A DNA stretch of 59,978 nucleotides from an uncultured Saprospiraceae bacterium (GTDB taxonomy: Bacteria; Bacteroidota; Bacteroidia; Chitinophagales; Saprospiraceae), in NCBI GenBank assembly GCA_937944095.1, contig CALEAC010000052.1, positions 1 through 59,978 of the forward strand, read 5' to 3'. The position numbers and the translations under genes were made by a program. The number at the start of each line of letters is the position of its first letter. Within the stretch, counting starts at the first letter, position 1. This document shows, piece by piece, positions 1 through 59,978 of the stretch. The notes below the pieces were generated by a model. That model did not search any database and was not told the DNA's origin. It worked only from the letters and a program-made list of their open reading frames with translations.

Positions 1-1
1 A

Positions 2-28
2 GAAGAATTAAAAGGGGATTGTGATTAG
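2..28 (+). CDS. 3' end of an upstream gene (partial)
   Basis: An open frame enters from the left edge, reads EELKGDCD and ends at TAG (26-28). A hairpin terminator follows, which is the main reason to think it is a real gene end. Too short to identify. STN-containing TonB receptors often follow FecR-type anti-sigma genes, so that is possible, but nothing here shows it. Confidence 0.3.
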   Translation, partial: EELKGDCD

Positions 29-55
29 TTAGAATTAATAGATTTACCTTAGTTG

Positions 56-95
56 AGAGGGCTGGTCTGATGATCTGCCCTCTTGTCTATTTTTA
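56..95 (+). terminator. Hairpin terminator before the TonB receptor gene
   Basis: AGAGGGC (56-62) pairs with GCCCTCT (77-83) across a 14-nt loop and is followed by a T-rich stretch. It probably ends the transcript of the gene entering from the left. The stem is short and the T tract is interrupted. Confidence 0.45.
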
Positions 96-130
96 TATTC
101 TTAATGGAGTAAGATATCGAGAGTGAGATA

Positions 131-2707
131 ATGTATATGATCAGAAAGTTAACTTTCCAGTTAGGGTTGTCATTGCTTGTTATAACTGCTGCTTCAAGTC
201 AACAAAGAGACTTTATAGATACTAATCTACCAGTTGTTCTAGAGTGGGTGACAGCGAATAGTGATCTTAGATTTAATTATGAGTATGACTTATTAGAGTC
301 AGAAACATTCAGTGGCGATATAGACCTGTCTAACCTCGATGGGAGTATCGCGCAGTTATTCTATGCGACACCTTTCGACTATGAATATAAAGCAGGTCAA
401 ATTCTCGTCCTTCCACCTGCATTAAGGACCTATGATTTCCAATGTGAGGTATTAACTTCTGATGGAATATCATTGATGGGTGCTCACGTAATAAGAGAGA
501 CTGATAAGACTGGCGTAATTACGGATATCGATGGCCGACTTGATTGGACCATTACCTGTTATAAGAACGAAAAGTTGATTATAAAGTATCTCGGATATGA
601 GGATCAGAATTACTTAGCCCATGAGTTAGAACAGCTAACAGAGGTCAGACTATATCCTGAAAACTACGACTTAGGTCATCTGATTATAGAAGACTACTTG
701 CTCAAGGGGATTAGCGATGACCACGACTATGTCTCTACGAAGGTTGACTATGAAACCTTAGTAGAATCAGAAAAGATCCAAAGCGTCGATGCCCTGAACA
801 CTGTACAATTATTACCAGGTATTTCTAGTCCGGATGAATCCACAAGTAATATCTATATCCGAGGAGCAAGGCCAGATCAGAATCTAATTATATGGGAGAA
901 TGCCACACTGTATGATCCAGGGCATCTATACGGAATGGTTTCTTCTATCAATCCATTTGTTATAGATCAGATACAGATATATAAGAGCTGCTATCACCCA
1001 GCTTATGAGAATCGTCTAGGTGGCGTTGTGGATATTAGCTTGCCAGATCAGATAGAGGACTTCAGTGCTGGCGTCGGAACGACAATGACAGAAGGACATG
1101 CATTTATAAAGAATAATTTATTCAGCGGCAAATTAAACTTTGTTGCCTCCACTCGCAAAGATATTTCTGGGCTCTACAATAGTCCGACCTTAGATAATTA
1201 CTTAAAAAAAGTTTTTCAGAAGCAAGGACCAAAGTTCCTTATGGATGAGCAATTGATACCTAGAAAGAGCAGATATTCAGATCTAAATGCCAAGCTCTAC
1301 TATGAGCTGAATAATAAGCTTAGTGCTAAGGTTGCGTATCTGAATAGTTCTAATAGTTATCGGATAGATCACTTCTTGTCTCGTAGTGATGATGAAGATG
1401 TATTAGAGATTAATAGTACACAAAGAAACTCGTCTGCTGCAAGTGCAGAAATTATATATCGTCGATCACCTCATTTTCTTACTAAGGCTCACTATAACCA
1501 CTCCGAATATAACAATGAATCCTTTCTTGATCTAAGAGGACAAAAGCGAAATGTACTCATACGAAGAGCAGAGTTATCCAATGATATTATAGACACTAAG
1601 ATGGGGATTGCCCAGGAGTATAAGAAGGGTGCTTTATTTAGCTGGGGGTATACTTATGAGACCAAAGTAGCCGCTTTTGAGCGAGAAGATAGATCAGACT
1701 TAGAAGTGGAAGACGATGATGATAAAGAGGATAGAGGCGATTTCCATAATCTTTATTTCAATATTAATACGGGCAATGAATTTCTTGCTTGGGACCTGGG
1801 CGCTAGAGCAACTTATTATCTGCAAGAAGACAGATGGCGCTATACGCCAAGAACTTCGCTGAAGTATCAAATCAATAATCAGCTGGGCATCTCTGGTTCT
1901 GCTGGACTATTCCATCAGTACATCAGCCAGTTAGCCAACTTTGGTTTGTCTGAACTCAACGTTAATAATCAGATGTGGATACTAAATTATGGCCTGACAG
2001 GGGAGATTCAGCGTAGTCGAAAATTGGCTTTAGGAATAAACTACCACAAGACAGACTTTATGATAGACATGGCGTTATATAATCATTATTCTGACGGTAT
2101 TTCTATTCTCAATGCGCGTCAGTTCCTACAAGAGTCACAGCGTATTACCATTGGAACATCTAGAGTTAGAGGCTTAGATCTACTCGTCAATAAAAAAATC
2201 GGCGCATACGATATAGCAGTTAACTATACACTCAGTAAGAGCGAATATCAATTCGATAGAATATCAACAGATCCATTTCCATCTAATGCTGATCAGCGCC
2301 ATGACTTGAGTATAGTCCACAGTCTAACTGCTGGGCACTGGAATTTTAATCTGACGATGAATTATAGTTCTGGATTACCCTATTCGATGCCCTCAGATGT
2401 GGAAAGAATCGGAACTGCCACGGACCCTAGATTCAAATTGGTTTATGAAGAGATCAATGCTGAGAGATTACCATATTATCTTAGGTGGGATGTAAGTGCT
2501 AGTTATAGTCACAGCTTTATGGAAGGTAAGATGAGAGGCGATTTCTCATTCTTTCTGTTGAATCTACTAGACAGGACAAATTTTCAGAATAGAGATTTCT
2601 TCCTTTCTGATTCTACTGGAGATCGCCAACAGGTATTTGCATATAGGGTGAATAGGTTCATGATTTCTAGAACACCGCAGTTATTGATCCGATTCTATTT
2701 CAATTAG
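131..2707 (+). CDS. TonB-dependent outer-membrane receptor with STN and carboxypeptidase-regulatory domains
   Basis: Outer-membrane transporter of the FecA-like type common in Bacteroidota. A signal peptide covers about residues 1-23, an STN signalling domain 27-96, a carboxypeptidase-regulatory-like beta-sandwich 101-176, the plug 205-305 (with the typical LLPGISSPD and YIRGARPDQ segments) and the beta-barrel about 315-858, ending in an aromatic-rich strand (LIRFYFN). An STN domain usually means regulation through a FecR/sigma pair; no such pair lies in the window. The substrate cannot be told: no SusD partner follows. An acidic loop around residues 520-545 contains DDDDK and could bind a cation. 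The 3' end overlaps the next, convergent gene by 4 bp. Confidence 0.88.
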   Translation: MYMIRKLTFQLGLSLLVITAASSQQRDFIDTNLPVVLEWVTANSDLRFNYEYDLLESETFSGDIDLSNLDGSIAQLFYATPFDYEYKAGQILVLPPALRTYDFQCEVLTSDGISLMGAHVIRETDKTGVITDIDGRLDWTITCYKNEKLIIKYLGYEDQNYLAHELEQLTEVRLYPENYDLGHLIIEDYLLKGISDDHDYVSTKVDYETLVESEKIQSVDALNTVQLLPGISSPDESTSNIYIRGARPDQNLIIWENATLYDPGHLYGMVSSINPFVIDQIQIYKSCYHPAYENRLGGVVDISLPDQIEDFSAGVGTTMTEGHAFIKNNLFSGKLNFVASTRKDISGLYNSPTLDNYLKKVFQKQGPKFLMDEQLIPRKSRYSDLNAKLYYELNNKLSAKVAYLNSSNSYRIDHFLSRSDDEDVLEINSTQRNSSAASAEIIYRRSPHFLTKAHYNHSEYNNESFLDLRGQKRNVLIRRAELSNDIIDTKMGIAQEYKKGALFSWGYTYETKVAAFEREDRSDLEVEDDDDKEDRGDFHNLYFNINTGNEFLAWDLGARATYYLQEDRWRYTPRTSLKYQINNQLGISGSAGLFHQYISQLANFGLSELNVNNQMWILNYGLTGEIQRSRKLALGINYHKTDFMIDMALYNHYSDGISILNARQFLQESQRITIGTSRVRGLDLLVNKKIGAYDIAVNYTLSKSEYQFDRISTDPFPSNADQRHDLSIVHSLTAGHWNFNLTMNYSSGLPYSMPSDVERIGTATDPRFKLVYEEINAERLPYYLRWDVSASYSHSFMEGKMRGDFSFFLLNLLDRTNFQNRDFFLSDSTGDRQQVFAYRVNRFMISRTPQLLIRFYFN

Positions 2708-4098
2708 CCACCACTGATTATTTGCATTAGTGTCGCACAGATAATCGCACCATAAGTACCCAGCGCATAGCCGAGTACCGCCATAAGCACACCTACTGGT
2801 GCCAGTGAAGTGCTGAATGCTGACGCAACGACTGGTGCAGAAGCAGCACCTCCGACATTGGCTTGGCTACCTACGGCAACAAAGAAGAATGGTGCCCTAA
2901 TCAATTTAGCTACTGTTAATAGGAGGATGACGTGGACTAACATCCAGATTATCCCAATCGCAAATAGACCTAGATTCTTAAATACTTCGCCAAGGTTCAT
3001 TTTCATTCCTATAGTAGCGACGAGTATGTATATAAAGATAGAACCCCATCGAGATGCACCCACACCCTCCAGTTTTCTGAATCTGGTAAGTGATAATAAC
3101 ATACCGAAAGTGGTTGCTATGACAATTAGCCAGAAAAAGTGTGACATTAAGGAATCCAGCTTTAGACTATTGAGTGTAGACTTATAGCCTTTCATAAAGG
3201 GGGTCAGTACATCTGCACCCAAGTGTGATAGGGCCACGCCACCAAAGCCAAATGCCATTAACATAAATAAGGTGCGAGTACTAGGCATCTCAGAAATGCT
3301 TGCCCTATAAGTAGCGACTCTGACTTTGAGGTCTTCGATAGCAGAATTATCTGCCTTCAAAAAATGATCAATCTTATCAGAGATGTTAGCACCATAAAGT
3401 AAGAAACCCATCCAAATATTCGCTACAACAACATCGACGACAATCATGGTCCCAAAGAGGTTGTCCTTGACCTCATAGATTTCTTTCATTGCTGTCTGAT
3501 TAGCACCACCACCTATCCAGCTACCTGCAACAGTAGAGAGGCCACGCCAGACATCTTCTGGTGCGCCACCGATAACATCAGGTGCAACATAGGATATAAC
3601 TAATAGAGCGATAGGTCCGCCGATAATGATGCCGACCGTAGCAGTAAGAAACATTATGATCGCTTTCGGTCCTAGTCTCTTAATTCCAGCAAAATCGATG
3701 CCCATGCAGAAAAAGACTAGACTAGCGGGTAAGAGATACCTAGAAGCGACATAGTAGAGACTAGAGTGTCGCTGATGTACTTTATACTCGCTTGCTGGTA
3801 TACCACTCTTATCCAGAAAATCATTGATGCCATCATAGCTAAGGCCAGCAGGTAATTGGAGACCGTTTTTTGTTAATAATTCGAAGAGTCCTGAGTCGTA
3901 CCAGTGAGGCGATATGATACCTAGTGGCCAATTGAGCAAAGCAGGAATAAAGTAGGCGAGCAATAATCCAGGCACATAAGTGTAGAATTTCTTCCAGAAT
4001 GGGGTTTTGAGGTGTTCTGTATGGAAAATCAGAGCAAGGACTGTAACGAGTATGCCTAAGGTGATGGCATCATTAGTAAAGAAGGGTGAAATACGCAT
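2704..4098 (-). CDS. DUF819 family integral membrane protein
   Basis: Polytopic inner-membrane protein of 464 residues with about ten or more hydrophobic helices spread through the chain. Segments such as GSWIGGGANQTAMKE and GSQANVGGAASAPVVASAF are typical of the DUF819 (YjcL-like) family, whose two similar glycine-rich halves resemble anion or carboxylate transporters. Transport activity is inferred; the substrate is unknown. The frame can be extended to a TTG at 4104, but that codon lies inside the -7 promoter element at 4102-4109, so the ATG at 4098 is the better start. The stop codon overlaps that of the TonB receptor in the tetranucleotide TTAG. Confidence 0.82.
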   Translation of the reverse strand: MRISPFFTNDAITLGILVTVLALIFHTEHLKTPFWKKFYTYVPGLLLAYFIPALLNWPLGIISPHWYDSGLFELLTKNGLQLPAGLSYDGINDFLDKSGIPASEYKVHQRHSSLYYVASRYLLPASLVFFCMGIDFAGIKRLGPKAIIMFLTATVGIIIGGPIALLVISYVAPDVIGGAPEDVWRGLSTVAGSWIGGGANQTAMKEIYEVKDNLFGTMIVVDVVVANIWMGFLLYGANISDKIDHFLKADNSAIEDLKVRVATYRASISEMPSTRTLFMLMAFGFGGVALSHLGADVLTPFMKGYKSTLNSLKLDSLMSHFFWLIVIATTFGMLLSLTRFRKLEGVGASRWGSIFIYILVATIGMKMNLGEVFKNLGLFAIGIIWMLVHVILLLTVAKLIRAPFFFVAVGSQANVGGAASAPVVASAFSTSLAPVGVLMAVLGYALGTYGAIICATLMQIISGG

Positions 4099-4101
4099 AT
4101 G

Positions 4102-4109
4102 CAAAATTA
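4102..4109 (-). promoter_or_regulatory. -7 promoter element of the DUF819 gene (possibly leaderless)
   Basis: Minus strand reads TAATTTTG, an exact match to the Bacteroidota -7 consensus TAnnTTTG. Its last base is only 3 nt from the ATG at 4098, so the transcript would begin at or next to the start codon. A TTG lies 14 bp upstream, slightly closer than the usual 17-23 bp. Confidence 0.5.
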
Positions 4110-4237
4110 AAGAAGGAATATAGCAATTTACTGCTTAGTGAGCTTTGGTTTCAGCTATAGAGTGCAACAATTCACAGTTTGAACAAATATCTTGTAGGAG
4201 ACAGTTAGTTGAAAATTGAGTTAATATGATTAGTCAA

Positions 4238-4269
4238 TTGACTTACTTAGTTACCATGGTTTATCTTTG
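4238..4269 (+). promoter_or_regulatory. Bacteroidota-type promoter (TTG-N21-TATCTTTG)
   Basis: TTG at 4238-4240 and TATCTTTG at 4262-4269 are separated by 21 bp, matching the -33/-7 arrangement of Bacteroidota primary sigma factor promoters. The ATG of the downstream gene is 11 nt after the -7 element. Confidence 0.68.
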
Positions 4270-4280
4270 TTAAGCCCATT

Positions 4281-4934
4281 ATGCATTTTACAGACGATAT
4301 AGAAGAGCACGTGTATCAATCATACCTAGAGATAGGTATACAAGATTACCATGAGCGCATCAGGTTTTTCGAAAGGAATAAGGCAGCTATAGCACATTTA
4401 CCTTATGAACTGCGTCTAGAACTCTCTTTGGACTATTCGTCTGCTTTATTTGAGGTAGGAGAGCATTTCGAATTTCTCAAGCATGTCGATCAATTATTAG
4501 AAGCGGTTATCATAGATAACATCTACAGTGTGGATGGTGATGATATCTATCAGGAGTTGCTATTCAGAAAGGCAAGTGCGATGCATACAACCTTGGACTT
4601 ACATGGCGCAGACCATGTCTACTCAGAATTGGTTAAGATAGATTCGAGCAATCCCTTGTATAGAATGGCTTTTGTTAAGAATAAGACCTCCTTACTTAAT
4701 TACTTAGGACAGAAATACAGAGCCATTACTATATCTATGGTCCTGATTTGTGGTCTGTTGATTGGCATAGAATTACTTATTATTAGACCTTTCTTTGAAT
4801 CATACACGACTTACATCGAATGGAGTCGTAATCTATTGTTAGGCCTTGCAATTCTTGGTATGATATTCCATGAATTATATGTAAGATACCTAGCTAAAAG
4901 TCGACTAGGGCAGATTGTCAATAACAAATCATAG
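4281..4934 (+). CDS. TPR-like protein with two C-terminal membrane helices
   Basis: Hypothetical protein of 217 residues. Residues 1-140 are helical and acidic and look like degenerate tetratricopeptide repeats (short helix pairs with YxxALFEVGEHFEF and RKASAMHTTLDLHG). Two membrane helices follow, about residues 145-168 and 183-201, so the helical domain probably faces the cytoplasm. No signal peptide. A good -33/-7 promoter precedes the ATG. The tiny membrane protein at 4946 starts 11 bp after the stop, so the two are probably co-transcribed. Function unknown; the domain order suggests a membrane-anchored scaffold. Confidence 0.7.
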   Translation: MHFTDDIEEHVYQSYLEIGIQDYHERIRFFERNKAAIAHLPYELRLELSLDYSSALFEVGEHFEFLKHVDQLLEAVIIDNIYSVDGDDIYQELLFRKASAMHTTLDLHGADHVYSELVKIDSSNPLYRMAFVKNKTSLLNYLGQKYRAITISMVLICGLLIGIELLIIRPFFESYTTYIEWSRNLLLGLAILGMIFHELYVRYLAKSRLGQIVNNKS

Positions 4935-4945
4935 CAAACATAAGG

Positions 4946-5110
4946 ATGTCATATACAAGTAGGCATAGGTACAAGTCGATGAGAGAGAAGAATCAGACCT
5001 CCTGGAGAAACCTGAAGGTGGCATCATTCATATTTGTACTGGTGATGATTGTCTACCTTATTATGAATCGCGTCGAAATCAAAGATCATTTAATGACCTA
5101 TTTTATGTAG
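4946..5110 (+). CDS. Small single-helix membrane protein (54 aa)
   Basis: A short open frame with an ATG 11 bp after the TPR-like gene. It encodes a basic N-terminus (about 25 residues rich in R, K, S), one hydrophobic helix (about residues 25-41) and a short polar tail ending in MTYFM. This positive-inside pattern is what a real small membrane protein looks like, and the frame runs to a stop inside the 3' end of the convergent flippase gene (8-bp overlap). Family unknown; it may partner the preceding membrane protein. Confidence 0.5.
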   Translation: MSYTSRHRYKSMREKNQTSWRNLKVASFIFVLVMIVYLIMNRVEIKDHLMTYFM

Positions 5111-6584
5111 ATCTGCCTAAGATCTGCAGCCATTCTTCCTTTTCACTATACCACGCATAGCTTATATAGCCCACTAAGAGTGCTAGATAGCACAAGTATT
5201 TTGTCAGAATACCGAGGTGTTCTCTTATAAAGTACGCTAAGCATAAGATGAATATAATCAGACTTAAGTCCTGCAACAAGTGCCTAACAGGGTAAGGGAT
5301 AGGATAGCACTTCTGACCGACGACATAAGCGATCAGGACCATGGCTAGATAACTAAGCAAGCTAGACCAAGCAGAAGCTATAGAGCCGATGGTCGGTAAG
5401 AAGATGATACTAATCCCAGCGGTAATGGCCATACCTATAAGTGAGAACAATGCACCATAAAGCGTCCTATCAGCTAGCTTATACCAGATGGATATATTAT
5501 AGTATAAGCCCAATAGAAGATATGCAATCAGTAGGATGGGCAACATATACAGACCTTCTCTATAATGTGAATCCAAGATATATTTGATTAGATCTATACC
5601 TAAATACATTCCTATAACGACTAGGCCTCCTACCAGCATGTATAATCTAGAGATTTTGCCATAGATCGTTTCTCGGGCATCCTGAGAAGAATTGTTAAAA
5701 AAGAACGGCTCTGCTGCATAGTTAAACGCAGTTGTAAACATTACAAATAGGCCGGCAATCCGTCGCACAGAATCATATACACCAGCCTCCCCAAGCTTGT
5801 CCAACTGGCTCCCTGACAGCAATTTTTCTTGTAGAGGGGTGTTAAAAAACTGAATAAAACCATTAGCTAAGCCCACGATGACAAGTGGATATGAATAGTA
5901 GAACATCTTCTTAATCAAAGCCTTGTCTACGGTTAGTGGTAGAGACAAAATTGTCGGAAGTAAAAAGAGAAATAGTCCAAAACTTGCAATCAGGTTAGCA
6001 ATGAAGACCCACTCTATCTCTACTCCTAACTGAGGGAAGAACGCTAAGTGACTGTCTTTATAACTTGGTAATACAACCAGGAAAAATAAGATTAAGACTG
6101 AGGACAGAACGACATTGAATACCTTGAGCATCACAAAGCGACTGACCTGATTCTCTAACCTTAGCTTAGCAAACGGGATGAGATTAAGAATGTCAAAGGC
6201 TAGAATAAAGGAGAACCATCTCACATATTGCGGATGCTCAGGGAAGGCAGATAATCGAGCTATAAACTCAGCTGCAAAGGTGCCAAGTAAGAATAGAACA
6301 CCACTAGCAATGACTACAGGAACCAAAGCAGAGCCAAAAGCGACACCAAGCTTCTCATTCTTATTACCAAATCGGAACAGTGCCGTATCCAGCCTGAATG
6401 AAAATAAGGTGACAAGTACTGCTGCAAAGGCATAGTAATAAGAATAGGTGGCAAACTCAGCTGTACGAGCACCGAGAATACGGGTCAGAATAACAACTAC
6501 TATTAGGTAATAGACTATTCTAGATAAGATGGTCGCGACACCATAGGAAATAGCCTGTCCGGCAAATTGCTTGATTAAGCTCAT
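5103..6584 (-). CDS. Wzx-like polysaccharide flippase (MOP/MATE superfamily)
   Basis: Membrane protein of 493 residues with about 12-14 hydrophobic helices and an N-terminus (LIKQFAGQAISYGVATILSR) typical of oligosaccharide flippases of the MOP exporter superfamily. Members move lipid-linked glycan units across the inner membrane for O-antigen, capsule or exopolysaccharide synthesis. No glycosyltransferases are adjacent, so it is a stand-alone copy; the substrate is unknown. The ATG is 9 nt after a TAACTTTG -7 element, giving at most a very short leader. The 3' end overlaps the small convergent frame at 4946-5110. Confidence 0.8.
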   Translation of the reverse strand: MSLIKQFAGQAISYGVATILSRIVYYLIVVVILTRILGARTAEFATYSYYYAFAAVLVTLFSFRLDTALFRFGNKNEKLGVAFGSALVPVVIASGVLFLLGTFAAEFIARLSAFPEHPQYVRWFSFILAFDILNLIPFAKLRLENQVSRFVMLKVFNVVLSSVLILFFLVVLPSYKDSHLAFFPQLGVEIEWVFIANLIASFGLFLFLLPTILSLPLTVDKALIKKMFYYSYPLVIVGLANGFIQFFNTPLQEKLLSGSQLDKLGEAGVYDSVRRIAGLFVMFTTAFNYAAEPFFFNNSSQDARETIYGKISRLYMLVGGLVVIGMYLGIDLIKYILDSHYREGLYMLPILLIAYLLLGLYYNISIWYKLADRTLYGALFSLIGMAITAGISIIFLPTIGSIASAWSSLLSYLAMVLIAYVVGQKCYPIPYPVRHLLQDLSLIIFILCLAYFIREHLGILTKYLCYLALLVGYISYAWYSEKEEWLQILGRST

Positions 6585-6593
6585 AGATCAGGA

Positions 6594-6601
6594 CAAAGTT
6601 A
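6594..6601 (-). promoter_or_regulatory. -7 promoter element of the flippase gene
   Basis: Minus strand TAACTTTG matches TAnnTTTG exactly and sits 9 nt before the ATG at 6584. No TTG was found at the expected 17-23 bp distance. Confidence 0.45.
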
Positions 6602-6677
6602 AGATAACACCCAATACTTGTCTAGTTAAAGTGGTGTGAGCTAGTGGTTGTTAAGACAAACATTCGTTAGCTAATGG

Positions 6678-6685
6678 TATTTTTG
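6678..6685 (+). promoter_or_regulatory. -7 promoter element of the M42 peptidase gene
   Basis: TATTTTTG matches TAnnTTTG. It lies downstream of an in-frame ATG at 6674, so that upstream ATG would not be transcribed; this decides the start at 6713. Confidence 0.55.
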
Positions 6686-6712
6686 CACCTTACTAATAAT
6701 CATAGTAGAATA

Positions 6713-7762
6713 ATGATAGATATAAAAGTTTTAGAAAAGACCACTCAAGTTCCTGGAGCTCCAGGGTTTGAGTACAGAATTAGGAACTATATCAAAAGTC
6801 AGATCGAAGCATATGTCGATAAGATAAGTGTCGATGCCATGGGTAATCTCATTGCCTTTAAGAAAGGTAAGAGTAGTAAGAAGACACTCGTAGCAGCGCA
6901 CATGGATGAGATCAGTTTTGTTGTGACACATATAGATGATGACGGCTTCATCAAGTTCCATACACTAGGAGGGTTCGACCCGAAGACGCTAACGGCGCAA
7001 CGAGTCATCATCCATGGGAAGAAGGATATCATAGGTGTAATGGGTACAAGACCGATACATATTATGAGTGCGGAGGAGAGAAATAAGAATCCTAAGGTCG
7101 AGGATTATTATATAGATACAGGCCTAACAGCCAAAGAAGTAAAGAAGCAGATTGAGATTGGTAATCCAGTAACACGAGAAAGAAGTTTCATCCAGATGGG
7201 TGATATGCTTAACTCTAAGTCCCTAGATAATAGAATCTGTTGCTACCAGCTCATGGAGACGCTAAAAAAACTGAAGAAGCGTAAGCCATCGACAGACTTA
7301 TATGCCGTATTTACTGTACAGGAGGAAATAGGTATACGGGGTGCGACAGCAGTCGCATCAGGAGTCAATCCAGATTATGTAATTAACTTAGATGTGACCT
7401 TAGCTTGTGATGTACCCGGTTCGGCACCACATGAAAAGATCACTGAACTCGGTAAAGGGGCCGCCATCAAAGTCTTAGATGGTATGACCATTTGTGATTA
7501 TAGAATGGTCGAATTCATGAAATCGGTCGCAAAGAAACATAAGGTCGACAGACAATTAGAAGTATTACCTAAAGGGGGTACTGATACCGCAGGTTTACAG
7601 CGACATGCTCAGGGCGGTAGTATAGCAGGCGGCATTTCTATACCTTGTCGCTATCTGCATCAGGTGATAGAAATGGCAAGTAAGAAAGACCTGGAACAAG
7701 CTATATCACTGCTCTATCATTGTCTATTAGAGATAGGTGATTATAACTGGGCACATAAATAA
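6713..7762 (+). CDS. M42 family metallo-aminopeptidase (glutamyl aminopeptidase / FrvX-like)
   Basis: Cytoplasmic di-metal peptidase of 349 residues. Expected metal and catalytic residues are visible: H63 and D65 in AAHMDE, the bridging D172 in SLDNR, the general base/ligand pair E204-E205 in VQEEIG, D227 in NLDVTLACD, and a late histidine in YLHQVIE. Members form large tetrahedral aminopeptidase assemblies that trim peptides. The frame extends upstream to an ATG at 6674, but the -7 element at 6678-6685 and the family N-terminus favour the ATG at 6713. It is a single gene with its own promoter and a shared bidirectional terminator with recA. Confidence 0.88.
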   Translation: MIDIKVLEKTTQVPGAPGFEYRIRNYIKSQIEAYVDKISVDAMGNLIAFKKGKSSKKTLVAAHMDEISFVVTHIDDDGFIKFHTLGGFDPKTLTAQRVIIHGKKDIIGVMGTRPIHIMSAEERNKNPKVEDYYIDTGLTAKEVKKQIEIGNPVTRERSFIQMGDMLNSKSLDNRICCYQLMETLKKLKKRKPSTDLYAVFTVQEEIGIRGATAVASGVNPDYVINLDVTLACDVPGSAPHEKITELGKGAAIKVLDGMTICDYRMVEFMKSVAKKHKVDRQLEVLPKGGTDTAGLQRHAQGGSIAGGISIPCRYLHQVIEMASKKDLEQAISLLYHCLLEIGDYNWAHK

Positions 7763-7809
7763 AAAAGAAAGATCCGTTGTCTCTAGCTGAGCAACGGATC
7801 TTTCTTTTT
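7762..7809. terminator. Bidirectional terminator between M42 peptidase and recA
   Basis: A perfect 18-bp stem (7762-7779 with 7792-7809) and a 12-nt loop, flanked by A-runs on the left and T-runs on the right, so it can stop transcription from both sides. It lies between convergent genes and the left arm begins inside the M42 stop codon. The core arm is GATCCGTTG. Confidence 0.9.
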
Positions 7810-7827
7810 GCTTTTTTATTGTAAGCT

Positions 7828-8889
7828 TTATTTTGTTGCTTCTTCTAGGACCTCTTTTTCCTTCTCTTCTTCTACTTGAGCTGTGTCTGGTAGAAAGTGC
7901 GCAGTGATTTTAGCCGCAATTTCCTCCATCACTTCAGGATTATCTAGCAGGAACTGCTTAGCGCCTTCACGACCCTGTGCAATCTTTGTACTCTGGTAAC
8001 TATACCATGATCCTGCTTTGCCTACGATGTCCAGATCTACACCGATGTCGATAATCTCACCTGTACGAGAGATACCTTGTCCATAGATCATGTCGAAGAT
8101 TGTCGTTCTGAATGGCGGTGCTAATTTATTCTTAACAACTTTAACCTTGGTCGGACTAGCAATCATGTTGCCTTCTTTATCCTTGATTGCCGAGCCGGAC
8201 TTTCTTATATCTAATCTAATAGACGCATAGAATTTCAATGCATTACCACCAGTTGTTGTTTCCGGATTACCGAACATGACACCTATTTTCTCTCTTAGCT
8301 GATTGATAAAGATGCAGCAACAGCCGGTACGACCTATTGTTCCTGTAAGCTTACGCAGTGCTTGGGACATGAGTCTCGCTTGTAGGCCCATCTTAGAATC
8401 ACCCATCTCTCCTTCTATCTCAGCTCGTGGTGTTAGTGCTGCGACAGAATCGATCACGATAATATCGATTGCACCCGAACGAATAAGATGCTCTGTAATC
8501 TCTAGTGCTTGCTCACCATTATCTGGCTGTGAGATCAGTAAGTTTTCTGTATCAACACCTAGCGCTTCTGCATAAGTCTTGTCGAAGGCGTGTTCTGCAT
8601 CTATAAAAGCTGCTATACCTCCAGTCTTCTGGCATTCTGCAATTGCATGTATAGCGAGGGTCGTCTTACCAGACGATTCTGGGCCATAGATTTCGACGAT
8701 ACGGCCTCTAGGGAAACCACCTGTGCCGAGTGCGATGTCCAGTCCTAGAGATCCTGTGGATATAGCATCCACATTAACGACAGGCTTGTCTCCTAATTTC
8801 ATGACGGTGCCTTTGCCATAAGTCTTTTCGAGTTTGTCAACAGCCAGATTTAGGGCTTTCATTTTAGCTTCCTTCACATTCTTATCCAT
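7828..8889 (-). CDS. recA: Recombinase RecA
   Basis: DNA strand-exchange ATPase for homologous recombination and the SOS response. Full-length for the family (353 residues): Walker [10 protein letters not shown] at 69-77, the MAW-type segment with DAEHAFD, Walker B ([10 protein letters not shown]), loop L1 with EGEMGDS, loop L2 and the [14 protein letters not shown] segment, and an acidic C-terminal tail ending [15 protein letters not shown], as expected of bacterial RecA. I see no LexA-type palindrome in the 105 bp upstream, and no clear TAnnTTTG, so control cannot be read from sequence. The flavin reductase gene lies upstream on the same strand. Confidence 0.98.
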
Positions 8890-8994
8890 AGCTTAGTTTG
8901 AATTTTTTTTTAAGTTTATTGTAACTGATTAGGGTTATACAACTGTTGAGTGCCGTATCTCGTGTGTAACCACATAAATTTACTTTCTTTTAGA

Positions 8995-9873
8995 CTATTG
9001 TCCTTCGTATAGGGCAATTTTAATTGCTTCAGCAGGCAAGTCATTTTTTAACTTTTGCTTTGCCATCTTGTGGTAATAATCATTCTCTTGATGCTGAGGC
9101 AGATGGTTCTTTTTGGCATATTCTATAATCTCAGTTATATCTGGTAAGTATTCTAGCGCTGCAAATCTCGTGAGATCATTTCCTGTAAAGACCTTACTCC
9201 TCAGTAATTGTTCTGGCAAGCCATCAAATCCTAATGGTTCTAACTTGACGGGTTGATACACAGAGAATACGTTATCACCATTCACGCTGATATAATTCGT
9301 TCGGCCTAATCGACCGACAGTATGATACTTTTGAGGATCTATTCGCCTTAGATCGTCATCCATGATCTCTTTAGATACGTGGAAACGGACAACTCTACAG
9401 ATAACCAATTGGGCTGCACCTGCTTTGTTTCCTAGTGCAAGTATATCCTGAACAATGCACTCCATTTGCACGACAGCTTCTTTGACACGTGGTGGTGATA
9501 TTATTTCTGAATCTAACATGGTCAGGCCACTTTTGGTAAACTCTGAAATATCTGCATCGAACTCAACAGAACACAAAGCCATCTGACGGACGATAGGGTA
9601 AGACACAAGATTGATGACACATTCTCGATGAGTTGTTACATTTCTGAGGGTATCTTTTTGCTTTGCAGGTTGACCGATCAGATTAGCTGAAAAAATCATT
9701 ATGGGAGGCGAGGAACTGAAGGCGTTGAAAAAACTGTAAGGGGCCAGATTAAAGTTACCCTTCTCACTCTGTGAACTGACGAGTGCAATAGGCCTAGGAG
9801 AAACAGCACCTATAACATACTGGTGCAGGTCTTTTTTGGAAATAGTTTGTGGGTCGAAGGAAAGGAAAGACAT
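8995..9873 (-). CDS. Flavin reductase family protein (FMN-binding split barrel)
   Basis: Protein of 292 residues of the DIM6/NTAB (flavin reductase-like) family. The N-terminal two thirds carry the FMN-binding split barrel: YVIGAVSPRPIALVSS, NLAPYSFFNAFSSSPP and the nucleotide-contacting KDTLRNV and ECVINLVS segments. The C-terminal 90 residues are helical, as in the longer Bacteroidota and alphaproteobacterial members. Family members reduce flavin or act as FMN-dependent oxidoreductases; the substrate is unknown. The start codon is buried in a perfect 10-bp hairpin (9872-9898), which could control translation. recA follows after 105 bp. Confidence 0.85.
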   Translation of the reverse strand: MSFLSFDPQTISKKDLHQYVIGAVSPRPIALVSSQSEKGNFNLAPYSFFNAFSSSPPIMIFSANLIGQPAKQKDTLRNVTTHRECVINLVSYPIVRQMALCSVEFDADISEFTKSGLTMLDSEIISPPRVKEAVVQMECIVQDILALGNKAGAAQLVICRVVRFHVSKEIMDDDLRRIDPQKYHTVGRLGRTNYISVNGDNVFSVYQPVKLEPLGFDGLPEQLLRSKVFTGNDLTRFAALEYLPDITEIIEYAKKNHLPQHQENDYYHKMAKQKLKNDLPAEAIKIALYEGQ

Positions 9874-9898
9874 ATTGATGCGTTTAGAGCATCAATAT
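9872..9898 (-). promoter_or_regulatory. Perfect inverted repeat over the flavin reductase start codon
   Basis: ATATTGATGC (9872-9881) and GCATCAATAT (9889-9898) form a 10-bp perfect dyad with a 7-nt spacer. On the mRNA the 3' arm contains the first two bases of the ATG start codon. It could be an RNA hairpin that blocks initiation, or a protein-binding operator. Confidence 0.55.
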
Positions 9899-10109
9899 TA
9901 AGTGTTTTATAGCCCAAGGCCTATTTAGACACGACGATGACGGCAGATATAATCATCAGGACTGGCATTCTAATTAGTGCAATCTTCCTCAAACGCTATG
10001 TCCTCATTGAAAGAAACTAACTACCATTTCATTAAGTAAGTCATCTCTAATCATGCTCGCATCAGCTCATGGATTTTTTTATATAGGAGTAGAATCATCC
10101 CAGACTTAA

Positions 10110-13100
10110 TTATCTCTTCAGATAAGTACTTTCGAAGAATTGTCTGTACTTGGCCGTACTTCTTTGTTTTACAACTTCACGATAATTTTTCTGAGTTGCT
10201 GCGAAAATATCGTAGCCTACAGTAGCGCCTGCTTGCCTCTTAGTCGATCTCTGGATGAAGATGTCCTTGTTCTTCTCAGAACCATCATAGTAAGCCATGG
10301 CTTTCTCGCTATTTTCAAATGACCTTATAAGTATGATATGAGACCTCTTGGTCGGATCTAAGGTGATGTTGCTAATCTTAAGATTATCTCTTCTGTGATA
10401 TTCCTTATTATAATCAGAGATGGCAATCTTGATATCCTGTAATTCCATCTGGGACTTTTCGTAGACTACGACAAAGACATAATGTAACTGATCATTATCT
10501 AAGGAGAAACTAGCTTCATCTTCTTCGAAGAGTATCTCATCGAAGGCTTCAGAATCCCCTTTTAGAAATCGCAATATCTCCTTTGCTCTAACTTCTTCTG
10601 GTGTGTTCTTATGTCTTCTTATCAGTTGCTCTAGCTCTTTGACATATCTTTCTTTTCCTTCTATACTGCCATGACTCATTGCACCTAATAGATCGAACTT
10701 AGGGTCGAACTCTTCATTCTCATCATAGATCTTGCCTTTTTCATCTATTCTATCTAGGACAATATCATATTTTCTTTTCTGGAATAGCTCATAGGTTTTT
10801 TCGTAGAAGACGGCTATGGTCTTTTTGGCTAAAGTAGAATTCGACATGCCTGGATTCATGGCAAGCTCTGTGAATTTGGAATCAGGATAGTCTGCAGCAA
10901 GTTGTTTTTTCACTTGTTCCGCTGTGACGAAATTATCCATATCCATGTGATTGAGATATAGGTAGTATAGTGCCTCATCTCTTTTTTTGTATTTAGGAAA
11001 TTCCTTGACCAGACGATCTAGAGCTGCTATGGATTTCTCGTAATTACGGAGTCTATCACGGAACTGTATTCCTAAGGCGAAGAGAGCCATTTCTGTTTCG
11101 TTCTGAATAGATTCTTTCTGTGCAGGAGAGCGAGGAACATCTCTTAAGAACTCATTGATATCTTTATCAGTGACTGAAACTTCTTCTTTCTCAGTGCTGT
11201 CATCATCATCTGAAATGCTGACGTCAGTTCTAAGTGAGCGTCTCCAGTTATCTTCTATTTTCCGCGTACTGCCCCAGTTTTTTGTGAATTCAGCTTTGCC
11301 CTGGTTGAGAGATATTGGGTTGTAGGCGAAAAAATTACTTCTTCCAGATCCGAGCTGACTATTATTACCGCCAGAACTGGCAAATACATTTCTCTTAGGT
11401 ACATCTGGGGAATCTGTTTTTTCAGCTGCTACAGCTTTCTGTTCTTCTAATTCCTCTCTAGCAAATGCCCTAAGGTCGGAGTCACTCATCTTAGTTAACC
11501 TCATGAGGCTATCATTGAGTTCTACGATTTCTATGTTATTAGCAATCTCTGTTAGACTTTTAGATAGCCGTTCTACAGTTCTGTATCTCTCATCAGTGAG
11601 TGCCATGAGCTTAAGCGCATTATCGTAATTATCCTTAGCCTTCTTATAGAGTCCTTTTTCGAAAAGCAACTCTGCTAATTTGTAATAAGCTTCTAGTTTT
11701 ACATTGGGGCTACCGCCAGCTGAGGCGATCGAAGATTCAAAGTCAGCAATGGCTCCATCGACATCACCACTATTGAGTTTGACATCTGCCATCGTAAAGA
11801 AGAGCTGATCACTAAAAGGGTCGTTCTTAGCTTCGCCATTCATCTTTTCTAGTCTAGCAAAGGCTTTTTCTTTAGTGATCTGGCCGTTTTTATAAGACAA
11901 TTTGAGTTCGTTGAGTTCTGCATTGAACTTCAGTTCGTAGTTAGGACTGAGCTTTCTTGCATTCTTATATTCCTGATAAGCCATCGTCGAGTTCCCAGTC
12001 TGCTCGAACAACTGTCCTCGGATAAAGGCGTATCGGGCCTTAAGGTTCTTGTCTTTTTCTTTGGCAATAGCTGTCTCTAGATAGATCAGTGCATCCTCTT
12101 CTTCGCCTGATTTCATCATCAGATGCGCTTGAGCAGCAGGTATCTTATTAGCTAGGTTTTCGTCGAGTGGCGATGTCCCATTTAGGCGGTCAAAAATATA
12201 CTTTGCAGCTGAGTATCTCTCCGTTTCAGTATAAGTTCGTGCTAACCAGTAGAGTCCTTCGTAGTAAGCTGTTTTGTTTTTGAAGATGGCACCTTCACCT
12301 TGTGGTCTTTCTGTTTTATTCTTTTTCTCTTCCTCTTCTTTTTTTAATTCTTCTTTCTTCTTGTCGTATGCTTCTTCTTCCTTTCGCTTTTTCTCTGCTT
12401 CCTCTTTTTGAGCCTTGCGTGCATCAGCTGCGATATCTACTGCTTTGTCTTCTGTTTTATTTTTCTTATAGGAGGACCTGCTGGTTCTACCTTTCTTACG
12501 TCTTTCCTTCGCCTTTTTTTCTCTTTCTTTTTGTTCTGCTTCTCGCTTCTTTTTCTCTCTTTTTCGTTGTTCTTCTCTTTCTTTGTCAGCTTCCTTTCTC
12601 TCTTCGTCAGCTTCTTTTCTTTTTTGTTTCTGTTCTTTGGATCTTTCCTTAGAAGATTTTTTCTTCAGTTTAGCTTTCCTATACTCTCTACCATACGGAT
12701 TCTTAGGATCGAACTCCTCTTCGAAAAACTGTAATGTTTCTTCAGCTGCTGCATAATCTTGTTTCAGGTATTGAGCTTTGGCCATAAGGACATAGCAGTC
12801 ATCTACATAATTGCTGAATTCATGGATAGTGGCGACTGTGATGACCTTCTCTATAGCCTTATCTACTTTAGGAGCTATGGCTGTTGGGTTGCTTATATCG
12901 ACGTATTCGAATACGGGCAGAATTTTATTGTAGTTATTATCCTGCATCTCCTCGAGATCTAGCATGGTCTCTGCCATGAGTTCTTGAGCGTTGAAATAGG
13001 CATTGTACTTGGATGTGGTGTTGTGGTATAATGCCTTTATACCTTTATTATCATCCTTTGATCTAGTGGTCGAGCATGCGCTGGCCATACAAATCAAGAC

Positions 13101-13133
13101 TATCAATATCACTGGACTCTGAAACTTATTCAC
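10110..13133 (-). CDS. porW: Type IX secretion TPR lipoprotein PorW/SprE
   Basis: Large TPR lipoprotein (1007 residues) matching PorW of Porphyromonas and SprE of Flavobacterium, a periplasmic lipoprotein needed for type IX secretion (and gliding where present). The signal peptide ends at lipobox MASAC; the family's N-terminal signature follows (LYHNTTSKYNAYFNAQELM), then TPR pairs over most of the chain. Residues about 152-276 form a K/E/R-rich linker that is probably disordered or coiled coil. It starts at GTG (13131-13133): no in-frame ATG exists before an upstream stop, and the next ATG is inside the signal peptide. A type IX-sorted hydrolase at 56019 is a likely client of the system. Confidence 0.87.
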   Translation of the reverse strand: MNKFQSPVILIVLICMASACSTTRSKDDNKGIKALYHNTTSKYNAYFNAQELMAETMLDLEEMQDNNYNKILPVFEYVDISNPTAIAPKVDKAIEKVITVATIHEFSNYVDDCYVLMAKAQYLKQDYAAAEETLQFFEEEFDPKNPYGREYRKAKLKKKSSKERSKEQKQKRKEADEERKEADKEREEQRKREKKKREAEQKEREKKAKERRKKGRTSRSSYKKNKTEDKAVDIAADARKAQKEEAEKKRKEEEAYDKKKEELKKEEEEKKNKTERPQGEGAIFKNKTAYYEGLYWLARTYTETERYSAAKYIFDRLNGTSPLDENLANKIPAAQAHLMMKSGEEEDALIYLETAIAKEKDKNLKARYAFIRGQLFEQTGNSTMAYQEYKNARKLSPNYELKFNAELNELKLSYKNGQITKEKAFARLEKMNGEAKNDPFSDQLFFTMADVKLNSGDVDGAIADFESSIASAGGSPNVKLEAYYKLAELLFEKGLYKKAKDNYDNALKLMALTDERYRTVERLSKSLTEIANNIEIVELNDSLMRLTKMSDSDLRAFAREELEEQKAVAAEKTDSPDVPKRNVFASSGGNNSQLGSGRSNFFAYNPISLNQGKAEFTKNWGSTRKIEDNWRRSLRTDVSISDDDDSTEKEEVSVTDKDINEFLRDVPRSPAQKESIQNETEMALFALGIQFRDRLRNYEKSIAALDRLVKEFPKYKKRDEALYYLYLNHMDMDNFVTAEQVKKQLAADYPDSKFTELAMNPGMSNSTLAKKTIAVFYEKTYELFQKRKYDIVLDRIDEKGKIYDENEEFDPKFDLLGAMSHGSIEGKERYVKELEQLIRRHKNTPEEVRAKEILRFLKGDSEAFDEILFEEDEASFSLDNDQLHYVFVVVYEKSQMELQDIKIAISDYNKEYHRRDNLKISNITLDPTKRSHIILIRSFENSEKAMAYYDGSEKNKDIFIQRSTKRQAGATVGYDIFAATQKNYREVVKQRSTAKYRQFFESTYLKR

Positions 13134-13294
13134 GACGACTAGGAGGATTTTAGAAAGAAATTAAGGAGATACTCGTTGCAAGAGGTTGGTATGAAAAGCT
13201 AATATGTTGATTATAAACGCCTTGTAAGCGCATTATATTTTATTTCTATTGGCTTCTCAACAATGAATCCTCTTGCAGTTGTAGGTTGGAATCA

Positions 13295-13302
13295 CAAAAA
13301 TA
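13295..13302 (-). promoter_or_regulatory. Candidate -7 element of porW
   Basis: Minus strand TATTTTTG matches TAnnTTTG. It is 161 bp before the GTG start, so the leader would be long; no well-spaced TTG was found. Confidence 0.35.
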
Positions 13303-13423
13303 AAGCTAAATCAACTGTGAATACCATTATTATACCAACGCCAGACCTTGATTAGGCGCTAACCACCTAACAACCAATTACTTAGATAAGGGGTAGATTA
13401 ACTGGACTTATAGTCAGAAATCT

Positions 13424-13431
13424 TAGTTTTG
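13424..13431 (+). promoter_or_regulatory. -7 element of the M23 peptidase gene
   Basis: TAGTTTTG matches TAnnTTTG and lies 28 nt before the ATG at 13460, giving a leader of about 20 nt. Confidence 0.5.
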
Positions 13432-13459
13432 TAATTAATATCCTTATGTATCAAGAGAT

Positions 13460-14266
13460 ATGTCAGAAGCCAAAGAAAGAAAGAGCAGTATAGCCCAGAA
13501 AATGACGAAGACCTATCGGGTCGTATTTTTGGATGAAGATACCCTGGGAGAAGTCCGATCGGGACGAATTTCCGGCAATGGAATCATGCTTGGGATACTG
13601 GGGTTTATGCTATTAACGGGATTGCTTACTTTTTTCTTGGTCTCTTATACACCACTTAGGCATCTTATTCCTGGATATGCTGAGATCAATAACAATCGCT
13701 CATATATGGAGCTTAGGAAGAAGCTAGAAGAGATAGAGGACCAACTAGATGATCAGCAAGTCTACACAGATGGCCTTAAGAACATATTCAATCCTTCAGG
13801 ACAAATGGTCAAAGCGATGGAAGGCAACATGCTTTCTAATCAGAGCCAAAGTATTAATGGTTCGGTTAATGCGACAACTTCCATGGCAGATTATTTCTTC
13901 TGTCCACCACTTCAGGGAGAAGTCAGTGCTGCATTCGATGCTTCTAACAAGCACTTCGGTGTCGATATAGTCGCGGCAAAAGATAGTCCGGTCAAGGCGA
14001 TTCTAGATGGTATAATCATCTCCGCAGATTGGTCTGTCAAGACTGGGAATACCATCAGTATACAGCATAGTCATGACCTCATTTCGGTCTATAAGCATAA
14101 CTCTACTTTATTGAAAAAAGTAGGACAAAAAGTAGTGGCCTGCGAGGCAATTGCCATCATCGGTAATAGTGGTGTACTGACTAATGGTCCTCATGTCCAC
14201 TTTGAGATATGGAACAATGGAGAAGCCGTCGATCCCCTGAAATATATCATCCTAGAGAATACTTAA
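13460..14266 (+). CDS. Membrane-anchored M23 (LytM) peptidoglycan endopeptidase
   Basis: Envelope peptidase of 268 residues. A basic cytoplasmic N-terminus (1-41) is followed by one membrane helix (about 42-63), a short coiled coil (about 78-102) and a C-terminal M23 domain. Zinc ligands are intact: H165 and D169 in HFGVD, and H247 in HVHFE, with the second catalytic histidine H245; so it is predicted active, unlike LytM-type activators that have lost these residues. Family members cut peptide cross-links in peptidoglycan. The gene stands alone, with its own promoter element. Confidence 0.88.
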   Translation: MSEAKERKSSIAQKMTKTYRVVFLDEDTLGEVRSGRISGNGIMLGILGFMLLTGLLTFFLVSYTPLRHLIPGYAEINNNRSYMELRKKLEEIEDQLDDQQVYTDGLKNIFNPSGQMVKAMEGNMLSNQSQSINGSVNATTSMADYFFCPPLQGEVSAAFDASNKHFGVDIVAAKDSPVKAILDGIIISADWSVKTGNTISIQHSHDLISVYKHNSTLLKKVGQKVVACEAIAIIGNSGVLTNGPHVHFEIWNNGEAVDPLKYIILENT

Positions 14267-14302
14267 AATCACCGAAAGTCGGACAGACTCGATAGCGCAC
14301 TA

Positions 14303-15217
14303 TCAAACCTTATTTTCCAAAACATTATGGAGAGCTGGAATGAGTTCTGGATAGAGAAAGGTATGTCCTTGCTCCAACAAGCGCTTGGGGATGACCCGCA
14401 TACTCGTGGTTAGCATAGTGGCCATTTCACCTAGAGCCAGTTTCAGTGCAAATTCAGGTACCGGCAGTATGAGGCCGATCCCATTCTTTGCTGTTTTGAG
14501 TGAGATGGCGAGCTGCTTAATCGTCACAGGTGTTGGACTCGTCGCATTATATACACCAGTATAAGCCTGGTCAGTTATAGCCTTATCGATGATGTGACAG
14601 ATGTCATCTATATGTATGCAACTGTAATAGGCAGAACCATTGCCGAAGTACCCATATTGACCGAATCGGGCTGGCTTAAGCATTTCTTTGAGGGCACCGC
14701 CCTTAGTGGATAAGACAATACCTATCCTGAGCAGCATGGGTCGGTCTGTCAGGTCCATCAGGTCTCGTTGTCTTTCTTCCCAGGTGCTTGTTACCTCTGC
14801 AAGGAAACCGACGCCAGCATCATCTGCCTCTGTCATGATATCTGGTCCTCTTTCACCGTAATAACCGATTGCTGATGCACCGATATAAAGTTGTGTTCTT
14901 TTTCCTGCCTGTATCATTCCAGCCTTAAGTGTGGCGATACTGTCTAGTCTGCTCGCTAGAATTTCCTGCTTCCTAGCAGTAGTCCAACGCTTATCTGCGA
15001 TACCAGCCCCGGCAAGGTTAATGATGATACTGACATCCTCGAAACAAGCTAGATCTATTTCTTTATTAGCTGGGTCCCAACCGAAATAAGAAATTGTGGT
15101 GGTTTGTGGCCTAGGTCTTCTCGTCAGTATATGGAAGCGATGTCCACTGTCTGCTAGATAGCTAGTTAGCCTGTTTCCGATGAGACCTGTTCCTCCTGCA
15201 ATCAGTATTGTTGCCAT
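14303..15217 (-). CDS. TIGR01777-type NAD(P)-dependent epimerase
   Basis: Short-chain dehydrogenase-like protein of 304 residues (SDR39U1/YfcH type). The dinucleotide-binding motif is at the N-terminus (ILIAGGTGLIGNRL), followed by the family-specific stretches IINLAGAGIADKRWT, ASAIGYYGERG and a C-terminal DUF1731-like tail (KLALGEMATMLTTSMRVIPKRL). The substrate is not known for the family. It is last in a leftward operon: thioesterase (16156-15755), acetyltransferase after 4 bp, then this gene after 44 bp. Confidence 0.88.
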   Translation of the reverse strand: MATILIAGGTGLIGNRLTSYLADSGHRFHILTRRPRPQTTTISYFGWDPANKEIDLACFEDVSIIINLAGAGIADKRWTTARKQEILASRLDSIATLKAGMIQAGKRTQLYIGASAIGYYGERGPDIMTEADDAGVGFLAEVTSTWEERQRDLMDLTDRPMLLRIGIVLSTKGGALKEMLKPARFGQYGYFGNGSAYYSCIHIDDICHIIDKAITDQAYTGVYNATSPTPVTIKQLAISLKTAKNGIGLILPVPEFALKLALGEMATMLTTSMRVIPKRLLEQGHTFLYPELIPALHNVLENKV

Positions 15218-15261
15218 GACATACTAAATGATATACAATGCAGGAAGTTCATTGTTCAGGT

Positions 15262-15750
15262 TTACAAAGACCTAATATAGAAAGTATCACAACCGCTATG
15301 TCCAGTATGACCTTGCTGTGCAGGTAGTTTTTCGAAGCCATATTTCTTATAGAGCTGGTTCGCTCTTTGCATTCTGTCTACAGTTTCGAGGTAGCATTTT
15401 TTATAACCAAGCTTCTTTGCATCATCCAGTAGAGTCTCCATGAGCTGTCGACCATACCCCTTAGCTCGGAGTTCAGGATAAAAGTACATCTTTTTCAGTT
15501 CGCAGGTATCAGCTGCGCCTCCTTCTAAGGGTGCTATACCACCGCAACCCAAAACCTTATCACCATCAGTTATAATATAGAATACAGAAGAGGCATGATT
15601 ATAAGCCTCATACATCCTATCTACTTCTGGGTCAGAGATAGAGAATCCATCGCCGATACACTGATAGGACGTCATTACGTCTCTGATAACTTGAGCGACT
15701 TGAGGATTGTCTTCTTTTCTTATCGGTCTGAGAACGAACTGGGAATACAT
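15262..15750 (-). CDS. GNAT family N-acetyltransferase
   Basis: Single-domain acetyltransferase of 162 residues. The acetyl-CoA pyrophosphate loop is clear (RAKGYGRQLMETLL), preceded by the beta-4 strand CELKKMYFYPELR and followed by GYKKCYLETVDRMQRANQLYKKYGF. Acceptor substrate unknown. It lies 4 bp after the thioesterase gene and 44 bp before the epimerase gene, so it is the middle gene of that operon. Confidence 0.87.
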   Translation of the reverse strand: MYSQFVLRPIRKEDNPQVAQVIRDVMTSYQCIGDGFSISDPEVDRMYEAYNHASSVFYIITDGDKVLGCGGIAPLEGGAADTCELKKMYFYPELRAKGYGRQLMETLLDDAKKLGYKKCYLETVDRMQRANQLYKKYGFEKLPAQQGHTGHSGCDTFYIRSL

Positions 15751-15754
15751 CTTA

Positions 15755-16156
15755 TTAATCGTTATAAGCCCAATTTAGGGGTAGTGGAGCTTTCATTCTT
15801 CTTTTAAAGTCGTAGGATACGATTTGTTGCTTAGAGATAGCCACTAGTTTATTTTGCTCCTTGCTGAAGATTTTAGTTTCCAAGATGATCCTATCATCCT
15901 GTATTTCTTTCCGCTCTATACCAATTAGTACAGTATCAGGAAAAGTGACAGGTCTTATATACTTACAATCTTGCCAAGCCACAACCGGTCCTATATTATC
16001 GTCATTTTTGATTCGACCATTGTTTAGACCTATAAAGTAAGCGACTCTTGCGCTTTCTACCCATCTTAGATACACGACATTATTGACATGCTGAGCTGCA
16101 TCCATATCTCCCCACTGAACATCTATATTCAAAATGATGTTATAATCGTCCAACAT
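15755..16156 (-). CDS. Hot-dog fold acyl-CoA thioesterase (4HBT/YbgC-like)
   Basis: Protein of 133 residues with the 4-hydroxybenzoyl-CoA thioesterase fold. The active-site segment is intact near the N-terminus: VQWGDMDAAQHVNNVVYLRW, with the aspartate followed by the helix that lines the CoA pocket. It hydrolyses acyl-CoA; the chain preference cannot be told. It is first in a three-gene operon, 24 nt after a TATCTTTG -7 element. Confidence 0.87.
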   Translation of the reverse strand: MLDDYNIILNIDVQWGDMDAAQHVNNVVYLRWVESARVAYFIGLNNGRIKNDDNIGPVVAWQDCKYIRPVTFPDTVLIGIERKEIQDDRIILETKIFSKEQNKLVAISKQQIVSYDFKRRMKAPLPLNWAYND

Positions 16157-16180
16157 AGTATAAACCTAATTTTATGTGGC

Positions 16181-16188
16181 CAAAGATA
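16181..16188 (-). promoter_or_regulatory. -7 element of the thioesterase/GNAT/epimerase operon
   Basis: Minus strand TATCTTTG matches TAnnTTTG and lies 24 nt before the ATG at 16156. No TTG at the expected spacing. Confidence 0.5.
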
Positions 16189-16318
16189 GGCGATTGCGAT
16201 GATAAGCATTGTGAATTACAAATATACCTTGCAGGTTATTTGAATTAATCCTAATTTTCAGTCAATTCTGGTCAAAGGACTATATTTAAGTAAGTTATTT
16301 GAAACAAACTAAGTAGTT

Positions 16319-16606
16319 ATGGATATTAAAGTAGAAAGAGACGTTATCGAAGGCAAGAACTATTTCGAGAGCTATGCTAGAGAATCATTGCAGAAGTATT
16401 TCAATTACTACCCATTTATTGAATCTATCAAAGTGTTTTTCAGAGGAAAGAATCACCCTTACAAAAAAATAAAGCTTCACATCAAATTAAAAGGCAAAGA
16501 CCTATTTGTACAAGGCACTGGCGCACGTCATGATTTAGCTTTGGATGTTGCAGCTAGTAAGCTAAGGACACAAGTAGAAAAGTATAAATCCAAAAGATTT
16601 AGTTAG
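16319..16606 (+). CDS. hpf: Short ribosome hibernation-promoting factor (HPF/RaiA family)
   Basis: Protein of 95 residues of the sigma-54-modulation/HPF family. It has the beta-alpha-beta-beta-beta-alpha pattern and ends in the family's second helix, with a conserved ARHDLALDVAASKLRTQVEKYK stretch (key residues A, D, A, D, A, L, Q, K, K) and basic surface patches. It lacks the C-terminal dimerisation domain of long HPF, so it is the short type that blocks the ribosomal mRNA channel in slow growth. It is 81 bp upstream of the ABC-F gene. No promoter match was found. Confidence 0.75.
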   Translation: MDIKVERDVIEGKNYFESYARESLQKYFNYYPFIESIKVFFRGKNHPYKKIKLHIKLKGKDLFVQGTGARHDLALDVAASKLRTQVEKYKSKRFS

Positions 16607-16687
16607 AATCGTCGCTAAGCCTAATAAGCTTAACATCTAGAATTATTGGTTAACTTGTCGCAAATAGACAAGTAAACTAACGACGCA

Positions 16688-18544
16688 TTGAATTATCTGA
16701 CGCTAGAGAATGTCTCCAAATCATTTGGAGAAAAAATCCTTTTCAAAGACTTATCCTTGACCATAGCGCGTGGTCAAAAGATTGCTCTAATCGCTAAGAA
16801 CGGTACAGGCAAGACGACACTGCTAAAGGTCATTGCAGGTGAGGAATCACCCGAAGGCGAACAGGCGAAGCTGCTCTTTGCCAAAGAGATTCGCATCGGA
16901 TATCTGAAGCAAGACCCAGTTCTCTCTGATGCAGCTACAGTCCTAGAAGCGGCTCTAGACTCTACTAATGACCAGGTCGTTGCCATCAAGAATCTAGAAT
17001 TGGCGACGATATCAGATAATCAAGCCGAGATACAGAAAGCCATAGAGCAAGTAGATAATCTCAAAGCTTGGGACATAGAAGCACGAATTAAGGAGATACT
17101 GGGTAAACTGAAGATTGCAGATTTCGCTCAGAAAGTAGGTACCTTATCTGGAGGTCAGAAAAAACGCTTGGCACTGGCTAAGATTCTAATCGACGAGCCT
17201 GAATTCCTGATTCTGGATGAGCCCACTAACCATCTGGACCTAGAGATGATAGAGTGGCTAGAAAACTTCTTGTCTAATCAGAATCTCACTTTATTTATGG
17301 TGACACACGATAGGTACTTCCTGGAACGGGTGTGTAATGAAATATTGGAACTGGATGAGGGCAATATCTATGTCTATAGAGGCAACTACTCTGACTACTT
17401 AGAGAAAAAAGCCAATCGTATGGAAAACGATAAGGCAAATCTGGCTAAGACTAAAAAATTATTTAGGAAGGAACTGACCTGGATGCGAAGACAACCTCAA
17501 GCAAGAGGTACTAAGGCCAAATCTAGGGTCCAGAAGTTCTATGATATCAAGGATCAAGCGCATAAGCACTCGATGGACGATGAGATGACTCTAGATATCG
17601 ATATGAATCGATTAGGAGGTAAGATTCTAGAAGCTCATAATATGTCTAAGTCCTTCGGGGACTTAGATATCATCAAGCATTTTAATTACAAATTTAAAAA
17701 GGGCGAACGTGTCGGGATCGCGGGACCCAATGGGGTTGGAAAATCTACCTTCATCCAACTCCTCACAAAAGAAGTTGCACCTGATGGAGGAAAAGTAGTT
17801 GTCGGGGATACAGTGATTTTCGGGCATTATCGTCAGGATAACACGGACCTTAATCCTGATCACAGAGTTATCGAAAGCATCAGGGAGATCGCAGAGTATA
17901 TTCCACTCAAAAAAGGCAAGAAACTGACAGCAGAGTCATTATTAGAACGCTTCTTATTTCCCAGATCACACCAGCAAGTATTTGTGTCGAAACTGAGTGG
18001 CGGTGAGAAGAGAAGGCTCCTCCTCCTCAGAGTTCTGATGAAGAACCCCAACTTCCTGATCTTAGATGAACCGACTAATGATCTCGATCTCCTCACACTG
18101 AATGTCCTAGAGGAATTCTTATTGACTTATCCAGGCTGCCTGCTCGTTATTTCGCATGATCGGTTCTTCATGGATAAGCTGGTTGATCATATGATAATCT
18201 TAGAAGGCGAAGGCCGATATAAAGATCACAATGGGACTTACTCAGAATATAAACAAGCTCAACGACAAAAGAATAAGAAAACTGATGCCCCGACTACAGA
18301 GATTGCAGAACCAGAAGAAGTGACAGAAGTCAGGAAACTGAACTATCACGAAAAGAAAGAATATGAGCAGCTAGAGAATGATATTAGTTCCTTAGAGAAA
18401 CGTAAGAAGGAGATCGAAGCTGCGTTTGTAAGTGGAGACCTCCTAGGCGATAAGATAACAGAGTTGTCTCAGGAACTAGGAGATATAGGCAAGGCCATCT
18501 CAGAAAAAGAAGACAGGTGGCTAGAATTATCAGAGTTCATCTAG
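16688..18544 (+). CDS. uup: ABC-F ATPase, Uup-like
   Basis: Cytoplasmic protein of 618 residues with two ABC ATPase domains and no membrane part. Walker A motifs are AKNGTGKTT (first) and GPNGVGKST (second); signatures are LSGGQKKRLALAKIL and LSGGEKRRLLLLRVL; Walker B ends are ILDEPTNHLD and ILDEPTNDLD. A basic linker joins the domains and a C-terminal coiled coil (about 555-618) matches the Uup DNA/ribosome-binding domain. ABC-F proteins act on ribosomes. It starts at TTG: an in-frame stop lies 15 bp upstream (16673-16675) and the next ATG is far inside the first ATPase domain. The 3' end overlaps the convergent nucleotidyltransferase gene by 15 bp. Confidence 0.9.
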   Translation: MNYLTLENVSKSFGEKILFKDLSLTIARGQKIALIAKNGTGKTTLLKVIAGEESPEGEQAKLLFAKEIRIGYLKQDPVLSDAATVLEAALDSTNDQVVAIKNLELATISDNQAEIQKAIEQVDNLKAWDIEARIKEILGKLKIADFAQKVGTLSGGQKKRLALAKILIDEPEFLILDEPTNHLDLEMIEWLENFLSNQNLTLFMVTHDRYFLERVCNEILELDEGNIYVYRGNYSDYLEKKANRMENDKANLAKTKKLFRKELTWMRRQPQARGTKAKSRVQKFYDIKDQAHKHSMDDEMTLDIDMNRLGGKILEAHNMSKSFGDLDIIKHFNYKFKKGERVGIAGPNGVGKSTFIQLLTKEVAPDGGKVVVGDTVIFGHYRQDNTDLNPDHRVIESIREIAEYIPLKKGKKLTAESLLERFLFPRSHQQVFVSKLSGGEKRRLLLLRVLMKNPNFLILDEPTNDLDLLTLNVLEEFLLTYPGCLLVISHDRFFMDKLVDHMIILEGEGRYKDHNGTYSEYKQAQRQKNKKTDAPTTEIAEPEEVTEVRKLNYHEKKEYEQLENDISSLEKRKKEIEAAFVSGDLLGDKITELSQELGDIGKAISEKEDRWLELSEFI

Positions 18545-19108
18545 TAGCTTAATGTCCTCCGGTCTGTCTATATCATACTGACCTCTAGGAAAGGGAAAGT
18601 AGTCTACATCAGCTACATTTTCTTTGATTAATTTCTTGGCACCAAGGTCACCGCTTAGTTGTCTTAATCGAGAGAAGTATGGTTTCGCGAATAGGACTGG
18701 TGGACCCTGAGTGGCCCCATATTCGGAGACAATAATACCCTTGTTAGAGTTATGACTTTGAGTAAGGATATCATCTAAAACCTCGGAAGAGAGATATGGT
18801 TGGTCGCAGAGACAGATTAATAATTTTTCTATATTCTGAGTCTCTACGACCTCCATGCCACAAGCTATACTCTGTCCCATACCTTCTGCCCACTTCTCAT
18901 TGACAACGAACGGAATGGAAAGCAGCTGGTCTGCTATTCGTTCATATTGGTAACCTAGGACGATCAGGTTATGATCAAAAGAAGAAGCTTGTACTTCAGT
19001 GATGACATGATTCAACAGTATATCTCCCTTGTAGGGGAGTAATTGTTTCGCTTGACCTAGACGGCTAGAGCGACCTGCAGCTAGTATAAGAACCATGCTT
19101 TCTCCCAT
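18530..19108 (-). CDS. MocA-like nucleotidyltransferase (MobA-like NTP transferase)
   Basis: Protein of 192 residues with the NTP-transferase fold used by molybdenum cofactor cytidylyltransferase (MocA) and relatives. The nucleotide-binding loop is LILAAGRSSRLGQAKQLL and the metal-binding segment is CLCDQPYLS; GPPVLF and the terminal YDIDRPEDI motif are typical. No molybdoenzyme genes lie nearby, so the exact role is inferred. It is the last gene of a leftward operon after the helicase and START genes (13-bp gap). An ATG at 19096 would also be an acceptable start. Confidence 0.82.
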   Translation of the reverse strand: MGESMVLILAAGRSSRLGQAKQLLPYKGDILLNHVITEVQASSFDHNLIVLGYQYERIADQLLSIPFVVNEKWAEGMGQSIACGMEVVETQNIEKLLICLCDQPYLSSEVLDDILTQSHNSNKGIIVSEYGATQGPPVLFAKPYFSRLRQLSGDLGAKKLIKENVADVDYFPFPRGQYDIDRPEDIKLLDEL

Positions 19109-19121
19109 CGCTTCGACATAC

Positions 19122-19754
19122 TCAGAGACCTAGGACCTCTGCGTTTTTGTATTTCCCTGAGCGTATAATTTCAAAGAGAGAATTCATAGTAGATTCGGGC
19201 CCTTTGGTGATGGCCATATTGACGACCCAGTTAGGTATGACTCCGCCTATGTCTATCTTCAGGTAATATTCTAAAGTAATGACGTTATCTGCTTTTTCTG
19301 TAATCAAATAACGAGCCTGCATTGTCGGAATTCTGACCAGCTTGTTATTCTCAGGGAGCCTGTCTTTGAGATCATGGTAGGCAATCTCTAGTTTTTTAGC
19401 TGTTGGGTCATAGGACCTTTTATAAGCTACAATTATATCTCTGTCTTTGACAGGGAAAGGTAAGTCTGTACTAAGATAATATGAAAACTGTCCGAAGCCA
19501 TTATCATCCAAGATATAGGCGTCCATCGTCCTCATCAACCATTCTTTTTGTCCTGGGATATCTTCTAGTGCTGCGACCAGCTCTTTTAGTTCGCAGGTAA
19601 GGTTACCGTCGATTTTAACCTCCTTTATAGCACTGTCTTCTACGTTACGGACATAGATGCTCAGATCAGTTGTTTGCTTTACTAATTCCCAATCATCACC
19701 TATAGCTAGATTAAGAAACAGTAGAGACATAATATTTAGAATCAATAGATTCAT
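19122..19754 (-). CDS. Secreted START-domain lipid-binding-like protein
   Basis: Protein of 210 residues with an N-terminal signal peptide (about 1-19) and a START/Bet v1-like domain: WELVKQTTDLSIYVRN at the start, FSYYLSTDLPFPVKDRDIIV in the middle and a long C-terminal helix beginning near WVVNMAITKGPEST. Such domains have a hydrophobic cavity for lipids. Periplasmic location is inferred from the signal peptide; the ligand is unknown. It lies 18 bp after the helicase gene and 13 bp before the nucleotidyltransferase gene. Confidence 0.8.
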   Translation of the reverse strand: MNLLILNIMSLLFLNLAIGDDWELVKQTTDLSIYVRNVEDSAIKEVKIDGNLTCELKELVAALEDIPGQKEWLMRTMDAYILDDNGFGQFSYYLSTDLPFPVKDRDIIVAYKRSYDPTAKKLEIAYHDLKDRLPENNKLVRIPTMQARYLITEKADNVITLEYYLKIDIGGVIPNWVVNMAITKGPESTMNSLFEIIRSGKYKNAEVLGL

Positions 19755-19772
19755 CGATTAGGTAATTTATAA

Positions 19773-22700
19773 TTAGGCGTCGAAACTATGTTCAGTCTCT
19801 AGGCCTTCAGGAGAGAGAACGTAATTGTTGGCAGCAAAATTACACCATCGACAATCTGGGTCTTCGCAGGTCTTGTCGAATTCGTAGGCTTTGATTTTGG
19901 CGTAACTATCGACGATTTGGTCACCGACGACCTTGATATCCTCGTCTGTGATGTAGTATTCCTTATCTGCTATCTTACCAGTCTTTCTATCAGGTTCGAT
20001 AAACTCGATGCGTCCTGTATCAAATTGCCAGCCATACTTTTTATCACTGTCTAGTAACATCTTGTAGAAAACAATCTGTCTCCAGTAATCACCCCCTAAT
20101 TCGTTTTTAGGAGAAACTGGTTGTAGTTTTTCTGATCTATACTTTCCTGTCTTGTAGTCAATGACTTTTGCTCTTTTATCTACGACTTCTACCATGTCGA
20201 TAAAGCCCTTAAGCGGAACACCTTTATAGACGGCATTGGCCAATTCTACTTCGGTATGATGTTCTGCTATGGCTTTCCATGATTCTTGTTTCTCTTCATG
20301 GAGCAAAGTGAGTACTTTTTTCCCATGTGTTGTATAGTTGACATACTGTTCGTCTGTGAAGTGTGATCGATGCTTTGCCATACTCTCTTCGAAGTGAAAG
20401 TGGAGTAAACTGACACCTATCGTCTTGTCCTGATCTAGTTTTTCCATATACTTGTTCAGTGCATGGTGCATAGCTGTACCGAAGCCAGTCGAGGCATTTC
20501 TTGCGCTAGGAACCCTAAGTATTGATTCGAAATAGAAACTAACAGGACAGCGGAGATATTTATTGAGATGAGTGACTGACAGCTTATACCCTTCTAGCCA
20601 ATTATCGATTAGGGACTTTTCTATAAGTGGTACCTTAATAGGAACCCTTTCTAACAATTTAAAGTAATAGTTAGCGACTTGATCTTCGGACACTTGTGGC
20701 TCATGCAGGTCTAGCCCTTCGTCCATCCGTAATTCTTCGATGAAAGAAGAGGCATTCATTTCTTTGTTATCTTCATTTACCTTGGAATATGAGAGACGCA
20801 GTTCTGTTTCTGCTCTGGTCATAGCCACATAGAAAAGACGTCTTTCGTCCTCTATGTTGTTTTTGTTATCTGCATTAATTGTATCTGGGAAGGAATATTG
20901 ATTACCACCAAATTTGCCGCCGCCATCCCAACTCTTCTTCGTACAGTCTATCATATAGACTTTCTGGAATTCTAGTCCCTTGGCTGAATGAGCGGTAAGG
21001 AAATTGACACCTTTATCTGAGGTGATGTTTTTGCTGATTGGTAATTCTATGTCATTTTCATTCATCTTAGTGATAAGTGACAGGAATTCCTTGAGGCCTA
21101 GTTCTGGATTTTTAGAGGATTCATTTTTTATCAGATCGAAGAATGTAGTAATTACCTGTAACAGCCATGCTTTATCATCTTGGATCATGATATGCTTGAG
21201 AATACCGCCTTCATTGATAACTGTTTCGAAGAGTATCTGCAGTGTGGATATAGGCACTTCTGCTATCCATCTTTCGAAGCGCGCATTAGTTTCTAGTATG
21301 GCATCGATATTTTTTAATTGTAGAGATTCGAGTATAGCTCTGTCGGAAAGAATCTCTCGCCATTTTGGATAAATTTTTCGCGTAAATTCAGGGTTTGTAG
21401 TATCTTTTTCGATTCGGATTGGTTTCTGACAGAACATAGAAATCTTACCGACGTCCAGCGGATCTACGCCAAGGTACTTATAGTGCAAGATTTCGAAAAG
21501 ACGATGTTGTCCATCATTGTAATTGTTAATCTCCTCACTGAGGAAACTCAAGATATTGATGAGGTTTTTGACGAGGGGTAATTTGAGGATGTTGACACGT
21601 CGTTTGATGTTAAGTGGCACACCAAGTTTTTCGAGTACGGTTACAATATCTTCTACTTGACGATGTTTGCGATAGATGACGGCAACGTTTCTTAATTGGT
21701 CAGGTGCTGTCTGATTGAGTGCAGACAGTTGTCGGACTATATCGGCATACTCTTGAGGTCTTTTCTCATAGTAACTTATTGAGGGCAGATTTTTGTCATT
21801 TTTGTAAGCTCCTGCAGCACGCAATTCTTTAGATAGCCCATCGACCTTAGTGACTAGTCTTTCTTTATTTAGCGTAATGAGGTCTTGGGCTTTGTTTAGA
21901 ATCCCCTGATTTGATCTATAATTATCTTTCAGAACGACAACCTCAGGATTATACTGTTCTTGGAATTTCTTAATGTTACCTAAGTTAGCGCCTTGGAATT
22001 TATAGATGGCTTGGTCATCGTCGCCTACGACAAAGACGTTAGGCTCATCCCAGTAAGCGATAAGCTGGTCCAGTAATTCATTTTGTGCACCATTAGTATC
22101 TTGGTATTCATCTACTAAGAAGTACAGATATCTTTCTCTATAATTGCTGAGTAAGGCACTATTCTTATTGAACTCGTCTAGCACCCATAGAATCATATCT
22201 AGATAATCGTATCTGGATAATTTATCCATTATAGCAATATAATTTTCATATTGGTCTATCGCGGCGATAAGTTCTTGCAGCTTTTGTTTTTGAGCTTTGA
22301 TATCATCTACCTTGACATCGCCCTTGACAAAGACCCGCCCATCTTTTTTAGTTGTTTTTCTTTTGTAAATGAATTCTGGTCGATTGGGCAAGTCATCTAG
22401 GTATTCTTTAATTGCTGCATGTAATTGCTCTGGTGTATAATTTTCCTTTTTCATTAAAGAAAAAAGATGATTCATACGTCGACTCTCAAAGTAGCGATCA
22501 TATTTGAATCGCTTGAGGGGGTTGTCATCGGGTAGGGCATCTATAAGTTCTCGGAAGACGTCCACACGTTCTAGATCAGTGAGTGGTTCGAGTTGTCGAT
22601 AACCACCAAATATGTCTAGATTCTCCTGAATAACCTGATTGCAGAAGCCATGGAAAGTGTGGATGTGTACCTGGTGAGCCGCAGGTCCGATGAATTGGAT

Positions 22701-22967
22701 CAGTCGATGGCGCATCGCCACGGTCGCAGACTCCGTAAAGGTGAGACAGAGAATATTATGAGGCGCTGTATCGGTCTCAGAAAGTATTTTCCCTATTCGC
22801 GTTGCAAGAATTTGGGTTTTACCAGTTCCTGGGCCTGCATTGACAAGAATAGGACCTTCTATCTTATCCACAGCTGCTTTTTGTTCATCATTCAGCTGGT
22901 TGTAAGCATGGAGGAATTGCTCATCATATTTGCTGGGTTTCTTCTGAGTAGAAAATAAGTCTGTCAT
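19773..22967 (-). CDS. UvrD-like helicase fused to a PD-(D/E)XK nuclease with Fe-S-type cysteines
   Basis: Single chain of 1064 residues. A superfamily 1A helicase comes first: Walker A NAGPGTGKT (43-51), Walker B LVDEYQDT, GDDDQAIYKFQGA, and motif V-like TAHSAKGLEF. The C-terminal third is a RecB/AddB-type nuclease: KGFIDMVEVV and VIDYKTGKY carry the Asp and Asp-x-Lys metal-binding residues. A cysteine near residue 806 (LRCPVSFYF) together with C1034, C1039 and C1042 (CEDPDCRWC) reproduces the spacing of the AddB iron-sulfur staple. It probably resects or processes broken DNA. No AddA/AddB partner is next to it. It heads an operon with the START and nucleotidyltransferase genes. Confidence 0.88.
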   Translation of the reverse strand: MTDLFSTQKKPSKYDEQFLHAYNQLNDEQKAAVDKIEGPILVNAGPGTGKTQILATRIGKILSETDTAPHNILCLTFTESATVAMRHRLIQFIGPAAHQVHIHTFHGFCNQVIQENLDIFGGYRQLEPLTDLERVDVFRELIDALPDDNPLKRFKYDRYFESRRMNHLFSLMKKENYTPEQLHAAIKEYLDDLPNRPEFIYKRKTTKKDGRVFVKGDVKVDDIKAQKQKLQELIAAIDQYENYIAIMDKLSRYDYLDMILWVLDEFNKNSALLSNYRERYLYFLVDEYQDTNGAQNELLDQLIAYWDEPNVFVVGDDDQAIYKFQGANLGNIKKFQEQYNPEVVVLKDNYRSNQGILNKAQDLITLNKERLVTKVDGLSKELRAAGAYKNDKNLPSISYYEKRPQEYADIVRQLSALNQTAPDQLRNVAVIYRKHRQVEDIVTVLEKLGVPLNIKRRVNILKLPLVKNLINILSFLSEEINNYNDGQHRLFEILHYKYLGVDPLDVGKISMFCQKPIRIEKDTTNPEFTRKIYPKWREILSDRAILESLQLKNIDAILETNARFERWIAEVPISTLQILFETVINEGGILKHIMIQDDKAWLLQVITTFFDLIKNESSKNPELGLKEFLSLITKMNENDIELPISKNITSDKGVNFLTAHSAKGLEFQKVYMIDCTKKSWDGGGKFGGNQYSFPDTINADNKNNIEDERRLFYVAMTRAETELRLSYSKVNEDNKEMNASSFIEELRMDEGLDLHEPQVSEDQVANYYFKLLERVPIKVPLIEKSLIDNWLEGYKLSVTHLNKYLRCPVSFYFESILRVPSARNASTGFGTAMHHALNKYMEKLDQDKTIGVSLLHFHFEESMAKHRSHFTDEQYVNYTTHGKKVLTLLHEEKQESWKAIAEHHTEVELANAVYKGVPLKGFIDMVEVVDKRAKVIDYKTGKYRSEKLQPVSPKNELGGDYWRQIVFYKMLLDSDKKYGWQFDTGRIEFIEPDRKTGKIADKEYYITDEDIKVVGDQIVDSYAKIKAYEFDKTCEDPDCRWCNFAANNYVLSPEGLETEHSFDA

Positions 22968-23251
22968 AATTGCTAATTAATAGAATCTAATGTAGTCGCT
23001 ATTATGCAGTGTACCTGCATGCTGTTATAGAATACTTATCGAAATACATTTATACAAAGTGGTCAGTTAGCTTTTGCTTAACAGCTCTGTACCTACTTAA
23101 CTTTTTATTTTTAAGACTAAAGTGACGTTAAATAACAGTTACAGGTAACATAGAACATTAACTTTCCATGACCTTGGAGAGTCTTAGAATTAATCCTAAG
23201 CTCCATTGAGCGCCCAGACTTAGGTCTGTAAACGAACAAAAAATTAATGTC

Positions 23252-23644
23252 ATGAAAACAAAATTACTATTCATTATGGCGATTGTTGTCCTTGTTATGA
23301 CAGCAGGCAATTCACAAGGTCACGGCTATTCTTATCATGATGATTATTATGTCAGTCATTATGGCGATAGACATTATGAGGAAGAAGATAGATACCATCG
23401 TTATTATGACCGGATGAGTCGAAGTGACCGGAGATGTTATCGAGACTTAGTAGATAAGCTAGAACGTCGGAGAAGGCGGGGCTGGGAAGATGGCCACCTA
23501 AGCGATCGCGATCGAAGAAGAATCAGAGAGGTACAATATGATATTGATGATCTGGTAACTAAGTATCGTAGATATAGACCTAGATATAGAGAAAGAAGGC
23601 CTTACACAGAAAGAGTCGTAAGAAGTCTTCTTGGCTGTCGATAA
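23252..23644 (+). CDS. Small secreted Arg/Tyr/His-rich protein
   Basis: Protein of 130 residues, family not recognised. A signal peptide (about 1-23, ending near GNSQG) is followed by a His/Tyr/Asp-rich part (HGYSYHDDYYVSHYGDRHY) and a strongly basic part rich in Arg with a predicted helix (DLVDKLERRRRRGWEDG) and an Arg/Tyr tail (YRRYRPRYRERRPY). Two cysteines in the mature part (in RRCYRD and LLGCR) could form a disulfide. Small periplasmic proteins like this occur in Bacteroidota, sometimes with metal- or polyanion-binding roles, but that is a guess. A strong terminator follows. Confidence 0.65.
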   Translation: MKTKLLFIMAIVVLVMTAGNSQGHGYSYHDDYYVSHYGDRHYEEEDRYHRYYDRMSRSDRRCYRDLVDKLERRRRRGWEDGHLSDRDRRRIREVQYDIDDLVTKYRRYRPRYRERRPYTERVVRSLLGCR

Positions 23645-23653
23645 CGACTACTG

Positions 23654-23684
23654 GTCCGGGGTCCGTTTGGACCTCGGACTTTTT
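23654..23684 (+). terminator. Rho-independent terminator after the Arg/Tyr-rich protein gene
   Basis: GTCCGGGGTCC (23654-23664) pairs with GGACCTCGGAC (23669-23679) with one G-U pair and a 4-nt loop, followed by five or more T. The stop of the leftward TauE gene lies just beyond. Confidence 0.88.
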
Positions 23685-23686
23685 CG

Positions 23687-24457
23687 CTAACCGAACCAAG
23701 TCCATACTTCAAAATTCTTAAGGATGACCAGAAACACTATGAGGATCAGAATATAGTAGGCCCATTTGTTAGCTCCTTTCATCTTGACCATATTCTTAGA
23801 GCTAACATAGCCACCTATACCCTGACCGATAGCCATTGCGATTCCAGCTTTCCATATGATCATATCATTGAAATGGAAAATAGCAATTATGATAAGGGTG
23901 TATAAGGCAACGATAGCCACCTTCAGGCCATTAGCCGTTACAAGATCAAACTTGGATAAAATGACGACGATCAGTAAGAATATTATTCCAAAACCAGCTT
24001 GAATAAAACCAGCATAGATTCCAAGGCAAAAATATAAAGGCATGGTAATCCAAGGAGAAGTGATGGCAGATTCAGTATCGGGCGTGATAAATTTTTTTGG
24101 GTTGACTAATAACACAAAGAAGATAGGTAATAGGATATACTTAAATACCTGTTTGAATCCAGCAGCGTCTAACTGTGTGGCCATATATACCCCGACCATG
24201 GCGCCGAGAAACACGGCGATTATAATAGACTTGCCTTGGTCTAACTTTAGCTTTCCATTCTTATAAAAAGTTAAAGCGCCAATTGTGCTGCTCGACATGA
24301 CATTCAACCTATTCGTCGCATTTGCTAGGTGACCAGGAATACCCATCACATCCATATAGATAGCTAAGGTAATAATGGAGCCAAAGCCAGCTAGAGTATT
24401 GATGATTCCAGCTAGAAAGCCGCCAATTAGAGAGATGATGATTTCCGTGGTGCCCAT
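23687..24457 (-). CDS. TauE/SafE family sulfite-exporter-like membrane protein
   Basis: Membrane protein of 256 residues with about eight hydrophobic helices in two repeated halves. The TauE/SafE pattern is seen in FLAGIINTLAGFGSIITL near the N-terminus and the related GIYAGFIQAGFGIIFLL in the second half. The family exports small anions such as sulfite, sulfoacetate or related organosulfonates; the substrate here is unknown. The gene overlaps the end of the upstream O-antigen ligase gene by 31 bp, so the two are co-transcribed. Confidence 0.86.
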   Translation of the reverse strand: MGTTEIIISLIGGFLAGIINTLAGFGSIITLAIYMDVMGIPGHLANATNRLNVMSSSTIGALTFYKNGKLKLDQGKSIIIAVFLGAMVGVYMATQLDAAGFKQVFKYILLPIFFVLLVNPKKFITPDTESAITSPWITMPLYFCLGIYAGFIQAGFGIIFLLIVVILSKFDLVTANGLKVAIVALYTLIIIAIFHFNDMIIWKAGIAMAIGQGIGGYVSSKNMVKMKGANKWAYYILILIVFLVILKNFEVWTWFG

Positions 24458-25668
24458 TCAGTTGTCAGATAGGAGATAGATACAAGTGCGAAGAAAAGAT
24501 AAAAACCGATACTGAAGGTCCTTTCGAGGGTGTTCTCTACCATACCCGAAATCAAAACGACCGCAATTAGGGCACTGTAGTAATAATCCATACGTCGACC
24601 TAATAGTATGACAGGTCCAGCTATGGATATAAAGTAAACTATGAACCCGATGAGACCCATTGCAGCAAGTGTAAACAAATATTGATTGTGGGGATAATGG
24701 CCTAAGGACTTATCGAGGTTTTTCTGATAGTAGTTATTACAAGATTTCTTTAGGTCTCCGATGCCATCACCGATAACTTTGTTAGCAGTGAATATTTTCC
24801 AGCCAGCTTGCAAGCTATAGATCCTTTCTGAATCAGAATAATCTACACCTTGGCCAGTCCTATAGCGATGGAGGTCATACTTGACATAGTCTATCTTTTT
24901 CTTGAGGCTAGGGACTAGTTGTATTGATAATAATGGGATGACGATAAGACCGATTAACAAAGGAATAAATAAGGTAAACTTCCTCGCACTGATTATCTGC
25001 CAGCCGCCTAAGAATAGTGCTGATATATATAGTACGGCTAGACCACTTCTGACAGCGAGTATGTGTAAGAAGACAAAAAGGAACAAAGCCAATAATAACT
25101 TGGTGCTTCGTGTGCCGAACTTAGGTAGACGTCGCTGTTCTCGAAATAGAAAAATGCTGATAAGAATAGCAAACGAAACGAAGATGCTGAACTCTGTGTG
25201 ATCTATCGGTGTAAATAGGGATTGCCCTTTGACTATGGCCTTATTAGCTGTTTCTACATTCATGAGGTAATTGGCTAATATGCCCGAGGATACGAGGGTA
25301 ATCAGACCGACAAACCATTGGAGATAATGGAAAAACCTTAGTCTGACGTGGTCTCTTATAGCATAGAAAGCTAAGGGAAGGAATAGAAAAGGTGCTTTCT
25401 TACTTAGAAAAGTCATCCAAGTGTCCTTATCCTCAGAGATTAGACCACTGATGATTGTGATTAGGAAAATCAGAATAGGAAATAGAAATACCCTTATATC
25501 CTTAGTGTCTGTGGGCCTTACGGTCAGGTAGTATCCTAGAGCAGTTATCGTTAAACCAGCCATACCTATACCTAAGATTGCTTTAGAGCAAAGTAGACCA
25601 ATAAAGTAGACCAAGACAAAGACGTCAAAGGAAAAAGTCCATAGATACCCTACTTTGTTATCGACCAT
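24427..25668 (-). CDS. O-antigen ligase/polymerase-like membrane protein (Wzy_C)
   Basis: Membrane protein of 413 residues with about ten to twelve helices and a large periplasmic loop between the last groups. The loop region has the Wzy_C-like DSERIYSLQAGWKIF segment and the conserved GDLKKSCNNYYQK and LGHYPHNQYLFTLAAMG stretches, where the His-Asn pair is typical. Members join or polymerise glycan units. The frame extends to an ATG at 25749, but that extension crosses the pheS promoter region and adds a non-membrane leader, so the ATG at 25668 (MVDNKVGYL) is preferred. TauE overlaps its 3' end. Confidence 0.78.
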   Translation of the reverse strand: MVDNKVGYLWTFSFDVFVLVYFIGLLCSKAILGIGMAGLTITALGYYLTVRPTDTKDIRVFLFPILIFLITIISGLISEDKDTWMTFLSKKAPFLFLPLAFYAIRDHVRLRFFHYLQWFVGLITLVSSGILANYLMNVETANKAIVKGQSLFTPIDHTEFSIFVSFAILISIFLFREQRRLPKFGTRSTKLLLALFLFVFLHILAVRSGLAVLYISALFLGGWQIISARKFTLFIPLLIGLIVIPLLSIQLVPSLKKKIDYVKYDLHRYRTGQGVDYSDSERIYSLQAGWKIFTANKVIGDGIGDLKKSCNNYYQKNLDKSLGHYPHNQYLFTLAAMGLIGFIVYFISIAGPVILLGRRMDYYYSALIAVVLISGMVENTLERTFSIGFYLFFALVSISYLTTEWAPRKSSSL

Positions 25669-25705
25669 ACAGCGTAAAATTAGACAATTGGTAAAAACTA
25701 AAACG

Positions 25706-25713
25706 TAACTTTG
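25706..25713 (+). promoter_or_regulatory. -7 promoter element of pheS-hisS
   Basis: TAACTTTG matches TAnnTTTG; a TTG lies 15 bp upstream, slightly short. The element is 26 nt before the TTG start of pheS, giving a leader of about 20 nt and supporting that start. Confidence 0.5.
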
Positions 25714-25739
25714 ATTCTTCACAATATGCCATATCACTT

Positions 25740-26771
25740 TTGGAAGCATTTAAGACAATAGAAAAAATCCTCGGCGAGATAGATGCAGAGGCACCTCAGG
25801 ACTTAGCTCAACTGGAGACTTACAGGATACGCTATCTGGGTACTAAGAATATTATTAAGCCCTTATTTGCAGAAATGCGCTCGGTACCCAATGACCAGAA
25901 GAAAGCCTATGGCCTTGCGCTGAATAAGCTGAAGACCAAAGCAGAAGATAAATTTCAGATACTTAAGGGCCAATTGCAGGATCAAGCAGACCAATCCGCG
26001 AGTAGTGCCAGAGATCTAAGCTTACCCGCAGGAATCCAAAACAAAGGTTCGAGGCATCCCATCTCAATTGTTATGGATCGGATGATCGATATCTTTGATA
26101 AAATAGGCTTCGTCGTTGCAGAAGAGAGAGAGATAGAAGATGACTGGCATAACTTCACAGCGATGAATACACCAGCTGATCACCCAGCGAGGGATATGCA
26201 AGACACTTTTTATCTCAAGAACTCGACCACAGAATTACTCCGGACGCATACTTCATCTGTACAAGCTAGGGTCATGATGACCCAGCAGCCGCCTATTCGT
26301 ATTATAGCACCAGGTAGAGTCTATCGGAATGAGACGATCTCAGCAAGATCACATTGTCAGTTTCATCAGATAGAAGGGCTCTATGTGGATGAGCATGTTT
26401 CGTTTGCAGATATGAAGCAGACCTTGCTATATTTTGCTCGTGAGATGTATGGTCCTAAGACCAATATTCGATTACGTCCGAGTTATTTTCCATTTACAGA
26501 ACCGAGTGCTGAGATGGATGTCTGGCTAGGGACTGATACAGAAACAACGAAAAAGCTGACCAAAGGCACTGGTTGGTTAGAAGTACTTGGCTGTGGCATG
26601 GTCGATCCGAATGTACTGACTAACTGTAATATAGATCCGGAGAAATACACCGGCTTTGCATTTGGTATCGGTATAGAGCGATCAGCTATGCAGAAATATG
26701 GTATCAGTGACATACGATTACTCTTCGAGAATGATGTGCGCTTCCTTAGACAATTCAGCACAGTTATCTAA
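25740..26771 (+). CDS. pheS: Phenylalanine-tRNA ligase alpha subunit
   Basis: Catalytic alpha subunit of the PheRS heterotetramer (343 residues). A short coiled-coil tRNA-binding arm (about 1-90) is followed by the class II catalytic core: motif 2 (APGRVYRNETISARSHCQFHQIEGLYVDE, key residues R, E, H, F, Q), the PFTEPSAEMDVW segment that contacts phenylalanine, and motif 3 (GFAFGIGIERSAMQKYG). It starts at TTG: the nearest ATG (25726) is out of frame, and residue 1 aligns with the usual PheS N-terminus. hisS begins 2 bp after the stop. The beta subunit pheT is not in this window, so the two subunits are split. Confidence 0.95.
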   Translation: MEAFKTIEKILGEIDAEAPQDLAQLETYRIRYLGTKNIIKPLFAEMRSVPNDQKKAYGLALNKLKTKAEDKFQILKGQLQDQADQSASSARDLSLPAGIQNKGSRHPISIVMDRMIDIFDKIGFVVAEEREIEDDWHNFTAMNTPADHPARDMQDTFYLKNSTTELLRTHTSSVQARVMMTQQPPIRIIAPGRVYRNETISARSHCQFHQIEGLYVDEHVSFADMKQTLLYFAREMYGPKTNIRLRPSYFPFTEPSAEMDVWLGTDTETTKKLTKGTGWLEVLGCGMVDPNVLTNCNIDPEKYTGFAFGIGIERSAMQKYGISDIRLLFENDVRFLRQFSTVI

Positions 26772-26773
26772 CT

Positions 26774-28120
26774 ATGAAACCAGGCATTCCCAAAGGAACC
26801 AGAGATTTTCTTCCAGAACAGGTCGCTAAGAGAGAGTACATATTCTCTGTTATCAAGCGGGCATTTCAGACTTATGGCTATGTGCCCATAGAGACGCCGG
26901 TTATGGAAAACCTGAAGACCTTGACAGGTAAATATGGCGACGAAGGCGATAAACTATTATTCAAGATTCTCAATAATGGCGATTTCTTGGCTAAGGCGGA
27001 TAAGCAAGCACTAGAAGACGGAAATTCCTCAGGACTTATTTCTTCTATAGCGGATAGGGGTCTACGTTATGATCTGACAGTGCCATTTGCACGGTTTGTG
27101 ACTATGCATCAGAACGATCTTAGCTTTCCATTTAAGAGATATCAGATACAGCAAGTATGGCGAGCAGATCGACCACAAAAAGGACGGTATCGTGAATTCT
27201 ACCAGTGTGATGCAGATGTCGTCGGTTCTGATAGTCTGCACTATGAAGCAGAACTGGTCCAGCTCTTCGATCAGGTATACGCGACACTAGGTATCAAGGT
27301 GTCTATCAAGATCAATAACAGGAAAGTCCTCTATGGGATAGCAGAGTCACAGGGCATCGCTGACCAGTTTATGGCAATGACTATTGCGATGGACAAGTTA
27401 GACAAGATTGGTCGGGAGAAAGTCATAGAGGAAATGACTAAGAATCATATTCCAGAAGCTGCAGCGCATCAAGTGATGGACATCCTAAGTTGTAAGGACT
27501 TAGATGAGATGCAAGAGAAAATTGCTTCTAGTAGCATAGGTGTAGCAGGGATAGAAGAGTTACGTACCTTTCATCGTTTCATAGATACCAGCGAATTATC
27601 TAATGAGCTCAGCTTCGACCCATCCCTAGCCAGAGGACTTAATTATTATACAGGATGCATATTCGAAGTAGCAGCTAAGGATGTAGCCATAGGTAGTATA
27701 GGTGGAGGTGGTCGTTACGATGACTTGACTAGTGTATTCGGATTGAAAGGTGTTTCTGGTGTGGGTATCTCATTTGGGTTTGCGCGCATCTATGATGTGA
27801 TGGAAGAACTGAAGCTTTTTCCAGAAGACATCTCGAGGACGCTGGATATACTTATATTAAGTTTCGATATAGATAGTCATGGTTATGGTTTTCGATTGAT
27901 GACCCAGCTTAGGAAAGCGGGCGTCAGTGCCGATTTATATCCTAAACCAATCAAGATGCAGAAGCAAATGAAGTATGCGAATAATATCAAAGTACCATAC
28001 ACTATCGTAATAGGTTCTGAAGAGATGACCTCAGGCGTCTTGTCACTCAAGGATATGAATTCCGGCGAACAGAATAAAGTGACCGTCAATCAGTTAATCG
28101 AGAAATTCACAAATATTTAA
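26774..28120 (+). CDS. hisS: Histidine-tRNA ligase
   Basis: Class II synthetase of 448 residues. It begins PGIPKGTRDFLPEQ (the usual HisRS start); motif 1 is near TPVMEN; motif 2 is VWRADRPQKGRYREFYQCDAD; the histidine-specific segments LARGLNYYTGCIFEV and GGGGRYDDL-like SIGGGGRYDDL are intact; motif 3 is GVGISFGFARI; a C-terminal anticodon-binding domain ends the protein. It lies 2 bp after pheS in one operon. Confidence 0.96.
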   Translation: MKPGIPKGTRDFLPEQVAKREYIFSVIKRAFQTYGYVPIETPVMENLKTLTGKYGDEGDKLLFKILNNGDFLAKADKQALEDGNSSGLISSIADRGLRYDLTVPFARFVTMHQNDLSFPFKRYQIQQVWRADRPQKGRYREFYQCDADVVGSDSLHYEAELVQLFDQVYATLGIKVSIKINNRKVLYGIAESQGIADQFMAMTIAMDKLDKIGREKVIEEMTKNHIPEAAAHQVMDILSCKDLDEMQEKIASSSIGVAGIEELRTFHRFIDTSELSNELSFDPSLARGLNYYTGCIFEVAAKDVAIGSIGGGGRYDDLTSVFGLKGVSGVGISFGFARIYDVMEELKLFPEDISRTLDILILSFDIDSHGYGFRLMTQLRKAGVSADLYPKPIKMQKQMKYANNIKVPYTIVIGSEEMTSGVLSLKDMNSGEQNKVTVNQLIEKFTNI

Positions 28121-28341
28121 TACTTACCAATTCAGGTAAACATACTTATGTAAGGCCGCTGTCGTTTTATTAACACTTGTCCCTCAAGATGTTACGAAGC
28201 GCCCATTTTTATTGACTTTATATGCTTATTAATAGACTTCTTCCCCTATATAGGTGGTCGCATTCATCTGGCATAGTTATTGGAAATCATAGATATACAC
28301 ATTATGAATAATCATAATTTGATTGCTTGACTATTATCTAA

Positions 28342-28370
28342 GGTCCGCCTATATTTGCGGACCCGATTTT
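28342..28370 (+). terminator. Hairpin, probable hisS terminator
   Basis: GGTCCGC (28342-28348) pairs with GCGGACC (28357-28363) across an 8-nt loop and is followed by a short T run. It is about 220 nt after the hisS stop, so a smaller transcript from within the gap could also use it. Confidence 0.5.
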
Positions 28371-28398
28371 ATACATAAAAAAAATATCTATGTATAAA
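28368..28398. repeat. Perfect 10-bp inverted repeat with A-rich spacer
   Basis: TTTATACATA (28368-28377) and TATGTATAAA (28389-28398) are exact reverse complements separated by 11 nt, mostly A. It overlaps the T-run of the preceding hairpin and lies about 90 bp upstream of the lytic transglycosylase ATG. Could be an operator or part of an extended terminator. Confidence 0.5.
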
Positions 28399-28486
28399 GG
28401 AATAATATTCTGATAATTAGAAGTAAGTCAGAATCTTGTTCTATCCTAAATCCGATTTTGTATTGATTTTGCAAATTTCTTATCCT

Positions 28487-29605
28487 ATGTCCAAATTTAA
28501 AGTTACCATGGCGCTGATTATGGTGGCATATCTTATCACCTTTATGAGTCCAACTATTGGACTTGCTCATACTAATCCTGATGCTGTCAGGGCGTATGCA
28601 CCACCGATTCCAGCATTTTCGGAAGAGGTCGTCAGACAACGGCTTAGTAATCTTAATAGCATAATTGACATTAAGTATACGCCAGAGGTCGGCAGAAGAA
28701 TCAAAGAATATACAGTCTCCTATCGAATAGCAGGCGAAAAGATATTAGGCAAAGTCGATCTCTACTTTCCTATGTTTAATGAAGAGATTTCTAGGAGAGC
28801 ACTGCCTGGAGAACTGAAGTACATAGCGATTGTAGAATCTAACCTCGATCCATATGCGCACTCTAAGTCTGGTGCTAGTGGTCTATGGCAATTTATTCCA
28901 AGCACAGCGAGGAACCAGGGACTGCGTGTCAATGATAAATTGGACGAAAGGAGATCGCCTAGAAAATCGACTAAAGCGGCGCTAGAATATCTCACGACCC
29001 TCTATGAGACTTTCGATGATTGGACTTTAGCGATTGCAGCATACAATTGTGGACCAGGTGGCGTAAAGAAAGCAATGAAGAAATCTGGGTCTTCAGACTT
29101 CTGGAAGCTCAGACCTTATCTACCTAGAGAAACACAGAAATATGTACCTAGGGTAATAGCGGCTATGTACCTCATGCAATATTACCAAGCTCACGAATTG
29201 AAACCACGAAAAGTGGATGACGAAATGAAGTACGTGACTTTTATTACTGATGGTAAGGCACATAAGTTTATAGAATTAGCTGATGAACTGGCTGTAGATC
29301 CTAAGATTATCATGAACCTAAACCCGGAGTTCAGGAATAGTTATTTCCCAGCACATAGTGGTTCTGTGGAGTTAGTTATCCCAGCTAATTGCTATGAGAG
29401 ATATCTAGAGCTATATGATATACAAGCATACAAAGAACTCCTTGCTGATAGACGACAATTAGAAATAGAGAAGATGAAGGAGAAGACCTTAGCACTAAGT
29501 GTAAGACCGCTGGAAAGGATAGACCCAATCTTACTGAGTAAGCTCAAAGTGAACAGAGAAAAACAAGTCTTTAAGACCAGCTTTAGTGTCTGGGAAGAAG
29601 CCTAG
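28487..29605 (+). CDS. Periplasmic lytic transglycosylase (MltD/SLT-like)
   Basis: Protein of 372 residues. A signal peptide is followed by an SLT domain: the catalytic Glu is in the IAIVESNLDP segment, followed by SGASGLWQFIPSTARNQGL, then AALEYLTTLYE and AIAAYNCGPGGVKKA, which complete the family motif set. Such enzymes cleave the glycan strand of peptidoglycan to a 1,6-anhydro end. A LysM-like C-terminal part (KAHKFIELADELAVDPKIIMNLNPEFRN) may bind the wall. The frame opens at a TTG at 28436, but the ATG at 28487 sits directly before a clean signal peptide. A terminator follows. Confidence 0.88.
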   Translation: MSKFKVTMALIMVAYLITFMSPTIGLAHTNPDAVRAYAPPIPAFSEEVVRQRLSNLNSIIDIKYTPEVGRRIKEYTVSYRIAGEKILGKVDLYFPMFNEEISRRALPGELKYIAIVESNLDPYAHSKSGASGLWQFIPSTARNQGLRVNDKLDERRSPRKSTKAALEYLTTLYETFDDWTLAIAAYNCGPGGVKKAMKKSGSSDFWKLRPYLPRETQKYVPRVIAAMYLMQYYQAHELKPRKVDDEMKYVTFITDGKAHKFIELADELAVDPKIIMNLNPEFRNSYFPAHSGSVELVIPANCYERYLELYDIQAYKELLADRRQLEIEKMKEKTLALSVRPLERIDPILLSKLKVNREKQVFKTSFSVWEEA

Positions 29606-29623
29606 AGATAATAGTTAAATAAG

Positions 29624-29649
29624 AAAGGAGCTTAACGGCTCCTTTTTTT
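29624..29649 (+). terminator. Terminator after the lytic transglycosylase gene
   Basis: AAAGGAGC (29624-29631) pairs with GCTCCTTT (29638-29645), 6-nt loop, followed by a run of T to 29649. Confidence 0.88.
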
Positions 29650-29810
29650 ATGCCCACCAATAAGTCAAAATGTCAGGTAAACTTAAAACATGCTGCCAAA
29701 AAGACACACTTTAGGTCACTGTTTCTGCACAAATGACTCAAAAAAGCTCATGGAACAGCTATTGATTATACAATCGTGTATTTAAGTATTAAAAACAAAA
29801 ACACAGAAAC

Positions 29811-30260
29811 ATGAATTTAATAAGATTTAATCGACCAGTCCCAGCAAACCCATTAGCCACCGTACTAGATGAATTTTTTCAGAAGGGAATGAATGAATTG
29901 AAGAATACCCATTTCAGTTACAATCGACCTTCTGTTAATATCCTAGAGGAAGATGAAGCCTTCGAAGTCCATCTTGCAGCACCAGGTCTTAATAAAGAGG
30001 CTTTTGAGATTAAAGTAGAAAATGACCAATTGATAGTTAAGGTCACACAAAAGTCAGATGTCGAAGAGAATAAGGAGGATGGTCCTAAGTTTAGGAGAAG
30101 AGAATTCGATTACAATTCATTCTCTAGGTCATTTCATTTGCCTGAGACAATTAATGCAGATGAGATCAATGCAACCTACCAAGATGGTGTGCTTAAGATC
30201 ACGCTGAATAAGAAAGAAGAAGCTAAGGAAAAGGAGCCGAGGCTAATTACCATTAGCTAG
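29811..30260 (+). CDS. Hsp20/alpha-crystallin small heat shock protein
   Basis: ATP-independent chaperone of 149 residues. The alpha-crystallin domain spans about 39-135: SVNILEEDEAFEVHLAAPGL, DQLIVKV and the terminal GVLKITLNKK hallmark (GxLxI). The short C-terminal tail (EPRLITIS) includes the IxI-like motif that drives oligomer assembly. It binds unfolding proteins. The 205 bp upstream has no clear TAnnTTTG and no CIRCE palindrome, so heat control cannot be shown. A terminator follows, shared in place with the converging prfC gene. Confidence 0.93.
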   Translation: MNLIRFNRPVPANPLATVLDEFFQKGMNELKNTHFSYNRPSVNILEEDEAFEVHLAAPGLNKEAFEIKVENDQLIVKVTQKSDVEENKEDGPKFRRREFDYNSFSRSFHLPETINADEINATYQDGVLKITLNKKEEAKEKEPRLITIS

Positions 30261-30295
30261 TCCATAGACAACGCATCTAGGATGTGAAATTGGGT

Positions 30296-30328
30296 AAGGG
30301 TCATGGTGAGTAACTGTGGCCCTTTTTC
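30296..30328 (+). terminator. Terminator after hsp20
   Basis: AAGGGTCA (30296-30303) pairs with TGGCCCTT (30317-30324) with one G-U pair, 13-nt loop, followed by five T. It lies between convergent genes. Confidence 0.75.
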
Positions 30329-30336
30329 ATTTTATA

Positions 30337-31917
30337 TTAAAATTCACTGGTCGTATGGAAGACAACCTTTGGGTTGTTTTCTTCAGCCATTTTAAGTGTC
30401 CAGGCGGATTCCGAGAGATATACTAATTTTTCATCTTTATCGATAGCAAGATTCTTTTTTCGTCGAGACTTAAGTTCAGCAAGTGCTGCTTTGTCAGCAG
30501 AACTTACCCAGCAGGCTTTATGTAGTGCGATACCCTCATAGGTACACTTTGCACCATACTCGTGCTCTAGTCGATATTGTATGACATCGAATTGCAGTGC
30601 GCCGACAGTCCCTATGATTTTACGATTGGTATCTAACTTAGTGAATACCTGTGCGACACCTTCATCCATGAGCTGATCGATGCCTTTATTGAGCTGTTTG
30701 GATTTCATCGGGTCTGCATTATTGATATATCTGAATTGTTCAGGAGAAAAAGAGGGAATCCCCTTGAAGGTGAGTTTCTCTCCGGTAGTCAGTGCGTCAC
30801 CTATCTTGAAGTTTCCAGAATCGTAGAGACCCACGATATCACCTGGGTAGGCTTCTTCGACTATATTTTTTTTGGCAGCCATAAACATGGTCGGATTAGA
30901 GAATTTCATTTTCTTACCATTGCGCACATGGAAATAGTTGGTGTTCCGCTCAAATACGCCTGAGCAGATTCTCATAAAGGCTATTCGATCCCTATGCTTA
31001 GGGTCCATATTAGCATGTATCTTGAATACGAACCCTGTGAATTTCTCCTCATTAGGAAGAATCTTTCTTTCTTCAGTCTCCCGAGCAAGAGGTTGTGGAG
31101 CGATATCCACGAAACAATCGAGCATCTCTTTGACACCGAAGTTGTTGATAGCACTACCGAAAAAGATTGGGTTTAATTCGCCTTTCTCGTAGGCTTCTAC
31201 ATCAAGAGTTGGATATATCTGTGTGATTGTATCTAGTTCTTCGCGCAGCTCAGCAGCAGCAGCCTCACCAATTAATTCGTCTAACTTAGGGTCACTAAGG
31301 TCACTTATCTCGATGGTATCTTCCTCAGTTTGTTTACCATGAGCAGAAAAGAGGAGCACATTCTTTTTGTATAAATTATAGACTCCCTTGAATCGTTGTC
31401 CCATGCCTATAGGCCAGGTGAGCGGGCAAGCCTTCATGTTCAGTTTAGTCTCCACTTCATCCAAAAGGTCGAAACCATCCAGACCCTCACGATCCATTTT
31501 ATTAATGAATACAATCATTGGTGTTTTACGGCCTCGGCAGACATTAACTAGTTTCTCAGTCTGAGCCTCTACGCCCTTGGCGACATCGATTACCACGATG
31601 GCGCTATCCACTGCTGTCAGCGTCCGGTAGGTATCCTCAGCGAAGTCCTTGTGACCAGGTGTATCTAGTATATTGATCTTCTTATCTCGATACTCAAAGG
31701 CCATGACGGAAGTAGCAACTGAGATACCCCTCTGACGCTCGATATCCATGAAATCAGAAGTTGCACTTTTCTTGATTTTATTAGATTTGACAGCACCAGC
31801 AATCTGTATAGCACCACCGAATAGTAGCAACTTCTCAGTCAGCGTTGTCTTACCAGCATCAGGATGCGATATAATCCCGAAGGTCTTCCTTTTTTCTATC
31901 TCTGCTTTTAAGCTCAT
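30337..31917 (-). CDS. prfC: Peptide chain release factor 3
   Basis: Translational GTPase of 526 residues that recycles RF1 and RF2 from the ribosome. G1 is GIISHPDAGKTTLTEKLL, switch I and G2 follow with DIERQRGISV, G3 is NILDTPGHKDF and G4 is VFINKMDREG. The RF3-specific domain II/III follows, with the SPEQFRYINNADPMKSKQL stretch and the GALQFDVIQYRLEHEYG stretch typical of RF3 rather than EF-G. It is a single gene read from a TACTTTTG -7 element 24 nt upstream. Confidence 0.96.
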   Translation of the reverse strand: MSLKAEIEKRKTFGIISHPDAGKTTLTEKLLLFGGAIQIAGAVKSNKIKKSATSDFMDIERQRGISVATSVMAFEYRDKKINILDTPGHKDFAEDTYRTLTAVDSAIVVIDVAKGVEAQTEKLVNVCRGRKTPMIVFINKMDREGLDGFDLLDEVETKLNMKACPLTWPIGMGQRFKGVYNLYKKNVLLFSAHGKQTEEDTIEISDLSDPKLDELIGEAAAAELREELDTITQIYPTLDVEAYEKGELNPIFFGSAINNFGVKEMLDCFVDIAPQPLARETEERKILPNEEKFTGFVFKIHANMDPKHRDRIAFMRICSGVFERNTNYFHVRNGKKMKFSNPTMFMAAKKNIVEEAYPGDIVGLYDSGNFKIGDALTTGEKLTFKGIPSFSPEQFRYINNADPMKSKQLNKGIDQLMDEGVAQVFTKLDTNRKIIGTVGALQFDVIQYRLEHEYGAKCTYEGIALHKACWVSSADKAALAELKSRRKKNLAIDKDEKLVYLSESAWTLKMAEENNPKVVFHTTSEF

Positions 31918-31940
31918 GGTTCTGGAATGATTGAAGTCTG

Positions 31941-31948
31941 CAAAAGTA
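31941..31948 (-). promoter_or_regulatory. -7 element of prfC
   Basis: Minus strand TACTTTTG matches TAnnTTTG, 23 nt before the ATG at 31917. No TTG at 17-23 bp. Confidence 0.5.
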
Positions 31949-32059
31949 TCATTATTAGAATATTTATTCGATCAGCTAGTGGAGGTAGACAATAGACTGG
32001 CCTCTCAGCATATTATAATAATAAGCATCTTTGTGCCCGCTCAAAATTTATAAACGACT

Positions 32060-33433
32060 ATGAGATCCCTTATTTTATTAGCATTCTCATTACTTATTTG
32101 CAGTCAATTATCGATAGCCCAACTGAGATATGATACACTCCTATGGCAAAATAGGCCTGAGCTCTCTGATGCGCTTATCGAACAGATTAACAATTCTGAG
32201 GTTAAATCCTTATCAGAAATCCCTGACTTCGTCATAAGTGACTTGCACGTAGGTTACCTAGGCCCTGTCAGAGAGGTCGTCCTGAAAAAACAAGGTGTTC
32301 CTTATCGAAAATTTGTTTTCGATCATCAGCAAAGACCTATTGTAGACCTAAGCTTAGATACCTCAACCTATTACACGAATTGCCTTGCTTATGACAAAAA
32401 GGGTCTTCCAATATTAATTGGTAGACCTGATATAGAGCTGTCAGATGATACTCTGATACATAAATCAGATAAGGGCGTTAGGAAATTCTGGATGGAAAAA
32501 AGAGCGCGTTACCTCGAACATACTACTGGTTCAGAAAAGATCACAAGTATAGAAAAATACAATAAGGCTGGTAGAATAGAGGAGTTGATAGAATCCTCTG
32601 CAGATAAGGCACAGTGGTATAGACGCAAATATATCTACGATGAAGACCTGCTGGAGCGTCTCGTTGATTATGGACGTGTAAAGGGCAAGGAGAAAAAACA
32701 GTCTGAGAGGATATATACTTATGGATCAGACGGTATGATCAGCATGGAAGCAGAAGGAAAACGAAGGATTGAATATGAGCATTCATTTTCTTATGCCTCA
32801 GAATATTATAGAGTCATAACAAGACAAAGTGAGCAATCTAACATAGCCCTTACTCAACGCATCTATGATAAGTACAATAACCTGGTCTATCAAAAAAGTG
32901 TTTCAGATACAGATTCCATGGTAGTAGAAGCCGTCATTACTTATCAGAGAGCTGAGCCGTTAGAAAATGAATATCGATCATTAGATGACTATATCCAGCG
33001 ATTTTATTATAACCTCCATGTCGGTATCGATTCATTATCTAAGCTTACTACTGGTAACGGGCATAGGAGAACGTTAGAAATGTCTAATCAGAGTAAGTAT
33101 AAGTTTCTCATTTCGACTATAGAGAATCGGCATGTAGTAAGTAAGTATCCTTACCAGTCCATCACTAATCCGCAAATCAGCATTACTACAGTAGAGCCGT
33201 TTTTTGAAAATGACAAGACCATACACTATAAGCTTCATTATACTGAGACAATCGAGCTACACTTCACTAATAGAGAAAAACTAGATAAGCAGTTAATCAG
33301 AATGAGAAGTTTTTTTAGGGACAGCAGAATCTATGAAGACTATAAGAAAGACCTTATGGTCAAGATTGTTTCTAAGGACAATTACATACTCGTCAAGCAA
33401 TATAAGTCTGATGGCAGATGGACGATCAGCTAG
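32060..33433 (+). CDS. Secreted protein of unknown function with repeated Y-x-G/D-x strands
   Basis: Protein of 457 residues, family not recognised. A signal peptide (about 1-20, cut near SIAQ) precedes a mature region with repeated short strands such as YNKAGRIEEL, YIYDEDLLERLVDYG, RIYTYGSDGMISME and RIYDKYNNLVYQK, a pattern like the YD/RHS-type or MORN-like antiparallel strands found in many secreted Bacteroidota proteins. The C-terminal third (about 290-457) lacks it. It has no lipobox. A near-consensus CATCTTTG precedes it. The stop codon overlaps that of the C5 methyltransferase in CTAG. Confidence 0.65.
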   Translation: MRSLILLAFSLLICSQLSIAQLRYDTLLWQNRPELSDALIEQINNSEVKSLSEIPDFVISDLHVGYLGPVREVVLKKQGVPYRKFVFDHQQRPIVDLSLDTSTYYTNCLAYDKKGLPILIGRPDIELSDDTLIHKSDKGVRKFWMEKRARYLEHTTGSEKITSIEKYNKAGRIEELIESSADKAQWYRRKYIYDEDLLERLVDYGRVKGKEKKQSERIYTYGSDGMISMEAEGKRRIEYEHSFSYASEYYRVITRQSEQSNIALTQRIYDKYNNLVYQKSVSDTDSMVVEAVITYQRAEPLENEYRSLDDYIQRFYYNLHVGIDSLSKLTTGNGHRRTLEMSNQSKYKFLISTIENRHVVSKYPYQSITNPQISITTVEPFFENDKTIHYKLHYTETIELHFTNREKLDKQLIRMRSFFRDSRIYEDYKKDLMVKIVSKDNYILVKQYKSDGRWTIS

Positions 33434-34683
33434 ACGTCCAGTGAAGAACTAGTATCATGGCTTATTCGTTCGTATAGTACATTAGCTAATTGTGTGACGA
33501 TACCCACGACAAGCGCATTTCCCATAAAGAAGGCGCGTTTCCCATCAGAGATACCTTGTAATTTAGTATGATTATCTGGGAACATATTAAGTCTTTCTAG
33601 TTCTATAGGAAGCAGCCTCCTAAGTCCTTTTTTTGTGCTGACCACGTGTTTGAACCGGGATGCTGAGCGACCGCCCTCACCAGTAATAATCGTCCGAGAG
33701 GGTGTATCTAGTGGGTCAGGAAAAATCATATTACCCTCATTGTAATTATATGCAAAACCTTGTTTTGTCGTTCTTGACTCTTTCTTGGCACCCTTGAGGT
33801 AAGTCCATTTTTTCATGTCACCTTGGTTGATGTAGAAGTCATCAGGAATTTCCCCTTTGTATAAGATATCACCAAGTACCGTCCTAACAGAATTATAATT
33901 TGCTCTTGTTTTCTGGGTGTAGATCTTGCCATCTATCATAAGACCCGTATTCTGGAATGGCGAAGCTGTCCCGTCTATATTAAACTGCTGAGAGATTTCC
34001 ACCAGATCATCATCTAGGTCGAACCAATCGAGTTTGGTTACTGGACTAATTGAATAAGCTTCAGCGATGATGCCATTTTCAGTAAGCCAATTTTTTTGGT
34101 GTTTCTTAAGTTGCTCATAGAGCTTAGTAGATCGATGATAGCCTAAGAAAAAAATGCGGCGCCGACGCTGGGGTAGACCATAATCGGCCGCATTGATGAC
34201 ACGCCACTCTACTGCATAGCCCAGATCAGAGAGACTTCTGAGCATGACAGCGAAGTCTCTACCGCGCTGTGTGGATGGAGACTTCAGCAACCGATCCACA
34301 TTCTCAAGCAATAGATATCTGGGCTTTGTCGTCTTTTCGTTGAGGATCCGATAGATCGACCACCACAAGACGCCTTTTTTGCCTAGTAGGCCTTTAGAAT
34401 TAACAAGAGAAGAAGCAATACTATAATCTTGACAGGGGAAACCTCCGACGAGGAGCTGGTGATCAGGAATTAGGTTCGTAGCAATTGTGGCGATATCTTG
34501 GTTAGTATGACCAGCGGACCCAAATCTAGCTTCATAGACTTCTGAAGCATGCTGTCTTTTTGTGCTTGGTTCCCACTGATTGCTCCAGACGACCTGATAG
34601 TGACCTCTGCTTTTTTCTAGTCCAATGCGAAAGCCCCCGACACCGGCAAATAGCTCAACAACATGTATCTGTGGGTTACTCAT
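33430..34683 (-). CDS. DNA (cytosine-5) methyltransferase, orphan
   Basis: C5 methyltransferase of 417 residues with all main motifs in order: I ELFAGVGGFRIGL (10-22), IV GGFPCQDYS with catalytic C84, VI LLLENVDRL (E127-N128-V129), VIII PQRRRRIFFL (171-180), then a target recognition region (about 200-330) and motifs IX-X near the end (GEGGRSASRFKH, LERLNMFPDNH, FFMGNALVV). It methylates a specific DNA site; the site cannot be read from sequence. No restriction endonuclease, Vsr nuclease or second methylase lies beside it, so it is an orphan within this window. It is convergent with the secreted protein and divergent from xerD (84-bp gap). Confidence 0.93.
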   Translation of the reverse strand: MSNPQIHVVELFAGVGGFRIGLEKSRGHYQVVWSNQWEPSTKRQHASEVYEARFGSAGHTNQDIATIATNLIPDHQLLVGGFPCQDYSIASSLVNSKGLLGKKGVLWWSIYRILNEKTTKPRYLLLENVDRLLKSPSTQRGRDFAVMLRSLSDLGYAVEWRVINAADYGLPQRRRRIFFLGYHRSTKLYEQLKKHQKNWLTENGIIAEAYSISPVTKLDWFDLDDDLVEISQQFNIDGTASPFQNTGLMIDGKIYTQKTRANYNSVRTVLGDILYKGEIPDDFYINQGDMKKWTYLKGAKKESRTTKQGFAYNYNEGNMIFPDPLDTPSRTIITGEGGRSASRFKHVVSTKKGLRRLLPIELERLNMFPDNHTKLQGISDGKRAFFMGNALVVGIVTQLANVLYERISHDTSSSLDV

Positions 34684-34754
34684 GGAAGGACTCTAGGTAA
34701 GTAAAGATAGAATTAGTCATAGGGATTAATGTCACCTGTGCCTGATTAATGCCT

Positions 34755-34762
34755 TACCTTTG
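34755..34762 (+). promoter_or_regulatory. -7 element of the xerD operon (possibly leaderless)
   Basis: TACCTTTG matches TAnnTTTG and ends 5 nt before the ATG at 34768, so transcription would begin at or beside the start codon. No TTG at the expected spacing. Confidence 0.45.
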
Positions 34763-34767
34763 TAATA

Positions 34768-35682
34768 ATGGATTGGAAGTCAGCTATAATTGGATTCAAG
34801 GCATATTTGGTACTCGAGAGGTCTCTATCTGAGAATTCTATAGACGCCTATCTTAGGGATGTCCGTAAACTAGTAGAATACCTAGAGCTGACCGAAAAAG
34901 AAATAGGGCCTCTAGCTCTCGGTAGAATTGAATTGGAAGCATTTATCAAATATATCTACGATCTAGGGCTAGGCGACCGCACACAAGCTCGGATGCTATC
35001 AGGGATTAGGGCATTCTACAGGTACTTATTGGTCGAGAATCTATTAGATGAGGACCCTACGGAGTTATTCGAAGGACCTAAATTGAAGCGAAAGATCCCA
35101 GATGTACTGACCTATGATGAGATCACGACAATGTTGGAAGCGATAGACTTAAGTACAGATCAAGGGCACAGGAACAGAGCCATGTTAGAAACGCTGTATG
35201 CCTGTGGACTCCGAGTAAGTGAACTGACAGAGTTAAAGTTGTCTAACTTCTTTTCTGACGAAGAGTATATCAAAGTGGTCGGCAAAGGCAATAAGGAACG
35301 CATCGTTCCTATGGGTCGAGCTGCGATCAAGCAGAACACCTACTACCTAGAAAACTACAGAAATCAACTCCCGATTAAGCCCGGTTACGAAGACCACTTC
35401 TATCTTAATCGACGCGGCAGATCTCTATCAAGAGTAATGGTATTCATGCTGATTAAGGCGTTAGCTGCCAGAGTTGGTATCCAGAAGAATGTTAGCCCGC
35501 ACACTTTTCGGCATTCCTTTGCAACGCATCTGGTAGAGGGTGGCGCAGACTTAAGAGCGGTACAGGATATGTTAGGTCATCGTTCGATTACGACAACAGA
35601 AATATATACACATATAGATACACGGTATCTGAGAACGACAATCATGGAATGTCACCCTAGAAATAGAAAGCAAGTCTTATAA
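34768..35682 (+). CDS. xerD: Site-specific tyrosine recombinase XerD
   Basis: Recombinase of 304 residues that resolves chromosome dimers at dif. The N-terminal SAM-like core-binding domain covers about 1-100, and the catalytic domain has all active-site residues: R149 in CGLRVSEL, K174, H245 and R248 in HTFRHSFATHL, H271 in MLGHRS, and Y280 in EIYTH. Length and motifs fit XerC/XerD rather than phage integrases; XerD is chosen over XerC by overall resemblance. No dif-like site was seen. It heads a five-gene operon with the Ig-like lipoprotein (15 bp downstream), lptB and two mini-lipoproteins. Confidence 0.88.
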   Translation: MDWKSAIIGFKAYLVLERSLSENSIDAYLRDVRKLVEYLELTEKEIGPLALGRIELEAFIKYIYDLGLGDRTQARMLSGIRAFYRYLLVENLLDEDPTELFEGPKLKRKIPDVLTYDEITTMLEAIDLSTDQGHRNRAMLETLYACGLRVSELTELKLSNFFSDEEYIKVVGKGNKERIVPMGRAAIKQNTYYLENYRNQLPIKPGYEDHFYLNRRGRSLSRVMVFMLIKALAARVGIQKNVSPHTFRHSFATHLVEGGADLRAVQDMLGHRSITTTEIYTHIDTRYLRTTIMECHPRNRKQVL

Positions 35683-35697
35683 CCTAAGATGTAGATC

Positions 35698-37302
35698 ATG
35701 TCGAGGAAAAACTATATAAATTATCTACAGCTTGTGATTCTAGGCTTATTATCCTCTTGTGCACAAGTATCGATGCCAAATGGTGGCGCAAAGGACGAAG
35801 AACCGCCACGTATGCTCACGGCGTTATCGACGCCTAATGAACAGACCCAATTCGTAAAGCAAGTCATAGAGTTAGAATTCGATGAGTGGATAAAATTATC
35901 TAATCCAAGCAAGGAAATCTTTATTTCGCCACCATTGGATTATCCGTTGGCTGTCGACTCTAGAGGAAAGAAAGTGTCGATAAAGTTTCATGAGAATGAA
36001 ATACTTAAGGAAAACACAACCTATCAGATTAATCTAGGTCAGTCAGTCAGAGACCTAACAGAAGGAAATAAATTCGATGAGTTTGTCTTTTTGTTTTCTA
36101 CTGGTGATAAGATCGACGAATTGTCACTTAGTGGCAGGGTTGTAGATGGCGAGGATGGAAAAGGTGTAGGAGATATCTTAGTCTTATTACATGACAATCC
36201 ATGTGACACCTGCTTCGTCAGTGGACGACCTCTATATGTGACTAGGACTGAGAAGACGGGTGAATATAGTTTTCAGAACCTACGTGCAGATACTTTTCAG
36301 ATTCATGCATTGTTGGATGAGAATGTCAGCTATAATTATGACCTTCCGTCAGAGAAGGTAGCATTTTACGATAGCTTGGTCATATTATCAGATACGATGC
36401 AGCAGGACATAGAGTTATTGCTGTTCGACGAAGAGGATCCACTAGAGTTATTAGAAACACAACATAAGACACGTGGAAAGACCCTGTTGTGGTTCAGCCG
36501 ATCGCCAGATTCAGTACAGGTGACCTTGTATAATCAGCATAAGAGATCTTACCAGGAAGTAGTAGAGGACTCGTTGTTAATATGGCATGATGATCTTGTT
36601 TCTGATTCTACTATATTACATATTGCTTATGAAGGTGAAATGGATACTGTAAATGTTAGGAGTGGTAAGGAGAATTATGGACAGAGAGTGTTACAGACAG
36701 CTGATAAGCGTCTGGAGTTATTAGCAACTGATACAGTCTTTGTAGAATTCAACCATCCTCTGCTAGATGTCGATACGTCGAGGGTATCGATAAAAGACAC
36801 AACACTGGTGGAAAGGATTATAGACTATGGTGTAGAAGGTCGAAAGCTGTGGATTAATGCCGTCTTAGAGCCTGCGGTAAGCTATGACTTAGTGTTAGAT
36901 TCAGCTGCAGTATATGATTGGTATTCTAATGAAAATCAGTCTAGACAGATCATTAAGATTGAGACCATTGATCCGTCTTCATTAGGGCAGATTAGCATGA
37001 GTTTCTCTAATACCAATGGACTGATATACCTGATGGAACTCTATCATGAAAATGACCTGGTGGAACGATTTTCTGTGTCTACAGACTTAATAATTAGTCG
37101 TGATAAGATGTTATCGGGGCTATATAGTCTCAAAATTGTAGCAGACACCGATGCTAATGGCAGATGGTCATCTGGCAGTCTGAGCAAAAAGAAATATCCA
37201 GAACTGAGAAGAGAACTTAACTTTGAGGAATTAAAAGCAGGATGGGAACTGGAAGTGCCTATCGACATACAAGAACTATTTTATGGAACTAAGAGCAACT
37301 GA
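35698..37302 (+). CDS. Ig-like domain lipoprotein of Bacteroidota
   Basis: Cell-surface or periplasmic lipoprotein of 534 residues. The signal peptide ends at lipobox LLSSC, followed by the family's proline/glycine-rich mature start ([15 protein letters not shown]). An Ig-like (Big_5-type) domain comes next, about 45-140 (LEFDEWIKL and [18 protein letters not shown]), then a carnitine/carboxypeptidase-like beta domain ([19 protein letters not shown]) and a C-terminal part of beta strands. Function unknown. It is the second gene of the xerD operon and its last 20 bp overlap the start of lptB. Confidence 0.8.
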
Positions 37303-38023
37303 CCTAGTAAAGAAATATGGCCTGAGGACAGTTGTGGACAAGGTCAACATCACTGTCAGACCTGGAGAGATTGTGGGTTTGTTAGGTCCCAATGGCGCAG
37401 GCAAGACGTCTACTTTTTACATGGTTGTCGGGTTTGTTAGACCAGATTCTGGATCTGTATATATAGATGATGAGAATCTGACAAACTTACCGATGTATAA
37501 GCGCGCTAGAAAAGGTATTGGTTATCTACCCCAAGAAGCTTCTGTGTTCAGGAAACTCTCAGTAGAAGATAACATCATGGCCATCTTAGAGATGATGAAG
37601 ATGACATCAGCAGAGCGAAAAGAACGCCTAGAAGAACTCATAGATGAATTCGGTCTGCACAAGGTCAGGAAAAATATAGCGGATTCTGTTTCTGGTGGAG
37701 AGAGAAGGCGGACAGAGATAGCGAGAGCGCTTGCTTCATCACCTAGCTTTATACTACTAGATGAACCTTTTGCTGGGATAGATCCTATAGCCGTAGAGGA
37801 TATCCAAGTGATAGTTGCTCGACTGAGACAAAAAAACATAGGTATCTTGATAACCGATCATAATGTACAGGAAACTCTGACAATTACGGATAGAGCCTAT
37901 CTGATGTTCGAAGGCAAGATATTAATGTCAGGGACTGCAGAAGAACTAGCTAATAATGAGACAGTCAGACGGGTATATCTAGGTCAGAATTTTGAACTTA
38001 AAAAGAAGCACATTAACGTATGA
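37283..38023 (+). CDS. lptB: LPS export ABC transporter ATPase LptB
   Basis: ATPase of 246 residues that powers the LptBFG complex moving lipopolysaccharide from the inner membrane outward. Walker [11 protein letters not shown]-loop [15 protein letters not shown] (the LptB-typical YLPQEAS motif), signature [15 protein letters not shown] and Walker [14 protein letters not shown] are intact; the H-loop is [10 protein letters not shown]. The other Lpt genes are not in the window. Its ATG lies inside the end of the Ig-like lipoprotein gene (20-bp overlap) and its stop overlaps the first mini-lipoprotein gene in ATGA. Confidence 0.95.
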
Positions 38024-38277
38024 GTTTTCGGTTGCTTAAGGTTAGCCTAGTTCTTTTAGTGTCATTAGCAAGCACTAGTTGCGGAGAGTATGAGTTACTC
38101 GAACAACAAAACCAAGCTAAGCGATCAGCGGATTCACTATTCCGATTGCATAAAGATTCACTCAGAGGCGTTGCAGATAGTTTTTGTCTCCAGACTTATG
38201 ATAGTCTATATACGGTCACGCTGGATTCTCTGAGGGCTATATACAAGCGCGATATAGAAAAATTGATTGGGCAATGA
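38020..38277 (+). CDS. Mini-lipoprotein A with DS(L/F) repeats
   Basis: Lipoprotein of 85 residues, family not recognised. A signal peptide ends at C21 (SLASTSC). The mature part is a predicted single helix in which the motif DS(L/F) recurs at residues 38, 46, 53, 61 and 69, spacings 8, 7, 8 and 8, as in a coiled coil. One free cysteine (C56) lies mid-helix. It is coupled to lptB by a 4-bp ATGA overlap and to the next gene in the same way, so all three are made together. Role inferred only from context: something at the envelope tied to LPS export. Confidence 0.6.
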
Positions 38278-38564
38278 GAATGAGTTTCCTTATTCTTTCT
38301 CTTTTTTTGTGCTGCTCGTGTCAGCCACATACACTCGATCAGCAAGCCCTTATAGATGATTTCTATGCTGCTAAGTGCCAAGAATTATTTGCCGAGAAGC
38401 GTGGCGAATGCAAGGAGAACATTAGAGAGGTTGCTAAGGCACACCTCGATTCTATCGTGCATCAATTGCTCAAAGCTGATGCGATGGATACCTTGGTATT
38501 TCCACCTAAGCCAGTTAGGCCGGTGGCGCCAGAGCATATCATCGGGACAGTTAAGAAATTTTGA
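38274..38564 (+). CDS. Mini-lipoprotein B, Cys-rich
   Basis: Lipoprotein of 96 residues, family not recognised. A very short signal peptide ends in a cysteine cluster (FLCCSC, C16 the likely lipidated residue). The mature part is helical (LIDDFYAAKCQELFAEKRGECKENIREVAKAHLDSI) with two more cysteines about 12 residues apart that could form a disulfide, then a proline-rich tail (PPKPVRPVAPEHI). It is coupled to mini-lipoprotein A by a 4-bp ATGA overlap; an ATG at 38280 is an alternative start. It closes the xerD-lptB operon. Confidence 0.58.
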   Translation: MRMSFLILSLFLCCSCQPHTLDQQALIDDFYAAKCQELFAEKRGECKENIREVAKAHLDSIVHQLLKADAMDTLVFPPKPVRPVAPEHIIGTVKKF

Positions 38565-38590
38565 TTTAGCTCAGTCATATTTTGTTCAGC

Positions 38591-39760
38591 TTACTCACCT
38601 CTCTTTTTATTTACCTGATCCATATAAGCTGCGCGCATTAGCTTATCGCTACCGAATCGTTTTCTGATGTGATCCTTGCGTTCCATCAGTGATATGGCTT
38701 TGGCTGTATCATCGAAGATGTTAATCTGGTAGTTCCCATTGACGAGGCCACTGAATTTGACACCGACGAGCCTAATGAGTTGTCTACGTTCGTTAAGCGT
38801 ATCGAAGATTTCGCAGATATGACGTGTGAGAACACTCTCATTTGCAGTATAGGGTATGCGACGTTGTTTTGTATAAGTATTGAAGTCGGCATGGCGGAGC
38901 TTGACAGTAACACAGGAGGTTAGTTTGTCCTTCTTCCTAAGGTCAAAAGCCAGTTCGTCCACCATCTTAAGAATCATGTTCTTAATGAACCGGAGATTAA
39001 GGGTATCTTCTGTAAAGGTTCTTTCTTTAGACATTGATTTCTGTTCTGTATATGGGATAACGGGTGATAGATCTATACCATTAGCTTTCTCCCAGAGCTT
39101 CCTACCATTATTGCCAAATTCTCTCTCCAGCAGGTTCATGGGAATCTGACTTAAGACCTTGATCTGACGGACACCCATGAAGCTAAGTTTCTTATACGTC
39201 TGCTTACCGATGCCTGGTATTTTCTTCACCGAGAGTGGTGAGAGGAACGCTTTTTCAGTCCCTTTCGGTATTTCCTTAGCGCCATTAGGCTTTGATTCTC
39301 CTGTACCGACCTTAGATACCAGCTTGTTAGCGGAAAGCCCGAAAGAGATAGGAAGACCGGTTTCTTTAATAATCCGATGTCGTAATTCCTTGGACCAAGT
39401 AAAGCAGCCGAAGTGCTTATCCATCCCAGTCAAATCCAGGTAGAATTCATCTATAGACGACTTTTCATAGACAGGTGCATCTTCTGCGATAACTTCAGTA
39501 ACCAGTCTAGAGTATTGGGAATAGCTATCCATATCGCCTCTTAATACGATGGCATCGGGACATAGATTGAGCGCCATCTTGACTGGCATAGCACTATGTA
39601 CACCGAATCGTCTGGCCTCATAACTACATGAAGCAACCACGCCACGGCCGCTAGTGCCACCTATGATAAGTGGCTTACCTAGGAACTGACTATTCTTCAG
39701 ACACTCTACCGAGACGAAGAAGGAATCGAGGTCCATATGTAATACTGCACGATCGAACAA
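38591..39760 (-). CDS. dinB: DNA polymerase IV (Y family)
   Basis: Translesion polymerase of 389 residues. Catalytic carboxylates are D10 in HMDLDSFF and the DE pair in SSIDEFYLDLTGM; the fingers segment YEARRFGVHSAMP, the thumb helix-hairpin-helix PLSVKKIPGIGKQTYKKL and a C-terminal little-finger domain are present. It starts at TTG (39758-39760): no in-frame ATG exists before an upstream stop at 39770-39772, and the next ATG would remove the first beta strand. A very good promoter lies 57 nt upstream. The C-terminus ends in a basic tail without a clear clamp-binding motif. Confidence 0.93.
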   Translation of the reverse strand: MFDRAVLHMDLDSFFVSVECLKNSQFLGKPLIIGGTSGRGVVASCSYEARRFGVHSAMPVKMALNLCPDAIVLRGDMDSYSQYSRLVTEVIAEDAPVYEKSSIDEFYLDLTGMDKHFGCFTWSKELRHRIIKETGLPISFGLSANKLVSKVGTGESKPNGAKEIPKGTEKAFLSPLSVKKIPGIGKQTYKKLSFMGVRQIKVLSQIPMNLLEREFGNNGRKLWEKANGIDLSPVIPYTEQKSMSKERTFTEDTLNLRFIKNMILKMVDELAFDLRKKDKLTSCVTVKLRHADFNTYTKQRRIPYTANESVLTRHICEIFDTLNERRQLIRLVGVKFSGLVNGNYQINIFDDTAKAISLMERKDHIRKRFGSDKLMRAAYMDQVNKKRGE

Positions 39761-39816
39761 AATAGAAGGTTAGATTATTGTCGAATATTACGACCTATAC
39801 TTATCGTAAAACTCGA

Positions 39817-39847
39817 CAAATATAGCCTATCCTCTATCGGTTAGCAA
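39817..39847 (-). promoter_or_regulatory. dinB promoter (TTG-N20-TATATTTG)
   Basis: Minus strand TTG at 39847-39845 and TATATTTG at 39824-39817 with 20 bp between. It is one of the best -33/-7 pairs in the window and gives a leader of about 50 nt to the TTG start of dinB. Confidence 0.7.
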
Positions 39848-39863
39848 GGTGCTTAAGATAGAA

Positions 39864-40214
39864 TTAGCGCTTAGCTTTCCTAGCCGCAATAAAGCTTCGA
39901 ACAAAAAAGATCATAGAGATAATACCTGTAAGTGTCATAGCCCCGACTCTTAGTAATTTCAAGCCACCATCGTCAATCGCAGCAGGAAGTGGCTTGGCTA
40001 TAAGAGCAATAAGAGCTATTAGGGTAACAGCTACAGCTATATGAGCGACAGTTTTATTATGATCTCTTATGCTGTTAGTCAGCACAAGTAAGACCACACC
40101 GAATACGAGAGGAATGAGTGCTGTCTTAGCGTGACCAAGAGAACTATAAAAACCCCAAACACTCATACCCATCAAAGTCAGGGCATTCAGAAGATTTGCA
40201 TTTGCTACACTCAT
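39864..40214 (-). CDS. Small membrane protein with four predicted helices
   Basis: Protein of 116 residues, not a named family I recognise, though similar short tetraspan proteins are common in Bacteroidota. Four hydrophobic helices lie at about 9-24, 32-48, 58-72 and 88-107; the short loops carry HAK, RDHNK and a proline-containing KPLPAAIDDGG, and the C-terminus is basic (ARKAKR), probably cytoplasmic. No cysteine or histidine pattern hints at an enzyme. It is a single gene, 104 bp from dinB. Confidence 0.65.
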   Translation of the reverse strand: MSVANANLLNALTLMGMSVWGFYSSLGHAKTALIPLVFGVVLLVLTNSIRDHNKTVAHIAVAVTLIALIALIAKPLPAAIDDGGLKLLRVGAMTLTGIISMIFFVRSFIAARKAKR

Positions 40215-40336
40215 TTGTCTAATTTATTTGTAGTGGTTATCAACGTGGCGCAACGTAGGAAAATTCTGCTAATCTAGGAAATTAACTGCATCATTTTGTC
40301 CAGAAGCTTGTTTATAAAAAGCTGTTCTGTGATTAC

Positions 40337-40354
40337 AAAAAAGGCCTCTTTTTT
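40337..40354. terminator. A/T-flanked hairpin, possible terminator
   Basis: AAAAAAG (40337-40343), loop GCCT, CTTTTTT (40348-40354). Symmetric, so it could act in either direction, but no gene ends next to it. It may end a short unannotated transcript. Confidence 0.35.
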
Positions 40355-40513
40355 ATATTGCCAAAAGGCGAAAAACTAGGTGTCTATTTTTAAACATTAG
40401 TGGGCAAAAAAGGCGATAGAATTCGTTATTAGTTAATAAAGTTGTAACTTTTGGTTGTGATTGTAGCTCAGCTGCTATGATTTTGCAATAGACAATCTTA
40501 GTTAGATCAACCC

Positions 40514-40525
40514 CTTAGTACTAAG
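40514..40525. promoter_or_regulatory. Perfect 12-bp palindrome upstream of recQ
   Basis: CTTAGTACTAAG reads the same on both strands. It lies 64 bp before the recQ ATG, a suitable place for a dimeric repressor. No regulator is known from the sequence. Confidence 0.4.
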
Positions 40526-40588
40526 TCTTAAATGACTTGGTTTAATTCTCACATTTTATTTCTTAAGTAACTAGTATCTCGAAACGAT

Positions 40589-42805
40589 ATGGATGTCCAA
40601 GAAGTTGGGACGAGTCCCCAAAAACTCAAAGATTCGCTCAAGCAATATTTTGGCTTTGACGATTTCAAGTTAGACCAAGAGCATATAATCAGAAACATCT
40701 TATCTGGTAGGGACACCTTTGTAATTATGCCGACAGGTGGTGGTAAATCTTTATGCTACCAATTACCTGCACTAATGTTACCTGGCGTTGCGCTGATCAT
40801 TTCGCCACTGATTGCCTTGATGAAAAACCAAGTCGATTCCCTAAGAGGTTTCAGTGAAAACAATGAAGTCGCACACTTCCTGAATTCATCTCTGAATAAG
40901 ACCCAGATGAAACAGGTCAAGTCAGATATCGTATCTGGCAAAACGAAATTGGTGTTTATCGCACCAGAAACCTTAACCAAGGAAGAGAACATTGATTTTT
41001 TCCGTAACGCTAATGTATCTTTCATCGCTGTCGATGAGGCACATTGCATTTCTGAGTGGGGTCATGACTTCAGACCAGAGTACAGAAATATCAGAAGAAT
41101 GGTCAAAGGTATTTCAGGTAATATCCCTGTCATGGCACTGACAGCCACTGCAACACCTAAGGTGCAGTCCGATATAGCTAAGAATCTGGAAATGAAAGAG
41201 GTGAAAACCTATATTTCCTCGTTCAATAGAAGTAACCTTTTCTACGAGGTCCGACCGAAAACAACCAAAGATCAAACCCAGAAAGAGATTGTGCACTTCA
41301 TCAAAAAAATGGAGGGTAAGTCAGGAATCATCTATGTACAATCTAGGAAATCGACAGAAGAGATAGCCCAAGTCTTACAGCTGAATGGAATCAATGCTTT
41401 GCCTTACCATGCAGGTCTAGATTCCAAGACCAGAAATAGAGTTCAAGATAACTTTCTGATGGAAGATATAGATGTAATCGTCGCAACGATTGCATTCGGA
41501 ATGGGTATCGATAAGCCTGACGTGAGATTTGTTATCCATTATGATATTCCTAAAAGTATAGAGAATTATTACCAAGAAACAGGACGAGCAGGAAGGGATG
41601 GCTTACAAGGACATTGCCTAGCGTTCTATTCCTATAAGGACATCATGAAGCTCGAAAAGTTCCTAAGAGATAAGGGTGTCGCAGAAAAGGAGCTTGCAGG
41701 ACAATTAATGGAGGAGATCATAGCTTATACAGAAACAAGTACTTGTCGCCGCCAGTTCTTACTCCACTACTTTGGAGAAGATTATAATGTCAATAAATGT
41801 GGCAAAAATTGTGATAACTGTAAGAACCCTAAGGATAAGCAAGTCGTCACTGATGAGATGCACCAAGCAATGTGTGTCGTCAGAGATCTGAAGGAAAATT
41901 ACGGCATCAAGCTTATCGTTGACTTCCTGATAGGTAGGTCATCTAAGGAAATAAAAACAGTTAATTTCCAAAATAAGCCCGACTTCGGTAAGGGAAAAGA
42001 GAAAGGAGAATTATTCTGGCACTCTATAGTCCGACAAGCCATACTCAAAAATTTCCTTTACAAGGAAATAGAGCAATATGGCCTACTGAAACTGACAAAG
42101 GAAGGAAAGGACTTTATAAGTAGCCCTAGTGAAGTAGAGATACCGCTCAATAGAGACTTCACTGTAGATGATGCTGCTGGTATAATGACTGGTGTCTCTG
42201 GAGGTGCAGCCTTAGACGCTACCCTGTTAAGTATGCTTAAGGACTTACGTAAGGCCGAGGGCAAAAGATTGAAATTGCAGCCCTGGGTTATATTTGCGGA
42301 GACTTCGCTACAGGATATGGCGACCTATTATCCAATTAGTAGAGAAGATATACTTAAGATATCTGGCGTCAGTAATGGTAAGGCCAATAAGTTCGGTCAG
42401 CCATTTCTAGACTTGATCAAAGAATATGTCGATGAGAATAACATCGATCGTCCTGAGGATTTCGTGATCAAGCAAGTGGCTAATAAGTCTAAGGCTAAAG
42501 TGACAGTGATACAAGGGATAGATAGAAAACTAACCTTGGAGGATATCGCAGGCACACTTAATATGAGTCTAGATCAATTGCTCGAAGAAATGAATATCAT
42601 AGTCACATCTGGTACTAAATTGGATATCTCATATTATCTGAATGAAAATCTGGATGAGAGTGTCATCGAGGATATCTACGATTATTTTTCTGAAGCTGAG
42701 TCTGACTCTATAGAAGATGCAATTAAGGAATTATCAGAAGATGATATCACAAAAGATGAGATACTCATGGTGAGAATTAAGTTCATGTCAGAAATCGCTA
42801 ATTGA
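40589..42805 (+). CDS. recQ: ATP-dependent DNA helicase RecQ
   Basis: RecQ-family 3'-5' helicase of 738 residues. Walker A MPTGGGKSLCYQL, motif II VDEAHCISEWGHDFRPEYR, motif VI YYQETGRAGRDG, a zinc-binding subdomain (CRRQFLLHYFGE with CGKNCDNC), a winged-helix RQC domain (RDLKENYGIKLIVDFL) and an HRDC domain (about 530-610). A further C-terminal helical extension (about 640-738) is acidic and longer than in E. coli RecQ, as in other Bacteroidota. aroQ follows after 10 bp, so they are co-transcribed. Confidence 0.95.
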   Translation: MDVQEVGTSPQKLKDSLKQYFGFDDFKLDQEHIIRNILSGRDTFVIMPTGGGKSLCYQLPALMLPGVALIISPLIALMKNQVDSLRGFSENNEVAHFLNSSLNKTQMKQVKSDIVSGKTKLVFIAPETLTKEENIDFFRNANVSFIAVDEAHCISEWGHDFRPEYRNIRRMVKGISGNIPVMALTATATPKVQSDIAKNLEMKEVKTYISSFNRSNLFYEVRPKTTKDQTQKEIVHFIKKMEGKSGIIYVQSRKSTEEIAQVLQLNGINALPYHAGLDSKTRNRVQDNFLMEDIDVIVATIAFGMGIDKPDVRFVIHYDIPKSIENYYQETGRAGRDGLQGHCLAFYSYKDIMKLEKFLRDKGVAEKELAGQLMEEIIAYTETSTCRRQFLLHYFGEDYNVNKCGKNCDNCKNPKDKQVVTDEMHQAMCVVRDLKENYGIKLIVDFLIGRSSKEIKTVNFQNKPDFGKGKEKGELFWHSIVRQAILKNFLYKEIEQYGLLKLTKEGKDFISSPSEVEIPLNRDFTVDDAAGIMTGVSGGAALDATLLSMLKDLRKAEGKRLKLQPWVIFAETSLQDMATYYPISREDILKISGVSNGKANKFGQPFLDLIKEYVDENNIDRPEDFVIKQVANKSKAKVTVIQGIDRKLTLEDIAGTLNMSLDQLLEEMNIIVTSGTKLDISYYLNENLDESVIEDIYDYFSEAESDSIEDAIKELSEDDITKDEILMVRIKFMSEIAN

Positions 42806-42815
42806 TTTCGACCTG

Positions 42816-43238
42816 ATGCGTGTCTTAATTATCAATGGTCCTAATCTGAACCTACTTGGTACAAGAGAACCAGATATCTATGGTGATCAGACCTTGGATG
42901 AAGTCATAGCAGAGTTACGACTCTCGTATCCAGCTCATCAGATGGATCACCATCAGACTAATCACGAAGGATTTATTATAGACTTATTGCATACAGCCTC
43001 AGATTATGCTGGCGTCATACTTAACCCAGGTGCTTATACTCATACCTCTATAGCAATCAGAGATGCGATAGTTGCTATCACGACACCGGTAGTCGAAGTA
43101 CATATTTCTAACATTCTTGAACGAGAAGACTTCAGACAGAAATCATACCTGACAGAAGTAGTGACTCATGCAATAATGGGCAAGGGTGTAGCTGGATATA
43201 ATCTGGCGATGGATTACCTGCTTCGTATCGGCAGTTGA
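42816..43238 (+). CDS. aroQ: Type II 3-dehydroquinate dehydratase
   Basis: Shikimate-pathway enzyme of 140 residues that converts 3-dehydroquinate to 3-dehydroshikimate. The active-site parts are intact: NGPNLNLLGTREPDIYG with R17 and Y22, N70 in LNPGAYTHTS, and H96 in EVHISNI; the mobile loop and the final GKGVAGY are present. It normally forms a dodecamer. It lies 10 bp after recQ and its 3' end overlaps the convergent hypothetical gene by 25 bp. Confidence 0.95.
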   Translation: MRVLIINGPNLNLLGTREPDIYGDQTLDEVIAELRLSYPAHQMDHHQTNHEGFIIDLLHTASDYAGVILNPGAYTHTSIAIRDAIVAITTPVVEVHISNILEREDFRQKSYLTEVVTHAIMGKGVAGYNLAMDYLLRIGS

Positions 43239-43756
43239 GGTGTTTCTGAGTCGGGAACGGAAAATCTGCTGTCTATGATTTTCGCCTTGGAAAGATTATT
43301 GTTCAGTGGGACTTTCTTATAACCGAATAGTTTCTTTAGGGCATATCCGACGCCTGCGACAATACTCCCAATGAGGACACTCATAATGCTAGCTTGATAC
43401 TCACCATGATAGAGCTGCCCTATTCCGCCATAGACAACCACTCCAGCACCTAGGCTAAAAATTAGATTACCGAAGTTAGTAGCCTTTCTATTCCTATATC
43501 GTGTAGAATGCAATTCGTGAGGATAGAGGTATCCAGCATCCGTAATCATGATATCTTCTTCTGGAATAAACTTGAGAATCTTCTCTAATCTCCAGACATC
43601 GGGATGTTGCAGGGTTCGGAATTCTAACTTGTCTCCCACGTAATATCTTAGATTGCTAGCATCGGGATGCTCTATTCTGAGAAAAACATCAGCTTGTCCT
43701 ACGAGAGCAGTAAGAGAAACTGAGATACAAAGGAAAATCTTAATTAGGAATGACAT
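43214..43756 (-). CDS. Hypothetical secreted or membrane protein beside rnpA
   Basis: Protein of 180 residues, family not recognised. A signal peptide (about 1-21) precedes a compact part (LRYYVGDKLEFRTLQHPDVWRLEKI, ending in IMITDAGYLYP), then two hydrophobic helices (about 94-112 and 122-141) and a polar tail. This arrangement is common in Bacteroidota proteins that begin with a small beta domain and are anchored by a helical hairpin. It overlaps the end of rnpA by 17 bp, so it is translated from the same transcript. It overlaps aroQ on the other side. Confidence 0.65.
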   Translation of the reverse strand: MSFLIKIFLCISVSLTALVGQADVFLRIEHPDASNLRYYVGDKLEFRTLQHPDVWRLEKILKFIPEEDIMITDAGYLYPHELHSTRYRNRKATNFGNLIFSLGAGVVVYGGIGQLYHGEYQASIMSVLIGSIVAGVGYALKKLFGYKKVPLNNNLSKAKIIDSRFSVPDSETPQLPIRSR

Positions 43757-44147
43757 CAGTTAGTTTTAGCATTATTGCACTAACGGACTTTTCTATGGTG
43801 GAATATATTAGTGGTTCTCTTTCAATGAAGATTAACATAACTGCAAGCTGTATGTCACCTTTATCGGTCAGTTTCTGGTGTAATTCAGCACGACCTTTTC
43901 TATAAGCTTCTCTAGTTCGACGCTTTAGTAAGTTTCTTTTAACTGCGGATTTGATCTTTTTCTTGGGGATAGAAACGCCAAATATAAGCGGCTCTTCGTC
44001 TGGTCTTCTTGCTTGGATGACATATATAGCCTTGAAAGGATGTGCAAATACATGTGAGCCCTTCGCAAAAACCTGATCAATTAGTTTTTTGCTTTTAAGT
44101 CTGTCCTTACTAGTAAGTGTATGTCTAACAAGAGCCATATTTTGCAT
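43740..44147 (-). CDS. rnpA: Ribonuclease P protein component
   Basis: Protein subunit of RNase P, which matures the 5' ends of tRNAs (135 residues). The basic RNA-binding helix carries the family hallmark KSAVKRNLLKRRTREAYR. The open frame continues upstream to an ATG at 44213, but those residues are translated from a cluster of palindromic repeats, so starts at 44147 or 44138 (MALVRHTL) are more likely. rpmH lies upstream but 177 nt away, which is unusually far for this pair. The hypothetical gene downstream overlaps by 17 bp. Confidence 0.9.
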   Translation of the reverse strand: MQNMALVRHTLTSKDRLKSKKLIDQVFAKGSHVFAHPFKAIYVIQARRPDEEPLIFGVSIPKKKIKSAVKRNLLKRRTREAYRKGRAELHQKLTDKGDIQLAVMLIFIEREPLIYSTIEKSVSAIMLKLTDVIPN

Positions 44148-44156
44148 TTTAATCGC

Positions 44157-44286
44157 TAAGCATAGCGGTTCTTCTCCCTTTAGGGAGTTAGAGGGCAGCG
44201 CGGCAAATGCCATTCACGCCCCCAGCCCCTAAAGGGGTGCATCCTTCCTGCGGATTATTAAGCATAGCGGTTCTCCCTCTAGGGAG
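44157..44286. repeat. Cluster of three REP-like palindromes between rpmH and rnpA
   Basis: Three short palindromes of the same design: CTCCCT-TT-AGGGAG (44174-44187), CCCCT-AA-AGGGG (44226-44237) and CTCCCT-CT-AGGGAG (44273-44286), centred about 50 bp apart. The first and third are each preceded by the same 14 bp TAAGCATAGCGGTT (44157-44170 and 44259-44272). It looks like a dispersed repeat inserted into the rpmH-rnpA spacer; other copies would be expected elsewhere in the genome. Confidence 0.7.
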
Positions 44287-44324
44287 TCAGAACCTAATTA
44301 CAGAGAATAGCTCAGTTAGAGGGC

Positions 44325-44480
44325 TTATTTAGAGTGCATTTCGTCAGAGACAGTCAGCTTGTGACGTCCTTTGGCTCTACGGCTGGCTAGAACCTTGCGA
44401 CCGTTCTTAGACGCCATTCTTGCTCGAAAACCGTGCTTGTTTACCCTCTTTCTTTTTGATGGCTGGAATGTACGTTTCAT
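44325..44480 (-). CDS. rpmH: Ribosomal protein L34
   Basis: Ribosomal protein of 51 residues: [19 protein letters not shown] start, then [22 protein letters not shown], with the family's basic composition and length plus a short acidic tail (SDEMHSK). The start at 44480 is fixed by the universal MKRTFQPS beginning. A good -33/-7 promoter is present upstream. rho lies upstream on the same strand and rnpA downstream beyond a repeat cluster. Confidence 0.97.
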
Positions 44481-44534
44481 AGTAAGTCGTATTTATAACT
44501 GTTGTAGTGTCTTATTTTTTGACCAAAAGGACTG

Positions 44535-44565
44535 CAAATGTATTGCATTATTATCTTAATACCAA
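44535..44565 (-). promoter_or_regulatory. rpmH promoter (TTG-N20-TACATTTG)
   Basis: Minus strand TTG at 44565-44563 and TACATTTG at 44542-44535, 20 bp apart. It gives a leader of about 48 nt to the rpmH ATG and separates rpmH from rho. Confidence 0.72.
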
Positions 44566-44583
44566 CCCTATTTTCTGAAGAGC

Positions 44584-46215
44584 TTATCCATTCATCGTAA
44601 CGAGGAACTCTTCGTTAGTAGTTGTTCCATGCATATGCTTCTTCAGGAATGACATCGCCTCATCAGGTTTCATATCAGCAAGATGCTTTCTGAGCATTCT
44701 CATTCTGGTAATAATCCCATCTTCTAGTAATAGGTCTTCTCTTCTTGTGCTTGACTTAGTAAGGTCTATTGCAGGATATATCCTCTTATTAGCAAGTGAT
44801 CTATCTAGTTGCAACTCCATATTACCTGTACCCTTGAATTCCTCGAAGATGACATCATCCATCTTAGAACCTGTCTCAGTAAGAGCTGTCGCTAGAATAG
44901 TGAGTGAACCTCCATCTTCTATATTCCGTGCTGCACCGAAGAATTTCTTAGGTTTCTGTAGTGCATTGGCTTCCACACCACCAGAAAGAACTTTACCAGA
45001 TGATGGTGATACCGTATTATAGGCTCTTGCTAACCTTGTAATGGAATCGAGAAGTATAATTACATCGTGACCACTCTCAACCATTCGCTTGGCTTTTTCG
45101 ATTACGATATTAGCCACTCTTACGTGGTTATCGGCTGGCTGGTCAAAGGTAGAAGCAATGACCTCAGCCTTGACACTTCTTTTCATGTCTGTGACTTCCT
45201 CTGGTCTTTCATCTACCAGGAGGACAATCATATAACACTCAGGATGGTTGCCAGCTATTGCATTGGCGATATCCTTAAGTAGGACGGTCTTACCAGTTTT
45301 GGGTTGAGCGACTATAAGTCCTCTCTGCCCTTTTCCGATAGGAGAAAATAAGTCAATCATCCTGATTCCGTAATCTTTTCCTGCTGGATGAGACACCATA
45401 TTGAACTTCTCATCAGGGAATAAGGGCGTCAAATAATCGAAAGGGACTCTCTCTCTCGTCTTTTCAGGATGTAGCCCATTGATACTAGACACCTTGAGTA
45501 GAGCGAAGTACTTTTCACCTTCTTTTGGTGGTCTAACAGCGCCTTTTACAGTATCTCCGGTCTTAAGTCCAAATAGTTTAATCTGAGAGGGCGAAACATA
45601 GACATCATCAGGGCTAGTCAGGTAGTTATAATCTGCAGAACGTAAGAAACCATAACCATCCGATATCATTTCGAGGATACCAGAACCTTCTATGACACCA
45701 TCCATGTCCACATTGAAACGTTTGACTTCTTCTCTTGGCGGTCTTGGTTCTCTAGGTGGCCTTTGTTCTCTAGGCCCTTTTTGTTCTCGGGGTTCTCGTT
45801 GCTCTCGAGGTTCCTTTTGCTCTCTAGACTCTTTTTGTTCGCGCGGTTTACGTTGTTCGCGTGGCTCTCGAGGTTCAGATTTTTTATTTGATTCAGTCTT
45901 TTTAGTAGATCTGTTAGAATCGCTTTCTTCCTTGTCTTTAGGATTTCTAGCTGGCTTAGAGCCTTCTTCGGCTTTTACTGATTTTGGTTTTTCCTTCTTT
46001 GGTCTGCCTTTGGGTTTTGCAGGTGCGGCTTCTTTTTTGGTTTCTTCGCTTTTGGCAGTTGTGTCTACAGTACCTCCTACGACAGCTTGGTGGTCTAGGA
46101 TTTTATAGATGAGATCTTGCTTACTGAGTCTCTTGTAGCCCTTTAATTCTAGATTTTCTGCTATCTCTTTTAGTTCAGGAACGAGCATTTCGTTCAGTTG
46201 AAGGATATCGTACAT
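44584..46215 (-). CDS. rho: Transcription termination factor Rho with a disordered arginine-rich insert
   Basis: RNA-dependent hexameric helicase of 543 residues. The N-terminal Rho_N helical bundle is about 1-42, the cold-shock RNA-binding domain about 172-245 ([24 protein letters not shown]) and the ATPase follows with Walker [13 protein letters not shown] and [13 protein letters not shown]. Between bundle and RNA-binding domain lies a long low-complexity region (43-163), first K/E/P/S-rich, then repeats of the type (K/R)-E-P-R-E-Q (114-163). Such an insert is known in Bacteroides Rho, where it drives condensate formation; here that is inferred. A probable promoter lies about 120 nt upstream. 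Confidence 0.96.
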
Positions 46216-46270
46216 GGTAGGAATAAGTAAAACTTTAGTAAAAAGGAAAATTAGGTTAGAAATCGTGGTT

Positions 46271-46285
46271 AAATACTGAGTATTT
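46271..46285. promoter_or_regulatory. Dyad in the rho leader
   Basis: AAATACT-G-AGTATTT, a perfect 7-bp dyad with a single central base, too tight for an RNA hairpin and so more like a protein-binding site. It lies 56 bp upstream of the rho ATG, inside the predicted leader. Confidence 0.35.
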
Positions 46286-46333
46286 GAGGGAATGAATCCG
46301 GAAAGTGAAAGCTCGAACTTGTGGATTCTGCGC

Positions 46334-46341
46334 CAAATATA
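46334..46341 (-). promoter_or_regulatory. Candidate -7 element of rho
   Basis: Minus strand TATATTTG matches TAnnTTTG. It would give a leader of about 110 nt, in line with the leader-based autoregulation known for rho in other bacteria. No TTG at 17-23 bp. Confidence 0.5.
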
Positions 46342-46375
46342 GTGTTTTATACAGTATCATATGTGTCGGGTTGGA

Positions 46376-46423
46376 AAATAGGCCTCGAAAGTGCTCAGGG
46401 AGGACTTAAATAGGCCTCGAAAG
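46376..46423 (+). repeat. 16-bp direct repeat in the serS promoter
   Basis: AAATAGGCCTCGAAAG occurs exactly twice, at 46376-46391 and 46408-46423, 32 bp apart start to start (about three helical turns). The second copy ends 2 bp before the -7 element, covering the place of the -33 box. Candidate operator for an activator or repressor of serS. Confidence 0.7.
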
Positions 46424-46425
46424 CA

Positions 46426-46433
46426 TATTTTTG
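46426..46433 (+). promoter_or_regulatory. -7 promoter element of serS
   Basis: TATTTTTG matches TAnnTTTG. It is 22 nt before the ATG at 46456 and lies across an alternative GTG start at 46435, which is therefore rejected. No TTG -33; a direct repeat takes its place. Confidence 0.6.
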
Positions 46434-46455
46434 TGTGTATCATTCAAATCATAGC

Positions 46456-47736
46456 ATGCTAGAAATCAGTAGAATTCGTACAGAAAGGGCCAAAGTAGAA
46501 CAGGGACTTAAGATTAAAGGCTGGACAGAAGAGAAATTAGCTATACTCGATCTGATTATAGCAGCAGATGATAAGCGTAAGCAGTTGCAGACTGAGAATG
46601 ATGGCTACCTATCAGAAAGAAACAAACTATCCAAGGAAATTGGTGATCTATTCAAAGCAGGTAAGGCCTCGGAAGCACAAGCAGCTAAGCTACAAGTCGA
46701 AGAACTTAAGGAAAAGATAGCCATTGCAGAATCAGCGATGCAAGCTCAGATTATCGAGTTAGAGAGCAAGCTAATCGAACTGCCTAATATCCCTCATCCA
46801 AGTGTGCCGGCTGGCCATTCTGAATCAGACAATGAAGTGTCTAAGCCATGGTCGAATGAATTGCCTGAGCTCCCAGAAACGGCGCTACCACATTGGGAAC
46901 TAGCGACCAAATACAATATTCTGGATATGAAACTCGGTGTCAAAATAGCTGGCGCTGGTTTCCCTGTATTCATAGGAAAGGGGTCTAGATTGCAGCGTGC
47001 ACTGATTAATTTCTTTCTAGACGAGGCGACCGAAGCTGGATACACAGAGATTGTACCACCATTACTTGTCAATGAAGCGACCGCTAGAGCAACGGGCCAG
47101 CTACCAGACAAGGAAGGACAAATGTATTATGTGACTAAGGATGACCTCTACCTGATTCCGACCGCTGAGGTACCCATAACGAATATCTATAGAGATACAA
47201 TACTTAATCTAGACCAATTTCCGATCAAAATGACTGGCTATACCCCTTGTTTCAGAAGAGAGGCAGGTTCGTATGGCGCTGATGTCAAGGGCCTCAATAG
47301 GGTACATCAGTTCGATAAAGTAGAGATAGTACAGTTAGAGCATCCAGATAAGTCGTATGAGACTTTAGACCAGATGGTTGCACATGTAGAGGGATTATTA
47401 CAAAAGTTGGAACTGCCTTACAGAATTTTGCGTTTATGCGGTGGGGATGTTTCCTTTGCTTCAGCATTGACTTATGACCTGGAAGTTTACTCAGCAGCCC
47501 AGAAACGCTGGTTAGAAGTAAGTTCTGTTTCTAATTTTGAAACTTTTCAGAGTAATCGGTTGAAATTGAGGTACAGGGATGAGGATGGCAAGAAAAGACT
47601 TGCTCACACCCTCAATGGTAGTGCGCTTGCTTTGGCAAGAATCATTGCAGCCTTATTAGAAAACAATCAGACAGAAACTGGTATAATAATACCTGAGGCA
47701 CTTAGAAAGTACACAGGTTTTGATATAATTGATTAA
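46456..47736 (+). CDS. serS: Serine-tRNA ligase
   Basis: Class II synthetase of 426 residues. The long antiparallel coiled-coil arm (about 25-105) that grips tRNA-Ser is followed by the catalytic core: TGQLPDKEGQMYYV, LIPTAEVPITN (serine-specific), motif 2 CFRREAGSYGADVKGLNRVHQFDKVE (key R, E, R, H, F) and motif 3 LNGSALALARIIAALLENNQ. The start at 46456 gives the normal MLEISRIR N-terminus and fits the -7 element. Two metallopeptidase genes and frr follow on the same strand. Confidence 0.96.
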   Translation: MLEISRIRTERAKVEQGLKIKGWTEEKLAILDLIIAADDKRKQLQTENDGYLSERNKLSKEIGDLFKAGKASEAQAAKLQVEELKEKIAIAESAMQAQIIELESKLIELPNIPHPSVPAGHSESDNEVSKPWSNELPELPETALPHWELATKYNILDMKLGVKIAGAGFPVFIGKGSRLQRALINFFLDEATEAGYTEIVPPLLVNEATARATGQLPDKEGQMYYVTKDDLYLIPTAEVPITNIYRDTILNLDQFPIKMTGYTPCFRREAGSYGADVKGLNRVHQFDKVEIVQLEHPDKSYETLDQMVAHVEGLLQKLELPYRILRLCGGDVSFASALTYDLEVYSAAQKRWLEVSSVSNFETFQSNRLKLRYRDEDGKKRLAHTLNGSALALARIIAALLENNQTETGIIIPEALRKYTGFDIID

Positions 47737-47754
47737 TAAAAAAAATAGAAAACT

Positions 47755-48444
47755 ATGTTCGGATATATGATAATACTTGGCGTATTCACGCTACTCGGTA
47801 TGGTCATCGGTGGGAAACTTAAATCCACTTTCAATAAATATAGTCAGTACGAGCTCAGAAGTGGCAAGACTGGTAAGGAGGTCGCAGAGGATATGCTAGC
47901 ACATTATGGTATCCATGATGTCAAAGTTGTACCTGGTCAGGGATCACTAACGGATCACTACAATCCTCAGACTAAGACTATAGCGCTAAGCGAGCCGGTA
48001 TACGCTAGCCGAAGCATTTCAGCTGCTGCTGTTGCCGCTCACGAATGCGGTCATGCAGTACAGCACGCCACGGCCTATCCGATGCTTGCGATGCGTTCCA
48101 CTTTAGTACCTGTTGTTAATTTTTCAGCTAAGGCTCAGCAATTTGTCATGATGGGTATGATGATGGGTATTGGTGCCGGATTTGTCAATCCATCTCTAAT
48201 GTTGGCAATCTTAGCAGGCACCTTTGGTGTGACGGCTTTATTCAGTTTAATTACCTTACCTGTGGAGTTCGATGCATCTAAGAGAGCCTTAGTTTGGCTG
48301 GATGAATCTGGTGTGACACAAGGCGCAGAATATGATGGAGCCAAGGATGCTTTGTGGTGGGCTGCTATGACTTATGTAAGTAGTGCACTGATGGCTCTGG
48401 CGATGTTCTTGTTCTTCCTTTTGAGGTTCATGGGCCAAGACTAG
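47755..48444 (+). CDS. YugP-type zinc metallopeptidase, copy 1
   Basis: Membrane metallopeptidase of 229 residues (YugP/DUF2227-like neutral zinc metallopeptidase). An N-terminal helix (about 4-19) is followed by a soluble part with the zinc motif H96-E97-x-x-H100 in AAHECGHAVQHA and the preceding DHYNPQTKTIALSEPVY, then further helices and a late glutamate ligand candidate in LPVEFDASKRAL. Substrates are unknown. It lies 18 bp after serS and 35 bp before a close paralogue. Confidence 0.82.
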   Translation: MFGYMIILGVFTLLGMVIGGKLKSTFNKYSQYELRSGKTGKEVAEDMLAHYGIHDVKVVPGQGSLTDHYNPQTKTIALSEPVYASRSISAAAVAAHECGHAVQHATAYPMLAMRSTLVPVVNFSAKAQQFVMMGMMMGIGAGFVNPSLMLAILAGTFGVTALFSLITLPVEFDASKRALVWLDESGVTQGAEYDGAKDALWWAAMTYVSSALMALAMFLFFLLRFMGQD

Positions 48445-48479
48445 TCTATCAGCTCTGACAACGAAAATATAGGGACAAC

Positions 48480-49190
48480 TTGCTAGGGTACTTAGCCATA
48501 ATCGGGCTATCTACACTTGTAGGTATGGTCATTAGTGGTAGACTGAAATCTACTTTCCGTAAGTATGGACAGATTGCTATGACCAGCGGTCTAACTGGAA
48601 AAGAAGTGGCGCTCAAGATGCTAGAGCATTATGGCGTAACCGATGTTAAGGTTATTCCTAGGAAAGGAGCGCTCACAGACCACTATAATCCCCTAACTAA
48701 GACGATTGCTCTGAGCGAACCAGTCTACAGTAGTATCAGCATCTCAGCTGCCGCTGTCGCGGCGCACGAATGTGGTCATGCTATACAGCATGCGAGTAAT
48801 TATAAAGCGATGACACTGAGAACTATATTAGTCCCATTCATCCAATTCTCTACTCGAATACAACAATTTCTATTCTTTGGTATCATATTAGGAATTGGGT
48901 CAGAGATAATGACCAGTAAGCTAGGTCTGATGATACTTACTGCCACCTTTGGCGCAACAGCTTTATTTGCTCTTGTGACCTTACCTGTAGAGTTTGATGC
49001 ATCTCGACGTGCACTAGCCTGGTTAGATGACACAGATCTAGCCATGGATGGTATAGAATATGATGGCGCTAAGCAGGGTCTGAAGTGGGCAGCCATGACC
49101 TATATAGCTAATGCGCTAAGTGCACTAGTTATTTTCTTATATTTCGGCTGGCAATTGTTAACTAACAGGAGGGCCAAAGAGTTAGCCTAA
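48480..49190 (+). CDS. YugP-type zinc metallopeptidase, copy 2
   Basis: Paralogue of the preceding gene (236 residues), aligned without gaps over the first 100 residues; zinc motif H96-E97-x-x-H100 is intact in the same place, as are DHYNPLTKTIALSEPVY and LPVEFDASRRALAWLDD. It starts at TTG (48480): the first residues MLGYLAIIGLSTLVGM match copy 1 from residue 1, so the non-ATG start is well supported. A tandem duplication with both active sites kept suggests either a heteromer or split substrate roles. frr follows after 36 bp. Confidence 0.82.
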   Translation: MLGYLAIIGLSTLVGMVISGRLKSTFRKYGQIAMTSGLTGKEVALKMLEHYGVTDVKVIPRKGALTDHYNPLTKTIALSEPVYSSISISAAAVAAHECGHAIQHASNYKAMTLRTILVPFIQFSTRIQQFLFFGIILGIGSEIMTSKLGLMILTATFGATALFALVTLPVEFDASRRALAWLDDTDLAMDGIEYDGAKQGLKWAAMTYIANALSALVIFLYFGWQLLTNRRAKELA

Positions 49191-49226
49191 TAAACACAAT
49201 AGTTTTATTCTATATAATTACAGCTT

Positions 49227-49790
49227 ATGAGTGAGCAAATCAATCAATCAATTTCTAACGGACAATCCTCTATGGATGGTGCAATCGAGCACCTGAAATC
49301 AGAACTTTCTAAGGTCAGAACCGGAAGAGCGTCCACTGGTCTAGTAAAAGATCTAATAGTCGATTACTTCGGATCTCCGACACCTCTAAGTCAGGCGGCC
49401 AATCTATCGACACCAGATTCTAGAACGATTTCTATACAACCTTGGGATAAATCTCTCCTTTCAGTCATCGAGCAGGCTATATTCGCTGCCAACCTAGGGA
49501 TCACACCGATGAATGATGGCGAGTTCATTAGGATTTCTATTCCACCTCTTACAGAAGAAAGACGGATAGAATTAGTCAAGAAAGCCAAGTCTCTCGGTGA
49601 AGAAGCCAAAGTCAGTCTTAGGAATGAACGACAAAAGATCATGAGCGTCATCAAGAAAGAGGTGAAGGACGGTTTTCCAGAAGATCAGGGAAAGCGAAAA
49701 GAAGGTGAAGTCGAGGGGCTGGTCAAAACTTTTGTAGAATCGATAGGCGAACTTCTAGAGGCCAAAGAGAAGGATATTATGAAAGTCTAA
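49227..49790 (+). CDS. frr: Ribosome recycling factor
   Basis: Splits ribosomes with EF-G after termination. Length (187 residues) is normal: three-helix domain I, beta/alpha domain II. Typical stretches are LSKVRTGRASTGLVKDLIVDYFGSPTPL, the SIQPWDKSLL loop, IGITPMNDGEFIRISIPPLTEERR (here LGITPMNDGE) and the final KKEVKDGFPEDQGK. It closes the serS-metallopeptidase-frr group and is followed by a terminator. pyrH, its usual neighbour, is absent. Confidence 0.95.
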   Translation: MSEQINQSISNGQSSMDGAIEHLKSELSKVRTGRASTGLVKDLIVDYFGSPTPLSQAANLSTPDSRTISIQPWDKSLLSVIEQAIFAANLGITPMNDGEFIRISIPPLTEERRIELVKKAKSLGEEAKVSLRNERQKIMSVIKKEVKDGFPEDQGKRKEGEVEGLVKTFVESIGELLEAKEKDIMKV

Positions 49791-49812
49791 AAGACAAAAC
49801 ATATGTTACATC

Positions 49813-49845
49813 AGCGAGTTCTCATTGATTGAGACTCGCTTTTTT
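49813..49845 (+). terminator. Terminator after frr
   Basis: AGCGAGT-T-CTCA (49813-49824) pairs with TGAG-ACTCGCT (49830-49840) around a 5-nt loop with one bulged base, followed by six T. Confidence 0.9.
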
Positions 49846-49888
49846 ACATTCAGAGCTTATTTTTCTGGATATATTAGCAAAAAAAGAC

Positions 49889-51232
49889 ATGCCTCGAAGT
49901 ATTTATTGGCTCCTAGCATCACTATTATTTTTTTCTTGTAGTCCTAGGATAATACCCAGCTCAGAAATATCACAACAAGCCACTGACCAACCGACTTACG
50001 CTTGTGTAATGATAGACGCTGGTAATTCGGGCCTAGGACCCTGTGAACCATCGATTTGCATCGACCCTACGAATAAGGATCGAGTTGTTGCTGGGGCTAT
50101 TCTGGATAAGGTCTATACCTCAGAGGACGGTGGCCTGACATGGACCAAGGATAAGCTGAGATCGCCTTATGGTGTCTATGGTGACCCAGTTGTAAGAGCT
50201 AATTATCAAGGTGATTTCTTCTACGCACACTTATCTAACCCAACAGGGAAGGCTTATGCCAGTGAAGAATTTCTAGATCGTATAGTCATTCAGAGATCTG
50301 AAGATGGTGGTCATACATGGACAGATGGGTCTTATACACTTCCTAGATCGCCTAAGGACCAAGATAAGCAGTGGTTGGTAGTCGATCCTAAGGATAATAC
50401 ACTTTACATCACTTGGACAGAATTCGACCTCTATGATAGTCCTGACCCACAACATCGATCACGGATACTTTTTTCTAAATCTACAGATACTGGAGATTCT
50501 TGGACTGAGCCGCTAACACTCAGTCAGCAAGAAGGTGATTGTCTCGATGATGATCAGACAACAGAAGGTGCAGTGCCAGCTGTAGGTCCTGATGGAGAGA
50601 TTTATGTAGCTTGGTCTTATGACGAGAAGATTTATTTCGATAAGTCTTTGGATAGAGGTGTCACTTGGTTACAAGATGATATGGTCATCGCAACACAACC
50701 AGGTGGGTGGACCTTTGATATAGCTGGCCTAACTCGATGTAACGGTATGCCTATAACTGGCGTAGATTTATCACAAAGTAAGCATCGAGGCACAATCTAT
50801 GTCAACTGGGCCGATCAGAGAAACGGTAGTGATGATACTGATATTTGGCTCGTGTCTTCTACTGATAACGGAGAATCATGGACGGCACCAACCAGAGTTA
50901 ATGATGACACACCTGGCAGTCAACAATTCCTCAGTTGGATGACAATAGACCAAAGCTCAGGATATATCTATGTCGTATTCTATGATCGACGGCATCATAC
51001 AGATATCAGTACGGATGTCTATCTGGCTGTATCCAAGGATGGTGGCCAAACTTTTGAGAATACTCAAATAAATAGTCAGAGTTTCCAACCTAGCCAAAAT
51101 GTTTTCTTTGGTGATTATAATGATATCAGTGCTGAGGACGGCAGAGTTAGACCAATCTGGACTCAACTGGAAGGCAAACAATTGAGTATCTGGACAGCAA
51201 TTATAGAGATGCCAGATTCAGAAACTAAATAG
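49889..51232 (+). CDS. Asp-box (BNR) sialidase-like lipoprotein
   Basis: Lipoprotein of 447 residues with a signal peptide ending at lipobox LLFFSC. The mature part is a predicted six-bladed propeller: six Asp-box motifs of the type SxDxGxxW/F are seen (SEDGGLTWTKD, SEDGGHTWTDG, STDTGDSWTE, SLDRGVTWLQ, STDNGESWTA, SKDGGQTFEN). The catalytic Arg triad and Tyr/Glu pair of true sialidases cannot be confirmed, so it may be a binding or other glycan-processing protein. The frame opens at a TTG at 49829 inside the frr terminator; the ATG at 49889 precedes the signal peptide and is preferred. Confidence 0.75.
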   Translation: MPRSIYWLLASLLFFSCSPRIIPSSEISQQATDQPTYACVMIDAGNSGLGPCEPSICIDPTNKDRVVAGAILDKVYTSEDGGLTWTKDKLRSPYGVYGDPVVRANYQGDFFYAHLSNPTGKAYASEEFLDRIVIQRSEDGGHTWTDGSYTLPRSPKDQDKQWLVVDPKDNTLYITWTEFDLYDSPDPQHRSRILFSKSTDTGDSWTEPLTLSQQEGDCLDDDQTTEGAVPAVGPDGEIYVAWSYDEKIYFDKSLDRGVTWLQDDMVIATQPGGWTFDIAGLTRCNGMPITGVDLSQSKHRGTIYVNWADQRNGSDDTDIWLVSSTDNGESWTAPTRVNDDTPGSQQFLSWMTIDQSSGYIYVVFYDRRHHTDISTDVYLAVSKDGGQTFENTQINSQSFQPSQNVFFGDYNDISAEDGRVRPIWTQLEGKQLSIWTAIIEMPDSETK

Positions 51233-51286
51233 CTGACAGAACCTTACAAAGCAAGATGGCATAGAGCCATGACGGTACTTAAGTGC

Positions 51287-52117
51287 TTATATACCCAAGC
51301 GATACAGGCCCTTATCATCTATGACCATCATCCCATCATTCTCATATAGGAAATAACTTCTGATGCCTTTTGGTAGAGCAGTGACGACGCTTGATGGGTT
51401 TTTTATCTGAACACCAGTTTCATAGGTGTATAAGGTTCCATTATCTTCATAGAGCAGACGGTCATCGAGTATCTGTATCCCTTGGTTAGTGAGTTGTATA
51501 TCCGAACTAAAACCACCAAATTCATCATAGATACGGATTGTTTCTGAAGTGCATAGAAAGACCTGTGTGTCATAAGCAATAATCTGTAGATCTGAACCAT
51601 ATCTGTCATTGAGATAGATTTCGTTACTACTAAGTAAGATTTGTCCCTGATCGTCGATTTTAACCAATCTAACATTGACTGGGTCATAGAGCCAGATGAA
51701 GTTATCGCGAGATAGAGAGACAGCCGTGACGTCCCAGAAATCCATCGCTTGTAGATCAAGCTGCTTAATCTCGGAGAGGGTGTTATCAAGAAAAATTATC
51801 TGTTGGTAGTCACTGAAGTAGATGAGGATTTTCTGTGGATTAGAGACATCGATGTGTGCAATTTGGCCATATTGCCTTACAGAGTAGCTATATAGTGTTT
51901 TGTACTGTTTATCTAGTTTGATCAGTTCATTGGAGGCGGTTATGAGATAAGTATGACCCAGTTTATCATAGGTCATATGTTTGTAGTCGCCTTTAATCAG
52001 GTAAGCTATACGGTTGGGACTGGCGACTTGGCTGACGACTTGGGAGGTTTTGCAAGCGCACAGGAAGAGAAGACTGCAGACGAATATGACCGTTGGATGG
52101 TGCCCTAATAATTTCAT
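51287..52117 (-). CDS. Beta-propeller-like lipoprotein in the lpxH operon
   Basis: Lipoprotein of 276 residues, family not recognised. The signal peptide ends at lipobox LFLCAC (C21 or C23). The mature part is a series of short beta strands with KLDKQYKTLYSYSV, SLSRDNFIWLYDPVNVRLVKIDDQGQIL and ETIRIYDEFGGFSSDIQL, typical of a beta-propeller that reads step by step. It overlaps the end of lpxH by 4 bp, so it is made from the same mRNA. Function unknown. Confidence 0.68.
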   Translation of the reverse strand: MKLLGHHPTVIFVCSLLFLCACKTSQVVSQVASPNRIAYLIKGDYKHMTYDKLGHTYLITASNELIKLDKQYKTLYSYSVRQYGQIAHIDVSNPQKILIYFSDYQQIIFLDNTLSEIKQLDLQAMDFWDVTAVSLSRDNFIWLYDPVNVRLVKIDDQGQILLSSNEIYLNDRYGSDLQIIAYDTQVFLCTSETIRIYDEFGGFSSDIQLTNQGIQILDDRLLYEDNGTLYTYETGVQIKNPSSVVTALPKGIRSYFLYENDGMMVIDDKGLYRLGI

Positions 52118-52857
52118 GGACTATAAGTTAGCAATTTCAGACCAGTCTGGTCGTATTTTATATAACTGTCATAACTTAACCAGTCACCACAATTGAGATA
52201 TCTAGAGCGTCCATTACTAAGTGTATGGTCTATAGTTAGATGTCTGTGTCCGAAAATGAAGTAATCGAAGTGCTCATCTCTTAGGCGCTCTTCTGCATAG
52301 ATTGTCAACCACTCTTTTTCTGGTCCAGCGAAATAATCATTCTGCTTATCGCTGGATTGCTGGGAAAAGTACTTCATCAGAGGTACCCCTAGGTTCGGAT
52401 GTAGTCTAGCATACAGCCATTGGTTGATGGGGCTGGCAAATACTTTTTTGATGAATTTATAACCATGGTCACCAGGTCCGAGACCATCACCATGACCAAG
52501 TAAGAAGCGCTTGTGATGTAGGGTGACTTCGATTGGCTGCCTATGTAACTGGACACCTAATTCTGTCACCAAGTAGTCGAACATCCACATATCATGATTG
52601 CCCGTAAACACATGTACTGGTATCCCGCGATCTGTGAATTCTGCAATCTTGGCTAGAAATCGAACATAGCCTTTTGGGATGACAGCAGTATACTCGAACC
52701 AGTAGTCGAACAGGTCGCCGAGAAGATATAAGGCTTCCGCTTCTTCGAGAATAGAACTCATCCATTGGATGATTTTCTTCTCTCTTTCTTGACTCGTCTG
52801 TTCTGCCGTATCAAGGCCTAAATGGAAATCTGAAGCGAAAAATATAGCCTTCGACAT
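52114..52857 (-). CDS. lpxH: UDP-2,3-diacylglucosamine diphosphatase (LpxH)
   Basis: Lipid A pathway enzyme of 247 residues: hydrolyses UDP-2,3-diacylglucosamine to lipid X and UMP at the inner membrane. The calcineurin-like metal motifs are intact: DFHLG, GDLFDYWFE, GNHDMW, HGDG and GHRH. Start: the frame includes a TTG directly before the ATG at 52857, and the ATG is used (MSKAIFFASDFHLG). It lies 28 bp after the 3-hydroxyanthranilate dioxygenase gene and overlaps the lipoprotein gene downstream by 4 bp. Confidence 0.92.
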   Translation of the reverse strand: MSKAIFFASDFHLGLDTAEQTSQEREKKIIQWMSSILEEAEALYLLGDLFDYWFEYTAVIPKGYVRFLAKIAEFTDRGIPVHVFTGNHDMWMFDYLVTELGVQLHRQPIEVTLHHKRFLLGHGDGLGPGDHGYKFIKKVFASPINQWLYARLHPNLGVPLMKYFSQQSSDKQNDYFAGPEKEWLTIYAEERLRDEHFDYFIFGHRHLTIDHTLSNGRSRYLNCGDWLSYDSYIKYDQTGLKLLTYSP

Positions 52858-52885
52858 CAATCTATTTGGGATGAATAAGGTGAAA

Positions 52886-53419
52886 TCAAGCCTCTACGAA
52901 TCGCTGATCGACTGCCATGGTTTCCCCACAGTTGCTGCACTTCCTAAGTGAATCAGATGCATAGTAATCCTTGAATCGAGGTAGGAAATCCTTTTCTATA
53001 TTCTTAAGTTTGAAGTAAGACTCATGCAGTTTGTTGTTGCAGTTATCGCAGTACCACTGCAGTCCATCTGTTTCGGTGCCTGTTCTCTTGAGTTCGACAA
53101 CTAGCCCTATAGAGCCTTCGGAACGCATAGGCGAATGTGGCACTTTAGCTGGAAGTAGGAACATCTCACCTTCCCTGATTGGAATATCTACCGCTTTGCC
53201 ATCTTCTTGTATCCTAACGACGATATCACCTTCTAGCTGATAGAATAATTCTTCTGTCTCGTTATAGTGGAAGTCTTTGCGGGCATTAGGCCCAGCCACA
53301 ATCATGACCACATAGTCACCAGCATCTTTGTATAGATTCCTATTACCTACAGGTGGCTTTAGTTCATGTCGATGTTCATCGATCCATTTTTGGAGGTTGA
53401 ATGGTCTAGCTATAGGCAT
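52886..53419 (-). CDS. nbaC: 3-hydroxyanthranilate 3,4-dioxygenase
   Basis: Cupin dioxygenase of 177 residues that opens the ring of 3-hydroxyanthranilate on the way to quinolinate. Iron ligands H51, E57 and H95 are in HYNETEELFYQLEGD and KVPHSPMRS; R47 and R99 are in place to bind the substrate carboxylate. A rubredoxin-like metal site follows, with C124-C127 and C161-C164, as in the bacterial enzyme. No other kynurenine gene is in the window, and the gene leads into lpxH, an unrelated lipid A gene. Confidence 0.92.
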   Translation of the reverse strand: MPIARPFNLQKWIDEHRHELKPPVGNRNLYKDAGDYVVMIVAGPNARKDFHYNETEELFYQLEGDIVVRIQEDGKAVDIPIREGEMFLLPAKVPHSPMRSEGSIGLVVELKRTGTETDGLQWYCDNCNNKLHESYFKLKNIEKDFLPRFKDYYASDSLRKCSNCGETMAVDQRFVEA

Positions 53420-53483
53420 ATGAGGTTATATTAAGCTGTTAGTTATGTCGAATTTAATCAAGTTACGGGATCTTTTTTTCTTA

Positions 53484-53642
53484 TCAAAACTGGCGAGAAT
53501 GGCTATTATAGACACCATAAAGTGCAAAACCCGATATAATCAGTTCCAGTTGCCAACTTTCCTGTTGCAATTTTTCTAACCACTCCTTGAAAAAGGAGCG
53601 ACTCAGTGTCTTGTCATTGTCGTTAAGACCGAGCATAGCCAT
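53484..53642 (-). pseudogene. Truncated membrane-protein remnant
   Basis: Short frame of 52 residues (ATG at 53642, or 53636) that reads MLGLNDNDKTLSRSFF, then KEWLEKLQQESWQLELIISGFALYGVYN and stops. The second part has the look of the conserved N-terminal juxtamembrane segment and first helix of a larger Bacteroidota membrane protein, cut off after one helix. No continuation is found in any frame before the next gene. It may be a decayed gene or a real tiny membrane protein. The recognition rests on memory of the family only. Confidence 0.4.
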
Positions 53643-53705
53643 TTGGTTGACTATAAATATAATAATCAAGGCATGATTATTATAATCGATTTCTAGATGA
53701 AGCGC

Positions 53706-54812
53706 TTAAGATAGAATCTTGGCGTTCTTGACGATATGGTCTAGTTGCATCATGAGATCTCGCTTGCTCGTCCCTGGAGCGAGCACAAATACATCGATGT
53801 AGATAAGTTCGTTCGTTGCTTCATTGAGTACCATATAGGTATTGAATGGACCTCCAGCAAAACTGTGGGTCATCTCCCACAAGCCTCTGAATTCTTTACC
53901 ATAATGTTCATCCATCTGAAATGAATACTCATAGATAGGCAGATGTCCAGTATCTACGACCATGGCATCTTCTGGATCACTCGTTGTGATATAGTTCTTA
54001 CCGAAATTGTTTCGCATAATAGTCATTCCATCTTTTGAGAACTGGGCTTGATCTTGGTAGGGCACCTTTTGGATGACGATATTCATAATCGCTTTATCAG
54101 TATCCTTTCTGAGCCAAAGGACGTCAGTGCTTTTGTCATGCGGCACTCTGATATAATCACCTGGCACGTCCAGATCTAGGCCGTAAGTCCCTTTAATCTC
54201 TTCAGTAATACCAAGATTGACTTTATCTAAATAGATGCTGGATTTCAGTTGTTTATGATCATGCTGATTAACGCGCTTTGCGATAGCAGAAAAGTTTTTG
54301 ATAATGGCATCTGAGAGTACTTCATCACTGGCACCATAGAGATAGACAAGTAATTGGCCTCTGGCCCATTTGTCTTTGCCAACAGAACTTGCTGCCTTTT
54401 TCTCCGAGAGTACTTTATCTGCTTTACTATCACCGATATCCCTAGTAACCATCCTTGTTGTCGGAGAGTCAAAATCAGCTAGGTTAGCAAGTATCGTATA
54501 GGTCCTTAGTTCTTTTCTTAGAGGTTGTTGCAATAATTCTTCAGGCGTAAAATGCCTTACATCGAATAGCGGTTCTGGCTGAGGCAGAATCGGATATGCT
54601 GACTCAAAGTAATATCTGAAAGTATCTCCTACAGCACCTTCCCATAGATTCTTATCTGCAATAACGACAATCTCATTCATCTTACCCAGTGCGGAGCCTT
54701 TGGGTTCTAGTTTTTGTGAGACCTCAGTGTTACAGGCCATAACAAAGAGGACCACACAGAGGAGTGAGATTGCTTGGCTGATTATACTGGTATGTGATCT
54801 ATTATCAGTCAT
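53706..54812 (-). CDS. DUF4837 family lipoprotein
   Basis: Lipoprotein of 368 residues: signal peptide ending at lipobox FVMAC, followed by a DUF4837-type sequence (KGSALGKMNEIVVIADKNLWEGAVGDTFRYYFESAYPILPQPEPLF, key residues G, N, W, P, P, E, P) and a second half with YIRVPHDKSTDVLWLRKDTD and FRGLWEMTHSFAGGPFNTY. Function unknown; confined to Bacteroidota as far as I know. It follows moxR on the same strand after a terminator, so it probably has its own promoter. Confidence 0.78.
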   Translation of the reverse strand: MTDNRSHTSIISQAISLLCVVLFVMACNTEVSQKLEPKGSALGKMNEIVVIADKNLWEGAVGDTFRYYFESAYPILPQPEPLFDVRHFTPEELLQQPLRKELRTYTILANLADFDSPTTRMVTRDIGDSKADKVLSEKKAASSVGKDKWARGQLLVYLYGASDEVLSDAIIKNFSAIAKRVNQHDHKQLKSSIYLDKVNLGITEEIKGTYGLDLDVPGDYIRVPHDKSTDVLWLRKDTDKAIMNIVIQKVPYQDQAQFSKDGMTIMRNNFGKNYITTSDPEDAMVVDTGHLPIYEYSFQMDEHYGKEFRGLWEMTHSFAGGPFNTYMVLNEATNELIYIDVFVLAPGTSKRDLMMQLDHIVKNAKILS

Positions 54813-54867
54813 ATGTCTTTCTACTTATAAATGTAGATGTAATTGCTTACAGTTTTGGTGTAAAATG

Positions 54868-54895
54868 AAAAACCCTTCCTACATCGTAGAAAGGG
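54868..54895 (-). terminator. Terminator after moxR
   Basis: On the minus strand CCCTTTCTAC (54895-54886) pairs with GTAGGAAGGG (54882-54873), one G-U pair, 3-nt loop, followed by five T (54872-54868). Confidence 0.82.
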
Positions 54896-54919
54896 CGGTT
54901 AATCTTTATTATGGATGGA

Positions 54920-55888
54920 TTAGAACAATCCAGCTATTACATCTTCTTCTGAGATGCCTTCTGCTTCGGCCTTATAGTTTCTGACAATCCTGTGTCTTAG
55001 GACGTAATTGGCGATGGCCTGTACATCTTCTATGTCCGGAGAATACTTCCCATGGATTGCAGCATGTGTCTTAGCACCAAGGACGAGATACTGAGAAGCT
55101 CTAGGTCCTGCACCCCAAGCAATATAATTATTCACGGATTCAGTACTTCTCTCTGTATTAGGTCTAGTCTTACTTGCCAGTGAGACACAGTATTCTAAGA
55201 CATTATCTGAGATAGGTATTTTTCTGATGAGTTGCTGATACTCTAGAATTTCGTTAGCGGATACGATGTTAGTTAGTTCTGTATTACTAGCTGTGGTGGT
55301 GGCTTTGACGACAGCAATTTCTTCTTCATAAGAAGGATAATCCAGAGGAATATTGAACATGAATCTATCCAACTGTGCTTCTGGCAGGGGATAGGTCCCT
55401 TCTTGCTCTATTGGGTTCTGTGTTGCAAGTACAAAAAACGGCTTCGGCAAGATATGCCTGTCTCCACTGATAGTGACAGACCTTTCTTGCATGGCTTCTA
55501 ATAGCGCAGCTTGTGTCTTAGGCGGTGTTCTGTTGATCTCATCTGCAAGAACGATATTCGCAAAAAGAGGGCCTTTATTGAATTTAAAGGCGCGATTCTC
55601 ATCTAGGATTACCGCACCAGTAATGTCTGACGGCATTAGATCTGGTGTAAATTGGATCCGTTTGAAAGAGAGATCTAACACTTCAGAGATAGTACTTACA
55701 AGTAGGGTCTTGGCTAGACCTGGCACACCTACTAGCAAACTATGGCCGTTAGCGAATAGTGAAATCAGTACAGTCTTAACAACTTCATCTTGTCCGATAA
55801 TCACTTTACCTATTTCCGATCTTAATCTTTTATAAGCATCGGACAGGCCATCTACAGCCTCCTGGTCATTTTTGAAATTCAAGCTCAT
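54920..55888 (-). CDS. MoxR family AAA+ ATPase
   Basis: AAA+ ATPase of 322 residues. Walker A GVPGLAKT, Walker B VLADEINRTPPKTQAALLEAMQE, sensor 1 FVLATQNPIEQEGTYPLPEAQLDRF and a C-terminal lid (RASQYLVLGAKTHAAI) are the MoxR hallmarks. Members act as chaperones, usually with von Willebrand factor A proteins, to assemble or activate complexes. No VWA, DUF58 or BatA-type gene follows here, which is unusual. Promoter element TAATTTTG lies 39 nt upstream. Confidence 0.93.
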   Translation of the reverse strand: MSLNFKNDQEAVDGLSDAYKRLRSEIGKVIIGQDEVVKTVLISLFANGHSLLVGVPGLAKTLLVSTISEVLDLSFKRIQFTPDLMPSDITGAVILDENRAFKFNKGPLFANIVLADEINRTPPKTQAALLEAMQERSVTISGDRHILPKPFFVLATQNPIEQEGTYPLPEAQLDRFMFNIPLDYPSYEEEIAVVKATTTASNTELTNIVSANEILEYQQLIRKIPISDNVLEYCVSLASKTRPNTERSTESVNNYIAWGAGPRASQYLVLGAKTHAAIHGKYSPDIEDVQAIANYVLRHRIVRNYKAEAEGISEEDVIAGLF

Positions 55889-55927
55889 TCTTTGTTATCT
55901 GTGAAAAAGTACCTTGGTTCAGGTGCA

Positions 55928-55935
55928 CAAAATTA
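55928..55935 (-). promoter_or_regulatory. -7 element of moxR
   Basis: Minus strand TAATTTTG matches TAnnTTTG and is 39 nt before the ATG at 55888. No well-spaced TTG. Confidence 0.45.
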
Positions 55936-55953
55936 GGTATATGCCTACTTAAA

Positions 55954-55983
55954 CGCCCTTAAACAATAAAATATTTAAGGGCG
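55954..55983 (-). terminator. Inverted repeat after the type IX-secreted hydrolase gene
   Basis: CGCCCTTAAA (55954-55963) and TTTAAGGGCG (55974-55983) form a perfect 10-bp stem with a 10-nt loop, 35 bp after the hydrolase stop on the minus strand. The T tract is short, so it may be a weak terminator or an attenuator in front of moxR. Confidence 0.6.
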
Positions 55984-56018
55984 CTTATTAGTCATTCCTT
56001 TATCTATCGAGGCTTTTG

Positions 56019-57470
56019 TTAGAACTTAAACACTTTAGTAGACTTAATCAGCTGATTGGATTCCGAGATTGTAAGGACATAGAAACCATTACTGAGGCCA
56101 CTTAGATCCACCTCTTGAGTCGTATCGGTCATGCTATTCGAGATTAATAACCTGCCTGACATATCGTGTATGCACATGAGGCCATCTCTTATTAAGCCAT
56201 TAGTCAACTCGATTCTCAGTTTGTTGTCATAATAATAAGTCTGCACCTCAGTCTCTGTCTCGAAGTCAGAAGTAGAAGAAAGAATCTGGAAAGTATCAAA
56301 CCAATCTAGTGCATTGAGCGTGGCAGGAAATACACAACCACCATGATCTAAAGGATTACTATCAGTATCCATTCTTAGGGCTTCGAGGTCTTCCGCACCA
56401 TTAGCAGTCATCACTTCTTCTGCGAGGATGGCATTCTCATAGGTGACTTGGTCATCGCCTTCGCAGTAGTATAGTCTTGTTGGTGACTGAGGTGCCCAGT
56501 CATAGGTATCATTGTCAGCAAGAGCGACTGACAGCGGATGTGTGGGGTCGTCGGTTAAGGCTGCTAGTATCTCTGGCTTAAGTGTATTCTTAGGCGTAAC
56601 AGTGCCGACTGTGTTAATAAGTGTCGCTATCATTCGATCATTAAGCGTCCATAAATCGATGGTTTCGGCCGCGAATTCATTGATATCAGCCACATATTCT
56701 TCTTTGAAAACATTCTCTATGCTATATTCAGCTAGCTCACTAGGATAGGCGGTCTGATAACCCAGCACTAACCATGATAGGTAGGCGACTGTCTGGTATT
56801 CGTTATCACCTAGGGTGAAATCTACCATTCTTTCTGAGACACTATAAGGCCCAGACATGGGCGCTGCGGCAGTAACGGTAAAGTCGGCACTATGCTCTAG
56901 CTCTATAGCCCTATGGACGGCCATTGCTGCATGCCCACCTTGTGAGTAACCAGACACAAAAACTTGGTCATTGAGATTCAGATCAGGTAATTGTTCAGCC
57001 ATTTCTCTTAAGGCATACATGAGGTCGACACCAGCTGATGCTTCTGTCGCTGCATGGACATAGGGGTGTATCCCAGGTGAGTCGCCGAGTCCGACGAAGT
57101 CAGCAGCACAGACAGCATAGCCTCTACCAGCAAAAGCTAATGCGAGTTGGAAACCACCCATCTGATTAGAAGGCACATCCTCACGGCCGCCTACGGTACC
57201 ATGTTGGTAACAAGTGATCGGAAAGTATATATCTGAATCTCCAGTAGGTAGTACCACTAGACCGGAAGCAATATGTTGCTCGCCGAGGGCATCAGCTGTG
57301 TAATATCTTACTTTGTATAGATCCACATCATAAGTTGCTCTGATGTTGGCATCCAAGAAATTGATTAGGCCTTTAGAATAACTACCTATTGGCTCAAAAG
57401 ACGCCAGCTTTTGTCCTTGTAAGACAAACTGGAAAGCAAGGGAAATAAGTATTGTGTAAACTAGTCTCAT
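56019..57470 (-). CDS. Secreted alpha/beta hydrolase with type IX sorting domain
   Basis: Secreted enzyme of 483 residues. After a signal peptide (about 1-19) comes an alpha/beta-hydrolase domain of the secretory lipase/peptidase type: nucleophile elbow GYSQGG with S176, oxyanion segment QHGTVGGRED, acid candidate in YCEGDDQVTYENA and histidine in LDHGGCVFP. The last 80 residues are a type A C-terminal sorting domain (MSGRLLISN, LSGLSNGFYVLTI, ending in a basic STKVFKF). It is thus a type IX secretion cargo, which fits PorW at 10110. Esterase activity is inferred. Confidence 0.85.
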   Translation of the reverse strand: MRLVYTILISLAFQFVLQGQKLASFEPIGSYSKGLINFLDANIRATYDVDLYKVRYYTADALGEQHIASGLVVLPTGDSDIYFPITCYQHGTVGGREDVPSNQMGGFQLALAFAGRGYAVCAADFVGLGDSPGIHPYVHAATEASAGVDLMYALREMAEQLPDLNLNDQVFVSGYSQGGHAAMAVHRAIELEHSADFTVTAAAPMSGPYSVSERMVDFTLGDNEYQTVAYLSWLVLGYQTAYPSELAEYSIENVFKEEYVADINEFAAETIDLWTLNDRMIATLINTVGTVTPKNTLKPEILAALTDDPTHPLSVALADNDTYDWAPQSPTRLYYCEGDDQVTYENAILAEEVMTANGAEDLEALRMDTDSNPLDHGGCVFPATLNALDWFDTFQILSSTSDFETETEVQTYYYDNKLRIELTNGLIRDGLMCIHDMSGRLLISNSMTDTTQEVDLSGLSNGFYVLTISESNQLIKSTKVFKF

Positions 57471-57534
57471 AGTATGTTATTAAGTTTCATAAGTGTTCTC
57501 TCTCGAAATTTACCACCTTTAGACGGAATAAAGA

Positions 57535-57542
57535 TATTTTTG
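57535..57542 (+). promoter_or_regulatory. -7 element of the HEAT-cyclophilin gene
   Basis: TATTTTTG matches TAnnTTTG and is 19 nt before the ATG at 57562. Confidence 0.5.
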
Positions 57543-57561
57543 GGGACACTGTCAATACAAA

Positions 57562-59604
57562 ATGTCTGACAACCCTAGAAGCATATTCCTGATGCGGTAC
57601 TTTTTTCCTTCGTTGTTTTTGGCTTATGCCCTATTCTACCTGTGCGCTTGTGTGCCTGAATCCAAGAGGATTCTCACTGAAGTAGATGTAAGTGTACAGA
57701 ATCTCAAAGTGCAGCATATTCATGATTTCAGGAATCAACAGAATGTAGACAGTTTATTCTATTATCTCTCAGATTCGGACCCAACTTTTCGTTTCCTTGC
57801 CGCTGAAGCTTTTGCCTCTTTCCAAGACAAAAGAGCGCTGGATTCACTCTATATTTTGTTAGATGACCCCATTGTCAAGGTCAGGTCCATGGCAGCCTAC
57901 GCTATAGGACAGATAGCTGATCCTCTATCAGAGACGGAACTAATCAGTTCTTTTAGACAGAAAGATACCATGTCCTTAGATAATGGCGGTAATGCTCAGA
58001 TCCTAGCAGCAGTCGGGAAATTAGGGAAAGCAGCATTGGTCGAATCAATCGCAACGGCAGACGGCTATCGAGATACTGACACCCTACTCCTGATAGGTCA
58101 GATTAAGAGTTTGTATCAATTTGCACTGCGCGGTATACATACCCCAGTCGTTACACAGAAGATTACACAGACAGTTCGGAACAGAAATCTACCTCAGAAA
58201 GTCAGGTTGTATGCAGCTCACTACCTTTCTAGAGCCAAAGAACTTGATATAGAACAAGTTAAATTTCAGTTGGCAGAAGCATTAACTGATGAACAAGATC
58301 CAGATATCAAAATGGCCTTAGCACTGGGGCTGCGTCATACTGCTGACACGGAGATTCAGGCAACACTACTAGGGCAATTATCCTTACAACAAGATTATCG
58401 AGTGACTTGTAATTTGCTGAGGACTCTAGTATCCTACGATTATAACACCTGTTTACCTCAGGTTCTAGAATTCTTGAAATCTGAAAACATCCATATTGCT
58501 AGGGCTGCCATCAATTTTGTAAAGGAAAAAGGGACCCCAACAGATGCACCAGTATTCAGGAATATTGCTAGAGACAGCATCCCATGGCAAGTCAAGACTG
58601 AGTTATATGAAGCGACTTTTGATATCCTGCCCTACTTCTATACCAAAACAAAAAATGCAACCAGATGGCAGGTGACTCAAGAGCTCAAGGCAACAGATAA
58701 TCCCTACGCACAGATAGGGTATCTCAAAGCTCTAGGCAAAGACCCTGAGAGTTACGAGTTGATTATGAAGTTTGCCAAAGAATCTACAGACCCTCGAGTT
58801 AGAACTGGGGCGATAGAGGCTCTTGGTACTGTATTAGCCCATCAGGATTTTAATTTCGTATATCAGAATCTATCGAGATCTGTTAGACGTAAGATTTTAG
58901 CTTTTTTGATGCCAGCAATCGAGTCTACTGATGAGGGTATGGTCGGGGCTGCCGCTAATATCATTGCGGATCCTAAGACTGCCCTCAAAGACTTAATCGA
59001 TAGCACACAGTTCTTATTGGATGCCAGAGAAAGACTGCGCGTGCCTGCACAGATAGAGAGCGTGCATGCCGTGGAAAAAGCTCTGGGTTTTCTCAGAGGA
59101 GTTTCTAATCCTGTCCTAACTAAAGTCTCTGCTATCAAATCAACACCTTGGGCACTCACTAGAGAGTTCAAGGCAGGAACCAACGCTATCGTCAAAACTT
59201 CAAGAGGAAATTTTACGATTGATTTATTTCTCTCACGGGTACCATCGACTGTGCTGAACTTTATAGAATTAGCTAATAAGCAGTTCTATGATAGTCTGAC
59301 TTTCCATAGGGTGGTCCCTAATTTTGTTATACAGACAGGCAGTCCCAGAGGTGATAATTATGGGGGCGCAGATTATGTCATTTCTTCTGAACTTGGACCA
59401 CTGGATTATGATGGAGAGGGATACGTTGGTATGGCCTCAGCGGGTCGTCACACAGAATCGACGCAATGGTTCGTCACACACTCACCGACTCCGCATCTAG
59501 ATGGCAAGTACACTATTTTCGGTAAGGTCAGTGCTGGCATGGATGTCGTGCATAATATTCAAGTCGGTGATGTCATCACCGATATTATAATTACAGATCT
59601 TTAG
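57562..59604 (+). CDS. HEAT-repeat lipoprotein fused to a cyclophilin peptidyl-prolyl isomerase
   Basis: Lipoprotein of 680 residues. The signal peptide ends at YLCAC; an ATG at 57592 is an alternative start that still gives the signal peptide. Residues about 45-530 are HEAT-like repeats (DPIVKVRSMAAYAIGQIADPL, PDIKMALALGLRHTA). Residues about 540-680 are a cyclophilin domain with FHRVVPNFVIQTGSP, YVGMASAGRHTESTQWFVTHSPTPHLDGKYTIFGKV; the catalytic Arg (in FHRVV) and the Gln-Trp-Phe pocket residues are present, so it should be active. A periplasmic folding factor that holds clients on a HEAT solenoid is a fair reading. gcvT follows after 33 bp. Confidence 0.88.
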   Translation: MSDNPRSIFLMRYFFPSLFLAYALFYLCACVPESKRILTEVDVSVQNLKVQHIHDFRNQQNVDSLFYYLSDSDPTFRFLAAEAFASFQDKRALDSLYILLDDPIVKVRSMAAYAIGQIADPLSETELISSFRQKDTMSLDNGGNAQILAAVGKLGKAALVESIATADGYRDTDTLLLIGQIKSLYQFALRGIHTPVVTQKITQTVRNRNLPQKVRLYAAHYLSRAKELDIEQVKFQLAEALTDEQDPDIKMALALGLRHTADTEIQATLLGQLSLQQDYRVTCNLLRTLVSYDYNTCLPQVLEFLKSENIHIARAAINFVKEKGTPTDAPVFRNIARDSIPWQVKTELYEATFDILPYFYTKTKNATRWQVTQELKATDNPYAQIGYLKALGKDPESYELIMKFAKESTDPRVRTGAIEALGTVLAHQDFNFVYQNLSRSVRRKILAFLMPAIESTDEGMVGAAANIIADPKTALKDLIDSTQFLLDARERLRVPAQIESVHAVEKALGFLRGVSNPVLTKVSAIKSTPWALTREFKAGTNAIVKTSRGNFTIDLFLSRVPSTVLNFIELANKQFYDSLTFHRVVPNFVIQTGSPRGDNYGGADYVISSELGPLDYDGEGYVGMASAGRHTESTQWFVTHSPTPHLDGKYTIFGKVSAGMDVVHNIQVGDVITDIIITDL

Positions 59605-59637
59605 GATAAAAAAAATCTCAGTAATCACGAGTATACA

Positions 59638-59978
59638 ATGAAAGAAACACCGCTTACAGCTATCCATAAGGAACTGGGCGCTAGGATGATGCCCTTTGCT
59701 GGTTACAATATGCCAGTCACTTATACCTCGATTAACGAAGAACATCAGAACGTCAGGGAACAGGTCGGGCTCTTCGATGTTTCTCATATGGGACAGTTCT
59801 TTCTTAAAGGAGAAAAAGCACTGGATCTCATACAGAAAGTGACTTCTAACGACGCTTCAGTTCTCTCTATAGGACAAGCTCAGTATTCCTGCCTGCCTAA
59901 TGATAAGGGTGGCATCGTCGACGATCTACTTGTCTACAAACTGGGCGAGTCAGAGTATATGTTAGTCGTCAATGCCTC
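59638..59978 (+). CDS. gcvT: Aminomethyltransferase (glycine cleavage T protein), 5' part
   Basis: Start of the glycine cleavage system T protein, cut off by the window edge (113 codons). [29 protein letters not shown], the folate-pocket segment [12 protein letters not shown] and [12 protein letters not shown] are typical of GcvT; key residues are G, A, G, F, D, H, M, G and D. The protein takes the aminomethyl group from the H protein and transfers a methylene to tetrahydrofolate. It lies 33 bp after the HEAT-cyclophilin gene. Confidence 0.95.

Follow-up and report, generated by a model that had tools for sequence, protein, structure and literature searches.

A conserved pair of helical lipoproteins encoded behind lptB in Saprospiraceae as a candidate right-handed periplasmic stalk

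Two short genes located immediately behind lptB in an uncultured Saprospiraceae bacterium, referred to here as A and B, encode predicted lipoproteins that may form an anchored two-chain stalk in the periplasm. They were analyzed within a window of 59,978 nucleotides, which is the whole stretch of DNA examined. According to the reading favored here, whose chances are judged to be about even, A and B are paralogs that build a right-handed stalk, probably linked through cysteines, and they are co-expressed with lptB in Saprospiraceae without belonging to the core Lpt machinery. The genes and the residues on which this reading relies are listed in Table 1.

Table 1. Features of the lptB gene row and of proteins A and B, in window coordinates
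Feature	Position	Strand	Remark
Ig-like (Big_5) lipoprotein gene	35698..37302	+	PF13205, E 1.6e-12; upstream member of the row
lptB, LPS-export ATPase	37283..38023	+	TIGR04406, E 2e-110
Protein A, helical lipoprotein, 85 aa	38020..38277	+	
A Cys21, predicted lipidation site	38080..38082	+	Invariant in the 52-row and in the 25-row cross-family alignments
A Cys56 of C-x12-D-S, periplasmic	38185..38187	+	54/54; invariant across families; about 30 degrees off the centre of the hydrophobic face
A Asp69-Ser70 of C-x12-D-S	38224..38229	+	D69 invariant and S70 at least 90% in the family; both invariant across families
Protein B, helical lipoprotein with Pro-rich tail, 96 aa	38274..38564	+	
B Cys16, predicted lipidation site	38319..38321	+	Read from sequence
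B Cys46 of C-x12-D-S, periplasmic	38409..38411	+	52/52; invariant in the 24-row cross-family alignment
B Asp59-Ser60 of C-x12-D-S	38448..38453	+	D59 invariant, S60 at least 90% in the family
B Pro-rich tail PPKPVRPVAPE	38502..38534	+	

The geometry of the row, as given in a preliminary description of this DNA, was confirmed by direct reading of the sequence. The lptB gene and the Ig-like lipoprotein gene have 20 bp in common, the stop of lptB and the start of A share the four nucleotides ATGA (38020-38023), and the stop of A and the start of B share another ATGA (38274-38277). The lengths of both proteins, the D-S-L/F motifs at residues 38, 46, 53, 61 and 69 of A, and the lipobox C13-C14-S15-C16 of B followed by the additional cysteines C35 and C46 were likewise found as described. 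With starts chosen by script, any overlap from A to B is observed in 50/52 loci (exactly 4 nt in 32) and any overlap from lptB to A in 40/54 (exactly 4 nt in 10). Stoichiometric synthesis of A and B together with LptB, as proposed earlier, may be suggested by this sequence arrangement. Promoter and terminator scans of positions 34700-38900 returned a signal no higher than that of shuffled sequences, and Rfam gave zero matches across the window. In the genome assembly of the window (2.78 Mb, 83% complete), a search with A retrieved A itself as the sole match. An Ig-like relative was detected by tblastn with a single query protein upstream of lptB in 11 of the 20 Saprospiraceae loci L080-L099 and in 0/20 loci of other families (L060-L079).

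A and B are true genes. Genome-wide profile searches at E 0.001 retrieved A in 186/199 Saprospiraceae genomes (107/112 genera) and B in 182/199 (105/112 genera), absence being defined here as no match at that threshold with these profiles. The family of the window, designated f1, was taken as Saprospiraceae on the basis of 14 of its 20 best titled lptB relatives being so labeled. Among 64 Saprospiraceae lptB loci, the profiles detected A 54 times and B 52 times, with both missing in ten loci and A standing without B in two (L020 and L094); since 40 pairs chosen by position and pattern from the same loci had served as seeds, the independent finds amount to 14 for A and 12 for B. Both frames are conserved as protein: pN was lower than pS for each gene in all 8 genome pairs tested, with saturation of dS leaving only the pS/pN contrast informative in nearly all comparisons besides L012/L014, where dN/dS is 0.12 for A and B alike. 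The idea that the frames are chance or decayed open reading frames could draw on their shortness and on their lack of database families. It is given virtually no weight in view of their presence in no fewer than 105 of the 112 genera, the pN deficit and the invariant residues described below. Neither A nor B gave a Pfam or NCBIfam match near the cut-off, Pfam searches with 52 A and 51 B members produced single-member matches only (E 0.002 or weaker), and PDB profile searches with A and B returned nothing under E 0.12. Among the titles and abstract openings listed in literature searches, none deals with the pair.

The position of the pair relative to lptB was considered among the matches listed, which omit the weakest ones and could overstate linkage, contig breaks in fragmented assemblies acting in the opposite direction. 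Under these terms, A starts at most 1 kb behind lptB in 108/127 Saprospiraceae genomes and is not within 1 kb of a listed lptB in the other 19, a few of which are perhaps contig breaks. Among those 19, A lies behind a kinase and a response regulator in G088 (scanned) and G112 (by eye), precedes a MoxR gene in G018, G078, G088 and G168, and, in G072, is found farther along the contig that carries lptB. In loci L080-L099, A was found in 16/20, an insert having shifted it in one of these. The 80 titled lptB loci contained A in 24 and B in 22, Portibacter lacus (L208) included; those of Pedobacter, Mucilaginibacter and Chitinophaga, as well as two Neolewinella loci, contained neither. At E 0.001 the profiles recognized neither A nor B in the 34 lptB loci that belong to the order but to other families, nor in four 99% complete Saprospiraceae genomes that possess lptB (G021, G057, G127 and G152). 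The outcomes that would have refuted the preliminary description, a lack of homologs next to lptB in related genomes or of protein-level conservation in both frames, did not materialize. MoxR lies at most 6 kb behind B in 52/125 genomes among the matches listed. It is a weaker neighbor than lptB: in the 102 genomes where all four genes could be placed from listed matches, the pair is accompanied by lptB only in 51, by both in 39, by MoxR only in 4 and by neither in 8.

These placements bear on the role in LPS transport that had been suggested from the gene order. Conservation behind lptB in most Saprospiraceae stands, while a dedicated part in transport is not supported, given the 19 genomes with A elsewhere and the empty lptB loci of other families. 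The occurrence of the pair away from lptB elsewhere, and the four nearly complete genomes with lptB but no match to A or B at E 0.001, argue against a core part in Lpt. In the Pfam searches with 52 A and 51 B members, no family was common to the members, those of LptC, LptD, LptE, LptF and LptG included. The available portion of the TamL paper (PMC12045153) contains no mention of Lpt. A more modest version would give A and B an accessory or regulatory function at the Saprospiraceae Lpt bridge, such as stabilizing LptB2FG-LptC or aiding LptD maturation like LptM. The frequent proximity of A to lptB, the overlapping frames, the joint occurrence of the Ig-like gene and A in L080-L099 and a heptosyltransferase-like gene near the pair in four of five f3 loci are in its favor. 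A precedent also exists in LptM (YifL), a small lipoprotein tied in E. coli to LPS export and disulfides, with a redox-linked role in Lpt, and reported, in the portion of PMC10567701 consulted, as conserved in Enterobacteriaceae; A and B share its small lipoprotein nature, and any contact of theirs with LptD or LptE would be hypothetical. This version is nevertheless held to be unlikely: the departures from lptB in both directions weigh against it, as does the separate encoding of LptF/G (two PF03739 proteins) and of an LptE-family protein (one PF04390 protein) elsewhere in the same genome. The tie to lptB is particular to Saprospiraceae and perhaps reflects mere shared expression.

The A-B pairing itself is the most constant trait of the system. 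Among the matches listed, B directly follows A in 125/136 genomes, and the same holds for 12 of the 15 genomes that have A away from lptB and B also listed. In the 11/136 genomes showing A without an adjoining B, the two genes occupy separate loci (e.g. in G077, G102, G146 and G167) or are possibly parted by a contig break. The pair also spans a wider range than its lptB link. Across the order, the B profile gave matches at E 0.01 in 55/149 genomes, 19 of them Saprospiraceae and the other 36 not, with many matches in the latter group spanning the signal peptide only. Fifteen outside-family loci of these 36 were fetched and tandem A-like and B-like lipoproteins were present in 13, belonging to families f3, f12 and f16; L163 (f12) contained B only and L166 (f8) a weak A-like match only. 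The B match and lptB are on different contigs in G200, G209, G227 and G236. The neighbors of these outside pairs differ by family: the heptosyltransferase-like gene of f3 (by eye, with one locus scanned, PF01075), for f12, a CNNM/CorC gene beside the pair in four loci of six (scanned once), and purH in one f16 locus (scanned).

Cross-family alignments preserve the same residues. In 25 rows of A, C21, D38, C56, D69 and S70 are invariant; in 24 rows of B, C46 is invariant and D59, P80 and P86 reach at least 90%. Variants do occur, as three f16 B-like proteins examined display C-x9-D-S instead of C-x12-D-S and the A-like protein of G230 is devoid of the core cysteine. Farther away, the A profile matched 119/296 genomes of the phylum at E 0.01, weakly or partially outside the order, and class-wide searches at E 0.001 matched B in 41/295 and A in 68/295 genomes, many matches covering the signal peptide only. 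Inspection of 19 class-wide loci (L283 repeating L266 and L292 repeating L260) yielded one fusion, described below, and no core C-x12-D-S in the other matched frames viewed, a set without those of L281 and L289.

A and B look like distant paralogs. Comparison of their profiles with hhalign places cysteine over cysteine and D-S over D-S with a probability of 95.7 and an E-value of 1.1e-8, a score raised by the inclusion of the signal peptide in the aligned stretch. In G676, a genome of the same class outside the order, a single lipoprotein of 213 aa contains two such cores, an extended acidic linker and a tail of basic PGRK repeats. Its first core is recognized alike by the A model (3e-14) and the B model (1e-13), and its second core is better recognized by the B model (3e-13) than by the A model (2e-7). 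Gene fusions of this sort usually mean that the separate proteins cooperate. In addition, the correlation between A and B distances goes beyond what LptB distances account for, although weakly (partial r 0.22, 49 loci, 0/999 permutations).

The order A-B kept across several families, the natural fusion and the presence of a Pro-rich tail on B alone point to a division of labor, which is difficult to reconcile with A and B being abundant helical spacers, each self-oligomerizing like Braun's lipoprotein, and with the tandem being a seldom-broken duplication. That explanation, rated as decidedly improbable, gains from the genomes where A lacks an adjoining B, from single-chain models consisting of lone helices, and from the existence in other Bacteroidota of D-S-rich helical lipoproteins without the core cysteine, some of them in tandem. 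These Ala/D-S-rich proteins ('DSIAAAE' repeats) share with A and B the lipoprotein signal, the D-S repeats and sometimes the tandem arrangement and a basic or Pro-rich tail; those examined are without a core cysteine of the A/B kind, and their profile matches are weak and partly driven by the signal peptide.

Both proteins are conserved and are predicted lipoproteins in most members, in agreement with the initial annotation. A lipobox-like cysteine was identified in 39/52 B by script and in 41 by eye; in the remaining loci (13 by script, 11 by eye) the N-terminus resembles an uncleaved or ordinary signal, and B could be a membrane-spanning or cleaved protein in those cases. At least three prolines follow the core D-S in all 52 B, and at least two do so in 0/54 A. 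AlphaFold2 predicts A as one helix from residue 24 to 84 (mean pLDDT 93.7) and B as a helix from residue 23 to 72 with an extended tail (mean pLDDT 89.6). These single-chain models are lone helices and were counted against a two-chain stalk, as were the genomes and loci with A lacking an adjoining B, the B proteins without a lipobox, the weakness of the distance correlation, the C-x9-D-S variant of f16 and the compatibility of the invariant cysteines with homodimers.

The motif C-x12-D-S/T is present in 54/54 A and 52/52 B. Of the two additional cysteines of B pointed out previously, C46 belongs to this motif and is conserved (52/52), whereas C35 is not conserved. The lipid-bearing and core cysteines are separated by 34-36 residues in 40/51 A and by 29-34 in 35/39 B; if A and B stood parallel on the same membrane, these close spacings could place their core cysteines at a similar level. 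One invariant cysteine per protein fits homodimers equally well as a heterodimer. Cysteines of this kind could also belong to a periplasmic thiol sensor informing a kinase of redox conditions or folding stress in the envelope, a hypothesis we regard as very unlikely. The pair does lie behind the sensor kinase and response regulator of G088 and G112 mentioned above, B alone is found behind a kinase-like gene in G102, and a pyridine nucleotide-disulfide oxidoreductase gene precedes the pair in G078 (scanned) and G168 (by eye), but such neighbors are few and inconstant, and no thioredoxin-like Pfam domain was found in A or B.

The preferred reading, a two-chain stalk, derives its handedness from the hydrophobic stripe of the helices. 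The family-average hydrophobic period is 3.87 residues per turn in A (bootstrap 3.86-3.89) and 3.89 in B (3.87-3.90). A peak of equal height was reached in only 4/2000 column shuffles for A and 7/2000 for B, and the peak survives blanking of the Cys, Asp and Ser columns. It reaches an amplitude of 0.87-0.96, as against 0.20-0.21 at the heptad value of 3.5. Single sequences peak above 3.63 in 50/54 A and 51/52 B, and in 12/12 A and 9/11 B of other families, where the average period is 3.89 (n=12) and 3.85 (n=11), respectively. As the stretch of about 45 residues limits resolution, the period is best read as clearly above 3.7. Relative to the invariant cysteine, D-S/T occurs in the 54 A at -18 (50), -10 (20), -3 (42), +5 (15) and +13 (54); this recurrence at 7.75 residues is the same signal as the hydrophobic stripe. 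The periodicity of A, which had been likened to a coiled coil, is a property of the family. The coiled-coil likeness is upheld, with a period of about 7.75 and not 7, and on that account the coil would be right-handed rather than of the heptad type. The invariant cysteine sits 28-30 degrees off the stripe centre in both proteins and could meet the partner chain there.

According to the portion of PMC4786415 available, a straight helix corresponds to about 3.63 residues per turn, a left-handed heptad coil to 3.5, the hendecad to 3.67 and the right-handed pentadecad to 3.75, with an expected upper limit near 3.9 and YadA, at 3.8, as the most extreme case named. On this scale, the stripe of A and B is typical of a coiled coil with a strong right-handed twist. 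YadA-type stalks resemble A and B in their right-handed packing, locally up to 3.8 residues per turn in the same excerpt; they are trimeric autotransporters, whereas A and B, as predicted lipoproteins, place a cysteine on their hydrophobic face, and their sequence period is somewhat higher. Another likeness is offered by the peripheral stalks of rotary ATPases, in which, as stated in the accessible part of PMC6131620, paired helical subunits form a right-handed coiled coil, b/b' also crossing the membrane. The b/b' and E/G stalks share with the putative A-B pair the design of paired helices in a right-handed heterodimeric rod. They differ in that A and B are predicted lipoproteins, exceed with their period of 3.87-3.89 the hendecad and pentadecad values given above, and have no sequence kinship with them, no Pfam or PDB sequence match linking A or B to the b/b' or E/G families.

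The proposed stalk can be summarized as follows. A and B would be anchored in the membrane by their N-termini, and their helices would wrap together into a stiff, strongly right-handed rod in the periplasm, a putative heteromer in presumably parallel orientation. The invariant cysteines of A and B would probably be bonded and lock the rod. The Pro-rich tail of B would be free to contact the cell wall or an envelope protein as a presumed partner. In Saprospiraceae, the pair would be produced from the lptB gene row, presumably as a single transcript, and we propose that its supply could in this way be coupled to the export of LPS and the growth of the outer membrane. A-B would accordingly be a structural or accessory envelope module rather than a core Lpt subunit, any link to LPS being of this indirect kind. 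The pair represents a testable envelope candidate, given the invariant cysteine of each protein, its organization in two genes, the fusion that occurs in nature and a named strain, Portibacter lacus, in which it lies behind lptB.

The manner in which the outer membrane is held and spaced is less understood in Bacteroidota than in E. coli. Lpp is a short, lipid-anchored, nearly all-helical periplasmic protein with a heptad coil (3.5 residues per turn) and a C-terminal lysine linked to the cell wall. A is predicted as lipid-anchored and all-helical, and B as a helix with a tail, its lipobox missing by eye in 11/52 loci. A bolder and quite doubtful extension of the stalk reading would see in A and B the natural coiled coil with the strongest right-handed twist so far described (about 3.87-3.89, for a limit near 3.9). 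It would be a disulfide-locked heterodimeric strut of the periplasm, taking on in this part of Bacteroidota the spacing that Lpp performs in enterobacteria, and built alongside the LPS bridge in Saprospiraceae. Should the coil be as right-handed as the sequence implies, the known coiled-coil range would be extended. The differences from Lpp are the period of 3.87-3.89 in place of a heptad coil, and the C-terminal residue, which is a lysine in 15/54 A and 11/52 B.

The tandem of small helical lipoproteins A and B that lies directly behind lptB can be present more than once in a genome. In G178, a genome retrieved by the genome search, two copies of lptB are found, at locus L003 and on contig C87 (83% and 78% identity to the lptB of the window), and profile searches for A and B detected a separate A and B behind each of them. 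The Ig-like lipoprotein gene (Big_5) preceding lptB was compared using tblastn with one query and was found ahead of lptB in 11 of 20 Saprospiraceae loci vs none of 20 loci from other families, which makes it, like A and B, a family-level neighbour of lptB.

In G676, a genome of the same class outside the order, two C-x12-D-S cores are joined by an acidic linker in one lipoprotein, whose terminus carries PGRK-type repeats. Small Ala-rich lipoproteins, one or two per genome, occur in other Bacteroidota (loci L260-L266, L269 and L270); they contain DSIAAAE-like D-S repeats, their tails are basic or Pro-rich, and the core cysteine is missing. Perhaps they represent a wider class of helical lipoproteins.

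Features located in the window or in a fetched locus
Feature	Location	Remark
Big_5 Ig-like lipoprotein gene	window 35698-37302	upstream of lptB
Two-core lipoprotein	L258 (G676), ORF 1144-1818	one single protein
ORF, 229 aa	window 47755-48444	adjoins ORF 48480-49190
ORF, 236 aa	window 48480-49190	adjoins ORF 47755-48444

In six loci from other families of the order (L156, L157, L162, L164, L168 and L169), genes next to the A-B pair, on the other strand, encode small Cys-rich lipoproteins. By eye these lipoproteins resemble EGF-like proteins; the one scanned gave no Pfam match at 1e-5. In the window itself, the two adjoining ORFs open alike on visual inspection: GKEVAxxML, LTDHYNP and a membrane stretch occur in both, and the ORFs look like one gene duplicated in tandem.
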